From assembly GCA_003164675.1 (NCBI GenBank), contig PLTX01000117.1, positions 1 to 64,000 on the forward strand: 64,000 nt of DNA. Direction: 5' to 3'. Positions within the stretch are counted from its first letter, which is position 1, and every line of letters starts with the position of its first letter. This document shows, one piece after another, positions 1-64,000 of the stretch. The notes beneath the pieces are model-generated. The model was given only the letters and a program-made list of their open reading frames with translations. It made no database searches and was not told the origin of the DNA. This DNA comes from Verrucomicrobiota bacterium. Lineage in GTDB: Bacteria; Verrucomicrobiota; Verrucomicrobiia; Palsa-1439. The translations under genes were made by a program, and so were the position numbers.

Positions 1-1
1 G

Positions 2-601
2 GAGATTTCCTATGAACTGAATGTTCCCTCAACGGTTCGGATCCTGAACAATACGGCAATCATCAACACTGCTTCCAATGCCCAAAATACCGCGTTTCTG
101 TGGGGCGCATGTGGCTGCCTGTCGCCTTCGTCCGACTGGCCATCCGACGGTACACTGGCTGTGGAAAACAATCTCGTGTACAGTTTCACTGGGTCAGGAG
201 GTGGCGACCCCACGCTGCTGACCATCGGTGTCGTCCTCAACCAACCCGGGCCGACGGTCTGGACGGTCGATTACAACGACTGGTTTTCGCTCGACACCGC
301 CAATGACTGGTTCTGGTGGAATAACCCGGCCCCGTCGTTCAACATCCATGGCGATCTGAGCGCGATGCAAGCCCTCGGTTTTGAAGCCCACGGCCAGACC
401 AACGACCCGCTGTTTGCGAGTCTGGCCTTCGGCTCAAGCACCAACTCTGTGGGAAACGATTACCACTTGCAGTCCGGTTCGGCGGCTATTGGCGCGGGCG
501 CCAACCTCAGTGACTTGAATTTGCCGGGACTCAACACCGACAAAGATGGCAAACCCCGTCCGACCGCGGGCTCGTGGGACCTCGGCGCTTACCAATATTG
601 A
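2..601 (+). CDS. C-terminal part of a secreted right-handed beta-helix / choice-of-anchor-Q-like protein (5' end outside window)
   Basis: Frame open from position 2; ends ...LNTDKDGKPRPTAGSWDLGAYQY, typical of choice-of-anchor-Q/polymorphic beta-helix protein tails. Confidence 0.7.
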   Translation, partial: EISYELNVPSTVRILNNTAIINTASNAQNTAFLWGACGCLSPSSDWPSDGTLAVENNLVYSFTGSGGGDPTLLTIGVVLNQPGPTVWTVDYNDWFSLDTANDWFWWNNPAPSFNIHGDLSAMQALGFEAHGQTNDPLFASLAFGSSTNSVGNDYHLQSGSAAIGAGANLSDLNLPGLNTDKDGKPRPTAGSWDLGAYQY

Positions 602-671
602 GCGTGCAACCTTGGGCCTTCCGGGTGGGCATCAGCTTGTGTTTTTGCCCGCGACTCAATAGAGTCGCATC

Positions 672-1355
672 ATGTCCGCGACACAAGGCAAACTCTACAT
701 CGTCGGCACGCCCATCGGGAATATGGAGGACATTACCCTCCGCGCCCTGCGCGTCCTGCAGGAGGCCGATCTCATCGCTGCCGAGGACACACGTCACACG
801 GGCGTCCTGCTCGCCCGCCACGGTCTCAAGAAGCCGTTCGTTAGTTACCACGAGTTCAATGAAGCCAGGCGGACGCCCGAATTGCTGGTGCAGCTTCAAC
901 AAGGCCGCCAGATTGCCCTTGTCTCCGATGCAGGCATGCCGACGTTGTCCGACCCTGGACAGCGCCTGATTCGGGCTGCCATCGGCGCCGGAATCGTCGT
1001 GGAAGTCGTTCCGGGCGTTTCCGCCGTCACGGCGGCGCTGGCGGGGAGCGGGCTTGGCGGCCCGTTTCTGTTTTTTGGCTTTCTCCCTCACAAGTCAGGG
1101 CAGCGCCGCGCTTCCCTCACCCGACTCGCTCCCCTGCCCTGCACGCTGGTCTTCTTCGAATCACCGTATCGCCTGTTGAAAAGCCTCGGCGACATGCGGG
1201 ACGTGCTGGGAAATCGGGGCGTGATCGTTGCCCGCGAGTTGACCAAGAAATTCGAGGAGTTCCTCCGCGGCGATCTCGAGTCGATCCTGAAAAAGCTTGA
1301 GAACCGCTCGATCAAGGGGGAAATTACCGTGATCGTCGAGGGCCGACAGGAATAA
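672..1355 (+). CDS. rsmI: 16S rRNA (cytidine(1402)-2'-O)-methyltransferase
   Basis: KLYIVGTPIGNMEDITLRAL, AEDTRHTG, LVSDAGMPTLSDPG, VVPGVSAV motifs. Confidence 0.97.
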   Translation: MSATQGKLYIVGTPIGNMEDITLRALRVLQEADLIAAEDTRHTGVLLARHGLKKPFVSYHEFNEARRTPELLVQLQQGRQIALVSDAGMPTLSDPGQRLIRAAIGAGIVVEVVPGVSAVTAALAGSGLGGPFLFFGFLPHKSGQRRASLTRLAPLPCTLVFFESPYRLLKSLGDMRDVLGNRGVIVARELTKKFEEFLRGDLESILKKLENRSIKGEITVIVEGRQE

Positions 1356-1357
1356 AT

Positions 1358-1846
1358 ATGCCGCGTAATCCAGCGCCACGTGAGCTGTTTCGCTTGCCGG
1401 GCTGCGCCCCGGCGTGGTGGCGCGCCGCTCTTTGTTTCACCTATTTTCTCCTTTTTTCGGCTTGTTCCACCTCCGGGCCGCGCGTGCTGGAGGTCACCAA
1501 CCGCACCCGCCTTCAGGACGTGGACTTCGCGGACCGGCAGTATTTCATCGAGGACCAAGCGTCGCTCATTCGCTACGAACCACAGGACCTGAGCATTGAC
1601 GACCAGCGAGAGGAATTTTATGTCCGCTGGACGCCCAGGACCGTCAACCTGGTAAAATTCGAATATCGCCAGGTGGCCAAACCCGGCGAGGTCTTTGAAC
1701 AAACCTATGCTCCGCATGGGGACGAGCGGAAGCTTTTTGAAGTGCGCGGGGAACAGTTCCGCTCGGGCGGCTTGGTATCCGCCTGGCGCGTGAGTTTGTG
1801 GGACGCCGACAAGGTTGTGGCGGAAGAAAAGTCGGTCCTGTGGTAG
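1358..1846 (+). CDS. Hypothetical lipoprotein-like secreted protein
   Basis: Hydrophobic N-terminus followed by lipobox-like LLFSAC; immediately downstream of rsmI. Confidence 0.6.
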   Translation: MPRNPAPRELFRLPGCAPAWWRAALCFTYFLLFSACSTSGPRVLEVTNRTRLQDVDFADRQYFIEDQASLIRYEPQDLSIDDQREEFYVRWTPRTVNLVKFEYRQVAKPGEVFEQTYAPHGDERKLFEVRGEQFRSGGLVSAWRVSLWDADKVVAEEKSVLW

Positions 1847-1865
1847 AAGCCATCCACGCGTCGAC

Positions 1866-3347
1866 ATGACAGAGTCAACCGTCATTGCCCAGTTTGATGC
1901 GGTCGTGGCAAGGCAACCGCGCAAGGTCTGCATCTACTGGGGCGGGGACCGGTTTACAAATGCGGACTTGGCCGGCCACATCCGGCGGTACGGGGCGCGG
2001 TTGCAGGCCGGTTACGGCGTGGGCCAGGGCGACCGCGTGGGAATCCTGCTCAAGAACTGTCCCGAGTTCATCTTCGCGTTGTACGCCGTGTTGAAATCGG
2101 GCGCGACGGTCGTGCCGATCAACAGTTTTCTCAAAGCCCCCGAAATCCAGCACATCGTGGACGACTGCCAGATCAAACGCCTGATCACGTCAGTGGATTT
2201 TGACGAAACGATCTCGAAGCTCCGGGGCATTACGGCGATTCTACTCTCCGAACTCGAGCGGGGCGCGGCGGCGGCGGCGCCGAAGTGGCCGGCGGTGTCG
2301 CCGGACGATCTGGCGGTGATTATTTACACATCCGGCACGACCGGCAAATCCAAGGGCGCGATGCTCACACACGAGAACATCGCATCCAACGTCCACAGTT
2401 GCATCAAGGCATTGGAGGAGACCGCGGATGATCGCCTCACGCTGCTGCTCCCGATGTTCCACAGTTTCATGTTGACGGTGTGCATTTTCACCCCCTTGTC
2501 GATGGGTGCGGGCATCGTGCTTATCAAGTCGGTCCAGCCGTTCAAGGCGGCGATGCGCGAAATCATTCGCAACCGCGCCACGATCCTGGTCGGCATCCCG
2601 CAATTGTTCCAGGCGCTGGCCGACGCCAAAATTCCGTTCTGGTTGCATTGGGTACTGAAGCTGCGGCTGGCGGTCTCGGGTGCCGCTCCGCTGCCCGGTG
2701 AGACACTGGTAAAATTCGACCAAAAGTTTCATTTCCCGCTGCTGGAAGGATACGGGCTGAGCGAGGCGTCGCCCGTGGTATCCTTCAACCCAATCCGCGG
2801 CGTCCAAAAACCGGGCTCGATCGGGCTGCCGTTGCCCGATATCGAGGTGAAGATTCTCGATGATCATGGGCGCGAACTTCCGCCAGGCAAGCTTGGCGAA
2901 ATCGCCGTGCGCGGCCCCAACGTGATGCGCGGGTACTACAACCACCCCGAGGAAACCGCCGCGACGCTGCGGGGCAATTGGCTGCACACCGGCGACATGG
3001 GCAAGAAGGACGACGACGGTTACATCTACATTATGGACCGCCGCAAAGAGATGCTGCTGGTGCGCGGGATGAATGTGTACCCCCGCGAGATCGAAGAAGT
3101 CCTGCACCAGTTCCCGAACGTGCGGGAAGCGGCGGTGCTGGCGAAACCCGACGAGAAGCGCGGCGAGGTGCCCATCGCATTTGTCAGCGCAGCCAATGGC
3201 GTGAGGCTGGAGTCAAATGAGATCTTGCAGTTCTGTCGCGATCGGCTCGCCGACTACAAAATCCCGCGCGAAGTCCGCGTGATGGAATCCCTGCCCCGCA
3301 CGGCCACCGGCAAAATCGCCAAACTGGAACTGAAGAAAAGTCTTTAG
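1866..3347 (+). CDS. AMP-binding acyl-CoA synthetase (long-chain fatty acid-CoA ligase family)
   Basis: IIYTSGTTGKSKGAMLTH, GYGLSEASPVVS, GDMGKKDDDGYIYIMDRRKEMLLVRGMNVYPREIEE, TATGKI; start chosen at internal ATG 1866. Confidence 0.93.
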   Translation: MTESTVIAQFDAVVARQPRKVCIYWGGDRFTNADLAGHIRRYGARLQAGYGVGQGDRVGILLKNCPEFIFALYAVLKSGATVVPINSFLKAPEIQHIVDDCQIKRLITSVDFDETISKLRGITAILLSELERGAAAAAPKWPAVSPDDLAVIIYTSGTTGKSKGAMLTHENIASNVHSCIKALEETADDRLTLLLPMFHSFMLTVCIFTPLSMGAGIVLIKSVQPFKAAMREIIRNRATILVGIPQLFQALADAKIPFWLHWVLKLRLAVSGAAPLPGETLVKFDQKFHFPLLEGYGLSEASPVVSFNPIRGVQKPGSIGLPLPDIEVKILDDHGRELPPGKLGEIAVRGPNVMRGYYNHPEETAATLRGNWLHTGDMGKKDDDGYIYIMDRRKEMLLVRGMNVYPREIEEVLHQFPNVREAAVLAKPDEKRGEVPIAFVSAANGVRLESNEILQFCRDRLADYKIPREVRVMESLPRTATGKIAKLELKKSL

Positions 3348-3359
3348 CCCAACGGGTCA

Positions 3360-4490
3360 CTACCACCGCTTGCAGGCTTCGCGGTAGCTGCCCACGTTGC
3401 GCTTGAGTTCGCGGACGCTGTCGCCACCAAACTTGTCGAGGAGCGCTTTGGCCAGTTCGAAAGCCACAACCGCTACACCAATGACCGCCGCGGCAGGCGT
3501 GGCGCACACATCGGAACGTTCCACGGTCGCCTTCACTTCCTGCCCTGTCTGAATGTCCACCGAGCGCATCGGTTTCATCAGCGTGGACAGCGGTTTCATG
3601 GCGACGCGGACGACGACGGGCTGGCCGTTGGTCATCCCGCCCTCAAAGCCGCCCGCGTTATTGCCAGCGCGCGTCAGCATGCCGTCCTGCGCCGGTAGGA
3701 TTTCATCATGCACCTGCGAGCCGAATCGCCGCGCGGCTTCAAAGCCCAGACCGACCTCCACGCCTTTCATGGCCTGGATGCTCATCAAGCCATGCGCCAG
3801 ATTCGCATCAAGCTTCCGGTCCCATTGGACGTGGCTTCCCAGTCCGATCGGAACACCAATGGCGACCACTTCAAACACGCCGCCAATCGTATCGCCCTGG
3901 GCTTTGGCGGCATCAATGGCCTCAATCATTTGCTTACCGGCGACCGGATCAGCACAGCGCACCTCGCTGGCTTCGCTACGCTCACGAATTTGCGCAAACG
4001 TCAGACCATCCGTCTTCGCCTGAACAACACCGAGGCTGACGATATGCCCGACGATGTCGATGCCGACCTCCGCCAGCAGAAGTTTGCAGGCCCCGCCAAT
4101 GGCCACGCGCATGGTTGTTTCCCGCGCACTGGATCGCTCCAGAATATCGCGCGCGTCCTGGCGGTCATACTTGATCACGCCTGCCAGATCCGCATGGCCA
4201 GGGCGCGGCTTCGTCACGGCCGGCAGTTCGTCGATTTTGAAGTCACGGTTCTTGACCGTAAACGTGACCGGCGAGCCGATGGTCTCTCCGCGCCGCACGC
4301 CTGAGAGCACTTCCGCTTGATCGGTTTCGATCTTCATGCGGCCACCGCGCCCATAGCCCTGCTGACGGCGCGCAAGATCGCGGTTGATGGCGGCGAGGTC
4401 GATCTTGAGACCGGCCGGCAATCCTTCCAAAACGCCAATCAAACACGGGCCGTGGGATTCGCCCGCCGTGAAGTAACGCAATTGTGGCAT
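3360..4490 (-). CDS. aroC: Chorismate synthase
   Basis: MPQLRYFTAGESHGPCLIGVLEGLPAG, RRQQGYGRGGRMKIETD, GGMTNGQPVVVRVAMKP. Confidence 0.97.
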   Translation of the reverse strand: MPQLRYFTAGESHGPCLIGVLEGLPAGLKIDLAAINRDLARRQQGYGRGGRMKIETDQAEVLSGVRRGETIGSPVTFTVKNRDFKIDELPAVTKPRPGHADLAGVIKYDRQDARDILERSSARETTMRVAIGGACKLLLAEVGIDIVGHIVSLGVVQAKTDGLTFAQIRERSEASEVRCADPVAGKQMIEAIDAAKAQGDTIGGVFEVVAIGVPIGLGSHVQWDRKLDANLAHGLMSIQAMKGVEVGLGFEAARRFGSQVHDEILPAQDGMLTRAGNNAGGFEGGMTNGQPVVVRVAMKPLSTLMKPMRSVDIQTGQEVKATVERSDVCATPAAAVIGVAVVAFELAKALLDKFGGDSVRELKRNVGSYREACKRW

Positions 4491-4491
4491 C

Positions 4492-5328
4492 CTATCCTCG
4501 AATGAAACTCAGGTACCAATTGACAATTTCGTGCCCGCAGAACATCCAGAGCACCGCCCCAAATGCGATGTACGGGCCGTACGGGATGCGGCTTTCCCAG
4601 CCCTTCCGCCTTCCCAAGACGAGGACCACCCCGACCATGCCTCCCAGCAAAGACGAAACCAAGATCGTGAACAACGTCGATTGCCAGCCAAAAAACGCAC
4701 CGATGGCCGCCAGAAGCTTCACATCACCCATGCCCATCGCCTCTTTCCGAAAAATCAATTTACCGACCACCGCCACGGTCAACAGAGACAGCCCGCCTAC
4801 GACCGCACCCAGCAATGACCGCAACAATGACGACTTGATCGTATCCGCATCCATCAACGGCGGGTAAATCGCGCTCAGCAGCAGCCCAACGATCAGTCCA
4901 CCGAACGTGATTTCGTTGGGAATGATATAGTGCTCAAAGTCGATGAAGGTTGCAACGATTAATCCGGCGATGACCATCCAATAGATCGGGGCTTTCAGAA
5001 AGTAGATGCCGTGCACCAGCGGGCGATCCCACTCCGTCAATTTCAACCACATCAGGAGAAACAGCAGGGCTGTCAGCAGTTCGACCAGGAAATACCGGGG
5101 GCTGATCTTCGCACCGCAGTGGCGGCACTTGCCCCGGAGCGCGAGGTAGCTGACCAGTGGAATGTTGTCCACCCAGCGGATGCGCTCGTTGCAGTGAGGA
5201 CAGTGCGACGGGGGCGTGACAATCGATTCTTCGAGCGGCATGCGATGCACACACACGTTCAAGAAGCTGCCAATGACGGCCCCAAACGCGAACACGACGA
5301 AATCAAGATAGAGCCGCAACCAGCTCAC
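4492..5328 (-). CDS. Prepilin peptidase (type IV leader peptidase, A24 family)
   Basis: GSFLNVCVHRMP, paired CxxC motifs (CPHCNERI, CRHCGAKIS), FIDFEHYIIPNE, GMGDVKLLAAIGAFFG; GTG start at 5328 overlaps the aroE stop (GTGA). Confidence 0.93.
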   Translation of the reverse strand: MSWLRLYLDFVVFAFGAVIGSFLNVCVHRMPLEESIVTPPSHCPHCNERIRWVDNIPLVSYLALRGKCRHCGAKISPRYFLVELLTALLFLLMWLKLTEWDRPLVHGIYFLKAPIYWMVIAGLIVATFIDFEHYIIPNEITFGGLIVGLLLSAIYPPLMDADTIKSSLLRSLLGAVVGGLSLLTVAVVGKLIFRKEAMGMGDVKLLAAIGAFFGWQSTLFTILVSSLLGGMVGVVLVLGRRKGWESRIPYGPYIAFGAVLWMFCGHEIVNWYLSFIRG

Positions 5329-6188
5329 GACTTGTCCCCATAGATCGCCGCGCGTAGCGCCCGGCGCATGACGGCCAATGGTGCCTTCCGCTTGGTCCAA
5401 ATCTCGAACGCCCTTGCCCCCTGATGCAACAACATGCTCAGCCCGTTCGCCACCTTTGCGCCCGCGCTCTCGGCGACCTGCAGCAATTGAGTTTCCGCGG
5501 GACGATAGATCGTGTCGTACACGTGCTGGCGCGGCGAGAATAGTTCGGCGCCCAGTCCCAGGGAATCGCCTTCCTTCAGTCCAACCGACGTGGCATTCAC
5601 CACCAGGTCAACTTCGTGGATCACCTTCTGGATCGCGTCCACCGTGAGCGCCAGCGACTGAAATTCACTTTTGGTGCTGGCAATCTCACGAGCGATGGGC
5701 TCGATCTTGGCCAGTGTGCGATTGGCCACAAAGACCTTGGCGGCCCCATCCAGGGCACATTTCACCGCGATCCCCCGCCCTGCTCCACCCGCGCCGAGCA
5801 CGAGCACGCGTTTGCCCTTGATCGAAAGGTTGAAATCTTCTTTGACGGCCTTGAGAAAACCGGAGCCATCCGTGTTAAACCCGCGCGTCTTGTCTTTCTC
5901 GATCACGATGGTATTGACCGCGCCAACCTTTCGGGCTTCGGGGTCTATTTCATCGAGGCAATCCAAGGCGAGAATCTTGTGCGGCACAGTCAGATTGAGC
6001 CCGACCAGGCCCATCTCTCTCGCGCCTTGGAGCGCCGTGCGCAAGTGCTGCGGGTCAACGTGAAATGCCAGATAGACCCAATTCATCCCCAGCGCTTCAA
6101 ACGCGGCGTTGTGCATCGCGGGTGACGCCGTGTGCATGATCGGCGCCCCGAAGACCCCAACAATTGTCGTTAAGCCATCAATATGCAT
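5325..6188 (-). CDS. aroE: Shikimate dehydrogenase
   Basis: GVFGAPIMHTASPAMHNAAF, LNLTVPHK, VLGAGGAGRGIAVKCALDGA, VNATSVGLKEGDSL. Confidence 0.96.
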   Translation of the reverse strand: MHIDGLTTIVGVFGAPIMHTASPAMHNAAFEALGMNWVYLAFHVDPQHLRTALQGAREMGLVGLNLTVPHKILALDCLDEIDPEARKVGAVNTIVIEKDKTRGFNTDGSGFLKAVKEDFNLSIKGKRVLVLGAGGAGRGIAVKCALDGAAKVFVANRTLAKIEPIAREIASTKSEFQSLALTVDAIQKVIHEVDLVVNATSVGLKEGDSLGLGAELFSPRQHVYDTIYRPAETQLLQVAESAGAKVANGLSMLLHQGARAFEIWTKRKAPLAVMRRALRAAIYGDKS

Positions 6189-6223
6189 TGACTGTGATAC
6201 GGGCTTGCGTGCGCCGGTGGCGC

Positions 6224-7744
6224 TTAGCGTACCAACCCGGCGATGACAGAGTAGCTGAAGTTGTTTAGAAGCTCAAGAATCGGCTTCGGGTAGACACCGA
6301 GCGCGACCACGGCCAATGCCACAAGGCCCAGCGCGACGTTGAGATACGTCGGGGTGATAATCGGACTCTGGTCGGAGCCGTCGATCACATAGATATGTTT
6401 GAGGAGAATGAGATAGTAGTAAAGCGACACGGCGCTCATGACGATCCCCAGAATCACCAGCCACAGCAGGCCAAAGTGTTGCGCGTCCCGCTGAACGGCG
6501 GAAGCGAACAGGTAAAACTTGCCAAAGAATCCACCCAACGGAGGTATCCCCGCCAACGACAACACGAAGATCAACATCAACAGCGAGAGGAACGGAGCCC
6601 GCCTGGCCATCCCGTCGAAATTCTGCATTTCATCTCCTCCGGCCCGACTGGACAGGGCGGCGACAACTCCGAACGCGCCGAGATTCGCCAGGGCGTACAC
6701 GATGATGTAAAACAACACCGAGTTCGCACCCATTTTCGTGGCGGCGACGAGACCGATGAAGATGTAGCCCGCTTGCGCGATACTGGAATACGCCAGCAGG
6801 CGCTTCACATTGTGCTGCACGATAGCGGCACAGTTGCCCAGGATCATGCTCAAGGTCGCCGTGACAGCGAGAAGCATCGTCCATCCCGAAGCAAAGTTGC
6901 CCCAGAACGCCGAACCTTGCAGACCCGCAAACCCAATGAATAACACCTTCAACAAAATAAAGAAGCTGGCGACCTTCGAGCCGGTCGCAATATAGGCGGT
7001 GACCGGCGTCGGCGCGCCTTCATACGCGTCCGGCGCCCACAAGTGGAACGGAACGACCGCGACTTTGAATCCAAAGCCGACAATCGTAAACAGCAACCCC
7101 GTCGCCAGCAGCGGGCTCATCGCCAACCCACCCGTATTTTTCACGGCGTCCTGGATCGCTTGTAAGCCGGTCGCGCCGGTCACTCCGAACACATAGCTCA
7201 ACCCGAACAGCAGAAATGCCGACGAAATCGCGCCGAACATGAAGTATTTGACCGCTGCCTCCTGCGACCGCAGCTCGCCCTTGTGGAAAGCGGTGAGGAT
7301 ATACAATGAAACGCTCGTCAGCTCGAGCGCCACAAAAATCGTTATCAATTCCTCCGCGCTGATCAGCAGCATCATTCCCACCGCGCCAAACAGCAACACG
7401 GCGTAATATTCGCCGACGTGGCGCCCGACATCGAAGTCCATGGAAATCAACACGGTGATCACCGCCAGCGCCACGATCACCAGTTTGAAGAATATGATCA
7501 GGTCATCCATGGCCAGCGTCCCGCCCAAGAGCACCATGCGTGGGCCGTTGAGCTGTTGCCACAGGGGAAGGGTCGACGCCAGCAGGCCAACGACGGCGGT
7601 CGTGCCAATGGTCCGCGACCGCACGCTCATCTCCGCACGGCGCACCGACGCGAGATCCAGCGTCAACGCGACCAACGCGGTCAGGGTCAGGATCACTTCC
7701 GCGCCCAGTCCCTTCAGGACATCGAAATAAGGCACGGGTGTCAC
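6224..7744 (-). CDS. nuoN: NADH-quinone oxidoreductase subunit N
   Basis: Polytopic antiporter-like subunit; FVALELTSVSLYILTAF, PFHLWAPDAYEGAPTPVTAYIATGSKVASF. Confidence 0.95.
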   Translation of the reverse strand: MTPVPYFDVLKGLGAEVILTLTALVALTLDLASVRRAEMSVRSRTIGTTAVVGLLASTLPLWQQLNGPRMVLLGGTLAMDDLIIFFKLVIVALAVITVLISMDFDVGRHVGEYYAVLLFGAVGMMLLISAEELITIFVALELTSVSLYILTAFHKGELRSQEAAVKYFMFGAISSAFLLFGLSYVFGVTGATGLQAIQDAVKNTGGLAMSPLLATGLLFTIVGFGFKVAVVPFHLWAPDAYEGAPTPVTAYIATGSKVASFFILLKVLFIGFAGLQGSAFWGNFASGWTMLLAVTATLSMILGNCAAIVQHNVKRLLAYSSIAQAGYIFIGLVAATKMGANSVLFYIIVYALANLGAFGVVAALSSRAGGDEMQNFDGMARRAPFLSLLMLIFVLSLAGIPPLGGFFGKFYLFASAVQRDAQHFGLLWLVILGIVMSAVSLYYYLILLKHIYVIDGSDQSPIITPTYLNVALGLVALAVVALGVYPKPILELLNNFSYSVIAGLVR

Positions 7745-9276
7745 GGCGCACCCCGCAGGAACAATTGTACGTTCGCCTTGATCATGTTCAACATGATGGA
7801 TGGGTACACTCCCACAATCACCAGCAACGCCATCAAAATGATTGCCGCCACGCGTTCGGGCAGGGTAATCGGCGGCAGGGACGGATGCGGCCCGCCACTG
7901 CCCGGTTTGTGGTCATGTCCATGCCCGCCGCCATCCGCAGGTTGATCCTGTTCCATGAACACCTTGTCGTTGGCGTTCAGGATATAGGCCACGGTAAGTG
8001 GGATGCTCAACCCCGCCGCGAGGGCCAGTAGCGGGTGCATATGGAATGCCCCGACGAGAATCTGGTATTCGGCCACAAATCCGCTAAAGCCCGGCATGCC
8101 CATGGAGGCCGCACCCGCAACCACAAATGTCACGCAGGCGAACGGGATGACCTTGGCCAGTCCGCCCAATTTATCCAACTGTCGTGTATGTGTCCGGTCA
8201 TAGACCATGCGACCAACAACGGCAAACAACAGGCTCGCGACGATGCCGTGCGAGAACATCTGCAGAATCGCCCCGGACATGCCAATCAGATTGAGCGTTG
8301 CCAGGCCCAGTAATACAAAGCCCATGTGACTGACGCTCGAGTAACCGATGATGAACTTGAAATCCTTTTGGACCAGTGCGACCGCCGCACCGTACACGAT
8401 CCCGACCACCGCAAGCCACGCGATCCACCACTTCCAGTGCTCAAGCCCTTGGGGGAACAGCAACATCGCAGCGCGGAAACATCCGTACGAACCGAGTTTC
8501 ATCACGACACCCGCCAGCAGCATGGACGCGGCGGTCGGCGCGGCGACGTGGCCCGTTGGCGCCCACGTGTGGAACGGCCACATACCGGCCAGCACGCCAA
8601 AACCGACAAAAATCAAGGGGAACACCCACACCTGCACGTTGGGCGCAATGGGGTGCTTGGCCAGTTCGAGAATGTCAAAGGTTTGTCCGCCGGCACTGAA
8701 ATAAACGGCGAGCATGCCGATGAACACCAGCGCGCTACCCATGAACGAGTACAATACAAGCTTCATCGCGCCGTACTCCTTGCGCGTGGAGCCCCAAATT
8801 GCGATGACGAAGTACTTCGGAATGATCGCCAGTTCGTAAAACACGAACAGCAAGAACAAGTCCATCGCCATGAACACGCCGTACACGCCGGCAATCAGGG
8901 TCAGGAAGAACGCAAAAAACTCTTTCACGCGGGTTTCAACGTTCCAACTGAAAAGGATGCCCGTCACGCACACGAAACCGTTCAGCACGATGAGCGGGAA
9001 GCTGATGCCGTCCACCGCGAGATGGTAGTTCGTGTTGATCGCCGGAATCCAGGGGACATTCACAATCTGGACGAAGCCGTCCTGCAGCGCGCCATGGGCG
9101 CTGATCTGAGCGTTGACCCAGGCGTTGTAGTTAAAATAATCCTTGAGCGCGACCAGCAGGGCCGCCACGCCCGTCAATAATGCAACCCAGCGAATCAGGG
9201 TCTTCGACTCGCGAGGCAAGAGCAGGATCAGTCCCATACCGAGCAACGTCAGGTAGATTGTCCAATCAACTTGCAT
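7741..9276 (-). CDS. nuoM: NADH-quinone oxidoreductase subunit M (copy 1)
   Basis: AVDGISFPLIVLNGFV, FVFYELAIIPKYFVIAIWG, PFHTWAPTGHVAAPTAASMLLAGVVMKLGSYG. Confidence 0.93.
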   Translation of the reverse strand: MQVDWTIYLTLLGMGLILLLPRESKTLIRWVALLTGVAALLVALKDYFNYNAWVNAQISAHGALQDGFVQIVNVPWIPAINTNYHLAVDGISFPLIVLNGFVCVTGILFSWNVETRVKEFFAFFLTLIAGVYGVFMAMDLFLLFVFYELAIIPKYFVIAIWGSTRKEYGAMKLVLYSFMGSALVFIGMLAVYFSAGGQTFDILELAKHPIAPNVQVWVFPLIFVGFGVLAGMWPFHTWAPTGHVAAPTAASMLLAGVVMKLGSYGCFRAAMLLFPQGLEHWKWWIAWLAVVGIVYGAAVALVQKDFKFIIGYSSVSHMGFVLLGLATLNLIGMSGAILQMFSHGIVASLLFAVVGRMVYDRTHTRQLDKLGGLAKVIPFACVTFVVAGAASMGMPGFSGFVAEYQILVGAFHMHPLLALAAGLSIPLTVAYILNANDKVFMEQDQPADGGGHGHDHKPGSGGPHPSLPPITLPERVAAIILMALLVIVGVYPSIMLNMIKANVQLFLRGAP

Positions 9277-9283
9277 GGTTCCG

Positions 9284-10876
9284 TCAGAATTTTGCGACCG
9301 TCATCGTTTGGAAAAGGTCGACCAACTGTCTCACCGCCGTGTTGGAGGCGTTAATCATCGGTCCCGGGTAAATCCCGATCCAGAACATGAAAAACATCAG
9401 CACCGCTCCGATGAAAATCTCCCGTCCTGTCATGTCGGGCAGACCGGCCCATTTCGTGTTTAGCGGGCCGAAACAGACCTTTTGCATCATGCCCAGCAGG
9501 AACACGGCGGTGATGACCAATCCGATGGTCGCCAGCGACGTGATCAGCGTGACGATGGGGAACGCGCCTTTGAACACGAGAAATTCACCTACAAACCCGT
9601 TGAGTCCAGGCAATCCCAACGATGAGAACATCGAGATGCCCAGAATGCCCGCGTAAATTGGCATGTTCTTGCGCAGGCCGCCGTATTCTTCGAGCTTGCG
9701 CGTGTGCGTCCGTTCGTAAATCACGCCCACGAGGAAGAACAACGCCGCGGAGCTGATGCCATGATTGAACATCTGCAACATCGCGCCGTTGAGCGCCGCG
9801 GATTTTTCGTTCGCGATATCGGCCACGTTCGGCGCCGAGGCGACCGTGGCAAAAATGCCCAGCATCGCGTAGCCCATGTGATTGACGGACGAGTACGCGA
9901 CGAGCCGCTTGAAGTCTGTTTGTGCCAGCGCGGCGAAGGCGCCGAATACAATACTGGCCAGGGCCAAAAACAGCAGCACGTGCACATGCGCATGGACTTG
10001 ATCGGGGAAAATCGGCAGGATAATTCGCAGGAAGCCGTACACACCCATCTTCAACAAAACGGCCGCCAGCAGCATCGAGCCGCCGGTCGGCGCCTGCGTA
10101 TGTGCGTCGGGCAACCAGGTATGAAACGGCCAGATGGGCACCTTGATCGCAAATCCCAGGAACGTGCCCCAAAACAGCAACGATCCGAAGCACGATGCGC
10201 TAACATGGAAACCCGTCCGCTCGTGGATGCTGGCCACGAGCCTGGAGATGGCCACGCCCAGTTCCCCCGAAGCCGCCTTTTGGCGCAAGTCCAGGAAGTC
10301 GAGGGAATTCGTCGCCAGATAGATAAAGGAAAACGCCAGGAGTATCCCGACACTGCCGGCGAGGGTGTAGACGAAGAACTTGAACGATGCGTACGTGCGG
10401 TCCTCGGCTCCCCAGATTTTGATGAGGAAATACATCGGGATCAGCCCGAGTTCCCAGAAGATGAACCAGTGGAAGAAATTGAGGGCGGTAAAGACGCCGA
10501 ACATGCCGGTTTGCAGGAGCAGGAACAGAATGAAAAACAGTTTCACATTCCGGTCCTGCTTCCAATGCGCCAGCAACGCCAACGGGGTGACGATCGCCGT
10601 CAACAGAACCATCGTCACGCTGAGTCCATCGACACCCAGACGATAATCGACGTTGAGCGTGGGGATCCACGACCAGCGCTCCTCGAACGCCAGCCCCGCG
10701 TTCGGATCAAACCGGCTCCATACGCAAAGAGTCGTCAAGAGCGAGATCATGCTGGCGCCCAGCGCGATCAGTTTGATCTCGCGCTCGCTGGTCTTTGGCA
10801 GCAACAAGATCAGTGCCGCGGCGACCAGCGGCATGAACGTGATGAGCGACAACAAGGGGATCGAGGACTGGGTCAT
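9284..10876 (-). CDS. nuoM: NADH-quinone oxidoreductase subunit M (copy 2)
   Basis: LGVDGLSVTMVLLTAIVTPLALLAHW, FWELGLIPMYFLIKIWG, PFHTWLPDAHTQAPTGGSMLLAAVLLKMGVYGFLR; start at ATG 10876 overlaps nuoL stop. Confidence 0.93.
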   Translation of the reverse strand: MTQSSIPLLSLITFMPLVAAALILLLPKTSEREIKLIALGASMISLLTTLCVWSRFDPNAGLAFEERWSWIPTLNVDYRLGVDGLSVTMVLLTAIVTPLALLAHWKQDRNVKLFFILFLLLQTGMFGVFTALNFFHWFIFWELGLIPMYFLIKIWGAEDRTYASFKFFVYTLAGSVGILLAFSFIYLATNSLDFLDLRQKAASGELGVAISRLVASIHERTGFHVSASCFGSLLFWGTFLGFAIKVPIWPFHTWLPDAHTQAPTGGSMLLAAVLLKMGVYGFLRIILPIFPDQVHAHVHVLLFLALASIVFGAFAALAQTDFKRLVAYSSVNHMGYAMLGIFATVASAPNVADIANEKSAALNGAMLQMFNHGISSAALFFLVGVIYERTHTRKLEEYGGLRKNMPIYAGILGISMFSSLGLPGLNGFVGEFLVFKGAFPIVTLITSLATIGLVITAVFLLGMMQKVCFGPLNTKWAGLPDMTGREIFIGAVLMFFMFWIGIYPGPMINASNTAVRQLVDLFQTMTVAKF

Positions 10877-12942
10877 GTGAAGAAGTAAATCAGCAATAGA
10901 ATTGCTGCCCCCAGGCTCAACACGCGGAAATAGTTTTGGATGCGACCGTTTTCCAGCTTTGAAAACTCCTCGCCCTCCCACCGTACGCTCTCGCAGCCGG
11001 CGTCAAAGCCACCGTTGATGAAGAACTCGTCACCGATCCAACGAAAGACTTGGGAGATGCCCCAGGCCGTCCAGGCTATCGCGTGCAGGATGCCATCGAC
11101 GACCGATTTGTCTACCAGCCGGAAGAACATGCCGCACGTGGCCGTGAATCGGATGATCGTCACATCATAAAGTTCATCGATATACCACTTGCGATTCAGG
11201 AACGTGAACAGACTTCCCAACGCCGCAGAAAGCGGGTCTTCATCGGTCGCATGTTCCATGGTCTTGCGGCCGTAAACCGCCCAACCAAGCAACAGACCCA
11301 GCGCCACCACAGCCAGCGAGGCACCCATGACGACGGCCTTTCCTTCCACCGATTCAGCTCCTTCGACGCCGAGGTACTCCCCGTATTTGTGGCCAAAGAA
11401 GCCGAGACCAATGGCGAATAAACTCAGCACCGCGATCGGCAACCACATATTCCAGGTCACTTCGTGCGGTTCGCCGCCGTGATGACCATGCTCGTGATCA
11501 TCGTGCTTGCCGTGCTTGTCGTGGCCGTGATCGTTTTCTCCGCCGCGCCATTTGCCGGCGAAAACCATGAACATCTGGCGCGTCATGTAAAACGCCGTGA
11601 GAAACGCGGCGAATGTTGCGAGACCCCACGCATACTTGTTGCGATGGAACGTTGACAGCAGGATTTCATCCTTGGAAAAGAATCCCGCAAATGGCGGCAC
11701 ACCGCACAGAGCCAACATGCCGATGAGATAGCACCAGAATGTGATCGGCATGTATTTTCTCAGGCCGCCCATCTTCCGCATGTCCTGCTCATGGTGCGTG
11801 CCGATAATGACGCAGCCGGATCCCAAGAAGAGCAGCGCTTTGAAAAACGCGTGCGTCAGCAGGTGAAACTGTCCCGCTACCACGCTGCCTGCGCCAAGCG
11901 CCATGACCATGAAACCCAGCTGCGAGCATGTTGAATACGCCAGCACGCGCTTGATGTCGAACTGCGCGACCGCAATCGTCGCGGAAAACACCGCCGTGAT
12001 ACAACCGACCCACATGACAAAATCCAATACCCAGGAACCCGCTTCCGCAGTGAACAGGGGGTACATGCGTCCGACCATGAACACGCCTGCCGCGACCATC
12101 GTGGCCGCGTGAATGAGCGCGCTGACGGGTGTGGGGCCTTCCATCGCGTCCGGCAACCACACATGCAGCGGGAATTGCGCGCTCTTGCCCATCGCGCCAA
12201 TAAACAGGAGAAACGCAATCGTGCTTGCCGCCGACAGGCCCCACCAGCCGTTTCGCAGAGCCAGCGCACTCACCTGCTCCAACGCGCCCGGGTGAAGCGT
12301 GTCGTGCGTGTACAAATTCAGCGTGCCCGTCTTCCAATACAACATCACGATGCCGAGCAGGAAGCCGACGTCGCCGATGCGGGTCGTAATAAACGCCTTC
12401 TTCATGGCTGCCGCCGCCGCCGGCTTGAAATACCAGAAGCCGATGAGCAAATAGCTGCACAAGCCGACGAGTTCCCAGCACATGTACAGCAACAGCAGAT
12501 TGTTCGAGACGACCAGGCCCAGCATCGAGGCGGCGAACAGCGACAGGAAGCAGAAGAACCGCGTGAAATTCTCATCGTCGGCCATGTACCCCGTCGCGTT
12601 GACAAAAATCCAGAACCCGACGAACGCGACCATCACCGCCATCCCCTCTGCCAGTGGGTCGAGGATGAACCCGAGGCCGAGGCTCGTGGTCCCGAACTTG
12701 AACCATGTAAAGTTGAAGATCGCCCGCTCGATCTCGTGGTGCTGGCCGCCACCGCCAATGGTTGCGAAGAATGCCCGGAGCGCGAAAATACACGAGAGGC
12801 CCATCGCGATGATGGTCAGCGCTCCCGACGCTTTGCGCGACGGGCGTTTCATCAACGACTGAATCGCCGCGGCCATCAGTGGGAAAAACGGGATCAGCCA
12901 CTGCTGCCGTGCGAGATGCTGAAGGTATTCGCCGTGTTCCAT
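10873..12942 (-). CDS. nuoL: NADH-quinone oxidoreductase subunit L
   Basis: MCWELVGLCSYLLIGFW, PLHVWLPDAMEGPTPVSALIHAATMVAAGVFMVGR, STCSQLGFM. Confidence 0.96.
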   Translation of the reverse strand: MEHGEYLQHLARQQWLIPFFPLMAAAIQSLMKRPSRKASGALTIIAMGLSCIFALRAFFATIGGGGQHHEIERAIFNFTWFKFGTTSLGLGFILDPLAEGMAVMVAFVGFWIFVNATGYMADDENFTRFFCFLSLFAASMLGLVVSNNLLLLYMCWELVGLCSYLLIGFWYFKPAAAAAMKKAFITTRIGDVGFLLGIVMLYWKTGTLNLYTHDTLHPGALEQVSALALRNGWWGLSAASTIAFLLFIGAMGKSAQFPLHVWLPDAMEGPTPVSALIHAATMVAAGVFMVGRMYPLFTAEAGSWVLDFVMWVGCITAVFSATIAVAQFDIKRVLAYSTCSQLGFMVMALGAGSVVAGQFHLLTHAFFKALLFLGSGCVIIGTHHEQDMRKMGGLRKYMPITFWCYLIGMLALCGVPPFAGFFSKDEILLSTFHRNKYAWGLATFAAFLTAFYMTRQMFMVFAGKWRGGENDHGHDKHGKHDDHEHGHHGGEPHEVTWNMWLPIAVLSLFAIGLGFFGHKYGEYLGVEGAESVEGKAVVMGASLAVVALGLLLGWAVYGRKTMEHATDEDPLSAALGSLFTFLNRKWYIDELYDVTIIRFTATCGMFFRLVDKSVVDGILHAIAWTAWGISQVFRWIGDEFFINGGFDAGCESVRWEGEEFSKLENGRIQNYFRVLSLGAAILLLIYFFT

Positions 12943-12943
12943 C

Positions 12944-13255
12944 TTACCCCTTCAGGCTCGTGAACTCGTCGACATCGACGGATTTGTACTGCCGATAGAT
13001 GGCGATGACCAACGCCAGACCAACAGCCGATTCCGCCGCGGCAATCGAGATGGCGAAAATGGCAAACATGTAGGCGGTCGGCACGGCAAAATACTTGTAG
13101 TGCCAGAATACGATCAGGTTCAGGATGGCCGCGTTGAACATAATCTCAATGCCGATGAGCACGATGATGGCGTTTTTGCGCGACAACGCTCCGCACAAGC
13201 CGATGGCGAACAGAAACGCCGAAAGCATGAGATAATCGCCGAGGGGGATGTTCAT
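12944..13255 (-). CDS. nuoK: NADH-quinone oxidoreductase subunit K
   Basis: MNIPLGDYLMLSAFLFAIGLCGALSRKNAIIVLIGIEIMFNAAILNLIVF; start at 13255. Confidence 0.95.
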   Translation of the reverse strand: MNIPLGDYLMLSAFLFAIGLCGALSRKNAIIVLIGIEIMFNAAILNLIVFWHYKYFAVPTAYMFAIFAISIAAAESAVGLALVIAIYRQYKSVDVDEFTSLKG

Positions 13256-13758
13256 CGCCTGCGGATGACCTCCTCCAGCGCGATGACGACGGCGCCGATG
13301 AGCGCCGCGGTCAGCAGCACGGCCATTGCCTCGAATGGCACCACCCAGTCCGTGACCATCGCCTTCCCGATTTCCACCATGGAGGTTTGCGCTCCGCCAG
13401 CCGGCAGAATTTGGGCGAGCTGGTCTTTGCGAATAATTGCCCACAACAACCCCGCGATGATGATGGCCGTGCCCATGCCCGCCCACCATTTGCCGCCCAA
13501 AACCTCACGTGGCCCTTCGTCGCCGGTCACGTGCCTTGTCAGCATGATCGCAAACAACATCAACACGGCAACGGCGCCGACATAGATGAGGATTTGCACG
13601 GCTCCGAGAAAGTCCGCACGCAACAGGAAGTAATGTCCCGCGATGCCGAGGAAAAACAGAATCAACGACAACACGCAATGGACGAGGTTGCGAAGCATGA
13701 TGGCAAACAGCGCGCCGAGCACTGTGATGGCGGAAAGAATCCAGAAGATGGTTTCCAT
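13252..13758 (-). CDS. nuoJ: NADH-quinone oxidoreductase subunit J
   Basis: METIFWILSAITVLGALFAIMLRNLVHCVLSLILFFLGIAGHYFLLRADFLGAVQILIYVGAVAVLMLFAIML. Confidence 0.95.
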   Translation of the reverse strand: METIFWILSAITVLGALFAIMLRNLVHCVLSLILFFLGIAGHYFLLRADFLGAVQILIYVGAVAVLMLFAIMLTRHVTGDEGPREVLGGKWWAGMGTAIIIAGLLWAIIRKDQLAQILPAGGAQTSMVEIGKAMVTDWVVPFEAMAVLLTAALIGAVVIALEEVIRRR

Positions 13759-13763
13759 GGCGA

Positions 13764-14930
13764 TCAGGAGGCGTAGCGATACGTTCGGGGTGCGACGTTC
13801 TCTGTGGCGGCCAGTTTCGAAAGGGTGACGAACCAGAGAACGAGCCACAAGGTCGTCGCCACCCACGCCAGGGGACGGAAGGTCAGGTAATGCCACATGC
13901 CCACCGCGACGATGTTCGCGATCGACATTGGCAACAGGACTTTCCAGGCAAATCCCAGCAACTGGTCGACGCGCACCCGCGGCCACGTGCCACGGATCCA
14001 GATGTTGAGCACGATCATGAACGCCAGCTTGATGAAGAACCAAAACATCGAGATCAAGCCGCCAACCCAGCCGGGGCCGCTGCCGGGGCCGTTGTAGCCA
14101 CCGAGGAACATCGTGACGGTGATTCCCGCCATCGCAATGGACGCGAGATATTCGCCCATCTGGAAAAGCGCGAATTTGAATCCGCTATATTCGGTGTGAT
14201 AGCCGGCGATGATTTCAGATTCGGCCTCGGGTATATCGAACGGTGTGCGGGCCGATTCCGCCATGGCGCCGATCGTGAACAGGACGAATCCAACGAATCC
14301 CCAGGGTCGGAAGACGAACCAGTTGGTGACGTTGAGTATTCCCCCGCTCTGCGCGCGGGCGATACGCAGGGTCGAAAGCGAGCCGACGGCCATTACCACC
14401 GCCACCGCCGCCAGCACCATTGGGACTTCGTAGGAAACGACCTGCGCCACCGCGCGCATGGCGCCAAGGAGCGAGAACTTGTTGCGCGACGCCCACCCGC
14501 CCATGAACAAGGCCAACACGCTCACGGTACTGACGGCAAACGCAAACAGAATCCCAATATTCAGGTCGACGGGGACCAGCCTGGTGCCGACCGGCACCAC
14601 GGAGAAAAGCAGGATCGATGGGATCACCGCGATAACCGGCGCGAGGAAATGGACGAATTGATCGGCCCGCCGCGGCACAATGTCTTCTTTTATGAGCAGC
14701 TTCAGCCCATCGGCAATTGGCTGGAGAATCCCCCACCGCCCGACGCGGTTTGGGCCGAAGCGGTTTTGGATTCGACCCAGCGCCTTGCGTTCGACAAGTG
14801 TCGTGTAGGCAAAGATGCCAAGGAAAACGCTGAGCACGAACAAAATGGGAATCGCCATGGATGTCCACAGCAAGACGCTGTCCGGCGCATTCACGAACCA
14901 GATACGCAGTTGTTGATAAATCGTTTCCAA
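13764..14930 (-). CDS. nuoH: NADH-quinone oxidoreductase subunit H
   Basis: ERKALGRIQNRFGPNRVGRWGILQPIADGLKLLIKED, RTPFDIPEAESEIIAGYHTEYSG, RGTWPRVRVDQLLGFAWKVLLP. Confidence 0.97.
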   Translation of the reverse strand: METIYQQLRIWFVNAPDSVLLWTSMAIPILFVLSVFLGIFAYTTLVERKALGRIQNRFGPNRVGRWGILQPIADGLKLLIKEDIVPRRADQFVHFLAPVIAVIPSILLFSVVPVGTRLVPVDLNIGILFAFAVSTVSVLALFMGGWASRNKFSLLGAMRAVAQVVSYEVPMVLAAVAVVMAVGSLSTLRIARAQSGGILNVTNWFVFRPWGFVGFVLFTIGAMAESARTPFDIPEAESEIIAGYHTEYSGFKFALFQMGEYLASIAMAGITVTMFLGGYNGPGSGPGWVGGLISMFWFFIKLAFMIVLNIWIRGTWPRVRVDQLLGFAWKVLLPMSIANIVAVGMWHYLTFRPLAWVATTLWLVLWFVTLSKLAATENVAPRTYRYAS

Positions 14931-15028
14931 ACCCAGTGAATCCCCTGCCCCAAAGCTCGCTGGTTATAAGAAAACAGCGAACGCGTGTCAAACTTCACAC
15001 GACTCTTACGCTTTTCCTGACTCCTCCA

Positions 15029-15604
15029 TCAGCTTTTTGAGCCTGTTGGGGGTTTTGCGCCAGCCGGAGCGGCTTTCTTCGCCTTCTTTTCCTTCTCTGC
15101 CTTCAGCTTTGCATCGACGACGGTCGCCTCAGTCGGCTTGATCCTACCATAATATTCGTTCGACTTAAGCAGGTCAGGCAGGTGTTCGACGAGTTCGTCA
15201 AAGCGACCGTACCGCGACTTCTCGTAATCGTTGTCCATCTTGATCGCATCGAACGGGCAGACTTCCACGCAAATCTGGCACTGCATGCAGACGCTGGTAT
15301 CGATGTCGAACACCTTCGGGCGCTGCCGCGGTTTGCCCTTCTCATCGCGGTCCATGACGATGTAAATGCATTGTGGCGGGCATTCGGTTTCGCAAATCTT
15401 GCAGGCCACGCAACGCATCGTGTCGACCGGATTCTTGTTGTCGTCATACACGAGGAACGGGAACGTGCGCGAGTTTTCGGGCGTCTGGACGCGTTCTTCG
15501 GGATACTGGACGGTCACGAGCCGCTCTTTGTCGAAGTAGCTGCCGACGAAATTACGGGCGGTGACGACCATGCCATCCAACAAACCTTTGCCGATGAAGC
15601 CCAT
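15029..15604 (-). CDS. nuoI: NADH-quinone oxidoreductase subunit I (2x 4Fe-4S)
   Basis: RCVACKICETECPPQCI and CMQCQICVEVCPFDAIKMD; start at ATG 15604 overlapping nuoD stop. Confidence 0.95.
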   Translation of the reverse strand: MGFIGKGLLDGMVVTARNFVGSYFDKERLVTVQYPEERVQTPENSRTFPFLVYDDNKNPVDTMRCVACKICETECPPQCIYIVMDRDEKGKPRQRPKVFDIDTSVCMQCQICVEVCPFDAIKMDNDYEKSRYGRFDELVEHLPDLLKSNEYYGRIKPTEATVVDAKLKAEKEKKAKKAAPAGAKPPTGSKS

Positions 15605-16770
15605 TAGCGGTCGACCTCCCCCAACACAATATCGATACTGCCGAGAATGATAACGACATCCGCGACCTTGTGGCCGAGGCACATGTCCTCGAGCGTGGTC
15701 AGGTTGATGAAGCTCGGCGGACGCACGTGGTAGCGGTACGGCTGTTTGCCGCCTTCGTCCGAAACCAGATAGAAGCCCAGCTCACCTTTTGGTGCTTCAA
15801 TGCGCCCATAGCCGTCGCCGGGCGGAATTTTGAAATTGCGGAGCTTCACTTCCGGCGCGACGTGCGGGCCGGCAGGAATATCGTGCAATGCCTGCTGCAG
15901 AATCTTGATGCTCTCGCGCATTTCCAGGACGCGGATGTAATAACGGTCGTAGACGTCGCCGACGTTGCCGACCGGCACGCGGAAATCCAAGCGGCCGTAA
16001 ACGCCGTACTCGTCGATCTTACGGACATCGTATTCCACACCGCTGGCGCGGGCCATCGGGCCGCTGATGCTGGCGTTGATGGCAAGTTCCTTGGGCAGAA
16101 TACCGATACGTTGCATGCGGGCGAGCAGGACTTCGTTGCCCGTGAGCAACATTTCAAATTCATCGAGAAAACGCGGGAAGCGGGAGACGATGTTCTTCGC
16201 GACGGCCAAATCCTTGCTCGTCATGTCCACGCGCACGCCGCCGAAGCGCATGTAATTGCACATCATGCGCGAGCCGCTGACGGCTTCGAAGAGGTCGAGA
16301 ATCCGTTCGCGCTCGCGGAAGGCGTAGAGCAACGGCGTGCCCCATGCGCCGAGGTCCTGCAACATGAAGCCGATGACGCACGAGTGGTTCAGGATACGCG
16401 TCAACTCGGACATGATCACGCGAAGGTACTCGGCGTGCTCGGGGACCTTGATGCCGGCGAGCTTTTCGACGGCCAACGCATAGGCCCAGTTGTTGCTCAT
16501 CGAATTCAAATAGTCGAGGCGGTCCGTGTAGGGCATCGAGCCGAGCCAGGCCATGCGCTCGGCCAGTTGCTCGTGATTGCGGTGCAGATAGCCCATGACG
16601 GGTTTGAGGGCAACGACGGTTTCGCCGTCCAGCACGCAATCCATGCGGAACACGCCGTGGGTGCTCGGGTGTTGCGGCCCGATGGAAACCTCAAGCGTCT
16701 GGGTCTCGATCAAGCCTTCCGACCCGGGCGTCCGCGTGAACTGCTTCTCTTCTGTGAGCGGCTGGATCAT
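15604..16770 (-). CDS. nuoD: NADH-quinone oxidoreductase subunit D
   Basis: [42 protein letters not shown]; start at 16770. Confidence 0.97.
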
Positions 16771-17363
16771 TTCTTCCTGGCCTTTTCCAACTCTTCGCGA
16801 GCCGTCGGCGGCGTGATGCCACCCACCTGCACCGTTCGCTCGAGCGTGTCGTGGTGAGGGGTCGGCTCCCACTCGTAGTCCGCCGGCGGAACGTAGTCCT
16901 TGCGCATGGGATGATCCGTAAATTCGTCCCACATCAGAATGCGGCGCAAATCGGGATGACTGTCGAACCTCACGCCATAGAGATCGTACGCTTCGCGTTC
17001 CTGGAATTCGGCGCCACGCCAGAGAGAGGTCAATGATGGCACGCGGCACTGGTCGAGTTCGCGTGGCGCGCGCACTTTGAGAATGATGGGCCCGTGCTTC
17101 TGCGCAACGGAATACAGGTGGTAGACGACCTCGATGAAACCGGGGTTGTCAGCTTTTTGTAGATAATCGACGCCCGTCACACAGGAGCAAAAGTCCATCT
17201 GGAAACGCGGGTCTTCCTTGAGGAACTTCGCGACGGCGTAGATATGGTCACGGTCAACGAGCAGCGCGGGTTGCTGGGCGGCGGGCGTCGAGTTGATGAT
17301 CTCGAGTTTCGCGCCGGGAACGGCCTGTGCCGCAACCTCTTTGATTTTCTCGATGGCTTCCAT
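16767..17363 (-). CDS. nuoC: NADH-quinone oxidoreductase subunit C
   Basis: [60 protein letters not shown]. Confidence 0.96.
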
Positions 17364-18007
17364 CAGGCTTTCTTGACCTCATCGAGCGTCACGTCGCGAT
17401 AGCTGCGCGGCGGCTGCCAGACTTCGCAATTCGCAGGCGGCTGCAAATCGTGGTCGCCGTAGGACGGGATGGGAAACTCGGTCTCGGCATTCTTATCGTA
17501 CCAGCGCAGACGGTTCTCCGTTTCGAGATGTTGATTCGCGATCTTTCGTTGGAGGGTCATGATGGCGTGAATCAACGCCTCGGGGCGCGGCGGGCAACCG
17601 GGGATATGCACATCCACGGGAATATAGCGGTCGATGCCCTTCAGCACATTATAACCGTCCTTGAACGGTCCGCCCGAAATGGCGCAGGCGCCCATGGCGA
17701 TGCAGTATTTCGGTTCGGGCATTTGGTTATAGAGGCGAACGACCAAGGGGGCCATTTTCTTGGTGACGGTGCCCGCGACGATCATCAAATCGGCCTGACG
17801 AGGGGTGGCGCGAAAGACTTCGGCTCCAAATCGCGCCAAATCGTAGCGGGCTGCGGCGCTGGCGATCATTTCAATGGCGCAACAGGCCAGTCCAAACTGC
17901 AACGGCCAAATCGAGCTTTTGCGGCCCCAGTTGTAAAGCTGTTCGAAAGGGAGAACGAAAATCCCCTGTTTCTGAAGCTCGCTTCTTAGACCTTCGTCGA
18001 CGGCCAT
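17363..18007 (-). CDS. nuoB: NADH-quinone oxidoreductase subunit B
   Basis: [71 protein letters not shown]-like motif. Confidence 0.97.
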
Positions 18008-18008
18008 G

Positions 18009-18422
18009 TTATTTCCAATCCAACGCGCCCTTGGCCCACGCGTAAACCAGCCCTTCCACGAGGAGGAGCACGAACACCATCATGGCGAGGAACCCACCAA
18101 ACGGCATTCCTCCAAACGCCACTGCCCACGGGTACAGAAAGACCGTCTCGACGGCAAAAATCACGTACACGAGGGCGTAGATGTAGTAGCCGACGCGGAA
18201 TTGGACCCACGCGTCGCCCTTGGAGGTCAGGCCGCACTCATAGGTGTCGTTCTTGGTAGCGGCGGGACGGTGCGGCGCGAGGAGCCACGCGATGGCCAGC
18301 GGCAGCAACGGGAACGCTACCGCCACCAGCAGGAACACGACGACGAACAAGTACTGATTTAAGTATAGATCTTTCACCCGACCGATCCAAAAACGCAGCC
18401 CATCCGCGACCCCTTGCTCCAA
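18009..18422 (-). CDS. nuoA: NADH-quinone oxidoreductase subunit A
   Basis: [44 protein letters not shown]. Confidence 0.95.
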
Positions 18423-18595
18423 TTTTCACAATGTAGGTAACAGGATTGCCGAACCTTGTCAAGGTGGTGTCCAGCATGTGGTTGCGGTGGTGGCGGCAGT
18501 GCCAAACGGGGCTCGATAGGGCCTGAAATACCGCTATTTTATGGGGCGGTACAGGCGAAGAACTGACGCGGTTGTCGCGAGGCAGCGTTGTCCCG

Positions 18596-20272
18596 CTACT
18601 TGAGCTTTTGGAATTCGGTGACAGCGCGGAGGAATTGTCGTCCATCATTCAGCGGGACGGACAGGGCGCAGTCTGTGAGATTGTCCTTGCCGAGGATGAA
18701 ACACCGTTCGCGGCTGACCATAATCCCAACAAGCTTGCCGTCGGAGCTCACCACGTAATCACCGACGTCAGCACGGTAGGCAGGGTTCTCGAACCACGCG
18801 GCGACGCCCCGCAACGCACGCTTGACGACCAAATATCGGGCGTCAGCCAGATTGGGCGCGGTATCGATTTCAAAACTGAGTCCCGCCGCAGTGCTCTTGA
18901 AGACGTACAGCCTGTGCTGGTCGTTTTGCACGATGGCATCCGGCCCGGCCAATTCCATGGTGCTCACGCCGGGCGTGGGTTGACTCAATTCGACGGCGAC
19001 CACTTGTGGGTCGGCGCGCAAGACGCAAGCGGGGCCGGTCAGTGCGCCTGACCAGGGTGTGTTCCCCGCCCTGTTGACGGTGTATTTCAGTTGGGTGATT
19101 TCGCCGTCACCGCTCAAGGCCCACCAGTTAAATCCGAGGGTTTGGCAATTGGCGACCACAAACGAGCGACCGCCCACGTTCACCACCGGGGGATAAGCGG
19201 TCGACCGGAAATGGGAGATGGGAGATTCCGAGGAGGAATCGGTCCTGGCGATCGCGACTTGCAGGCCGAGGCGGGCCCCTTTGACGGCCTTGTACGGGCC
19301 CGGCCCGCGGGCTTTGATCGATTCGATCTGCTCGCCGAGCTTCACCGTTTGCTGGCGCAAGGCATCCTGGCCGGCCTCGATGGCGTTCAAGCTTTGGGCG
19401 ATTTGATCGCCTTGTCCCGCTTTCATCAGCGCGTCCAACCTGGATTGGAGATCCTGCTGGCCCTTGGCAATACCCTCCATCGCCTGTCCCAGACCGGTCT
19501 TCTCGTCACCATTCAGTTCCGTTTGAAGACCCTTCACGTCTTCGGCCATGGCCGCCAGGTTCTGCTGCATCGCTTGCTGTTCATCGTGAACGCCCGAGAC
19601 GCTCTTCTGAATGGTTGCCGGTAGCGTGCGGGCGAATTCATCGAGCTGGGCGAGAGTCGCTCCCATTTCGTGTTGGCCCTTGGCGACATCCGTCAACTGT
19701 GACTCGACCCTTTCTTGTGAAGAGAGCACCTGCTGACTGAGCGTGCGAATGGTCGCCTGCTGGCTGGCGACCGTCTGCCCCAACTGTTGCGCCTGCTGCG
19801 TCAATTGGGACTTCTCCTGCTGAAGCGCGCTTTCCTCGATTTGAAGTTTCGCCAGGCTCTCCTTGGCCGCTTCGCCCTCCTGTTGCAGTTTCTGCCGCTC
19901 TTCGCTTACGTGGGCGAGTTGTTGCTGGACGTTGGACAATGCTGTCTCGGTTTGCGCCTTTTCTTCCGCGACGGTTTTGAGATTCGCCTCCTGTTGGGCC
20001 AGGGTGGCAGTGGTTTCATTCAAACGGGTGCGAAGTTGCTGGTTTTCCGTGGAGGCCGTGTTGAGCTGGGTGAGAAGCGATTGCTGCTCATAGTCGCGGT
20101 TCCATTCTTCCTGCTGGGCCTGCATCGCCGCGGGCGTGAATTCTTCGTGGACGCGGGGCGTCTTCGGTGCCGAGGTCTCAAATTGAGTGTGCTCTCCGCC
20201 CGTGCCGATGACAAACAGCAGTAGCGAACACACCAGAAAATCGAGCATTACGATCAGAATGGATGTCCTCAT
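18596..20272 (-). CDS. Single-TM, long coiled-coil protein with a degenerate trypsin-like C-terminal region; unknown function
   Basis: MRTSILIVMLDFLVCSLLLFVIGTGG (one TM with an Asp), ~230 aa Gln/Glu-rich coiled coil, C-terminal ...GDYVVSSDGKLVGIMVSRERCFIL... Confidence 0.7.
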   Translation of the reverse strand: MRTSILIVMLDFLVCSLLLFVIGTGGEHTQFETSAPKTPRVHEEFTPAAMQAQQEEWNRDYEQQSLLTQLNTASTENQQLRTRLNETTATLAQQEANLKTVAEEKAQTETALSNVQQQLAHVSEERQKLQQEGEAAKESLAKLQIEESALQQEKSQLTQQAQQLGQTVASQQATIRTLSQQVLSSQERVESQLTDVAKGQHEMGATLAQLDEFARTLPATIQKSVSGVHDEQQAMQQNLAAMAEDVKGLQTELNGDEKTGLGQAMEGIAKGQQDLQSRLDALMKAGQGDQIAQSLNAIEAGQDALRQQTVKLGEQIESIKARGPGPYKAVKGARLGLQVAIARTDSSSESPISHFRSTAYPPVVNVGGRSFVVANCQTLGFNWWALSGDGEITQLKYTVNRAGNTPWSGALTGPACVLRADPQVVAVELSQPTPGVSTMELAGPDAIVQNDQHRLYVFKSTAAGLSFEIDTAPNLADARYLVVKRALRGVAAWFENPAYRADVGDYVVSSDGKLVGIMVSRERCFILGKDNLTDCALSVPLNDGRQFLRAVTEFQKLK

Positions 20273-20285
20273 CGTATTCCACCGG

Positions 20286-21920
20286 CTACTTCATTTGGAT
20301 CAGGCGCTCTTTCAACGGGTAGAGATACCGAATGCGCAACGACACCGCTGACAGGATGCCCACGACGGTGGACGTGTACGCAAACAGACGGCTCATCCCG
20401 GCGTTCAATGCGATGAGGATAAGCGCAATGACCGTCAGCGCCAATCCCATGAACAACGGCAGATCGAAGAAAATGTCTAGGTTCTCCAGTCTCTTCAGCC
20501 GCAGCTCAGCGGGAGCGCTCTCGTCGTCTTCGACCCGACGAATCTTGCCTCTGACGAAGAACCAGACGACCACGTGGACTACCAACGAGAACAGCACGAC
20601 CGTTCCCGACAAGAACGCATTGTCCGCTGTCCCCATGGTGACGGGCGCGCCGGCTTCGCCGACGACTGCCGCGACGGCGGACGGCTCGACGGCCGGGCGC
20701 GTGGCCAGCGACAACAAATAGACCAACACGCTCAATACCGCTCCGACCGCCAGGGCCGAGAGGAGAAAATGCGCCGGGCTTGGAGCCGCAATCGCACTGC
20801 CCGGTCTCGCAATCAGCTTTTCCAAGTAGCGGCCAGGAACGACGACCAAAACCAGCACCCCGCAGAGCGCCGCGATCAGCGCGTATTTCACGGCCGAAAC
20901 GCCCGTCCCGTATTGATATCGAAGCGCCTGATAAACTTCCCGAACCGATCCCAATGGGGACGGCGCTTTCGTAAGTTTGGCGAGGGCTTGCGGGTTCAGG
21001 CCGGGATGTTCCGCCACATACTTCAAGCCATCCGCCCCTTTGCCGATGGCCGCGCGCAACGCATCCAGCCCTTTGAAACCTTGGCGCATGATAAAGTCGA
21101 TGCTCATCGACGCGGCCGTTCGTCCATCCGCGGAAGCCACCGCGAGAACCTGACCGAGTTCCTTCGATGCACCCGGGCTCATGGAGGCCATTTTGGTCAG
21201 CACCTTCAATTGGTCGGGACTGTTGGCCTGCCGCAAAATCGTTTCAAACTCACCCCACGTCCGGCAGTGCCTCGCCAGCTCGAAAATCGGCATGAAGTTG
21301 TCTCTAAACTTTTCCACGGCGATCCCCGACTTCGGGTCCGACTGCATGAGATTGAGCATTTGCGTCAATTGCACAGTCAGGGGCTCGTTGATCGCGCCGG
21401 CCACACGCGCCGCCTTAATGAGTGTAATCGCGCCCTCGGCTGGCGGAAAAACGTTGGCCATGCCGGCCAGACCGTTCAGCGCGTTGATGAAACCGTCCCG
21501 ATTCCCCTCCAATCCTCCCTGCCGCGCTAGGTCCGCGATGTCGCCGTACTGCGCTGCGTCGGCAACGGTCGTACCCGCGAGATTCTCAAATGAATTCCCG
21601 CCGAGCGCGGCGGCCCAACCGGTCGCTTTCAACCGGCTTGCCGGCGTGTTCTGGCCGGCGAGTTGGGCAAATACCTTCTGGCGCGCATCCACCGCCTTCT
21701 GCTTGTCCGGCGAGTTGTTCTCAATCGCGTAATCCAACATCAACAACGCCGAGCTGCTGCGTCCGGCCGCCAATTCGGCGTCCGCCATGTGCGGGAGGCT
21801 CACGTCCGGCAATCGCCTGTATTCTGCGGAGGGGGTGTCCAGCGGAGAATCGGCCAGCTGGACGACCACGATGAGCGCCCCAAACAATATCACTCCCAAA
21901 ACGAACCGTAGCACTTTCAT
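20286..21920 (-). CDS. Membrane protein with large helical N-terminal region and C-terminal TM cluster; unknown function
   Basis: N-terminal signal/TM MKVLRFVLGVILFGALIVVVQLA; C-terminal half has several TMs including DLPLFMGLALTVIALILIALNAGMSRLFAYTSTVVGILSAVSLRIRYLYP; 13 bp upstream of the previous gene. Confidence 0.7.
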   Translation of the reverse strand: MKVLRFVLGVILFGALIVVVQLADSPLDTPSAEYRRLPDVSLPHMADAELAAGRSSSALLMLDYAIENNSPDKQKAVDARQKVFAQLAGQNTPASRLKATGWAAALGGNSFENLAGTTVADAAQYGDIADLARQGGLEGNRDGFINALNGLAGMANVFPPAEGAITLIKAARVAGAINEPLTVQLTQMLNLMQSDPKSGIAVEKFRDNFMPIFELARHCRTWGEFETILRQANSPDQLKVLTKMASMSPGASKELGQVLAVASADGRTAASMSIDFIMRQGFKGLDALRAAIGKGADGLKYVAEHPGLNPQALAKLTKAPSPLGSVREVYQALRYQYGTGVSAVKYALIAALCGVLVLVVVPGRYLEKLIARPGSAIAAPSPAHFLLSALAVGAVLSVLVYLLSLATRPAVEPSAVAAVVGEAGAPVTMGTADNAFLSGTVVLFSLVVHVVVWFFVRGKIRRVEDDESAPAELRLKRLENLDIFFDLPLFMGLALTVIALILIALNAGMSRLFAYTSTVVGILSAVSLRIRYLYPLKERLIQMK

Positions 21921-22083
21921 GCGTTACCTCAATTCAATCTGTCCTGTCTTCCAATCGTCCGCCCAGCGGGTGATTGCAGACCACACCAACAATAACTCAA
22001 TATTCATTCTCGTCACTGAGAATCAATCGCTATTTCAAGTTTTTTTTGGACGGGAACGGTCCACGGAATGGCAGGCCGCGAGC

Positions 22084-22534
22084 GCCGAATGGCCAATTTG
22101 GCGAATCCCACGAGGTTCCCATCGAGTTGCCAGGCAGGGTCGATCTGCTTGCGTGGATGGACAATCGCTGCGCGCCGGTGGACATCACGTGCAGTGCGTC
22201 GATTCGCTACGAGAACGGCGCGCTCGGCACAGCGATGATCAATGGCGATTCGGTGGTGGGCTGGAAAGAAGGCGTGCGCATGTCGACCACCAAGGGCGAA
22301 GTGCAAACGGGGATTCACGGTGGACGGCTTCAGCAGTGGGGCGCGGACGGTCGGCTGGTGAAATATCCGCCCGTGCCCGCGGTGCCGTCACTGCAACAAT
22401 GGTTCATCGATTGCGTGCTCGGGAAAGCGAAAAACCCCGCCCCGGCAATTTGGGGGTTGCGTCAGGCATTACTGATGGAAGCGCTGTACGAGTTCGCCCG
22501 GACCGGCAAAGCGGTGAAGGTCGAGGTGGAGTAG
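22084..22534 (+). pseudogene. C-terminal remnant of a Gfo/Idh/MocA-family oxidoreductase
   Basis: VPIELPGRVDLLAWMDNRCAPVDITCSASIRYENGALGTAMINGDSVVGW...WGLRQALLMEALYEFARTGKAVKVEV matches the family C-terminus; the N-terminal Rossmann domain is absent. Confidence 0.65.
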
Positions 22535-22592
22535 AAGAACGCCGCCCACCCTGCAAATTGACGGAATCGCGGGGCTTTGATACCTTCCAAAC

Positions 22593-23240
22593 GTGGCCGA
22601 TACCCTTGTCATCAACGAGATTTTTCACAGCATTCAGGGCGAGAGCTCGTATGCGGGGTTGCCGTGTGTGTTTGTGCGGTTAACGGCCTGCAATCTGCGG
22701 TGCTCGTGGTGCGACACGACGTATTCGTTTCACGAAGGCGCGCCGATGAAGCTCAGCGACGTGATCGTGAAGGTGCTGGAGTACAACTGTCCGCTGGTCG
22801 AAATCACGGGGGGCGAGCCGCTCCTGCAGGCGAATGTGTTTCCGCTGATGGCGCGATTGTGCGACCTCGGCAAACACGTATTGCTGGAGACGAGCGGGTC
22901 GGTGGACGTGTCGCAGGTCGATCCACGCGTGGTCAAGATCATGGATTTGAAATGTCCCGGCAGCGGTGAGTGCGAGAAGAACCTGTACGACAACGTTCGC
23001 CATCTCGACAAGAAGGACGAAGTGAAGTTTGTGATTGCCGACCGCGCGGATTACGATTGGGCGCGGGGCGTGATGGCGGACCGCCAATTGTCGAACACGT
23101 GCACGGTCTTGTTCTCGCCCGTGTGGGGCAAGCTGCCGCTCAAAACGCTTGCCGAATGGATCTTAACCGATAAACTCCCCGTCCGCATGCAGACCCAGTG
23201 GCACAAACACATTTGGGGACCCGAGACCCGAGGAGTCTAG
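22593..23240 (+). CDS. queE: 7-carboxy-7-deazaguanine synthase (radical SAM)
   Basis: INEIFHSIQGESSYAGLPCVFVRLTACNLRCSWCDTTYSFHEG, EITGGEPLLQ. Confidence 0.96.
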   Translation: MADTLVINEIFHSIQGESSYAGLPCVFVRLTACNLRCSWCDTTYSFHEGAPMKLSDVIVKVLEYNCPLVEITGGEPLLQANVFPLMARLCDLGKHVLLETSGSVDVSQVDPRVVKIMDLKCPGSGECEKNLYDNVRHLDKKDEVKFVIADRADYDWARGVMADRQLSNTCTVLFSPVWGKLPLKTLAEWILTDKLPVRMQTQWHKHIWGPETRGV

Positions 23241-23244
23241 CACC

Positions 23245-23505
23245 ATGTCGCTTCGCATCATCATTAAGGCCGATCAAATCCGAAACTGGATCAAGGAACG
23301 CCGCGGCACGCCCGCGCGCCGGCGGAATACCGACGCCGACGTCGCCGTGCTGTTTGGGGACGACAAGTCCGCCGCGGCGGACAAACCCGATTACGAACCC
23401 GTCAGCATTGATGACCTGTTGGAGGCGATGAGATTTAACCACCTGGTGCTGCTCGTCGACCAAGAGGCGGGCAATACCTACCACCGCTTCATCCAACACG
23501 GCTAG
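23245..23505 (+). CDS. Small hypothetical protein (86 aa)
   Basis: ORF tightly spaced between queE and the aminotransferase, same strand. Confidence 0.5.
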   Translation: MSLRIIIKADQIRNWIKERRGTPARRRNTDADVAVLFGDDKSAAADKPDYEPVSIDDLLEAMRFNHLVLLVDQEAGNTYHRFIQHG

Positions 23506-23520
23506 AGTGATGCCGTCGTT

Positions 23521-24810
23521 GTGAACGATTTACTGCCATCGCGGAAGACCCAAATCCCCGGCCCGAAGTCGCGCGCGCTTTCCCGCCAGCTTCGTCGTTA
23601 CGAATCCCGCAACATCACGTTCGTGTCCGGCCACTGGCCGATATTCTGGCAGCGCGCGTCGGGCGCGAACGTGTGGGACGTCGATGGCAATCGCTATATC
23701 GATCTCACGGCGGCATTCGGCGTCGCCAGCGTGGGACACAACAACGCGCGCGTCGTGGCCGCGCTCAAAGCGCAAGCGGGGAAGCTCGTGCACGCGATGG
23801 GCGACGTGCATCCGAACGAGCTGAAACTGCAACTGGCGCGGGAGTTGGTGGGGTTGACATTTAGGCGTTGGTGTAGCCGCGCTTCTGCGAAGCGCGGGTC
23901 GGCGCTTCATAGAAGCGCCGCTACAACATCCCCTGCCCGTGTCATCTTTGCCAATTCGGGCGCGGAAGCAGTGGAAGTGGCGCTCAAGACGGCGGTGATC
24001 CACACCAAGCGTCCCGGGGTCATTGCGTTCGAGGGCGCGTACCACGGGCTTACCTACGGCGCGCTGGATACGACGTGGCGGGCGCACTTCCGTTCGCCTT
24101 TCTCGGAGCAACTGGGCCACTTCACGGCGCATGTGCCGTTCGGTCGTGTGCCCAATGTGGCGAACATCGGGGATTTTGGCGCGGTTATCGTCGAACCGAT
24201 CCAGGGTCGCGGTGGCATCGTGGTTCCTCCGGATGATTTTCTGCCGAAGCTGCGCCAGTTCTGCGACGACCATGGCCTCGTGCTGATCGTTGACGAAATC
24301 TATTCCGGTTTCTGTCGCACAGGACGGTGGTTTGCGTGCGAACATTGGGGCGTGACACCTGACGTGGTGTGCGTTGGGAAGGCGATGGCGGGCGGATTTC
24401 CGATTTCGGCATGTATCGGCCGCGCGGAGGTGATGGACAGTTGGCCGGAATCGCAGGGCGAGGCGATTCACACGAGCACGTTTCTGGGCAACCCGCTCGG
24501 CTGCGCCGCGGCGCTCGCATCGATCCGCGAGATGAAACGGATGAAGTTGGACAAGCGCAGCCAGGAACTCGGCAAGTGGCTCGCAACGCGGCTGGCGAAG
24601 ATCGGCAAGGTTCGCGGCAAAGGTCTGATGCTTGGCTTGGAAGTGGGCAATGCTGTCCCTCTTGTCGAGAAACTGTTGCAAGGCGGTATCCTCGTCCTGC
24701 CCGAAGGCGATCACAACGAAATCCTCGGCCTCACCCCTCCCCTCGTGATTACGAAACGGCAATTGGAGTATTGCGTCGCAGAACTGAACGAGCTGCTTTC
24801 GCCGCGTTGA
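23521..24810 (+). CDS. Class-III pyridoxal-phosphate-dependent aminotransferase carrying an in-frame palindromic insertion
   Basis: VWDVDGNRYIDLTAAFGVASVGH, VIFANSGAEAVEVALKTA, LIVDEIYSGFCRTGRWFACEHWGVTPDVVCVGKAMAGGFP, HTSTFLGNPLGCAAAL. Confidence 0.92.
   Translation: MNDLLPSRKTQIPGPKSRALSRQLRRYESRNITFVSGHWPIFWQRASGANVWDVDGNRYIDLTAAFGVASVGHNNARVVAALKAQAGKLVHAMGDVHPNELKLQLARELVGLTFRRWCSRASAKRGSALHRSAATTSPARVIFANSGAEAVEVALKTAVIHTKRPGVIAFEGAYHGLTYGALDTTWRAHFRSPFSEQLGHFTAHVPFGRVPNVANIGDFGAVIVEPIQGRGGIVVPPDDFLPKLRQFCDDHGLVLIVDEIYSGFCRTGRWFACEHWGVTPDVVCVGKAMAGGFPISACIGRAEVMDSWPESQGEAIHTSTFLGNPLGCAAALASIREMKRMKLDKRSQELGKWLATRLAKIGKVRGKGLMLGLEVGNAVPLVEKLLQGGILVLPEGDHNEILGLTPPLVITKRQLEYCVAELNELLSPR
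23872..23925. repeat. 54-bp double-hairpin element with TGTAGC/GCTACA ends inside the aminotransferase CDS
   Basis: TGTAGC-CGCGCTTC tgc GAAGCGCG-ggtc-GGCGCTTC ata GAAGCGCC-GCTACA, length divisible by 3. Confidence 0.9.
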
Positions 24811-24819
24811 CAGGTCAAC

Positions 24820-26013
24820 ATGGATCAAGCTGCTCTCGATCTTCAGCAACGCATCCTCGCGTTGATTGCGCGCGGGATGGCGCAGGCGACGACGGATGAG
24901 GAATTCGATCGACTCGCGCGCGAGGTGTTTGCGTTTCAATACGAGCGATGCGCGCCGTACCGGGCTTACTGCGAACGGTTGAAATTGACCCCGGAAACCG
25001 TTGCGCACTGGAAGCAGATACCCGCGGTGCCGACGAGCGCGTTCAAGGACTTTGCGCTGACGTGTTTTCCGGTCGAGGAGGCGGTCGCGGAGTTTCACAC
25101 GAGCGGTACGACGCGGGAGAAGGCCGGGAAACATTATTTGTGGACCTTGGAATTGTATGAGGCGGCGATACGTCCGAATTTCGCGGAGTATTTGTTGCGA
25201 GACTTGGAAGGCAACAGTCGGGACGCACTATCTACTGCGGAACGGACAACAACCGGCGGTCATAGACCGCCGCTACAGAAGCGACAATACAGTCGATTGC
25301 CGATGATGGTGCTGATGTCATCGCCACGAGAGGTGCCGCATTCGTCGCTCTCGCACATGATGGGGGTCGTCGCTCGCGAGTTTGGCGCGCAAGACAGCGA
25401 GTTCTATGTGGAAGACGGAGTGCTGCGCGTCGAGCGCGTGGTGCGGGACTTGTCCGAGGCGCAAGTGGCGCATCGACCGGTCTTCCTGCTCGGGACCGCG
25501 TTTGCTTTTGTGCATCTGCTCGACCATCTGGCACGGCAGGGTTTGAGAGTTGAGATGGCCGAAGGCAGTCGGGTGATGGAGACGGGCGGGTTCAAAGGAC
25601 GGTCGCGCGAGATGCCGAAGGCGGAATTGTACGGGCAGATCGAGCGGCTCATCGGCATCCCGAAGACGCGTATCGTCAACGAATACGGCATGACCGAGTT
25701 GAGCACGCAGTTCTACGACGGAAGCCTGCGAATGGGTCGCCAGACCGATGACAAGGCGGCTCCGCCATGGGCGCGGGTGGTCATTGTCGACCCGAACACT
25801 GGCAGGGAGGCAGATGAGAACGGACGTGGTCTCGTCCGTGTCTATGATTTGGCGAACCTATGGAGTATCCTATGTATACAGACGGAAGATTTGGGGGTCG
25901 CACACGTCGCCGGCTCGGCATCGGGCACGAATTCATTTGAAGTCCTTGGGCGGGCGGCCGGCGCGGAAGTGCGCGGGTGCTCGTTGACGGCGGAAGATTT
26001 ACGAGTGGAATGA
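24820..26013 (+). CDS. Acyl-protein synthetase, LuxE family
   Basis: AVPTSAFKDFALTCFPVEEAVAEFHTSGTTREKAGKHY, VNEYGMTELSTQFYDGSL. Confidence 0.85.
   Translation: MDQAALDLQQRILALIARGMAQATTDEEFDRLAREVFAFQYERCAPYRAYCERLKLTPETVAHWKQIPAVPTSAFKDFALTCFPVEEAVAEFHTSGTTREKAGKHYLWTLELYEAAIRPNFAEYLLRDLEGNSRDALSTAERTTTGGHRPPLQKRQYSRLPMMVLMSSPREVPHSSLSHMMGVVAREFGAQDSEFYVEDGVLRVERVVRDLSEAQVAHRPVFLLGTAFAFVHLLDHLARQGLRVEMAEGSRVMETGGFKGRSREMPKAELYGQIERLIGIPKTRIVNEYGMTELSTQFYDGSLRMGRQTDDKAAPPWARVVIVDPNTGREADENGRGLVRVYDLANLWSILCIQTEDLGVAHVAGSASGTNSFEVLGRAAGAEVRGCSLTAEDLRVE
25255..25277. repeat. Hairpin GGCGGTC-ATA-GACCGCC-GCTACA inside the luxE-like CDS
   Basis: Same ATA loop and GCTACA tail as 23901-23925 but a different stem. 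Confidence 0.85.
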
Positions 26014-27311
26014 GTGCAACCATTGAACAGATCCGCGAGGCGATAAGCCGGACGCGGGAAGCCCGCGAACGGGTGTGGCCACATCGCACCACCGACGCGG
26101 TGATTACGGCCTTGGCGCAAGCCGCGAAGAACTGGCTTGACCCGAAGAATCCGTGGCGGAAGCGCGCGGCGGAGCAGGCCACGACTCCCACGGGTTTTTC
26201 CGAAGCGATGGTGAACGAGGCCATCGATCTCACGTTTGGCGCGATTACCTACGAATCGCTGGGTGAATTGCTCGACCGCGAACTGGGCAACCGCCGCGTG
26301 CTTGACAAGTTTTGTCTGCGCGGCCGCGTGCGAACGCGGGCCATGGCGTCCCGCCTGATCGTACATTTCCTGGCGGGCAACGTTCCCGCGCCCGGCATCA
26401 TGAGCATCTGCTGCGGGTTGCTGCTGCGTTCGGCAAACCTGGTGAAGATGTCGGCGCGCGACCCCGTGTTCCCCGTTCTGTTTCTCGAATCGGTGCGGGA
26501 AGTGGACGCCGAACTGGCCGATTGCGCCGCAGCGCTGGACTGGCCGCGCGGGGAACTGGCGTTGACGCAGGCGGCGGTGGGCGACGCCGACGCGGTGATC
26601 GCGTACGGCGACGATTCTACGGTTTCGGCCTTGCGGCAACTGGCGCCGCCGACGGCGAAATTTATCGGGTATGGCCACAAGATCAGCTTTGCGGTGGTGG
26701 CGAAAGAGGCGATGACCGAGGAGAACCTTCCCCGACTGGCACAGGCGGCGGCGTTCGATGCGTCCGTGTATGACCAGCAGGGGTGTCTCTCGCCGCACGT
26801 GTTCTATGTGGAGGAACGCGGACAGCTTGGCCCGCGCAAGTTTGCGGCGGCGCTGGCCGACGCGATGGCCGCGTACCAGACGCGCGTGCCGCGCGGTCAG
26901 CTTTCCGTCGAGGAAGCGGCGGAGGTCGTGAAATTGCGGACCAGTTATGAATTTGGCGCGGCGTCGGACCGTCGGCTCGGCGTCTGGGCAAGTCCGGCGG
27001 AAAGCCAGTGGGCGGTGATTTACGACGACAACCCCGCATTTGTTCCGTCCTGCCTGAATCGGATCGTGTTTGTGAAGCCGACGGATGGCTACAAGCGCGT
27101 GCTGGATGCGATCCAGAGATTCGCTTCAAGTGTCTCGACGGTCGGCGTCGCGCCAATGAACGAGCGGGCGCTGGCGTTCGCGAGCGATTTGGCGCGGATG
27201 GGCGTACACCGCGTCTGCCCGATCGGCCAGATGCAACGTCCCCCGCTCTCCTGGCACCATGACGGAAGGCCCAACCTGGCGGACTTGGTCAGTTGGACTG
27301 ATTTGGGATAG
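26010..27311 (+). CDS. Acyl-CoA reductase, LuxC family
   Basis: VHFLAGNVPAPGIMSICCGLLLRSANLVKMSARDPVFP, FDASVYDQQGCLSPHVFYVEE; ATGA overlap with the luxE-like gene. Confidence 0.88.
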   Translation: MSATIEQIREAISRTREARERVWPHRTTDAVITALAQAAKNWLDPKNPWRKRAAEQATTPTGFSEAMVNEAIDLTFGAITYESLGELLDRELGNRRVLDKFCLRGRVRTRAMASRLIVHFLAGNVPAPGIMSICCGLLLRSANLVKMSARDPVFPVLFLESVREVDAELADCAAALDWPRGELALTQAAVGDADAVIAYGDDSTVSALRQLAPPTAKFIGYGHKISFAVVAKEAMTEENLPRLAQAAAFDASVYDQQGCLSPHVFYVEERGQLGPRKFAAALADAMAAYQTRVPRGQLSVEEAAEVVKLRTSYEFGAASDRRLGVWASPAESQWAVIYDDNPAFVPSCLNRIVFVKPTDGYKRVLDAIQRFASSVSTVGVAPMNERALAFASDLARMGVHRVCPIGQMQRPPLSWHHDGRPNLADLVSWTDLG

Positions 27312-27381
27312 CACGAGTCTCACCAAGAAGACCCGAAGGCGACGAGGTCTTTACGGCAAAGGGCGAAGGAGTAGCTGCGCG

Positions 27382-28152
27382 TCAATCGCTGGACACGTTA
27401 GCATTTATAAAAGGCCACCAGTGATAATGTACGGTGGATTTCCAGTCGCCGTTAATCCCGGATTGGTTCCACTGAATTTGGCCCAGCGGGGCCGGGCACG
27501 GCCCCATGGCTGTATTGCCACTCCTGCAGAAGTTGGTCCAAGCGACCCATTCCGCATGTCCATCACCCATAACGAAGTTCGAGCCGCCCGAGTGCCGCGT
27601 CGTGGTGTCGTACAGGCCGCACGTATCTGGGTAGTTGTCTTCCGGTTCCTCGCAGAAGAGAATGGTATTGGTAGGACTCGTCATTTGGTTGCGCCGGAAT
27701 CTAGCACGGGTGTTGCCTTCCACGTGCCATTGAAGATTCATCGCGTACATGAAACACGGATTCGAGAGCGTGGGTTGCGCGGTGGTATTCGTTGAACTGG
27801 GGCAGGACCATACGCTCTTGGTGAGGGGCGTTGGCGGTGTACCGGCCGTATACAGATCGCACAGGGGCTTCTGGCCAATGTAGGGAGGAACGACATTGAA
27901 CCATGCGCTCGTGTTGGCCCCGCCGCACACATAAAAAGGTTGTCCGTCGTACGGATAGTAATCGTTCCAGTCGTTGGCGTAGAGCATGAAGCCGAGGCCC
28001 CACTGGCGCATGTTGTTGAGGCAGGCGGCGGCTTGAAGCTGCTGTTTCGCGTCGTTGGACACGGCAAACAGCATCGTCGTCAGGAGCGCGGCGACAGGGA
28101 CAACCACCAGCAACTCGGTGAGCGTAAAGGCGTGTTTGGATGAATGTTTCAT
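27382..28152 (-). CDS. Type II secretion/prepilin-type protein with H-X9-DG motif
   Basis: AFTLTELLVVVPVAALLTTMLFAV prepilin N-terminus; HSGGSNFVMGDG fits H-X9-DG; start chosen at 28152. Confidence 0.88.
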   Translation of the reverse strand: MKHSSKHAFTLTELLVVVPVAALLTTMLFAVSNDAKQQLQAAACLNNMRQWGLGFMLYANDWNDYYPYDGQPFYVCGGANTSAWFNVVPPYIGQKPLCDLYTAGTPPTPLTKSVWSCPSSTNTTAQPTLSNPCFMYAMNLQWHVEGNTRARFRRNQMTSPTNTILFCEEPEDNYPDTCGLYDTTTRHSGGSNFVMGDGHAEWVAWTNFCRSGNTAMGPCPAPLGQIQWNQSGINGDWKSTVHYHWWPFINANVSSD

Positions 28153-28163
28153 TGTATCAGTTC

Positions 28164-28188
28164 GGCGCTTCACAGAAGTGCCGCTACA
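28164..28188. repeat. Hairpin GGCGCTTC-ACA-GAAGTGCC-GCTACA
   Basis: Near copy of 23901-23925, in the gap between the pseudopilin and beta-solenoid genes. Confidence 0.8.
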
Positions 28189-28213
28189 CGGTCGTCTAAT
28201 AGGCTGTTATCAA

Positions 28214-30673
28214 TCATTGCGGCACCATCATGTGAACCCGGTAAAAGCGTTGTGTTTGCAGTGTGGCGTCAAAATCCGTCACGATTACGTTCCCGCCCGG
28301 GCCGGTGAAACCAATGAGCGGAGTCCAGTTACCAGTGACAAGGTCACCCGTGTACTCGAAGATGTAGGTCAACTTGGGGACGGTGGTGAACTCGACCTGT
28401 ACATCGGAGCCAACCACTGTCACCGAAATGATTTTCGGGATACTGGCCTTGTCCAGCACGATGCCATTATTCACGAAGCCGGAATGGAAATTTGTATTGC
28501 CGTTGAGGACGTTGATCAGGCCATTGTTCACCACCGGGCCGTAGGATTCGAACACGCTACCGTTGAGGGCTGTCCAGGCGCCATTATTGGTCACGATGCC
28601 GGTGAGGGTCAGCGTTCCGCCGCAATCGGCCACGACCGCACCGCCGGCGTCCACGAGCACGCTGCCATTGATGGTGCCACAGCCGCTCAAGACGGCGTTG
28701 CTGCGAACCTCCAGGCCGTTGGCAAAGGAATGGACGCCGCCAAGGAGGTGGTAGGTGGCTGGATCGATGCCATCTCCTACCAGTAACGTTTGCGCATTGC
28801 TGACTGTCGTCGCGCTCGTGTTGAACACCCCCGAGCTGAGAATGAATGTGCTGTAGGTGCCGTTGGTGGCCAACAACTGATCAACCGTCACCACCCCGCC
28901 GCTTTGGGCGAACGTACCCATGCCCGCCAGGCCCACCACAAGCTGGGCCGTCCCGGATTGATTGGTGACGTACAGATCGCCGCCGGAACTCTGGATCACG
29001 CCGGTTGCATTGGAGCTGACACCGACAAGGACGTTGGAAGAAACTGAAATTGTTCCGCCGGCAATGGTGAAGACGCCGTGGCAATTCGTGCCGCCGCCGA
29101 TAATTACGCTCTGGGCAAAAAACGATCCATTGGAGAGAATTGCTTTGCCGACAGCACTATAGAAGACGTTGCTATGTGAATAATAATTATGAGAGAGGGA
29201 GCCGCTCGTCGCCAAAGCAATCGCGAACTGATCGACCTGCACCATCCCTCCGTTTTGAACAAGAGATCCATCCCCTTGCTGGCCAATCGCCAACAAACCG
29301 GTCCCATACTGGTTGGTGACCGTGAGGTTGCCGTCGAGCATTTGAATCGTACCGCTGGCATTGGCATTGGTGGCGGTTCCGATATAGGCGTGGGCTCCCG
29401 CGGTCAAATTGGATGCGACAGAGACGGTACCACCGGCGATTGTAAGGGAACCCTGTGAGTTTTCGCAGTCGCCGACGATGACCGACTGAGCCAGCAGCGA
29501 ACCGTTGGACAGGGTCATCTGGCCGACCCCGAAACCGCCGATGGTCACCGACAACTGCCCGGTTCCGAAACCGCCCACGGACACGCCCTGGTTCATAACC
29601 GTCAACTGGCCGCTGGTAATGAGAACGGATCCGGTGGCATTCTGGCCCTGAGCCACGACCATCGCGCCGGACAGATTCACTGTGCCGTCCGCAAGTGTGA
29701 GCGTTCCGGACGATCCCGGGGAATCGCCGACGATCAGGAAGGACGCGGCGAATTGGCCATTAGAGACATCGAGTTGACCTGCGGAAGTCCCAACGGAGGT
29801 GTAGATATAGACGTTCGTTGGACCACTTGGGACAGCGACCAGCCCCAAGTTGTTGCGGTTGCCGCCGATCGTGACGAGGTAGTTGTTCGTGGCGATGAGC
29901 TGCCCGCCGTCGAGGGACAGGAGCCCTGCGGAGCCGGCGTCCTCTCCGAGGCTGAGGTGCTCGGGAACCAGAACGGTGCCGCCGAGAATGGACAGCGTGC
30001 CCTGCGAACCCGGTCCGAAGCCGACAAACATACCGTTGGGAAGAGAAACGTCGTCTTCGGTCTGAAGTGTGCCGCCCAAGAGCGTAACTTGAGCCGAACC
30101 GTAGAACCCGATGGTTATATAGCCGTTGGTGAACGTGGTTTGTCCGTCGATCACGGAAACGGAAGCGGCGGAGTTTGTGGAAAAGCCGACATAGAGGCCG
30201 CCGGAGAGGAAGTTCGTGCCGGAAAGCACCGTGTCGCCCTCGACATCAACCGCTCCCCCGGCGGCATTGTCGACGAGGAGCGAGGAATCGAGCGAGAGCA
30301 GTGTGCCACCCGGGTTGACGATCAACGAATTCAGAACATGTAAGGGCGGATTGGAGCCGATATTGTCGACGAGAAGCATATTTTCGGAGCCGGCTTGGCC
30401 GGCGAGGATCAGGTCACTCACCGTCAGGGTATTCGAGTAGACGGAAGCGGTGGAGGAATCGATGAGGACGGTGTTGTTACCCGCGTTGGTGATGAGCATG
30501 GACTGGGTGGAATCGGGAGGCAGTCCCAAGGACCAACTCGCGGTGTCCTGCCAGAAACCGAATGAGGTACCGATCCAGCTATTCGTTTGGGCGTTGGCGT
30601 CAGGGATTGTGAAGCCGAGAGCGACCAATCCCAGTGGTAGACCAACCAGCAACAGTGCGGTCCGCAGCTTCAT
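28214..30673 (-). CDS. Secreted autotransporter-like beta-solenoid repeat protein
   Basis: Signal peptide; many imperfect repeats (GTLSILGGTVLV, GSLTIAGGTVSV, GVFTIAGGTISV); C-terminal ITYIFEYTGDLVTGNWTPL...QRFYRV-type domain. Confidence 0.85.
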   Translation of the reverse strand: MKLRTALLLVGLPLGLVALGFTIPDANAQTNSWIGTSFGFWQDTASWSLGLPPDSTQSMLITNAGNNTVLIDSSTASVYSNTLTVSDLILAGQAGSENMLLVDNIGSNPPLHVLNSLIVNPGGTLLSLDSSLLVDNAAGGAVDVEGDTVLSGTNFLSGGLYVGFSTNSAASVSVIDGQTTFTNGYITIGFYGSAQVTLLGGTLQTEDDVSLPNGMFVGFGPGSQGTLSILGGTVLVPEHLSLGEDAGSAGLLSLDGGQLIATNNYLVTIGGNRNNLGLVAVPSGPTNVYIYTSVGTSAGQLDVSNGQFAASFLIVGDSPGSSGTLTLADGTVNLSGAMVVAQGQNATGSVLITSGQLTVMNQGVSVGGFGTGQLSVTIGGFGVGQMTLSNGSLLAQSVIVGDCENSQGSLTIAGGTVSVASNLTAGAHAYIGTATNANASGTIQMLDGNLTVTNQYGTGLLAIGQQGDGSLVQNGGMVQVDQFAIALATSGSLSHNYYSHSNVFYSAVGKAILSNGSFFAQSVIIGGGTNCHGVFTIAGGTISVSSNVLVGVSSNATGVIQSSGGDLYVTNQSGTAQLVVGLAGMGTFAQSGGVVTVDQLLATNGTYSTFILSSGVFNTSATTVSNAQTLLVGDGIDPATYHLLGGVHSFANGLEVRSNAVLSGCGTINGSVLVDAGGAVVADCGGTLTLTGIVTNNGAWTALNGSVFESYGPVVNNGLINVLNGNTNFHSGFVNNGIVLDKASIPKIISVTVVGSDVQVEFTTVPKLTYIFEYTGDLVTGNWTPLIGFTGPGGNVIVTDFDATLQTQRFYRVHMMVPQ

Positions 30674-30972
30674 GGTATCCTCCCGAGTGTTCTCCTGCTT
30701 ACGCGACGAGTGTACGGCAGTGCGGAGATTTGTTAAGTAAAAGGTATGTAAAACTTTGCGGGGCTATGGCGGCGACGATGAGCATGGACCGGAGATTTCC
30801 CCTCCAGCTTTGATGCCCATCCAATCCGCACGTCTTGCGGGCCTCGCGCATAGACATTCACTCCAATTACCACGGAAGGCTTATTCCGGTTGACACTCAG
30901 GATGGAACCATGTTGGAGAACTGAAGTCAAGAACAGGGGGGGTCGGCTCGGTGAACCACCTTGGTTTCAGGG

Positions 30973-31314
30973 CTAGAGTTTAAGTTTGCCGGCGGCGAGT
31001 GATTCGACGATTTCCCGATGCCCCTTCTCCGCTTCGGGCCTTTCGGCGTATTCGCGTTCGTACAGAGGGTTACGCAGTGATTTGATGCTGGCGGTGTAGC
31101 CGGTCGGAACGCCGCCACAAGAGAAGACCTGAGTCAAATAACGCGGGGGTGGTGTCCCTGTTTCTCCCGACAGCTTGAGCATTTTGTCGCGCCACTGGAC
31201 GTCGGTTTCGACGGTCGAAACACGGAAATACCGTCCCGGCCACCAACTTGCCACGACGGTTGCAAGAAGAACCGGCGGTGAGCACGGACGATCGGAAACC
31301 CAGCGGGCTTGCAT
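30973..31314 (-). CDS. Hypothetical protein
   Basis: 113-aa ORF with plausible composition; no recognised family. Confidence 0.3.
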   Translation of the reverse strand: MQARWVSDRPCSPPVLLATVVASWWPGRYFRVSTVETDVQWRDKMLKLSGETGTPPPRYLTQVFSCGGVPTGYTASIKSLRNPLYEREYAERPEAEKGHREIVESLAAGKLKL

Positions 31315-31513
31315 AGTGTGGAAGACAATGTAGCAAGCTACCGGTGCGCGGGCAAGCGTGTCGAGGAGAGGAAGCTAAAGACGGGAGACGGACGAGGAAG
31401 GGCCGCGTGACGCCCGGAGGGCGAACGCGGGCTTCGCCGAGCAGAGAGGAGGGTGAGCGACGGCGAGCGAGAAATTGGTGGTTCTACAGCCTCCGTTCTG
31501 GTAATCAAGACCC

Positions 31514-32464
31514 ATGCCGTCCTCCAAGCGCCCCAGGCTTCGACACCGATACTCGATTGGTGAGTGGTATGGAACGGGGTTTGAAGCACTCACTCCGAAC
31601 GAGCGATTTCATCGAGCCCAAGTCGAAATCGAATTGGATGCCCTGACCGGAACGCCGTGCCCATTCCAGAAGGACACCAATTGCAATAAAAAGGGCGGCG
31701 TTTGCTCCTTGAGGCTCTATCAGCAGGTGGATGACGGTGTGGTCTCTGGAACAGGACCTTTAGTGACAACATGTCCGCTCCGTTTTCTCGAGGATGATAC
31801 AATATTCCGTTGGGTCGGTGAGACCATACTTCAGACAGATCATCCGATAGTCCTTAGCGAGGTTGGCTTTCTGGATCGATTGAGCCCGAATTCTTCAACC
31901 GAGTCCGATGACGAAGACAGCCGGGACTATATAGGCAGGATCGACAATGTCGTTGTCCATCCGTCACGAAATCCGATCGACTGGTGTGCCCTTGAGCTTC
32001 AAGCGGTCTACTTCTCGGGCAAGGCGATGAATCAGGAGTTCAAAATGCTTAACGAGGGGGAAAAGGTAGCCTTGCCATTCCCCGCGGCACACCGCCGACC
32101 TGATTGGCGTAGTTCGGGGCCCAAACGTCTCTTACCGCAACTTCAAACAAAAGTTCCCACGATTCGCACTTGGGGTAAGAAACTGGCGGTTGTAATAGAT
32201 GAGGCGTTCTTTGCGTCCCTTGTCGGATTGGAAAAAGAGAAGCACCTGTCAAATGCAGAGATTGCCTGGTTTGTTGTCGGCTATGATCAGACCCCGAGAG
32301 GGTGGAAACTCACTCGTCGGGACGTGGTTTTCACCAAACTGGATTCCTCCGTTAAGGCATTGACCGGTGGCGTGCCACTCTCCAAGGAGAGGTTTGAACA
32401 ACAGTTGCGTCTAGAGCTCGGCGCTCTTGACCCCGGCCACCCGCTTGGATTGAAGGCGGGTTGA
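31514..32464 (+). CDS. NotI-family restriction endonuclease
   Basis: CPFQKDTNCNKKGGVCSLR...TTCPLRF reproduces the NotI CPF/C/GVC/CPxR metal-binding arrangement; WCALELQAVYFSG resembles the NotI catalytic GVLEIQTMDFHG segment. Confidence 0.75.
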   Translation: MPSSKRPRLRHRYSIGEWYGTGFEALTPNERFHRAQVEIELDALTGTPCPFQKDTNCNKKGGVCSLRLYQQVDDGVVSGTGPLVTTCPLRFLEDDTIFRWVGETILQTDHPIVLSEVGFLDRLSPNSSTESDDEDSRDYIGRIDNVVVHPSRNPIDWCALELQAVYFSGKAMNQEFKMLNEGEKVALPFPAAHRRPDWRSSGPKRLLPQLQTKVPTIRTWGKKLAVVIDEAFFASLVGLEKEKHLSNAEIAWFVVGYDQTPRGWKLTRRDVVFTKLDSSVKALTGGVPLSKERFEQQLRLELGALDPGHPLGLKAG

Positions 32465-32489
32465 CGCCATTGCTGAGCGGCGCGTTGTA

Positions 32490-33524
32490 TCAGTCAACAT
32501 GCAACCACGATAGGTCTTGCCCGATCAAGAGCTCGGTCATTTTGGCGTGGTGCGTGTTCTTCATCGCTATAGCCCGGGTTTCGAAGCCGTATTTCCTTGC
32601 AAGTTCTACGACTTCAACCGTGTTGTCGTAACTCATCAGGAAATCACCCTTGACGCCACGCATCGCGGCAAACAGTCGAGTGTGGTCAATCTGCCATTTT
32701 GTGTACAAGCGTCGTGCGGCTAGTGTGTAAGGGGGATCGATGTAAAAGACGGTATCCTCGTCCGCCTTGTGCTCTTCAATCAAAGCGAAGCCATCACTAT
32801 CCACGAAGGTCAGCCTGTCTTTAAGCCTGTTGATCTCCCGAATGCGTCGCGCAAGCGTTTCCGGGTACCACCTGGACTTAAGCCCACGCCCTTTCTCCCC
32901 CGCCTTCACCAGCCCGGCACCGGCTGCCATGATCCCACCACGCTGAACGCGATTGCGAAGGATTGTCTGAAATGCCTTTTCTCGCAGGTTACCGGCTGGA
33001 TGATCGAGCACTGTCCGAACGTGTTCGTAAGTCAGATCAAAGTTTAGGATCTGTCTGGCAAGCCATTCAGCCTGACCATTGAGTACCACTCTCCACACGG
33101 ATGCAACGCCCTCATCCAACTCCGCAAATACGACGTGCTTTGCGAGGCGCTCAAATGCCGTCGTCAGACTGACAATTGCGCCACCTGCGAACGGCTCAAT
33201 GAGGCGTGTCGGTCGCTTTGACTTTGCCCGGAGCCAATCTCGTATATACGGAACCAGCCAGGTCTTACCACCTGGGTATCGAAACGGGCTTCGTTGCGGA
33301 ACACTTGATACGTTCACCGGCTTGTTTGCCGTGTAGCGAACGCCTTTGACCTGCTCCAGTTCCAAAACGACCGCACCCGGCTCTTCACGAACGCGAAACT
33401 TTCGACACGCATCCAATCGCCTGGCTATCTGAAGGAGTTGGCCTGCCATCGCGTCTGGAACTCGGATAACTGTCGTTTTCCCTGAATTCCATTTCCGTGG
33501 ATAGGTCGTGGATGAACGCGCCAT
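32490..33524 (-). CDS. D12-class N6-adenine DNA methyltransferase with an extra N-terminal domain
   Basis: SPFRYPGGKTWLVPYI, RLIEPFAGGAIVSL, DTVFYIDPPYTLAARRLYT; start at ATG 33524. Confidence 0.92.
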   Translation of the reverse strand: MARSSTTYPRKWNSGKTTVIRVPDAMAGQLLQIARRLDACRKFRVREEPGAVVLELEQVKGVRYTANKPVNVSSVPQRSPFRYPGGKTWLVPYIRDWLRAKSKRPTRLIEPFAGGAIVSLTTAFERLAKHVVFAELDEGVASVWRVVLNGQAEWLARQILNFDLTYEHVRTVLDHPAGNLREKAFQTILRNRVQRGGIMAAGAGLVKAGEKGRGLKSRWYPETLARRIREINRLKDRLTFVDSDGFALIEEHKADEDTVFYIDPPYTLAARRLYTKWQIDHTRLFAAMRGVKGDFLMSYDNTVEVVELARKYGFETRAIAMKNTHHAKMTELLIGQDLSWLHVD

Positions 33525-33928
33525 GCGTGACCTTTTACATTGAACACCTCTCTTTGTCAACCCTGTAACAGGGCGTCCAATCTCTGTAACAGCACGAGAA
33601 TATCGGCTATTCTCAACATCCGTTTAACGTCAAAGCCGACCCTCTCAACGACGGGAAGCGGCACGGTTCCGATGGCGGCGAACAGGCGGGACGCCCGTTC
33701 AACCAGGAACGGCGGCAGCCGGGCCGGTTGCCCTACGGGGCGTCATGTCAGGGGACGCGGCCTGCGGAGGTGGGCGGGGCGGTCTTTGCGACCTGGGCAC
33801 GACTTGGTCGCGTCTTCGCTGCGCTTCGGCTCCGGCGAGAGAGCCCTACCAACGACGAAGAAATACGACACGGCTCACCGGGAGGTTCGCCCTCCAAAGA
33901 CGGTTGGGATTGGTGATGGATGGGAAGC

Positions 33929-33948
33929 GGACGCGCGGAAGCGCGTCC
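33929..33948. repeat. Perfect hairpin GGACGCGC-GGAA-GCGCGTCC
   Basis: 8-bp perfect stem; same stem as 63603-63622. Confidence 0.8.
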
Positions 33949-34001
33949 CTCCGAACGCGTGCGGAAGGGTAAATGGCGAAACGATTCGCGGTGGCGCCAC
34001 C

Positions 34002-34025
34002 CCTTCGACAGGCTCAGGGTGACAG
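34002..34025. repeat. 'CCCTTCGACAGGCTCAGGGTGAC' palindromic element
   Basis: CCCT...AGGG inverted ends; reads FDRLRVT/RQAQGD/SLSKG in different frames. Confidence 0.6.
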
Positions 34026-34218
34026 CCCCTTGCGTAGAAAGCCGCGGAAGGGCTGTCAGCGGGCCATGTATTGCGGGTGCTTGGGTGAATCGGGGCGAGG
34101 AAGTCCGAGTGTCAGTTCGACGGGGCATACCGCAGGTGAGCGTCGGCGACGGAGGTGTCCATGGCGGGTTGGGCAGGCGCGGGCGGTCTTATGGCATGAG
34201 GCGTAGTCAATTTTGCAT

Positions 34219-34531
34219 TTGACATGGCATCTATTTATGATATAAGGTATGCACGATGAAGTATGGACAGGCACGATGGGAACACGAAGGGCGCGAAGCA
34301 CGGCGACAGAGCGCCGTGGCTACACGGGGAAGCGGCGCGTTGGGCCAGCGCGCCCTACCGCGGTGGTTGCGCCCAAGACCAGGGGCTGCGCGAAAACACG
34401 CTTTCTACCAAACGAAGCCAATGTTTTTGGGCGCTTGTGAATTTCGAACCAATTGTAGTACAGATGGTTAGGAGTCTGACTGTGCCATTTTGTCACATGG
34501 CTTCGTTTTGCAAAAATTGGCTTCGTTTTGG
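34219..34531 (+). repeat. Composite repeat copy A: promoter-like box, hairpins, 160-bp conserved core with inverted AAACGAAGCCAAT ends
   Basis: 34371-34530 aligns without gaps to the reverse complement of 63441-63600 (hand count about 128/160 identical). Confidence 0.85.
34299..34324. repeat. Hairpin CACGGCG-ACAGAG-CGCCGTG-GCTACA
   Basis: Exact 26-bp inverted match to 63907-63932. Confidence 0.85.
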
Positions 34532-34602
34532 GGGTGTCACTCGTGTCTGTTGATGAGAAATGGGGGTTTTTGAGATGATGAACGATGGTTTGTCGGGAGT
34601 GC

Positions 34603-34625
34603 GCACCCTGAAGGGTGCGGCTACA
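34603..34625. repeat. Hairpin GCACCC-TGAA-GGGTGC-G-GCTACA
   Basis: Perfect 6-bp stem with the GCTACA tail shared by the family. Confidence 0.7.
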
Positions 34626-34631
34626 AGCGGG

Positions 34632-35204
34632 TCAGGCGGTCAGCTTCAAGAAATTCGCCAAAATCTGTTTGCCGTTTTCGGTGAGGATGGATTCGGGATG
34701 GAATTGGACGCCCCAGATGGGGTGTTGTTTGTGGCGGAGGCCCATGATCTCGCGTTCGGGTTTGGTTTCGGCGGTGATCTCGAGGGTGTCGGGCAGCGTG
34801 TCGCGTTTGACGAGGAGCGAGTGGTAGCGGGTGGCGGTGAAGGGATTGGGCATGCCTTCGAAAAGGTCGCGGCCATTGTGATAGATGGGCGAGGTTTTGC
34901 CGTGCATGAGGCGGTCGGCGCAGACGACTTCGCCGCCGAAGACGTGGCCCATACATTGGTGGCCGAGGCAGACGCCAAGCATGGGGACGGTGGGGCCGAA
35001 GGTCTTGATGATGTCGTTGGAGAGGCCGGATTCGCGCGGCGAACAGGGGCCGGGCGAAATGAGGATGCGGGACGGTTTCAGGGCGCGGATCTGGTCGAGA
35101 GTGATCTCGTCATTGCGGGAAATCTTCATCTCCACGCCCAACTCGCCGAGGTACTGCACGAGGTTGTACGTGAAGCTGTCGTAATTGTCGATGACCAGCA
35201 GCAT
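34632..35204 (-). CDS. trpG/pabA: Anthranilate/aminodeoxychorismate synthase glutamine amidotransferase subunit
   Basis: [61 protein letters not shown]. Confidence 0.95.
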
Positions 35205-35302
35205 GCGCGTGACGGTACGACAAGTCGGAGCGCTGACCAAGTCAAAAGACGGTCAGCTTTTGCTCTTGCGACGCTGTCGCTCGTCGTGCAATGTACTGAA
35301 CC

Positions 35303-36352
35303 ATGAACTCGGCGCCGCCCTATCTTGTCAGCCCGCCGCCCCCGCCGCCGAGGCGGACGGGGTGGATTGTGTATGGCGTGATTGTGACGTTTTTCCTGTT
35401 TCTGAGCGTGCTGGCCAATCTGGTGTTGTTTGCCGCGGTGTTTGGCACTGGCCGAGCCGAAGCCATTTCCGTGACCCATCGCGGTCGTTACGAGGAACGG
35501 TATCTGGAAGGCGAAGAGGACGCGAAGGACAAGATTGCGGTCATTTACGTGCAGGGACTGATCAGTTCCTCGGAAGACGGTTACTCCAGCGAAGAAGGTA
35601 TGGTGGCGGACATTGAAGACCAGCTTCAACAGGCGGTCGATGACAAGCACGTGAAAGCCATTATCCTGCGGATCGACTCTCCCGGCGGCGAGGTTGTGGC
35701 TTCCGATACGATTTATCAGGCGGTGGTGGCGGCGCGCGAGAAGAAACCGGTGGTCGCCGACATCAATACGATGGGCGCATCGGGTGCGTACTATGTCGCG
35801 GTGGGTGCGGACTACATTGTGGCCAACGAATTGAGCATCACCGGCAGTATCGGGGTGATCATGGAGAGCTTTACGTTCAGCGGTCTCGCGGACAAAGTGG
35901 GAATCAAATTTTACACGTTCAAATCGGGCAAGTACAAAGACATCTTGAACCCCTCGCGAGAACCGACGGAGGATGAGAAGGCCCTCGTGCAGGGGATGGT
36001 GATGGAAGTCTACGACAAATTCGTCGGCATCGTGGCGCAGGAACGCGATATGAAGGTGGATGATTTGAAAAACGGTCTGGCCGATGGGCGGATCCTTTCT
36101 GGCAAACAGGCGTTGGACGCGGGTTTCGTGGATGGTCTCGGCTATTTCGACGACGCGATCGACAAAGCGGAAGAACTGGCGTCCATCAAAAAGGCCCGGG
36201 TGATTCGGTATGTGCAGCCGTTCAGCCTGCACAACCTGCTTCGGTACATGGGTAGCAACGACAGAACCAAGATCCAGATTCAGTTGACGCCGAATGAATT
36301 CAAGTTGCAGGCCGGACGCATGTATTTCCTGCCGTCCTATATGTTCCACTGA
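35303..36352 (+). CDS. sppA: Signal peptide peptidase SppA
   Basis: LRIDSPGGEVVASDTIYQAV, ADINTMGASGAYYVAVGADYIVANELSITGSIGVIM. Confidence 0.94.
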   Translation: MNSAPPYLVSPPPPPPRRTGWIVYGVIVTFFLFLSVLANLVLFAAVFGTGRAEAISVTHRGRYEERYLEGEEDAKDKIAVIYVQGLISSSEDGYSSEEGMVADIEDQLQQAVDDKHVKAIILRIDSPGGEVVASDTIYQAVVAAREKKPVVADINTMGASGAYYVAVGADYIVANELSITGSIGVIMESFTFSGLADKVGIKFYTFKSGKYKDILNPSREPTEDEKALVQGMVMEVYDKFVGIVAQERDMKVDDLKNGLADGRILSGKQALDAGFVDGLGYFDDAIDKAEELASIKKARVIRYVQPFSLHNLLRYMGSNDRTKIQIQLTPNEFKLQAGRMYFLPSYMFH

Positions 36353-36358
36353 ACCTGG

Positions 36359-36706
36359 CTACGATTTCGGTTCGTCTTTGAGCTGATCGACTTTTCCGCC
36401 CCACGAAAGAACTGCGGCCAGACCCTTTTCCTTCTCGGCCATGGCCTTGTCGCCCACCCGCAGGTAATACATCGACAGGCTCGTGTGCGCGAGCATGTCG
36501 TTGGGACTGATCTCGATGGCCCGTTTGCCGGCCTCGATCGCCTCGGGGATTTTGTTCGCGCGCAGGCAGGCCATCCCCAGCGCGTGCCAGGCGTCGAAAT
36601 ACGACGGATCGATCTCCACGGCCTTCCGGTAACACTCGATGGCGTTGTCATATTCCGCCATCGCGAATTCCGCCATGCCTTGATCGTAATGCTCTTCTTT
36701 CGTCAT
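36359..36706 (-). CDS. Tetratricopeptide repeat protein
   Basis: TPR periodicity: EFAMAEYDNAIECYRKAVEIDPSYFDAWHALGMACLRANKIPEAIEAGKRAIEISP. Confidence 0.88.
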   Translation of the reverse strand: MTKEEHYDQGMAEFAMAEYDNAIECYRKAVEIDPSYFDAWHALGMACLRANKIPEAIEAGKRAIEISPNDMLAHTSLSMYYLRVGDKAMAEKEKGLAAVLSWGGKVDQLKDEPKS

Positions 36707-36933
36707 GTTCTCCGATGCGCGAGCGCGGCATGTCTTGGCTTTTCGACGATCGACGTTACCTCTTCTGTCGTCAATTGCTCTCGCTGCAATTTACGTTTCA
36801 GCCACCAATCAGGGTCATCATGCCCATCCGCATCACCCAAGGGCCTGCCGGCGCCTTCCAAATGGTCGAACTCCCCCTGCTCCATCGCTTCGCGGATTCG
36901 GTTTTCGGCGATGATGGGAATTGCTCCAATCAT
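36703..36933 (-). CDS. DUF1992 (DnaJ homolog subfamily C member 28-like) protein
   Basis: AENRIREAMEQGEFDHLEGAGRPLGDADGHDDPDWWLKRKLQRE. Confidence 0.85.
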   Translation of the reverse strand: MIGAIPIIAENRIREAMEQGEFDHLEGAGRPLGDADGHDDPDWWLKRKLQREQLTTEEVTSIVEKPRHAALAHRRT

Positions 36934-38459
36934 TTCTTCGTCAACAGCGCCAGAATTGCGTCCACCAAGCCCGGCACGGTATGAATCTTCGCTTCGATGG
37001 CGACTTCCAATCCCTTCTCGCGCGCGGCTAGCGATGTTTGCGGCCCAATACTGACAAATCGCATTTGCGGATAGTGCTTCATCAACGCCGGAACATCCAC
37101 CAGATTGCAGAAATTTGCCACCGTGGACGAGCTGGTGAACGTCACGATGTCGGCGCCTTCACTGAGCAATCGCGCACGATGGCCGTTGCGATCCTCCGTA
37201 TCAGGCACGGTTTGATACGCATCCACATCGTCAACAATAGCCCCCAGGTCCTCCAACCCACGCGCCAGACGTTGGTCCGCCAGGTCCGCGCGGGGCATGA
37301 GCATCTTCAGGTTCTCGCAGCTTACCGATTTCTTGAATTCCGCCAGCAACGCCTCGGTCGTGAACTCCATGGGCTGCAAGTCTACCTCCAAATGCAGCTC
37401 GGCAAGTTTCTGTGACGTCACGGCGCCGATGGCGGCAATCTTCAACGGACCCATCTCGCGAATGTCTTTGTGGTGTACAAAGAACTCCCGGAAAAACGCA
37501 TCCACACCGTTGGGACTGGTGAAGACCAACCAATCATATTCACCCAGGCCGCCGACAGCTTCTCGCAACGGCGCGAGACTCTGGGGTGGCTTGATGCGGA
37601 TCGTGGGAATCTCCAGGACATCCGCACCCAGCTCGCCGAGTTGACGCACCAGTTCACTCGCCTGCTCGCGGCTGCGCGTGACGACGATCCGCCGGCTGAA
37701 GAGCGGGCGCTGCTCGAACCAGTTCAGGTTCTCGCGTAATCGAACCACCTCGCCCACTACCGTGACAGCGGGCGGCTTGAAATCCGCCCTGGAAGCGACT
37801 TCGGCAATTGTGGCCAGGGTGCCTTGAATTGTTTGTTGCCTTCCTGTGGTGCCCCAACGCACCATTGCGACCGGAGTTTCGGGCGACGCGCCGTGCCGCA
37901 TCAATTCCTCGGCAATGGTGCCAATACGTTCCACTCCCATGAGGATGACGCGTGTTCCGAAAAACTTTGCCACGCCTGCCCAATCCACCTGTGTCTTTTC
38001 CTTTGTCGGGTCCTCGTGTCCCGTGACGACCATGAACGCCGTGGCGACCCCCCGGTGCGTCACCGGGATTCCCGCGTAGGCCGGTGCCGCTATCGACGAG
38101 CTGATTCCGGGCACAATCTCGAAATTGAAACCGGCCTTGCGCAATTCTTCCGCCTCTTCGCCGCCACGCCCGAAGACAAATGGATCGCCGCCTTTCAGCC
38201 GCGTCACCGTCTTCCCCTCCCGCGCCTTCTCGACGAGCAGCGCATTGATCTCATCCTGCGTGAGAGTGTGTTGTTTGGACGTTTTGCCCCCGAAGATGAT
38301 TTCCGCGTCGTGCCGCGCATGTTTCAGGAGCGACGAATTTACCAAGTTGTCGTAAACAATCACCTCGGCCAGTTGGATGCACTCCAACCCGCGCACGGTG
38401 ATCAGTCCGGCGTCGCCCGGTCCGGCTCCCACCAGATACACTTTGCCTTTCTTCGTCAT
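36930..38459 (-). CDS. cobA-hemD: Fused uroporphyrinogen-III C-methyltransferase / uroporphyrinogen-III synthase
   Basis: VYLVGAGPGDAGLITVRGLE, RLKGGDPFVFGRGGEE, PGISSSIAAPAYAGIPVTHRG; C-terminal HemD-like half. Confidence 0.95.
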   Translation of the reverse strand: MTKKGKVYLVGAGPGDAGLITVRGLECIQLAEVIVYDNLVNSSLLKHARHDAEIIFGGKTSKQHTLTQDEINALLVEKAREGKTVTRLKGGDPFVFGRGGEEAEELRKAGFNFEIVPGISSSIAAPAYAGIPVTHRGVATAFMVVTGHEDPTKEKTQVDWAGVAKFFGTRVILMGVERIGTIAEELMRHGASPETPVAMVRWGTTGRQQTIQGTLATIAEVASRADFKPPAVTVVGEVVRLRENLNWFEQRPLFSRRIVVTRSREQASELVRQLGELGADVLEIPTIRIKPPQSLAPLREAVGGLGEYDWLVFTSPNGVDAFFREFFVHHKDIREMGPLKIAAIGAVTSQKLAELHLEVDLQPMEFTTEALLAEFKKSVSCENLKMLMPRADLADQRLARGLEDLGAIVDDVDAYQTVPDTEDRNGHRARLLSEGADIVTFTSSSTVANFCNLVDVPALMKHYPQMRFVSIGPQTSLAAREKGLEVAIEAKIHTVPGLVDAILALLTKK

Positions 38460-39355
38460 GCAAGAACCTGCCTGGCGGCCCGCTCGCCCGCGTCTCCAGG
38501 ATTGGTTGTCGCCCCCACGATCTCTACGCGTCGAACGACCTTGCCATCAGCAGTAAACGTCGCACCGGCCAAATGCAGTTGCCCGCCTTCGACCGTGGCA
38601 TGAGCGGCGTATGGCACCTGACAGCCACCGCCCAACGCCCGTAGGAAAGCTCGTTCGGCGATTACGCAAGCTGCCGTGTTCGCGTCATTGATGCCCGCCA
38701 GCGCCGTGTGTGTGTCGGTGTCCGTCTCGCGAACCTCACACGCGATGGCGCCCTGCCCCACCGCCGGAATCATCATGTCGAAGCCGATCTCCTGCCAGTG
38801 AAAGTTCCCAAATTTCTTCCAGAGGCCGAGCCGTCGCAATCCCGCTGCCGCAAGGATGAGGACATCAATTGCGTCATTCTCCGCGAGCTTGCGCAAACGA
38901 GTTTCGACGTTGCCGCGGATTTCCTCGATTTGCAGGTCGGGCCGTCGCGCCAATAGCTGTGCGCGACGCCGGATGCTGCTCGTGGCGACGCGTGCACCGT
39001 TTGGCAACTCCGGAATGGATCGGAACGCTTTCGAAATGAACACGTCGTGAGCATCTTCACGCGATGGCACGGCGCCGATCATCAACCCGTCAGGCAGGAC
39101 GGTCGGCAGGTCTTTCATGCTATGCACGGCCACGTGGATATCCCCGTTGAGAAGCTGTTCCTCGATTTCTTTGGTAAACAACCCCTTGCCCCCACCGGCA
39201 ACGAGCGAATGATTCGCGAAGTCATCACCGCTGGTCTTGATGATCTTGGTTTCCACCGGCAGCGACGGATTCGTATTCTGCAGAAGCCCACGGATGATCT
39301 CCACCTGCGCCAACGCCAACGGGCTCCCGCGCGTGCCAATGATTAGCGGCTTCAT
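38456..39355 (-). CDS. hemC: Porphobilinogen deaminase
   Basis: IGTRGSPLALAQ, KGLFTKEIEEQLLNGDIHVAVHSMKDLPT, AVGQGAIACEVRE. Confidence 0.97.
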   Translation of the reverse strand: MKPLIIGTRGSPLALAQVEIIRGLLQNTNPSLPVETKIIKTSGDDFANHSLVAGGGKGLFTKEIEEQLLNGDIHVAVHSMKDLPTVLPDGLMIGAVPSREDAHDVFISKAFRSIPELPNGARVATSSIRRRAQLLARRPDLQIEEIRGNVETRLRKLAENDAIDVLILAAAGLRRLGLWKKFGNFHWQEIGFDMMIPAVGQGAIACEVRETDTDTHTALAGINDANTAACVIAERAFLRALGGGCQVPYAAHATVEGGQLHLAGATFTADGKVVRRVEIVGATTNPGDAGERAARQVLA

Positions 39356-40446
39356 GACGCCTGGGTGTGGGCGGGGTTGCGCAGGGGTGCGTCGGCGGTG
39401 CGTCGGTGATATCGATCTTGGAGAGCGTCACGGTTGGTCTCCAGCCAGTCCGCAAGACGCCGCACGTGCTCGGCAATGAGCACCCGACACGTGGTGATTT
39501 CGCGTTCGCGCACCGCCAGGTTTTTCCGGGCGATTTGTTGAAGATCGTCGATATCGTAGAGGTACACGCTTTCCAGTTCGTCGCACGCGCGTTCGATGTC
39601 GCGGGGTACCGCGATATCGATGAGAAACAGCGGACGCTGCCGCCGTATTCTCATCAATGGGGCAAGCTTCTCCTTGGTAAGGATCGGGTGTGGCGCGGCT
39701 GTCGAACTGATGACGATGTCGACCTTGGGAAATTCGCGTGGCCACTGCTCGTAGGAGATTGCCCGTCCTTGGAGTTGACCTGCCAGGGCTTCCGCGCGTT
39801 CGTTCGTCCGGCTGCAGACCAGGATCGCACCCGCGCCACGACTCTGAAGGGCGCGCGCTGTGGCGGCACTCATCTCTCCGGCGCCGATGACCATCACCGT
39901 GCATTTGCCGAGTTTACCGAAAATCTTTTCGGCGAGGTCGACCGCAACCGTGCCGACGGAAGTCGAACCGCGTGCGATGGCCGTGGTGGACCGTATCTGT
40001 TTGGCAGCGGAGAATGCTTTCTGAAACACACGATTCAAGACAACGCCCGTTGTGCCTGCTTCTTGTGCCGCGGAATACGCGTCTTTCACCTGGCCAAGAA
40101 TCTCGGTTTCGCCGAGCACCATGGAGTCGATCCCGCAAGCAACTTCGAGCAGATGCTGAATGCACGAGTTGTCACGGTGTTCGTACAGATGGGCGTCAAT
40201 GCGATCGGAGAGGCGGTGATGATTGTGGAGAAACTCCCGCACAGAGCGGGAGGCATCGCCAACGTTGTCCGCAAGCGCGTAAATCTCCACGCGATTGCAC
40301 GTCGACAGGATCACCGCCTCGTGCACGGGACTGGCGGAAAGCAATCGGGTGTGCGCCTCGCCGAGGCCCGTTTTGGCGAACGCCAGTTGCTCGCGCACTT
40401 CCACGGGCGCGCTTCGATGACTCAAACCGATGACGATCAGGTTCAT
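39352..40446 (-). CDS. hemA: Glutamyl-tRNA reductase
   Basis: MNLIVIGLSHRSAPVEVREQLAF, ILSTCNRVEIYA, MVLGETEILGQVKDAY; start at 40446. Confidence 0.97.
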   Translation of the reverse strand: MNLIVIGLSHRSAPVEVREQLAFAKTGLGEAHTRLLSASPVHEAVILSTCNRVEIYALADNVGDASRSVREFLHNHHRLSDRIDAHLYEHRDNSCIQHLLEVACGIDSMVLGETEILGQVKDAYSAAQEAGTTGVVLNRVFQKAFSAAKQIRSTTAIARGSTSVGTVAVDLAEKIFGKLGKCTVMVIGAGEMSAATARALQSRGAGAILVCSRTNERAEALAGQLQGRAISYEQWPREFPKVDIVISSTAAPHPILTKEKLAPLMRIRRQRPLFLIDIAVPRDIERACDELESVYLYDIDDLQQIARKNLAVREREITTCRVLIAEHVRRLADWLETNRDALQDRYHRRTADAPLRNPAHTQAS

Positions 40447-40448
40447 CG

Positions 40449-41240
40449 CTAAAACAGGTTTACTCCCCAGAATCCGACAAGCATCAGCGCAAAGGACGCC
40501 ATCGACGCCACCGCGACCTTTCGCCCCCGCAATGTCCACAGCCCCCGCGCCACGACAAGTGCGCCGTACAGCGTCCACACCGACGATGCCCAGATAATCT
40601 TCGGGATCGTCCAGTGACCCACGATGTGATACGAGATCATGCCGCCCACCATGCCGGCGGTCAGCATCGCAAAGCCCATGATCAACAACCGGAAATGGAT
40701 GACGTCGAGTTGTTCAATCGACGGCAGCAGCAGAAAGGAGGAGGTTAGCCGTCGCGTCTTGAGTTGACGTTCTTGAAACAGGTACATGGCGCCCGTGACA
40801 AATGCCAGGGCAAACGCGCCGCAAGCCACGACCGCAATGGCTGCATGAAATTCGATCCAAGGGCTGTGATTTGGCGGCGCGGCCCTCACCACGTCCACCG
40901 GTGATAACAGGGCCGCCAGGCAGATCACCAACACCAGCGGCGCAGTGAACGCGCCGAGAAACGAAACCTGGTACGATGGGCCAATCAGCAGAAAGAACAG
41001 CACTGCCGCCCAAGTAACGAAAACCTGCGTCTCGAACAGGTTCGTCAACGGGCAACGTCTGAGTGCGTGGCCGCGCAGGTACAGGAAAACCGTATGCAAT
41101 ACAAACCCGGCCGCCATGGCGGCGTAATTCGCCTGTTGCAAGCCCGGTCCACCACCGGCCGACCGCAGGCGTCGGAGGGTGACAATGCAACTGACAGCGT
41201 AAAACACCAGTGCCAGCCAGAGAAATGTTCGGTCGGTCAT
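40449..41240 (-). CDS. Cytochrome c assembly protein, CcsA/HemX-like
   Basis: Polytopic membrane protein; HAAIAVVACGAFALAFVTGAMYLFQERQLK; IVGHWTIPKIIWASSVWTLYG. Confidence 0.85.
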   Translation of the reverse strand: MTDRTFLWLALVFYAVSCIVTLRRLRSAGGGPGLQQANYAAMAAGFVLHTVFLYLRGHALRRCPLTNLFETQVFVTWAAVLFFLLIGPSYQVSFLGAFTAPLVLVICLAALLSPVDVVRAAPPNHSPWIEFHAAIAVVACGAFALAFVTGAMYLFQERQLKTRRLTSSFLLLPSIEQLDVIHFRLLIMGFAMLTAGMVGGMISYHIVGHWTIPKIIWASSVWTLYGALVVARGLWTLRGRKVAVASMASFALMLVGFWGVNLF

Positions 41241-41743
41241 GATGTCTTCTTCTTCACGCGGCGGGCCGCGCTCATCCTCCTGAGCAGCCTAGGATACCCA
41301 TGACCGAGAAAGCGTTCAAGATCGTGGCGCAACCGTTTGGCAAACGCCGGGCTGGCTCCTCCCGTCGAAATCGCGAGAGAAATCCCGCCGTGACGTACGT
41401 GAGACGGGACGATGAAATTGCCGGCTGAGGGCGGGGCGATACAGTTGATCAGCAACCCGAGGCGCTTCGCTTCGGCGCACACGGACTCGTTGACGGCCAG
41501 ATCGTTTGTCGCGGCAATCGCCAGGGACGCGGCCCGTAGGTCGCCCCGTCGGTACGGTCTACGCACCCACCGAATCCGCTTGCTACGCGCCAGGCTGCGG
41601 ATCGTTGCTTTGGCTTCGGGGCTGATGACGGTCACCCGCGCTTTGGCGGCAAGCAACGTCCGGACTTTGCGCGTGGCGACACCGCCCGCGCCGATGACGA
41701 CGACGGATTGGTCTGCAAGATCGAGAAACAATGGATAGTGCAT
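41237..41743 (-). CDS. Precorrin-2 dehydrogenase/siroheme synthase N-terminal-type protein
   Basis: MHYPLFLDLADQSVVVIGAGGVATRKVRTLLAAKARVTVISPEA, AISTGGASPAFAKRLRHDLE. Confidence 0.92.
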   Translation of the reverse strand: MHYPLFLDLADQSVVVIGAGGVATRKVRTLLAAKARVTVISPEAKATIRSLARSKRIRWVRRPYRRGDLRAASLAIAATNDLAVNESVCAEAKRLGLLINCIAPPSAGNFIVPSHVRHGGISLAISTGGASPAFAKRLRHDLERFLGHGYPRLLRRMSAARRVKKKTS

Positions 41744-41797
41744 CGAAGAAAGTGGCAGCGGGGATGACTTGGTAGTCACCCCCGCCATCCGTTCATT

Positions 41798-42156
<359 letters not shown>

Positions 42157-42193
42157 AAATCGAATTCAAATCAAATAACAGTCCGGCCAGCCA

Positions 42194-42916
42194 TCATTCC
42201 GGCTGCCAATATAGAATGCGCCCGCAGTAATCGCAACTGGTCAACTCGCTGCCGTGCTTGGCGTTGTGGGCCAGTTGCGGTGGGATATTCAGATGGCATC
42301 CACCACAATTCCCATTGCGGATCGGAACGATCGCGAAATCGCTCTTGCTGCGCATCAGCCGCTCATAGCGATTCAATGCATCGGGATCGATTTCCCGGGC
42401 AAGCTGTTGTCGCTCGGCCAGCACTTGCTTCAATTCTTGATCGATGATGGCAATGCGCTTCTGAAGATCGGCCCGCTCGGCCTCCACTTTCGCCGAGACC
42501 TCTTTCAGCATCACCTGCTCCGTCTTCACCGAGGGCTGAAGTTGGTCACTCTTCTCCATCACTTCCAGCTCGTGCGTCTCAATCTCATCGATTTCCCGTT
42601 CGACCCTGGCGATTTCCTTCAGCAACGCCTGGTATTCGGTGTTCGACTTGATTTGGGAAAGCTGTGTCCGGTATTTCGCAATCTGGGTGCGCTTGGACTC
42701 TGCGTCGATCTCCCATCTCTTGCGCTCGGCCTCAATGTGTTTCGCTTCGTCTCGCAACCCCTCCAGACGAGCGGACTCTGCTTTCAAGCGTTGTTCGGCT
42801 GACGCGATCTGTTCGGGAATGCGCATCCGTTCCAACTTGAGTTGCGCAATCCGCCGGTCACGGTCCTGCACTACCAGGAGTTTCTCGAGAGTGGGCAGCA
42901 TGTCATTCGCAATCAT
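42194..42916 (-). CDS. Coiled-coil protein with C4-type zinc ribbon (zf-RING_7-like)
   Basis: Long coiled coil then NCGGCHLNIPPQLAHNAKHGSELTSCDYCGRILYW. Confidence 0.88.
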   Translation of the reverse strand: MIANDMLPTLEKLLVVQDRDRRIAQLKLERMRIPEQIASAEQRLKAESARLEGLRDEAKHIEAERKRWEIDAESKRTQIAKYRTQLSQIKSNTEYQALLKEIARVEREIDEIETHELEVMEKSDQLQPSVKTEQVMLKEVSAKVEAERADLQKRIAIIDQELKQVLAERQQLAREIDPDALNRYERLMRSKSDFAIVPIRNGNCGGCHLNIPPQLAHNAKHGSELTSCDYCGRILYWQPE

Positions 42917-42939
42917 TTTAAGGTGCCGCGCACAATGTG

Positions 42940-43545
42940 TCAACGCCGCGCCCGGCCCCGCCTTCCCATAAGCTGATCGACGTACTTGCCCAAGATGTCC
43001 GCTTCCAGGTTCACCAGGTCGCCTTCCCGGCAGGCCAGCAGATTCGTGACCTCCCGCGTGTGCGGGATGATCCAGATAAGGAACCAGTTACGACCGACGC
43101 CCGCCACGGTCAGGCTGATGCCATCGACTGCAATCGACCCCTTCTCAACGACATAGCGCATCACCGAAGGCGGCGCTCCGACATCCAGCACGTAATCTTT
43201 GCCCTCCCGTTCAAACCGCCGCACCTTGCCCCGTGCATCCACGTGGCCGAGCACAAAATGCCCATCAAGCCGCGCATCGGCGCGCAGCGGACGCTCCAGA
43301 TTAACAAAGGAACCGCGTCGGACGAATTCGAGGTTTGTCCGCCGCAGTGTCTCGGCGAGGACGTCAAAGTTCAACACGCCGCCACGCGATCCGACGACGG
43401 TCAGACACGCGCCATTGACCGCGACGCTGTTTCCGACTCGAAGCGACCGGCCAATCCTAGGTGCGCGAACGGTTAACTCCGTCGACCTCTTGCCCGCGCG
43501 GATCTTCTCCACAATGCCCGCTTCTTCAACGATTCCCGTAAACAT
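42940..43545 (-). CDS. ribE: Riboflavin synthase, alpha chain
   Basis: MFTGIVEEAGIVEKI, NSVAVNGACLTVV, GHVDARGKV, GSIAVDGISLTVAGV. Confidence 0.96.
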   Translation of the reverse strand: MFTGIVEEAGIVEKIRAGKRSTELTVRAPRIGRSLRVGNSVAVNGACLTVVGSRGGVLNFDVLAETLRRTNLEFVRRGSFVNLERPLRADARLDGHFVLGHVDARGKVRRFEREGKDYVLDVGAPPSVMRYVVEKGSIAVDGISLTVAGVGRNWFLIWIIPHTREVTNLLACREGDLVNLEADILGKYVDQLMGRRGRARR

Positions 43546-43548
43546 GGC

Positions 43549-44484
43549 TCAAACGATACGGACGCGTTTAGGGTGTGTCGAGCAAAGTCTTTGCATATCC
43601 GCGAGTCGTACAACACCCGGCTCTGCGGTCATTGCATTCGCAGCGCCACAGGCAATCCCCAAACGGACGGCTTCCGTCACCGACTCGCCCCGCTCCAACC
43701 CAACCGCAATCCCGGCCATCATCGCGTCGCCGGAGCCGATCGGGTTCTTCGCCTTCACGCGCGGTGGCTTCCACATTGTCATGGTGCGACCGGGCTTCTC
43801 GGATGCGTACACGCTCTTCGCGCCATCGGTGATCACGGCATGTCGCGGCCCCTCCTCTACCAACTTGCGCAACGCGCGTGACATGGCGGACTTTCGCTCG
43901 CAATTTACTCGCGTTGCCGCCGCCAATTCATCGCGATTGATCTTCACGAGAAACGGTCCGCGCTTCAACGCATTCACGAGTTGCGCGTTCTGCGCGTCGA
44001 TCAGCACGGGAACGCCCAACCGCCGAGACTCGGCGACCAACCGCGCATAGAAGTCGTCTCCGCAACCCTCAGGCACGGTTCCCGTCAAGACGACCAACCT
44101 GGCCTTCCGTGCCTCCGCTCCAAACGCGCGCCGCACGTTCCTCACCTCGACGGAAGTCAACGTCCCCGATTCTTCGACAAGCTCCGTGGCGCCACCGCCA
44201 CCAAGCAACGTCTGGCAAATCCGCGTCTCGGCCTTCACCGGCACGATGCGCGTCCCGAATCGTTGCTCTTCCAGTTTCGCGCAAAGCAACCTTCCCCGAG
44301 CACCACCGGCCACCGTCAACAGCCGCACGTCCGCGCCGAGAGTCGACGCCACCCGCGCGACATTCACTCCCTTGCCCGACGCTGTTTCGTTAACGTGCGT
44401 GGCGCGGTTGACTTTCACGGGAACGAGCTCCTCAAACACCAGCGTCCGTTGCCACGCGGGCGACAAACCGACCACGAGAATCAT
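43549..44484 (-). CDS. 1-phosphofructokinase / PfkB-family hexose kinase
   Basis: MILVVGLSPAWQRTLVFEEL, ETASGKGVNVARVASTLGADV, NPIGSGDAMMAGIAVGLERGES; start at 44484. Confidence 0.9.
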   Translation of the reverse strand: MILVVGLSPAWQRTLVFEELVPVKVNRATHVNETASGKGVNVARVASTLGADVRLLTVAGGARGRLLCAKLEEQRFGTRIVPVKAETRICQTLLGGGGATELVEESGTLTSVEVRNVRRAFGAEARKARLVVLTGTVPEGCGDDFYARLVAESRRLGVPVLIDAQNAQLVNALKRGPFLVKINRDELAAATRVNCERKSAMSRALRKLVEEGPRHAVITDGAKSVYASEKPGRTMTMWKPPRVKAKNPIGSGDAMMAGIAVGLERGESVTEAVRLGIACGAANAMTAEPGVVRLADMQRLCSTHPKRVRIV

Positions 44485-45584
44485 CGCGCCACGCTCGCTT
44501 CCAGAAGCATCTCGTCCGTGCCGACCCGCCGCCACCGACAATCCCGAAGTCGCACAGCGTTCCCGACCCTGGCAACGCCTTCGCCCGCGACCGCCGCGAC
44601 CGCACCGCGTCCGCCGATGACGATCGGCGCATAGAACAGCGCCACCCTGTCCACCAGCCGCGCATCGAAGAGCGACCCGAGCAATTCGCCGCCGCCTTCC
44701 ACCAATACGCTCGTAATGTCGCGCTTCCCAAGCGCCTTCATCGCCGCTCGCAGATCAACCCGCTTGCCCTTCTGCGGCAACACGATCGCATCGACGCCCA
44801 TCCGCAACAAATATCGCCGCCACATAACGGGCGACAGATTCGTCGTGAGAACCAACGTACGGCCGCGCTGCGCGTCCCGGAAAACCTTCGCTTTCCTCGA
44901 CACGCGTCCTCGCGCATCGACCACCACCCGCCACGGTTGTTGGCCGTGGACCCCATGCCGCACGGTCAATTCCGGGTCGTCGCGCACCACCGTGTTCGTG
45001 CCCACCAGGATAGCATCGACCCGCGCCCTCAACCGGTGCCCCTCGCGCCGTGCCGCCTCCCCCGTGATCCACTTCGCGTCGCCCGTGCGCGTGGCGATCT
45101 TCCCGTCGAGACTCATGCCCGCCTTGGCGATCACCAACGGCATCGCTGTCGTGATCCATTTGTTGAACCCCGCATTCATCCCCGCCGCTTCTTCGGCCAG
45201 CAACCCCGCCTCGACGCGAATCCCGGCACCCCGCAACACTTTCAATCCGCGTCCGTTGTGTTTCGGATTCGGATCGCGTGCCGCAACGACCACCCGCTTC
45301 ACGCCTGCCGCGACAATCGCATCTGCACACGGCGGCGTCCTGCCCCACGTGCTGCACGGTTCGAGAGTCACGTACAACGTTGCGTCACGTGCGTTTACTC
45401 CGCGCAACGCAAACACCTCCGCATGCGGTCCACCCGCCCGCTTATGCCACCCCTCGCCAAGAATGCGTCCCTTCCGCACGAGCACCGCGCCGACCGCAGG
45501 ATTCGGGCTGGTCTTTCCCAACCCGCGCCGCGCCAGCGCCAGCGCCCGCCGCATGAATCGTTCATCCTGTTTGCCGAAAGCCAT
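44481..45584 (-). CDS. ribD: Bifunctional riboflavin deaminase/reductase
   Basis: MRRALALARRGLGKTSPNPAVGAVLV, HAEVFALR, TLYVTLEPCSTWGRTPPCADAI, VEGGGELLGSLF; start at 45584. Confidence 0.96.
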   Translation of the reverse strand: MAFGKQDERFMRRALALARRGLGKTSPNPAVGAVLVRKGRILGEGWHKRAGGPHAEVFALRGVNARDATLYVTLEPCSTWGRTPPCADAIVAAGVKRVVVAARDPNPKHNGRGLKVLRGAGIRVEAGLLAEEAAGMNAGFNKWITTAMPLVIAKAGMSLDGKIATRTGDAKWITGEAARREGHRLRARVDAILVGTNTVVRDDPELTVRHGVHGQQPWRVVVDARGRVSRKAKVFRDAQRGRTLVLTTNLSPVMWRRYLLRMGVDAIVLPQKGKRVDLRAAMKALGKRDITSVLVEGGGELLGSLFDARLVDRVALFYAPIVIGGRGAVAAVAGEGVARVGNAVRLRDCRWRRVGTDEMLLEASVAR

Positions 45585-45628
45585 GACTCCGACTTTACCA
45601 GCTTCCCATTCCCAGCGCACTCTGCATT

Positions 45629-45661
45629 GTAGGACAGGATGCCTGTCGTGTAGGCATCCTG
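45629..45661. repeat. Palindromic element with two mutually exclusive stems
   Basis: GACAGG-ATG-CCTGTC (45633-45647) overlaps CAGGATGCC (45635-45643) / GGCATCCTG (45653-45661); begins with GTAG. Confidence 0.7.
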
Positions 45662-45814
45662 CCGTTTTCTCGCGCCGGCCACACGGACGGGTGGCCGAAC
45701 CTGCTTGACCGAGCACTCCTAACGCCGCGAGTCACGCCTCGTCTGGCAACCTGAATTCCCCAAGTGTCACTTCCATTGAGGGCCACGAGTGTGGCGGACT
45801 TAAGGCTGTTCGCC

Positions 45815-45915
45815 GAGGCCGCCAAAGCGATGGCGTATTGCAACGGCAAGGAACTGGATGGTCGGGCACTGAAAGTCAACGAAGCCAAGCCCCGTGAAGA
45901 ACGACCGATGAGACA
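45815..45915 (+). pseudogene. C-terminal remnant of an RRM RNA-binding protein
   Basis: EAAKAMAYCNGKELDGRALKVNEAKPREERP corresponds to the end of bacterial/cyanobacterial-type RRM proteins; RNP motifs upstream absent. Confidence 0.65.
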
Positions 45916-46298
45916 AAAGCCACCATTTCATCCCTGCCCAAGTGGACGGAACATTCAAATGAAACGGAGAGACCAATGAACAAAGTCCTGTTGAGAGGGC
46001 CGCTCGACTCTCGACCGCAATGATAGAACTGACAGCCGAAATGCAATGGGGAACTGGCGGCTGGAAACGGCTCGATTTACTGCAGAGAGAATACCTTGCG
46101 ATCAGCATTTGTGTACACAAAGATACATGGCGAAAATTCCCGGTTCGGGCACATTCCTCGGTCAGAAAGCGTGGTCCCTGAAACTCCGTTCACGGGCAGC
46201 ACCTTGACAACAACCGTCGGCTCAGCCACCATAACCGCAACAACCTTTATTTTGATGGGCGCGCGAAGGAGTGACAGGAAGTGTGGAGGTTCTGAACC

Positions 46299-46988
46299 AT
46301 GCATAGACTAAAATTCTTGATTGCCGCTTTGGCTATTCTGCCGATTCTCGCAAGCAGTTGCGGCAAGACGCAGACGCCGGTCAACGCTCCTTCGAATCCC
46401 GCGCCAAGTGCCGCTCCGCCTGTGAACCCTCAATCCGTGGCGGATTCTGCAGCCAGCCAGGAGCAGGTGAATCAAGGCGTAACGGACAGCTCCGAGGCTG
46501 GGCAGCAGATATCCGCAGACAATCAGACGCCCGCGAGCCCGACGTCAACTTCGCCATTGCCGGGCGACATCCCGGTTCAAAACCTGGATTCCAGATTACA
46601 GGAAGCGCTGGTCAATTTCCACAAGGCCGCGGACAAGGTGGATCGCTCCATGGTGGCGATCGACGTGGCGAAATTGGCGGACGACGGCGTTCCAAAACCG
46701 CAGATCGCCAGCACGTTGGGTTATATGCTTCACGACGAAAACAGCGTGGAAGTTAAGACCGATATCCTTAATCAACTGGGCGATCTCGGCGATCCAGCCG
46801 CGTTCGATCAGATCGTTCCGACACTGGATCAGCACCAGCCGGATGAGGTTCGGACAGCAGCTATCGAGGCGCTCGATTCACTGGGTGATAAGCGGGCCAT
46901 CCCGTTGTTGCAGCCGCTTCTCACGGATCGTGATGGAGATATTCGCGACGCTGCCCAGACTGCCACCGATTCGCTGAACGATCAGTGA
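46299..46988 (+). CDS. HEAT-repeat lipoprotein
   Basis: Signal peptide with lipobox LASSC; HEAT-like repeats LGDLGDPAAFDQIVPTLDQHQPDEVRTAAIEALDSLGDKRAIPLLQPLL. Confidence 0.82.
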   Translation: MHRLKFLIAALAILPILASSCGKTQTPVNAPSNPAPSAAPPVNPQSVADSAASQEQVNQGVTDSSEAGQQISADNQTPASPTSTSPLPGDIPVQNLDSRLQEALVNFHKAADKVDRSMVAIDVAKLADDGVPKPQIASTLGYMLHDENSVEVKTDILNQLGDLGDPAAFDQIVPTLDQHQPDEVRTAAIEALDSLGDKRAIPLLQPLLTDRDGDIRDAAQTATDSLNDQ

Positions 46989-47276
46989 ATGACTCCGCCG
47001 CACCAGTCGGCGGATGCAGGGTATCCGTCTGAGATGGTGCGACCCGTCCCCTGTGCCACTTCAGCCAATGGCGCGCAAGGTTGGGCAGTGGGGGGGGGCC
47101 ACGGCGCAAACAGCATGTAACAAAACTGGCTTGCCGAACCGTTGAGCTTGTGAAAGTCCTGCACAAAGAAAGAAAAGAAAGATGGGAAGGGCGAGTTTAT
47201 CGTGTTCACCTGTCATCCTACTTCTTACCAGACATTCACCGTAACGCAGGCGGGAGTGAAGTAACCGAAGAGAAGG

Positions 47277-47317
47277 AAAAGGGCGTGTTGCCCAAATTGA
47301 ATTTTGGCAACACGCCC
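47277..47317 (-). terminator. Rho-independent terminator for the 47341-48177 gene
   Basis: 12-bp perfect stem GGGCGTGTTGCC/GGCAACACGCCC followed on the minus strand by TTTT. Confidence 0.85.
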
Positions 47318-47340
47318 CAGAGATGTGACGCGGTTGTTTA

Positions 47341-48177
47341 CTACGGGACCGTCGGCTTCTGACCCAAGACTTTGCCCTTTAGCACGGTCAAATCCATGTT
47401 CGTGCCTTCAGTCGTGAGTGACAAGCTCGTTTTGAGGGCAGGGCCTTGACCGACCAGCTTCAGCTTGGCGACTTCGGTGCTGGTGTTGTAGCTGCCGGTG
47501 ATCTTGTAGGTGAGGGCGCGACCGTTGGACAGAGTTAAGGTGCCGGTGCCCGTCAGCTTGTTTGCCGCGACGGTGATGTCGTTAGTGAGTGTCCAGTCGC
47601 CGGTCATAGCGCCGGGCAGAGAGGTGGACACGGTCGCGGCAAACTTCTTGCTGGCCTTGACGTCACCGGCGTGAAGCTTGAGCGCTTCCGAGAAGGCGAC
47701 CTTGACGGTCAGGTTGGACTCAACGACTGTCGCGGTACTTTTGCCCTTGGCAGTCCCGCTGAGGGTGCCGGTGACGGAGCCGGACGACTTGAGGCTGGCA
47801 GCGGTTTCCCCGGCCTTGACGGAGATCTTTCCTTTGACCGTGTTATCGATATTGAGGGTAATGGTGCCATCATTAAGGGTTTCGGTTTGTGTGCCGGTAA
47901 TTACGCCGGTGGCGGTGTTGGTGACGATGAAGGTGGCGGTATCGGTGACGCCGTTGCTGGAGCCGTTGAGGTTGTAGGTGCCGGTAACATCCCAAAGGGG
48001 TGTGTTCGTGAACACGTAGCCGTACGTGCCGCTGGTCAGCTGGGCTTTGGCCGAAACCGCACAGAACGCAAACAGAAGAACAAGAACATATTTCATATGT
48101 TTCATATGGACGCTCGCTTTTTTCATGATTGGTTTAGGAAGTTGGACGACAACACCATAATTTGTGAAAATACTCAC
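47341..48177 (-). CDS. Secreted hypothetical protein (beta-rich, Thr/Gly/Ser-rich)
   Basis: Signal peptide MKYVLVLLFAFCAVSAKAQ; actual start likely internal (MKHMKYV...). Confidence 0.7.
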   Translation of the reverse strand: MSIFTNYGVVVQLPKPIMKKASVHMKHMKYVLVLLFAFCAVSAKAQLTSGTYGYVFTNTPLWDVTGTYNLNGSSNGVTDTATFIVTNTATGVITGTQTETLNDGTITLNIDNTVKGKISVKAGETAASLKSSGSVTGTLSGTAKGKSTATVVESNLTVKVAFSEALKLHAGDVKASKKFAATVSTSLPGAMTGDWTLTNDITVAANKLTGTGTLTLSNGRALTYKITGSYNTSTEVAKLKLVGQGPALKTSLSLTTEGTNMDLTVLKGKVLGQKPTVP

Positions 48178-48644
48178 TAGCGCAGTCTGGGGTCAAGGGA
48201 AAAAGACCATCCTTGGCTGGTCAGACCTTCGAGCCGTTTCCATCGGCGACTTGACGCAGCAGAAGAAGGGCGAGGGCGGTTCACCACGAAGGCACCAAGC
48301 CGACATTTCCCATATGACTTATGCTCGCGACCATCGCGAGGTGTTGAATTTCATCTGTCGTCGTTTTATCCTCCCTGCGGCTACTATCAGTGTCAAGCTG
48401 CCCGTCAAGTCTCCAAGATTAAGCTGAGCAAAGCTGGCGCGCCGATCCTGGCGACGGATACCGTGAAGGGGAAGGGTAGTGAAACCTTCGGGACCAAGAC
48501 CTACACCAAGAGTTTCAGCCTGAAGACCCTGTGGACGGATGGAACTGGGTTTCGGGTACCAGCACCAACTTTTGATCGGCTCAAAGGCTCGCAATCGGCT
48601 AGCCGAGCTGTGAGGTGGCGACCTCGCCCCCTTTGGCTCTTCAC

Positions 48645-48690
48645 AAAAAAAGGACAGAGAGGGTGCGTTACACCCTCTCTGTCTTTTTAA
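48645..48690. terminator. Bidirectional Rho-independent terminator
   Basis: AAAAAAA-GGACAGAGAGGGTG-CGTTA-CACCCTCTCTGTC-TTTTT; perfect 13-bp stem 48653-48683 flanked by A- and T-tracts. Confidence 0.9.
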
Positions 48691-48991
48691 GACTTGGACC
48701 GAGCCGGAGCGAAGCTCTACTTCGCTGCCTTTATAGTCCCTGAAACTGCAGTCCCCTCAGTCTCGTTCCAGATATCGGTAAACTTCGCGCTCCCGGTCGA
48801 ATTATCATTTCCAGCGAATCGCGTCAATCGGGATCGTCGATGTTGGGGTTCAGCCAAACTCGCAGGCAATTTATCGCGGATTCTTCTTTCGGCTACGGCA
48901 TCGACACGGTAACACCGGGCGCGGTGCGCGGCAAGGCTCCAGAACCAGCCACGGGTGGTCTGGATGGTTCCAATGGTTCCACGACGCCCGG

Positions 48992-49978
48992 TCACATCCT
49001 GCGCGTCTCCGGGCTTTCGGCGAACAGCGCCTCCGCAAACTGCTTCGGGTCGAATGGCTGCAAGTCATCCACCTGCTCACCCAAGCCAATAAATTTGACC
49101 GGGATTTTCAGTTCGCGGGCAATGGCGACGACGATGCCGCCTTTCGCTGTGCCATCCAGCTTGGTGACGATCAACCCGGTGACGCCAAGCGCTTGGTGGA
49201 ACGTGCGGGCCTGGTTCAGCGCATTCGTGCCGGTCGTGGAATCGAGTACCAGCAGGACTTCGTGCGGCGCGGTCGGCGCCTTCTTCTGAAGCGAGCGGTG
49301 CATCTTTTTCATCTCTTCCATCAGATTCTTTTTCGTGTGCAATCGACCGGCGGTATCGATGATCAGGTAATCAACCTTTCGATTGATCGCTGCCTCCATG
49401 GCGTCGTATGCAATTGCTGCCGAATCTGCGCCGTACTGTCCCGCGATCACCTCGCACCCGACGCGCTGACCCCAAATCTTCAATTGTTCGATGGCCGCCG
49501 CTCGAAACGTGTCGCACGCGGCCAGCAGCACCGTGTTCCCCTGCTCTTTCAACAGATGCGCCAGTTTGGCCGTGGACGTCGTCTTGCCCGTGCCATTGAC
49601 GCCCGCCAGCAAAATCACCGTCGGCGGCTGCGGCGCTTTCACCAAAACGGAGGGCCACGCTGCTGCGTGGCCGCTTTTCGTGTCTGTGGCAACGGTCGGG
49701 CTTGAGCCCGACTCTCCAAACGATAGCTCCCTCTCAATCTCCGCGCGCGCGATCGCAAACACATCCACTTGACCCGATTGCTTGGCGGCTTCCTTGGTCA
49801 ACTCGACGATCTTGACCGCCGTGTCGACTCCGATGTCTGTCGAGATCAGCGTGGCTTCGAGTTCTTCGAGCGACTCGGCATCCAGTTTCGGCCCGCGCGT
49901 GACGATCCGTTTGATTTCGGTCGTGAGTTTTTCCTGCGTCTTGCGCAGTCCGTCTCGAAATTTTTGGAATAGACCCAT
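48992..49978 (-). CDS. ftsY: Signal recognition particle receptor FtsY (GTPase), with palindromes in the linker
   Basis: VILLAGVNGTGKTTSTAKLAHLLK, ACDTFRAAAIEQLKIW, DYLIIDTAGRLHTKKNLMEEM, TKLDGTAKGG, FIGLGEQVDDLQPFD. Confidence 0.96.
   Translation of the reverse strand: MGLFQKFRDGLRKTQEKLTTEIKRIVTRGPKLDAESLEELEATLISTDIGVDTAVKIVELTKEAAKQSGQVDVFAIARAEIERELSFGESGSSPTVATDTKSGHAAAWPSVLVKAPQPPTVILLAGVNGTGKTTSTAKLAHLLKEQGNTVLLAACDTFRAAAIEQLKIWGQRVGCEVIAGQYGADSAAIAYDAMEAAINRKVDYLIIDTAGRLHTKKNLMEEMKKMHRSLQKKAPTAPHEVLLVLDSTTGTNALNQARTFHQALGVTGLIVTKLDGTAKGGIVVAIARELKIPVKFIGLGEQVDDLQPFDPKQFAEALFAESPETRRM
49653..49712. repeat. Two hairpins GGCCACGC-TGCT-GCGTGGCC and GTCGGGC-TTGA-GCCCGAC inside ftsY
   Basis: Perfect 8-bp and 7-bp stems in the segment encoding ESGSSPTVATDTKSGHAAAWPSV. 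Confidence 0.85.
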
Positions 49979-50829
49979 CAGGCCTTCGTCCCCGAGAGCG
50001 CTCTGAGAGCCTCGACTCGTTCACACGGCAATTTGATTCTGCCAAGGAGCATGCCCTCGCGGCCAGAGCCGTGACAATCGCTGCCGCCGGTGGCGCACAC
50101 GCCCAGCGTCTCGGACATCTTTAAATAACGCTCGGTCTGCGCAGTCGAGTGACGCGAATGCCACACCTCAATCCCCGCCATGCCCTGGGCCACCATGTCA
50201 CGGATGTGTTCGTCGAGGGTGTTCAATCCCGGATGGGCGATCACCGCGAGGCCGCCGGCGCGCGTGACGTGACCGATTGTTTCCGCGGCTTCCATGCGAT
50301 ACCGTTCGACGTAGGCGGGCTTGCCTCGCTTGAGAAACCGCGTGAACGCCTCCTCCACGCTCGACACATGGCCGCGTTTCAGCAGCGCCATTGCCACATG
50401 CGGCCGACCAACGGTGCCGGATTCCGAGCAGACGCGTACATCCTCAATCGTCAGCGCGATGCCCAGTGCATTCAGTTTCTTGACGAACTCCATGGCGCGC
50501 TCTTCACGCACTCGCGAGGCGTGCTTCAACACCGCGCGCAGGTTTGCGTCGCGCCATGAATCGCCGAAAAAATATGCCAGCATGTGAAGTTCCTGCGCCT
50601 CGCAACGGCTGGTAATCTCGACGCCGGGGATCACCTCGACGCCCAGTTCCTTGCCTGCGGCCAGCGCTTCGGGGATTCCGTTGATCGTGTCGTGGTCGGT
50701 GACGGCGATGGCGGAAAAACCGAGCCGCGCGGCGTGCTGGACCAACTCGCGCGGTGTGAACGAGCCGTCGGAATAGCGCGTGTGCAGGTGCAAATCCGCA
50801 AACCGTGCTGGATGCGCGGCCGAACTCAT
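49978..50829 (-). CDS. PHP-domain metal-dependent phosphoesterase (RNase AM-like)
   Basis: ADLHLHTRYSDGSFTPRELV, AVTDHDTINGIPEAL, VIPGVEIT, GGSDCHG. Confidence 0.92.
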   Translation of the reverse strand: MSSAAHPARFADLHLHTRYSDGSFTPRELVQHAARLGFSAIAVTDHDTINGIPEALAAGKELGVEVIPGVEITSRCEAQELHMLAYFFGDSWRDANLRAVLKHASRVREERAMEFVKKLNALGIALTIEDVRVCSESGTVGRPHVAMALLKRGHVSSVEEAFTRFLKRGKPAYVERYRMEAAETIGHVTRAGGLAVIAHPGLNTLDEHIRDMVAQGMAGIEVWHSRHSTAQTERYLKMSETLGVCATGGSDCHGSGREGMLLGRIKLPCERVEALRALSGTKA

Positions 50830-51284
50830 CGTGTGGAGGTGGAGGTGCGCGACGGACGAGTCAGATCGACCTTGAGGCGGTCGAGGATCCCGTTGACAAA
50901 TGCGCCGGACTCGCGCGTGGAGAATTTCTTGGCGATGTCGACCGCCTCATTAATGCTGACGACGGGCGGGATATCGTCGCGGAAGAGCATCTCGTACATG
51001 GCGAGCCGGAGGATGTTGCGGTCGACCGCGGCAATGCGCGGCAGATCCCAGTGTTCGGTATACTTGGCAATCTTCTCGTCGATCTCGGCGCGTCTCTCGA
51101 TGACGCCGCGCACCAGTTCCTCGGCGAATTTCCGGCCCTTCTCCCCCACTTCCGCTTGCGTCTCCCAGAATAACGGCAGCCCTTCGTCCAACTTACCGCC
51201 ACTCATCTCAAACTGGTAAAGAAACTGCACGACCAGCTCCCGGACCGCGCGGCGTGTGACGTATGGCTTTACAGACTTTTCCAT
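50826..51284 (-). CDS. nusB: Transcription antitermination factor NusB
   Basis: TRRAVRELVVQFLYQFEM, LPRIAAVDRNILRLAMYEMLFRDDIPPVVSINEAVDIAKKFSTRESGAFVNGILD; start at 51284. Confidence 0.95.
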   Translation of the reverse strand: MEKSVKPYVTRRAVRELVVQFLYQFEMSGGKLDEGLPLFWETQAEVGEKGRKFAEELVRGVIERRAEIDEKIAKYTEHWDLPRIAAVDRNILRLAMYEMLFRDDIPPVVSINEAVDIAKKFSTRESGAFVNGILDRLKVDLTRPSRTSTSTR

Positions 51285-51739
51285 ACCCGTGCCATCTCGA
51301 TGGCGGTTAATGCCGCCTCGCGACCGCGATTGTGTTTCTTGCCAATGCAACGCACCCGCGCCTGTCTCACAGTGTCGGCGGTGACGATGCCAAAAACAGT
51401 TGGTGTACCCAGGAGAATTGAAATATTCGTGAGACCATGCGCCACCGCGTCGCCGATATGCTGCGCGTGACGCGTTTCGCCCTGCAACAAGACGCCCAGC
51501 CCGATCACGCAATCGCATTTCCCGCTCCGGGCAAGTTTCGCCGCGGCGGCGGTGACCTCGAAGCTGCCCGGCACTTTCAACACCTTGATGTCGCGCGTGT
51601 CCGCGCCAGCCTTGGCCAGCGTATCGAGGCAATTCGCCAGTAGTGCGCCGGCAAGGTCGATGTTGTAGCGCGCTGCGGCAATGCCAAATCGCAGCCCCGC
51701 AGCAGAGAGGTGTCGCTCGGTTTTGCGGGCGCGAAGCAT
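51269..51739 (-). CDS. ribH: 6,7-dimethyl-8-ribityllumazine synthase
   Basis: GIAAARYNIDLAGALL, VPGSFEVTAAAAKLARSGKCDCVIGLGVLLQGETRHAQHI. Confidence 0.94.
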   Translation of the reverse strand: MLRARKTERHLSAAGLRFGIAAARYNIDLAGALLANCLDTLAKAGADTRDIKVLKVPGSFEVTAAAAKLARSGKCDCVIGLGVLLQGETRHAQHIGDAVAHGLTNISILLGTPTVFGIVTADTVRQARVRCIGKKHNRGREAALTAIEMARVWKSL

Positions 51740-51741
51740 GG

Positions 51742-52962
51742 TTACAACGCGTGCCCCATCTTCAATTTCTTGGTTTCGAGGTACTTGGCGTTATGCGGCG
51801 TCGGCGTGGCGCGAATGGGGACCTGCTCGACAATCTTGAGGCTGAAGCCCTCCAAGCCGACAACTTTCTTTGGATTATTCGTCAGCAGGCGAATGCTGTG
51901 CAGGCCGAGATCAACAAGGATTTGAGCGCCGAGGCCGTACTCGCGCAAATCGGGCTTGAAGCCGAGCTTCTCATTGGCTTCGACCGTATCGAGGCCTTCT
52001 TCCTGCAGAGCGTAGGCGTGAATCTTGTTGGCGAAACCGATCCCCCGCCCCTCCTGCCGCATGTAAACGAGAACGCCTTCACCTTCCCGCGCAATGCGCT
52101 TCAACGCATCGTGCAGTTGCGGCCCGCAATCGCACCGTAGCGAGCCGAACACGTCACCCGTCAGGCATTCGCTGTGGACGCGGACAAGGATGTTCTCCTT
52201 GCCGCGCACCTCCCCCATCACGAGCGCCGCATGATGCTGGCCGTCCACGAGGGAGCGGTAGAGATGCAGTTTGAACTCCCCGTGCGCCGTCGGTAGCGAA
52301 ACTTCCTGTTCTTTCGCGACCAGCTTCTCCCGCATCCGCCGATACTGGATAAAGTCGCGAATCGTGCATATCTTCAGGCCGAATTGTTCCTTGAACTTCA
52401 TCAAGTCGGGCAATCGCGCCATCGTGCCGTCTTCGTTCAGAATCTCGCAAAGCACCGCCACCGGAAACAACCCGGCCATCTTCACAAGGTCGACGGACGC
52501 TTCGGTGTGGCCGGCTCGACGTAGCACGCCGCCTTCGCGTGCCTGGAGCGGGAAGATGTGGCCCGGCGACACAAGATGTTCGGGTGTGGCATTCGGATCG
52601 GCCAACACGCGGATGCTGCGGGCGCGGTCGTGGGCACTGATGCCCGTCGTGACGCCGTCGCGCGCATCGACGCTGACCATGAAATCGGTTTTGAAACTCT
52701 CGCGGTTCTCCGCGACCATGCGACCGATTCCGAGCACCTTGAGGCGTGATTCCGTCGTTGGGACGCAGATCAGGCCCCGCCCATGTTTCGTCATGAAATT
52801 GACCGCCTCCGAGGTGACCTTCTCGGCGGCCATGATGAGATCGCCTTCGTTTTCGCGGTCCTCGTCGTCGGTGACGACGATGATCTTCCCCTGACGAATG
52901 TCATCGAGGCATTCCTCAATCGAATTGAAGTGGACCGACGGTATCTGGGGCTTATCACTCAT
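51742..52962 (-). CDS. ribBA: Bifunctional DHBP synthase / GTP cyclohydrolase II
   Basis: VVTDDEDRENEGDLIMAAEKVT, GHTEASVDLVKMAG, VRVHSECLTGDVFGSLRCDCGPQL, YMRQEGRGIG. Confidence 0.97.
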   Translation of the reverse strand: MSDKPQIPSVHFNSIEECLDDIRQGKIIVVTDDEDRENEGDLIMAAEKVTSEAVNFMTKHGRGLICVPTTESRLKVLGIGRMVAENRESFKTDFMVSVDARDGVTTGISAHDRARSIRVLADPNATPEHLVSPGHIFPLQAREGGVLRRAGHTEASVDLVKMAGLFPVAVLCEILNEDGTMARLPDLMKFKEQFGLKICTIRDFIQYRRMREKLVAKEQEVSLPTAHGEFKLHLYRSLVDGQHHAALVMGEVRGKENILVRVHSECLTGDVFGSLRCDCGPQLHDALKRIAREGEGVLVYMRQEGRGIGFANKIHAYALQEEGLDTVEANEKLGFKPDLREYGLGAQILVDLGLHSIRLLTNNPKKVVGLEGFSLKIVEQVPIRATPTPHNAKYLETKKLKMGHAL

Positions 52963-53016
52963 GGCTGATTTGGTGAATGATACCAGTAACCGTCGCGGAA
53001 GGCAAACGCGGTGCGT

Positions 53017-53403
53017 TCAGTCGCGTGCTGGTTCGAAACGGACACCTTTGACGTGCAGCAGCACGACCCAGAAGCGATAGAGGTCAAGGTGGTCGCCCAG
53101 ACGGGCGTAATTCTTGTCAATCAGATCGCGGATGATCGTATCCATCTCCGAATACCGCATGGCCGTCTTGATAGCAATGTCCTGGAGATCAATTCTGGCC
53201 TTGAGCGCCCGCTTGCCGTTCAACGCCGCGAGCAGAAATTTCACGGCACGCTGGTTGAGCCCCATTTGTTCCACGTTCTCGTACAAATCTTCGGGAAACC
53301 GCACCAGCTCGAAGAAACGCTCGGGCACGGACGCGGGAAAACTCACCTTTCCCACGAACGTCTTCTCCATGACGACCGCTTCGACGGGAATTTTCTCACT
53401 CAT
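53017..53403 (-). CDS. Conserved hypothetical protein
   Basis: 128-aa ORF from MSEKIPVEAVVMEKTFVG...; coherent composition, no recognised family. Confidence 0.55.
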   Translation of the reverse strand: MSEKIPVEAVVMEKTFVGKVSFPASVPERFFELVRFPEDLYENVEQMGLNQRAVKFLLAALNGKRALKARIDLQDIAIKTAMRYSEMDTIIRDLIDKNYARLGDHLDLYRFWVVLLHVKGVRFEPARD

Positions 53404-53567
53404 GCGCGGTACGGTAGTAAGTTCGATCCGGAGACTCAACCCAAAAAACCGGTTGGCCGGGTCACATGCGAACGACCACCGTCTCGACGCCCCCGCCTAT
53501 TCCGCAGGTTGTCGCTCCGCATTCCTAAATTGACACGGTTTCACCCCAACGTTAACGTAACCGCGCC

Positions 53568-54659
53568 ATGACCGGCACCGAATTGCTCAAGCGCACGCCA
53601 CTGTACGCTGCGCACCTCGAATGGGGTGCGAAAATGGTGCCATTCGGCGGTTGGGAAATGCCGGTGCAATACTCGGGGATCCTGGAGGAGCACGCGGCTG
53701 TCCGCGAGCGGGTCGGGCTGTTCGACATCTCGCACATGGGCGAGTTTCTCGTCGCCGGACCAAACGCGGAGCGCGCGTTGAACGACTTGTTTACGAACGA
53801 CGTAAGCGGGATCGCGGTTGGCCAGGCTCAATATACGTTGATGTGCAATGATCAAGGCGGCATCATCGATGACCTGATTGTGTACCGGCTGGAGCCGAGC
53901 GTCTACCTCCTGATCGTGAACGCTGGCAACATTGAGAAAGACTTTGTGTGGATGAACACCCACGCCACCGTGTCCGCGGTTATCGAAAACTTGAGCGATC
54001 GCCTTGCGGGCCTCGCGCTTCAAGGTCCGGCGGCAAGCCAGTTCTTCGACTTCTCTGCGGCGCTGCCCCACTTTCATATTCAGCGTCAGGAAGTCTTCGG
54101 CAAAGAGTGCTGGGCGGCGCGGACGGGTTACACGGGTGAGGACGGTTTCGAGCTTTTTTGCGAGGCAACAGACGGTCCCCATCTTTGGCGAATGTTGCTC
54201 GGATGGGGAGAGCAGTTCGGCATCAAGCCGTGCGGCCTGGGTGCGCGCGACACGCTACGACTGGAGATGTGTTATCCGCTGCACGGGAACGACATTACGG
54301 AGGAGACTTCACCAATCGAGGCTGGTCTCACGAAATTTGTCGCGTTTGACAAGAAATCGTTTGTCGGACGAGATATCCTGGTCGAGCAGAAAGAGCGCGG
54401 CGTTCGCCGCAAGTTGATGGCGTTCAAAATGACCGAGAAATCGCCGCCGCCACGGCCACACTACACGATTGTGGCGGATGGTCGAAAAGTTGGTGAGGTC
54501 ACCAGTGGCACGCAATCGCCCACGCTCGGCACGGGCATCGGTATGGGCTACGTCGAGGCAACCGAGGCGAAGACAGGCGCAGCCATCGAGATCGAGGTTC
54601 GCAGTCGGAGATTTCGAGCCGTCATCGAGAAGAAACCAATCCTGAAAAGAGGCCAATGA
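53568..54659 (+). CDS. gcvT: Aminomethyltransferase (glycine cleavage T protein)
   Basis: FGGWEMPVQYSGILEEHAAVRERVGLFDISHMGEF, ARTGYTGEDGFELF, RDTLRLEMCYPLHGNDI. Confidence 0.97.
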   Translation: MTGTELLKRTPLYAAHLEWGAKMVPFGGWEMPVQYSGILEEHAAVRERVGLFDISHMGEFLVAGPNAERALNDLFTNDVSGIAVGQAQYTLMCNDQGGIIDDLIVYRLEPSVYLLIVNAGNIEKDFVWMNTHATVSAVIENLSDRLAGLALQGPAASQFFDFSAALPHFHIQRQEVFGKECWAARTGYTGEDGFELFCEATDGPHLWRMLLGWGEQFGIKPCGLGARDTLRLEMCYPLHGNDITEETSPIEAGLTKFVAFDKKSFVGRDILVEQKERGVRRKLMAFKMTEKSPPPRPHYTIVADGRKVGEVTSGTQSPTLGTGIGMGYVEATEAKTGAAIEIEVRSRRFRAVIEKKPILKRGQ

Positions 54660-55036
54660 ACGTTCCGAAGAATCTGAAGTACACGAAGTCCCATGAATGG
54701 GTGCGCATCGATGGCAGGATTGCGGTCGTGGGTATTACCGACCACGCCCAGGATGAACTGACCGACGTTGTCTACGTTGAGGTTCCTGCAGTAGGCGCGC
54801 ACGTGGAAGCCGGCAAGGAATGCGCCGTGGTCGAAAGCGTGAAAGCAGCCACTGACGTCTATGCGCCTGTGTCCGGTGACGTTGCCACGGTGAATGAAGA
54901 ACTCGCCAGTGCGCCGGAGTTGCTCAATCAGGATCCCTACGGTAAAGGGTGGATGTTTACCATCACGATCAGCGACCCGGGCGAACTGAACGAATTGCTC
55001 AGCCCGGAAGATTACGCCCACCACATCGGCGCCTGA
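54656..55036 (+). CDS. gcvH: Glycine cleavage system H protein
   Basis: [56 protein letters not shown] (lipoyl Lys). Confidence 0.97.
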
Positions 55037-55038
55037 CC

Positions 55039-57837
55039 ATGCAAGATGCAGATCGGTTTGCCGACCGACATATCGGCAGCAGTCCGGAAGAAGTTCAAGA
55101 GATGCTGCGCGTCATCGGGTTTCCCACGCTCGATGCGATGATTGATGCGGCGATACCGCCGCAGATCCGATTGGCAAAGCCACTCTCACTCCCGCCAGCG
55201 GGCAGCGAGAATGAGGTACTCGCCCAATTGAAGGAGATCGTCTCGAAGAACGAGAGGCGGCGCTCGTTCATCGGCATGGGATATTACGATTGCATCACCC
55301 CGCCCGTCATCCAGCGGAACATTCTGGAGAACCCCGGCTGGTATACGCAATACACACCGTATCAACCGGAGATTTCCCAGGGACGACTCGAAGCGTTGTT
55401 GAATTTTCAGACCATGGTGTCCGACCTGACGGGTTTGGAAATCGCCAACGCGTCTCTTCTGGATGAAGCGACGGCCGCTGCCGAAGCGATGGCCATGTGC
55501 CACGGATTGCAAGGAGGCGAAGGCCAAAACACCTTTTTCGTTTCCGAGACTTGTCATCCGCAAACCATCGCGGTGGTCCAGACGCGCGCCGAACCGCTGG
55601 GAATTGCCGTCGTTGTCGGTGACCACGCTGAATTCGCGCTGAACGAAAAGGCGTTCGGGGTGTTGCTCCAATATCCCGCGACAGACGGAGTAATTCTGGA
55701 TTATGAGCCGTTCATTCGCGAGGTCCATAAGCAAAAAGCATTGGTGGTGGTGGCAACCGACCTCCTGGCCATTTCGCTCTTGAAGCCGCCCGGCGAGTTC
55801 GGCGCGGACGTGGCGGTCGGCAGTGCGCAACGGTTCGGTGTGCCGATGGGATACGGCGGGCCGCATGCGGCGTTCTTCGCCACGCGCGATGCGTTCAAGC
55901 GGCACATGCCCGGCCGGTTGGTCGGCGTCTCGAGAGATGCCCAGGGCCAGCCAGCGTTGCGGCTCGCGCTCCAGACACGGGAGCAACATATCCGGCGAGA
56001 CAAGGCGACCAGTAACATCTGCACCGCACAAGTGCTGCTGGCGGTGATGGCATCCATGTACGCCGTGTACCACGGGCCCGAGGGATTGCGGCGAATCGCC
56101 AAACGAATCCACGCGCTGGCCGCAACCCTGCCAGCCGCGCTTGGCGAACCACAGAATGGCCCCTTCTTCGACACATTGCGGTTTCGCAAGGCGCCAAGGC
56201 CGAAGGGAGTGAATGTCCGTGAATATTCCGACGGGTCCTGGGGAGTGTCAATCGACGAGACAACTACCGCGGAGGATGTGTGCCGCATGATTGGGCGGTC
56301 CTCCAAGACTGCTTCCGAATCTGGATTCGGTGCGTTCACTCGTTCCACGCCGTTTCTCACCCATCCCGTTTTCAATCGGCATCACACCGAGCACGAGATG
56401 CTGCGGTACATCAAGCAACTCGAAGCGAAAGACCTGTCGCTCACCACATCCATGATTCCTCTCGGATCATGCACGATGAAACTGAACGCGACGGCTGAAA
56501 TGCTGCCCGTGACCTGGCCCGAGGTGAACCACCTGCACCCCTTCGCGCCGACGGAGCAAACACAGGGCTATCAGATTCTTTTCCAGGACCTGGAAACCTG
56601 GTTTGCCGAGATCACCGGTCTCAACACGGTTTCTCTGCAACCGAATGCCGGTTCACAGGGCGAGTTTGCGGGCCTGTTGGTCATTCGAAAATATCACAGG
56701 CAGCGCAGTCAAGGGCAACGTGACGTTTGTCTGATTCCGCTCTCCGCGCACGGGACCAACCCGGCGAGCGCGGTGATGGCTGGGTTCCGTGTCGTTCCCG
56801 TCGCCTGCGAAGCCGGGGGCGACATCGACGTCGCGGATCTTCGCGCAAAGGCGCAGGAGCACCGCGACGATCTCGGTGCGCTGATGGTGACGTACCCGTC
56901 GACTCATGGTGTGTTCGAGGAAAGCATTCGCGAGATTTGCCAGATCGTTCATGAGAACGGCGGGCAGGTTTACATGGATGGCGCCAACATGAATGCGCAG
57001 GTCGGATTATGCCGGCCGGGAGACATGGGGGCGGACGTCTGCCACCTCAATCTGCACAAAACCTTCTGTATACCACACGGCGGAGGTGGTCCCGGCATGG
57101 GACCGATTGCGGTCGCTTCTCATCTGGCTCCGTTTGTGCCGAGGCATCCTCTGACCCCGGATGGCGTCTCGAAAGGAATCGGCCCCGTGTCCGCCTCGCC
57201 GTGGGGTAGCGCCAGCTTTTTGGTCATCCCGTGGATGTACATCAAATTGATGGGCGCGGACGGGCTGGTGTACGCCAGCAAGATCGCGATTCTCAACGCG
57301 AACTACATGGCGCGGCGACTTGCGCCTTACTTCCCAACGCTCTACAAGGGCCATGGCGATCTTGTCGCGCACGAGTGCATCGTCGATTGTCGACAATTCA
57401 AAGCTGTCACGGGCGTTGAGATTGAGGATATCGCGAAGCGTCTCATGGATTACGGCTTCCATGCGCCGACGATGTCGTGGCCCGTACCGGGCGCGCTGAT
57501 GATTGAGCCAACCGAAAGCGAGTCGAAGGCCGAACTCGACCGGTTCTGCGACACAATGATTGCCATTCATTCGGAAATCAAAGCCATCGAATCTGGCCGG
57601 ATGGACAAGTCCAATAATCCGTTGAAGAACGCGCCCCATACCGCGCAAGCAGTTATCGCTGATCAGTGGGATCGGCCCTACAGTCGCGAGCAGGCCGCCT
57701 TCCCTGCACCGTGGTCGCGTGAGCACAAGTTCTGGCCCGCCGTCGGTCGCGTTGACAATGTTTATGGCGACCGCCACGTTGTGTGCATGTGTCTTCCCGT
57801 TGAGGTCTGCACGGCTGCAAACGCGCGGGTCAAGTAG
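55039..57837 (+). CDS. gcvP: Glycine dehydrogenase (decarboxylating), single-chain P protein
   Basis: [15 protein letters not shown] start; [46 protein letters not shown] (PLP Lys). Confidence 0.97.
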
Positions 57838-57890
57838 GTCAAGGCCCACAGGCGTTCAATTGTAACCATCTGCGGTGCAAAGCATTTTGT

Positions 57891-57918
57891 TTGCATCATT
57901 CTCAAATTAGTGTATACT
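57891..57918 (+). promoter_or_regulatory. Candidate sigma70-type promoter TTGCAT-N16-TATACT
   Basis: -35-like 57891-57896 and -10-like 57913-57918, upstream of GGAGG RBS at 57931. Confidence 0.45.
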
Positions 57919-57941
57919 ACCGCAGGCGCGGGAGGAAATCT

Positions 57942-58364
57942 GTGGCGAAGGCACGCAAAGAGGTTGAGATTGCAGTACGTGTCGGGAACGGGCCTGCGGA
58001 CGTGCAGGACGTGTTGTCCGTCCTAGTCGCCGGCGGTCTGAACGTTCTGGCGTACTGCATCTACACGGAACGCGATGATCTGGTGATTCTTCTGGTCACG
58101 GACGACGCGTTGATCGCGAAGGATGCGCTCCAAAGTGCGGGCTTTTCCTGCAAGGCGAATTCGGTTGTGCTGGTTGGCGCGGCACACGAGCTTGGTTCAG
58201 CGGCAATCATCGGCGCGCATCTCGGACTGTCGGGAGTCGAAATTCTTTACTCGTACGCATCATGGTTGGGGGGCGACCACTCAATCGCGGTGTTCAAGAC
58301 CACCGACGACGAACGCGCCATTCAAGCGCTGGAGATTTGTCCGCAAGCGCGAGCCGCCGCCTGA
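57942..58364 (+). CDS. ACT-domain-like regulatory protein
   Basis: EIAVRVGNGPADVQDVLSVLVAGGLNVLAYCIYTERDDLVILLVTDDALIAKDALQSAGF; GTG start 57942 behind GGAGG. Confidence 0.7.
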   Translation: MAKARKEVEIAVRVGNGPADVQDVLSVLVAGGLNVLAYCIYTERDDLVILLVTDDALIAKDALQSAGFSCKANSVVLVGAAHELGSAAIIGAHLGLSGVEILYSYASWLGGDHSIAVFKTTDDERAIQALEICPQARAAA

Positions 58365-58391
58365 ACTGACTCCCGTCCCCGACGCAGATGA

Positions 58392-59387
58392 TTAACTGTG
58401 CGGCCCGACATTCGTGGCGGGTGCGTTGTTCGTCGCCGCAGTAGCCACACTGTTGGTGGTTGCCGGTTGTGAAACCTTTGGGCCGAATGGCCACCACCAG
58501 TGTTTGTGTTTCTTGGGCTTCGGAATTACCGGTGGCGGCGGCTGGAGATCCTCATCCGTCATGACCCGCTCAACGCGCGGATAGACTTGCTCTCCGCCCT
58601 GCACTGTCACCACGCCGTCATCTTGGGCAACCAGTTGCGGCACAGACATGACGTCCGAGTAAACAAGGCGCTTCACGATTTTCGCGTCGGGATTGATTTC
58701 ATCATAGCTGATGGCGCGCGGTCCGCTGCGATACAACACATGCAGATGACCAATGCCGTCCACTTTGACGGTCGGATTCCCCAGGGCGATAAGATCGCCC
58801 AAAGGAATCATGCCATATACCAGATCATGCGGCTCATCCTGCACCGCCGTGTACAGCACCTCGTCGTACGAGCTTCGCCGCAACAGCAGAGAATAGGTGC
58901 GGTACTGTTGGTTGGTCTCACCCTCCGCCAGCGGCAGCCCAACCGTTTGCCGCCAAATCTCGCGGCCGTTGATTATGGTGAAGCGGGCTGGTAGTGATAC
59001 CGCCTGCACTCCGGCCGCTTCGACCACGGCGCGCGCGGTAAACACGCCCCGCTGCCGTAGATCGAAATGCGTCAAGAGGTTCACAGAAACACTTTGCGTG
59101 CGGCCGGGTTCGACCTTGATCGGTTCCGTCGTGAAAGTATTGCCCACAGGAGATAGGCTCGCGCCAGCCTCGTCCGTAATGAGAAAGTTGAGCCAATGAG
59201 TCTCGCCCTGGTTGGCAAGCTCGATGGTACGGCCGGAGAAATTGCGGATGGTGACGACGGCAGGAATGGATTCGAACAAGATGAGTGTGTCGCGTTCCAT
59301 CTTCAGCTGCACGGTGACCTGGGCGCGGACACCCGAGGGCACAGCCAAAAGGGCTGCAAGAAGTGCGAAGACGATCAATTGGCGCAT
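58392..59387 (-). CDS. Secreted hypothetical protein
   Basis: Signal peptide MRQLIVFALLAALLAVPSGVRAQ; beta-rich domain; Pro/Lys/His/Trp-rich tail. Confidence 0.7.
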   Translation of the reverse strand: MRQLIVFALLAALLAVPSGVRAQVTVQLKMERDTLILFESIPAVVTIRNFSGRTIELANQGETHWLNFLITDEAGASLSPVGNTFTTEPIKVEPGRTQSVSVNLLTHFDLRQRGVFTARAVVEAAGVQAVSLPARFTIINGREIWRQTVGLPLAEGETNQQYRTYSLLLRRSSYDEVLYTAVQDEPHDLVYGMIPLGDLIALGNPTVKVDGIGHLHVLYRSGPRAISYDEINPDAKIVKRLVYSDVMSVPQLVAQDDGVVTVQGGEQVYPRVERVMTDEDLQPPPPVIPKPKKHKHWWWPFGPKVSQPATTNSVATAATNNAPATNVGPHS

Positions 59388-59438
59388 AAAAGAACGTTAG
59401 CACGCGGGCGCGGGACCGAACAAGGAAAATGCCTCGGG

Positions 59439-60194
59439 CTATCGAAGATCACCCAGTGCGGATAATGCCGTTCGTAGCGCCACATTGTGTGCCCGGGCGC
59501 GTTGTTGAAGTGGAAGATGCACGGGAGTTTCACTACCAAGTATGTGCCGGCAGCCGTTGAGAAACAAATGATACGCCATCGGCCAGCGAAGGCGTTGCTT
59601 CAGGCGGGAGAGGTTGGCTTCTCGGCGGATCAGCCCAGGGCTCGTAGCGCGGTTGCCATCGATCACCCGGTTGCGATTGATGGGAATCACTTTCCCAACC
59701 GCTGCGATGGCACGCTCCCCAATAAACGGCGGTTCCTGACAAAGTTCGTACAAATAATACCCCGGAGAATCCACGTCCTCATGGAGATCGAGAACGAAGA
59801 CAAAACGATGGCCTTTCACAAGCCGCTTCACCAACTGCGCTTCGGGACAAACGGCGGGGTTGCGAAACTGGCGATTGATGTCGCGGCCCTGCGCGTTGCG
59901 GCGCTGATTGCGTTCCCAACCGTAGGGGTTGATGCACGGCAGGACAAACCAGTTCACGCGCCATTTCGCCCACTCACCACTCTCCAACCAGCGGAGGGCG
60001 CCTTCGACACTCCCCGGTTCTTCACCGTGAATCCCTGCGGTAACCAGTACCGTTTTCGCCTGTCGCCCGATTTCTCGGCGCACGCGGTAGAATGGATAGC
60101 CCCACACGCGGCCCGCCTGCTCTACTCGCCATTCACGCCGCGGTAGAACTCGTAGTCGTTGTGCGATCTCGCGATAATCACGAACGCGCCCCAT
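59439..60194 (-). CDS. M14-family zinc carboxypeptidase
   Basis: VTAGIHGEEPGSVEGAL, CINPYGWERNQRRNAQGRDINRQF, VLDLHEDVDSPGYYLYE. Confidence 0.88.
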   Translation of the reverse strand: MGRVRDYREIAQRLRVLPRREWRVEQAGRVWGYPFYRVRREIGRQAKTVLVTAGIHGEEPGSVEGALRWLESGEWAKWRVNWFVLPCINPYGWERNQRRNAQGRDINRQFRNPAVCPEAQLVKRLVKGHRFVFVLDLHEDVDSPGYYLYELCQEPPFIGERAIAAVGKVIPINRNRVIDGNRATSPGLIRREANLSRLKQRLRWPMAYHLFLNGCRHILGSETPVHLPLQQRARAHNVALRTALSALGDLR

Positions 60195-60247
60195 GCGGGA
60201 AACTTATCGCACAGAGTGCCCGTCGTGACAACCGGCACCCGCCGACC

Positions 60248-61405
60248 TCACGCCATCGCCTTGAGGAACTCCTTGTTGGTCTTGAATTTGGAGAGACCGG
60301 TCAAGAGTCTCTGGATGGCTTCGACGGGCGGCGCGCCGCTGAGCGCGCGACGCAGTCGAGTGATCGCCTCCAAATCCTTCGGCGCCAGCAGCAATTCCTC
60401 GCGCCGTGTGCCAGAGGCATTGATGTCCACCGCGGGCCAGTAGCGCTGCTCGGCGATCTTGCGATCCAGAACGAGTTCCGAGTTGCCCGTGCCCTTGAAC
60501 TCTTGGAAGATCAGTTCATCCATCCTCGAACCGGTGTCGATCAGCGCCGTGGCGATGATCGTGAGCGAGCCGCCCTCCTCCGCTTTGCGCGCGGATGCGA
60601 AAATGCGGCGTGGTTGTTCCATCGCGCGGGCGTCGAGACCGCCCGTCATGGTGCGACCGGTCGAGCCGATGTAATTGTTAAACGCGCGCGCCAGACGCGT
60701 GATCGAGTCCAACACGATGAAGACGTCCCGGCCAAATTCCACCATGCGCTTCGCGCGTTCAATGGCCATCTTGGCCGTGCGGACATGCTCTTCGATGGTC
60801 TGGTCGTTGGTCGAGGCGATGACCTCGCCGCCCTTGACGGAACGGCGGAAATCCGTGGTCTCCTCCGGACGCTCATCCACCAAAAGCACCATTGTGTGGA
60901 CGTCCGGATGGTTCGACAACACGGCATCGGCGATGTGATGCAGCAACGTGGTCTTGCCCGTGCGCGGCGCGGCGACAATGAGGCCGCGCGTGCCCTTGCC
61001 GACGGGCGCGACGAGATCCACGACGCGCGTCGTGTAGCGGTCGGGGACCGTTTCGAGGAAGAACCGCTCATTCGGGTTAAGGCTGGTCAGGTCGTCAAAT
61101 TTCTTGAGGCTCGCCCATTTCTCAGGCGGTTGGCCGTTCATCTTGAAGATCTCGGCCAACTGCGGACTGCCCTTCTTCGGCGGCACGGCGCGTCCTTCGA
61201 TTTCCAGGCCGGGCCGTAGCCGAAACTTGCGGATGATATCCGGCGACACGTAAATGTCGTTCGGACTGATCTGGAAGCTGCGGGCGGGGTTGCGGAGGAA
61301 ACCGAACCCCTTCTCACCAACTTCAAGAATGCCACGGACCTGGCTGTCGGTTGGTTGCTGTGGTGGAGGCTGTGGTTGTGTTTGCGCCTGTTCTGTCTCG
61401 TTCAC
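60248..61405 (-). CDS. rho: Transcription termination factor Rho
   Basis: [95 protein letters not shown] start at 61405. Confidence 0.97.
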
Positions 61406-62469
61406 AATTCTTGCTCTGCCCGCGTCGAGCGCAGGCGTATGGTTTTCGTTGTCAGGTCGTGCACCGACTTGATGTAGCGGACCGTCCGTGTCTTGGCGCG
61501 CATGACGATCGAGTGCGTCATCGCGGTGTGCCCGATGAAGCGCACGCCGGGCAGCAACGGGCTGTCGCTGATTCCCGTGGCGCAGAATACGATCCCGCCA
61601 CCCCGCGCCAGATCCTCCGCGTAGTACACCTGGTTCAGATCCTCTTTCACGCCCTCGTTTTCCAGCTTCTTTCGCTCCGCTTCGTCGCGCGGCCACATCT
61701 TCACCTGCATATCGCCACCCAGGCCCCGCAAAGCCGACGCGGCCAGCACAGCCTCGGGCGAACCGCCCACACCGGCGTACAGGTCCGTGCCACTGTCCGG
61801 CAGGCTCGGCGCAATGGCCCCCGCCACGTCGCCGTCCCCAATCATTCGCAGCCGCGCCCCGACCTTGCGGATGCGACCCACCAACTCCTCATGCCGCGGC
61901 CGGTCGAGCACCGTGACCGTCAGATCATGCACGGGCGTGTTAAGAATCTTCGCGATGAGGAGCACGTTTTCCTCGATCGGCGCTTCCAGCTTCACCTGTT
62001 CGACGCCCTTCTTGAACATGTAATCCCGCACCCGCGGCCCGTACGCCAGCTTCTCGCTATAAAAGCTCGGCAGATTCTTTAGCGACTTCCCAAAACCGTC
62101 GAAGGCGCTGCCCGCCGCCAACACCGAAATCACATTCGGCAACCCCTTCGAGATGTTCGTGGTGCCATCCAAGGGATCGACCGCGATATCCAACGGTATC
62201 GAACCCGGCTCCCACGTCCCAAGGTGCTCGCCGAGAAAAATCCCCGGCGCCTCATCCTTGATCCCCTCGCCGATCACCACCTCCGCGCAACACGGCAGCA
62301 GGTCGAACATCCCCCGTATCGCGTCGCAAGCCGCCTGGTCCGCCGCATTCTTGTTGCCCTTGCCCATCCACTGCGCGGCATTCAGCGCAGCGGCCTCCGT
62401 GGCGCGCACGAGATCAAACTCGACGATGCGCTCCAAATCTTGAATCGATTTACGATCCAATTTCGCCAT
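61402..62469 (-). CDS. glpX: Class II fructose-1,6-bisphosphatase
   Basis: VRATEAAALNAAQWMGKGNKNAADQAACDAIRGMF, VVIGEGIKDEAPGIFLGE, DIAVDPLDGTTNISKGLPN. Confidence 0.96.
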   Translation of the reverse strand: MAKLDRKSIQDLERIVEFDLVRATEAAALNAAQWMGKGNKNAADQAACDAIRGMFDLLPCCAEVVIGEGIKDEAPGIFLGEHLGTWEPGSIPLDIAVDPLDGTTNISKGLPNVISVLAAGSAFDGFGKSLKNLPSFYSEKLAYGPRVRDYMFKKGVEQVKLEAPIEENVLLIAKILNTPVHDLTVTVLDRPRHEELVGRIRKVGARLRMIGDGDVAGAIAPSLPDSGTDLYAGVGGSPEAVLAASALRGLGGDMQVKMWPRDEAERKKLENEGVKEDLNQVYYAEDLARGGGIVFCATGISDSPLLPGVRFIGHTAMTHSIVMRAKTRTVRYIKSVHDLTTKTIRLRSTRAEQEL

Positions 62470-62492
62470 TGAATGGGTGTTACTTGCTCCGC

Positions 62493-63272
62493 CTATCGGG
62501 CTATTCCGCGTTCAGACTTGCGACAGAAGTCGATGAAATGTTCGAGCTCTGGGCTCGGCGGAAGTTCTGACTGTATCTTATCCAATGCATTGCCAACTGT
62601 CAACCCCGCTCGACACATTATCTTAAACGCCTCCCGCAGGCTCCGATGGACCTCCTCCGACACCCCGTTGCGCTCCAACCCCACCTTGTTCACCCCCCGC
62701 GTCTCCGCCGGGTTCCCATCCCCGATCATATACGGCGGTATATCCTGCACCACCTTCGCGCACCCCCCAATGATCGCCATCTTGCCAATCCGGCAAAATT
62801 GATGGATCGCCGCCAGTCCGCCCACAATCGCAAAGTCTTCCACCAGAACATGTCCCGCAAGAGTCCCGTTGTTGCTGAAGATCACGTGGCTGCCCACAAT
62901 GCAGTCGTGCGCCACATGCGAATACGCCAGAAAATTGTTGTGCGACCCGATCTGCGTCTTCAACCCGTCCCCCGTCGCCGTATGCACCGTCACATGCTCC
63001 CGAAACACGTTGTCCGACCCGATTTCCAGGTAGCACTTTCCCCCCTGATACTTCAAATCCTGCGTCTTCAGCCCGATGCACGCAAACGGATAAAACTCGC
63101 ACCGCGCCCCAATCGTCGTCCGCCCATCCACCACCACATGCGAATGCAGCCGACACCCCTCCCCCAGCTTCACGTCCGGCCCCACCACGCAATACGGCCC
63201 CACCTCGCTGCCGGAACCAACCTGCGCGCGCGAATCAACGATTGCGGTAGAATGAATGTTCGAAGAAGCCAT
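62493..63272 (-). CDS. lpxA: UDP-N-acetylglucosamine acyltransferase
   Basis: Hexapeptide repeats; IHSTAIVDSRAQVGSGSEVGPYCVVGPDVKLGEGCRLHSHVVVDGRT, GDGNPAETRGVNKVGLERNG; start at 63272. Confidence 0.96.
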   Translation of the reverse strand: MASSNIHSTAIVDSRAQVGSGSEVGPYCVVGPDVKLGEGCRLHSHVVVDGRTTIGARCEFYPFACIGLKTQDLKYQGGKCYLEIGSDNVFREHVTVHTATGDGLKTQIGSHNNFLAYSHVAHDCIVGSHVIFSNNGTLAGHVLVEDFAIVGGLAAIHQFCRIGKMAIIGGCAKVVQDIPPYMIGDGNPAETRGVNKVGLERNGVSEEVHRSLREAFKIMCRAGLTVGNALDKIQSELPPSPELEHFIDFCRKSERGIAR

Positions 63273-63439
63273 CAGAACCGCCCCGCCTTCCCCACCCCTT
63301 TGTACACCAACCCCCACCGCCACGTCAACGCAAGCCTTTCGCCCGCTCGCCGAGCCGTCCGCCCAGTCGTTAGCTGTGCCCGCGCCATCATTCACCCCCT
63401 CAAAACACCCCCATCCCGCACCACCGGAGCGCCCAAACC

Positions 63440-63780
63440 CCCAAACGAAGCCATTTCCGGCAAAACGAAGCCAAGTGACAAAATGGCACACTCGGACACC
63501 TAAGCCACTGCCAACCAATTGGTTCTACAATCACAAGCACCCCGGGAAATTGGCTTCGTTTGGTAAAAAGCGTGTTTTCGCGCAACCCTCGTTCTTGGGT
63601 AGGGACGCGCTGCCGCGCGTCCGTTGAAAGGTTGCCCTGCTATCTGATGGCCGTCTCCCCCTTTGGAGTGCGGCGACTCGTAGCCGCTTTGCCGTTGTAG
63701 CAGAGCCCCCATCCCAATCTCGCATCTCCTATCCATTTTCACTATGCCCTATCGTATATCACCCCGCTGTGGCATGTCAA
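63440..63780 (-). repeat. Composite repeat copy B (reverse orientation of 34219-34531)
   Basis: 63441-63600 reverse complement aligns without gaps to 34371-34530; TTGACATG box at 63780. Confidence 0.85.
63603..63622. repeat. Perfect hairpin GGACGCGC-TGCC-GCGCGTCC preceded by GTAG
   Basis: 8-bp perfect stem; same stem as 33929-33948. Confidence 0.8.
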
Positions 63781-63878
63781 ATCGAATCTTCACCCCTGCA
63801 CCGGGGATGCCGCTACCCCCCCTGTTTACCCTGAGCGACGTCGAAGGGTAGCCGCGGGCGCCGACCGCGGTCCGCTTT

Positions 63879-63932
63879 GTAGGGCAAGCGCTCCGCTTGC
63901 CGTAGTTGTAGCCACGGCGCTCTGTCGCCGTG
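63879..63932. repeat. Two adjacent hairpins: GTAGGGCAAGCG-CTC-CGCTTGCC and TGTAGC-CACGGCG-CTCTGT-CGCCGTG
   Basis: Perfect 8-bp and 7-bp stems; the second is the exact reverse complement of 34299-34324. Confidence 0.85.
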
Positions 63933-64000
63933 CCGTCCCCGCCCTGCCGTTTCGTAGGGGTGAGCTCCCACGCCCACCCCGCTCCCATAGCCACGGGTGC

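Follow-up and report, generated by a model that had tools for sequence, protein, structure and literature searches.

By its published definition a REP consists of a GT(A/G)G head and, after it, a palindrome whose base composition varies (PMC3686654). Di Nocera, De Gregorio and Rocco described in 2013 a GTAG-tagged REP super-family with complementary stem subfamilies and intragenic copies, and found GTAG repeats to be enriched in the verrucomicrobium O. terrae (PMC3733652). The same survey reported that mixed dimers are preferred, with 'no obvious explanation', and already suggested that such dimers might escape clearance as long hairpins (PMC3733652). Assays of group-3 RAYTs have found that swapping the stem has a mild effect on cleavage, while mismatches are damaging and loop positions matter (PMC8266576).

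The DNA analysed here, which we call the window, is a stretch of 64,000 nucleotides on contig C72 of G000, a draft genome of 3.6 Mb that is approximately 90% complete. A sequence-only reading of the window had picked out hairpins with constant GTAG/CTAC ends and freely varying stems, and had taken them to be unlike ordinary REP families. That judgement falls away, because a variable palindrome after a constant head is what defines a REP (PMC3686654) and complementary stem subfamilies have been reported before (PMC3733652). In the hairpins a palindrome comes after an unpaired 5' GT(A/G)G head, and they are new families of the known REP kind in an uncultured lineage of the Verrucomicrobiota.

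GTAG hairpins of the window

Sorting by loop and stem gave the following lineages:

F1: GTAG-CCGCGAAT-ctc
F2: GTAGc-CACGGCG-ctctgt
F3: GGCAAGCG-ctc
F3b: GG(A/C)..., loop gcc
F4: CGGCGGTC-tat and CGGCGCTTC-tat
F5: GCCGCGTG-ccct
F9: CGCACCC-ttca

The hairpins of the window are given below with their strand; G009 and G010 are sister genomes of the same genus.

23873-23897, plus: GTAG-CCGCGCTTC-tgc-GAAGCGCGG, first half of a head-to-head REP pair, within an aminotransferase gene
23900-23924, minus: GTAG-CGGCGCTTC-tat-GAAGCGCCG, second half of the 23873-23924 pair with the other stem, within the same gene
25254-25276, minus: F4 REP GTAG-CGGCGGTC-tat-GACCGCCG, recurring in G000, G009 and G010 and flanking a RAYT in G009
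28163-28187, minus: F4-type REP GTAG-CGGCACTTC-tgt-GAAGCGCCG, one mismatched pair
33714-33736, minus: degenerate F3-like REP GTAG-GGCAACCG-gcc-CGGCTGCC, matched by the family pattern only
34299-34323, minus: F2 REP GTAGc-CACGGCG-ctctgt-CGCCGTG, F2 pattern
34334-34358, minus: F3b-like REP GTAG-GGCGCGCTG-gcc-CAACGCGCC, one non-Watson-Crick pair
34602-34624, minus: F9 REP GTAGc-CGCACCC-ttca-GGGTGCG, relatives in G009
45629-45661, plus: doubtful member GTAGga-CAGGATGCCT-gtcgtgt-AGGCATCCTG, layout differs, a single distant look-alike (L027:17546)
63599-63622, plus: F3b-like REP GTAG-GGACGCGC-tgcc-GCGCGTCC, perfect 8 bp stem, of the lineage met around the RAYT on contig C34 of G000
63848-63870, plus: F1-frame REP GTAG-CCGCG-GGC-gcc-GAC-CGCGG, a subtype with an inner G.A mismatch that recurs in G000 and G010
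63879-63901, plus: F3 REP GTAG-GGCAAGCG-ctc-CGCTTGCC, stem recurring in the genome
63908-63932, plus: F2 REP GTAGc-CACGGCG-ctctgt-CGCCGTG, the commonest F2 stem, common to G009 and G010

Every hairpin named by the sequence-only reading is present, at its position or a few bases from it; 45629-45661 fits the layout poorly. Two of them, 28163-28187 and 34334-34358, each hold one non-Watson-Crick pair, and two further hairpins (23873-23897 and 63848-63870) had been passed over. Separately, the window contains a perfect 13-bp hairpin without GTAG at 48653-48683 (GACAGAGAGGGTG, loop CGTTA), which is A-rich before and T-rich after and resembles a bidirectional terminator.

Enrichment and genomic location

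The window has nine perfect hairpins with the GTAG/CTAC edge, as against 0-2 in five dinucleotide shuffles, so that the excess over shuffled sequence on which the sequence-only reading had staked the pattern is there. A scan of 1.44 Mb of the genome gave 85 GTAG-edged perfect hairpins against 10 (84 once one overlap between sequence stretches is removed), and GTAG was the most frequent tetranucleotide beside hairpins in that sequence. Across 2.0 Mb of G000 hairpins scoring at least 7 start at 115 of 6,937 GTAG words (1.7%); for 23 control words the proportion is 0.17-0.88%, typically about 0.35%, which places GTAG at approximately five times the typical value. Perfect 7 bp stems overall are in slight excess only (587 against 464).

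The family patterns match 107 copies in 2.0 Mb. Although 87% of this sequence is predicted to be coding and 13% lies outside, 67 of the 107 copies fall outside predicted genes; these counts are approximate, the gene prediction being crude and having picked the wrong strand at 23530-25134. The minus-strand open reading frame predicted there has no Pfam match and was rejected as the gene in favour of the plus-strand aminotransferase frame, which is real. The elements are thus repeated in the genome and lie mostly outside genes.

That plus-strand frame (23521-24810, class-III aminotransferase, PF00202, E 3e-98) contains the pair at 23873-23924, which adds 17 in-frame residues to the protein. Orthologues in the congeners G009 and G010 are without the 17 residues, and in G001, a genome of another genus, a different REP pair of F5 type occupies that aminotransferase site, likewise in frame (L319). 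Since different REP families occupy one site, the sequences suggest two independent insertions into what would be a tolerant loop, a case in two genera of mobile DNA turned into protein sequence.

Stem lineages and covariation

The stems do not vary completely, as had been supposed, for a recurring stem is found in 64 of 100 perfect GTAG hairpins. Around five control words recurring stems made up only 2-6 copies among 34-52 hairpins each. Clustering into lineages, which the sequence-only reading had weighed against its own idea, is largely what we see: stems recur, the lineages are few and sister species have stem types in common. Its other observation, that pairing is kept while the stem varies, holds within lineages. 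There GTAG is constant, the loop is mostly so (that of F1 also varies), and some stem pairs change on both arms.

For F1 we used the frame GTAG-CCGCG-N9-CGCGG, in which only GTAG-CCGCG and CGCGG are fixed, and obtained 74 copies from three genomes. The three free pairs are fully paired in 59 of these (80%), compared with 11% when the right arms are shuffled, and none of 5,000 arm shuffles reaches the observed pairing. The fully paired triplets are of nine kinds: AAA, AAG, AAT, ATT, CTC, CTT, GTT, TAC and TTT. For F2 public genomes were scanned with GTAG and the loop core (loop CTCTGT) fixed. Among the matches listed, all five free positions are paired in 50 of 126 where about 0.2 would be expected, with at least 10 paired stem types, nearly all of them from Verrucomicrobiota and Kiritimatiellota or from unnamed bins. 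The paired matches are sharply set apart from unpaired chance matches, and most F2-frame matches outside the two phyla were discarded as chance, their arms being unpaired. Because shuffling keeps the relatedness of the copies, we give more weight to the number of distinct stem types than to the shuffle count. Incompletely matched stems do occur: F1, F2 and F3b include G-T pairs and changes confined to one arm.

RAYT genes and mobility

The sequence-only reading had called for a RAYT elsewhere in the genome, and G000 has such genes flanked by GTAG hairpins. Two score 96.2 and 92.5 bits against an NCBIfam REP_Tyr_transpos cut-off of 80 and are similar in sequence to the solved TnpA-REP structure 4er8. 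The RAYT on C5 has three identical F1 REPs around it; that on C34 is flanked by two inverted F3b REPs that share the GCC loop but not the stem. Two RAYTs of the sister genome G009 also have REPs on their flanks, F4 REPs in one case and F2 REPs of several stem types in the other. No RAYT beside F2, F4, F5 or F9 REPs was found in G000, which is approximately 90% complete and of which 2.0 of 3.6 Mb were read base by base. Across the order GTAG REPs occur at 13 of the 18 RAYT loci examined, and at 8 of those 13 compensated stem variants with like loops lie within one cassette; one RAYT appears to live with several stems.

A third RAYT-like gene of G000 (C33:7485-7856, L334; 97.9 bits, above the NCBIfam cut-off) was found with NF047646 and missed by PF01797 alone; there are no clear GTAG hairpins within 350 bases of it. 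The 330 aa Y1 protein at C34:9786 was rejected as a RAYT, as its score stays under the RAYT cut-off and REPs are absent from its surroundings. Y1 (IS200-like) proteins of 320-330 aa under that cut-off are encoded at L004:9198-10187, with similar ones in G001, G002, G004, G009 and G010.

Alignment of G009 with G000 and G010 revealed places where REP pairs or single REPs of G009 face a short stretch or nothing in the sister; the lengths in bases, G009 first, are 93 and 22, 104 and 0, 70 and 0, 109 and 7, and 85 and 13. At L270, L272 and L273 an inverted doublet in G009 faces a near-empty sister site, as for a REPIN that inserts as a unit. In the single case of a REP at an orthologous place in G010 and G000 the stem is identical and the loop differs.

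Head-to-head pairs

Sequence from three congeners, where known REPs had guided part of the choice of regions, holds 27 head-to-head pairs whose stems are perfect; in 26 of them the two stems differ. In folding computed with DNA parameters, two separate hairpins form in 11 of 20 native pairs, whereas making the halves identical leads to a single cross-paired structure in 39 of 40 cases. The mean gain over two separate hairpins is 15.7-15.8 kcal/mol with identical halves against 3.4 for native pairs. By computed folding, then, stem mixing would weaken the folding of a pair into one long palindrome. When partners are shuffled within families the chance of such mixing is about 0.04 for F1, about 0.04 for F4, 0.16 for F2 and 0.67 for a GTGG family; the product, 1.5e-4, overstates independence, the copies being related. 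Identical-stem pairs beside RAYTs occur in other genera, and the mixing rule is not general. The GTGG-headed pairs themselves (L011:57-122 and L097:4665-4730; stem CGCAGGC or CACAGGC, loop GTCCCT) are predicted to form a single long hairpin, and they too have two stem types per pair.

We infer that mixed pairing reflects selection, and the bias bears on the question about REP dimers that was openly stated in the 2013 survey. A stronger idea, which we consider possible but rather unlikely, is that the avoidance of long palindromes actively drives stem divergence, perhaps with template switching supplying the matched arm changes in one event, so that stems would diversify around a fixed tag and loop. 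If true, it would answer why mixed dimers are preferred.

Discussion

The best explanation, to which we give a probability of about 0.9, is that the hairpins are GTAG-tagged REPs spread by RAYTs that read the tag, the loop and the pairing, with coexisting lineages each tied to its own RAYT. It draws on enrichment, lineages, covariation, RAYT flanking, empty sites and mixed pairs, all seen directly. The REPs would be non-autonomous and spread by RAYT (TnpA-REP) single-strand transposases, whose recognition would rest on three features: a GTAG left unpaired, the loop, and correct pairing of the stem. An element would then still work after one stem pair is exchanged for another. Several REP lineages coexist, each presumably with a RAYT of its own, and some of these RAYTs are found only in sister species. 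Each compensated stem type would be copied whole, frequently within a head-to-head pair that combines two different stems and is presumably less able to form one long palindrome. The recognition rules proposed for these RAYTs are modelled on published group-3 RAYTs. That stems change yet stay paired is most likely due to a transposase for which tag, loop and pairing count more than the identity of the stem bases.

The sequence-only reading had offered two causes for the pattern. Selection on structure is supported by the covariation within lineages. The other, a copying mechanism that regenerates the second arm from the first, is not needed, since group-3 RAYTs tolerate stem swaps and are impaired by mismatches (PMC8266576); in the sole orthologous REP the stem is identical and the loop changed. 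In its fuller form, template switching during replication would rewrite one arm from the other and so produce matched changes in one event. Template switching is known to mend and to create stems (PMC8794818), and no one-arm intermediate was seen among the 38 F1 copies rich in A/T that the free frame gives in G000. Intermediates exist elsewhere, however, as the G-T pairs and one-arm changes of F1, F2 and F3b, and stem types recur and are shared across species, so most stem differences are inherited. We therefore regard arm-copying as improbable.

Less probable still is that the hairpins are maintained as RNA structures, either terminators or mRNA stabilisers, with the transposase incidental. 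The surplus of copies outside predicted genes (67 of 107 in sequence 87% predicted coding) and the G-T pairs would suit such a role, but the constant GTAG is unpaired and is no part of a terminator, the families are met repeatedly beside RAYT genes, pairs are inserted whole in a single species and one pair lies within coding sequence. Chance palindromes in a G+C-rich genome, for which only the near-background number of all perfect 7 bp stems (587 against 464) could speak, are already refuted by the GTAG hairpin counts (85 against 10), the GTAG-word scan and the recurrence of stems (64 of 100, compared with about one tenth for control words).

With GTAG-tagged REPs spread by RAYTs as the preferred reading, a RAYT/REP system of several coexisting families is now placed in an uncultured order of the Verrucomicrobiota. 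Its natural series of stem variants, some of them within single RAYT cassettes, can be used to test what a RAYT reads in its substrate.

Among known systems, the families resemble the GTAG super-family, beside whose 24 published consensus sequences they were set by description rather than by letters (PMC3733652). In both, stems of 6-13 bp with short loops follow an unpaired GTAG end, the stems form complementary subfamilies, many head-to-head dimers join two kinds, some copies are intragenic and RAYT genes are associated with the repeats; unlike that super-family, the hosts here belong to an uncultured order and each family has tens of copies. Group-3 RAYT/TnpA-REP systems (PMC8266576) share the GTAG, the short perfect stem, the short loop and a transposase gene flanked by its own REPs, as at C5 and C34 of G000, although the RAYTs here, identified by sequence, may belong to another group. 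As in REPINs and BIMEs (PMC3116915, PMC3686654), an inverted REP pair with a short spacer inserts as a unit; in contrast to these, the halves of a pair within this genus nearly always differ in stem.
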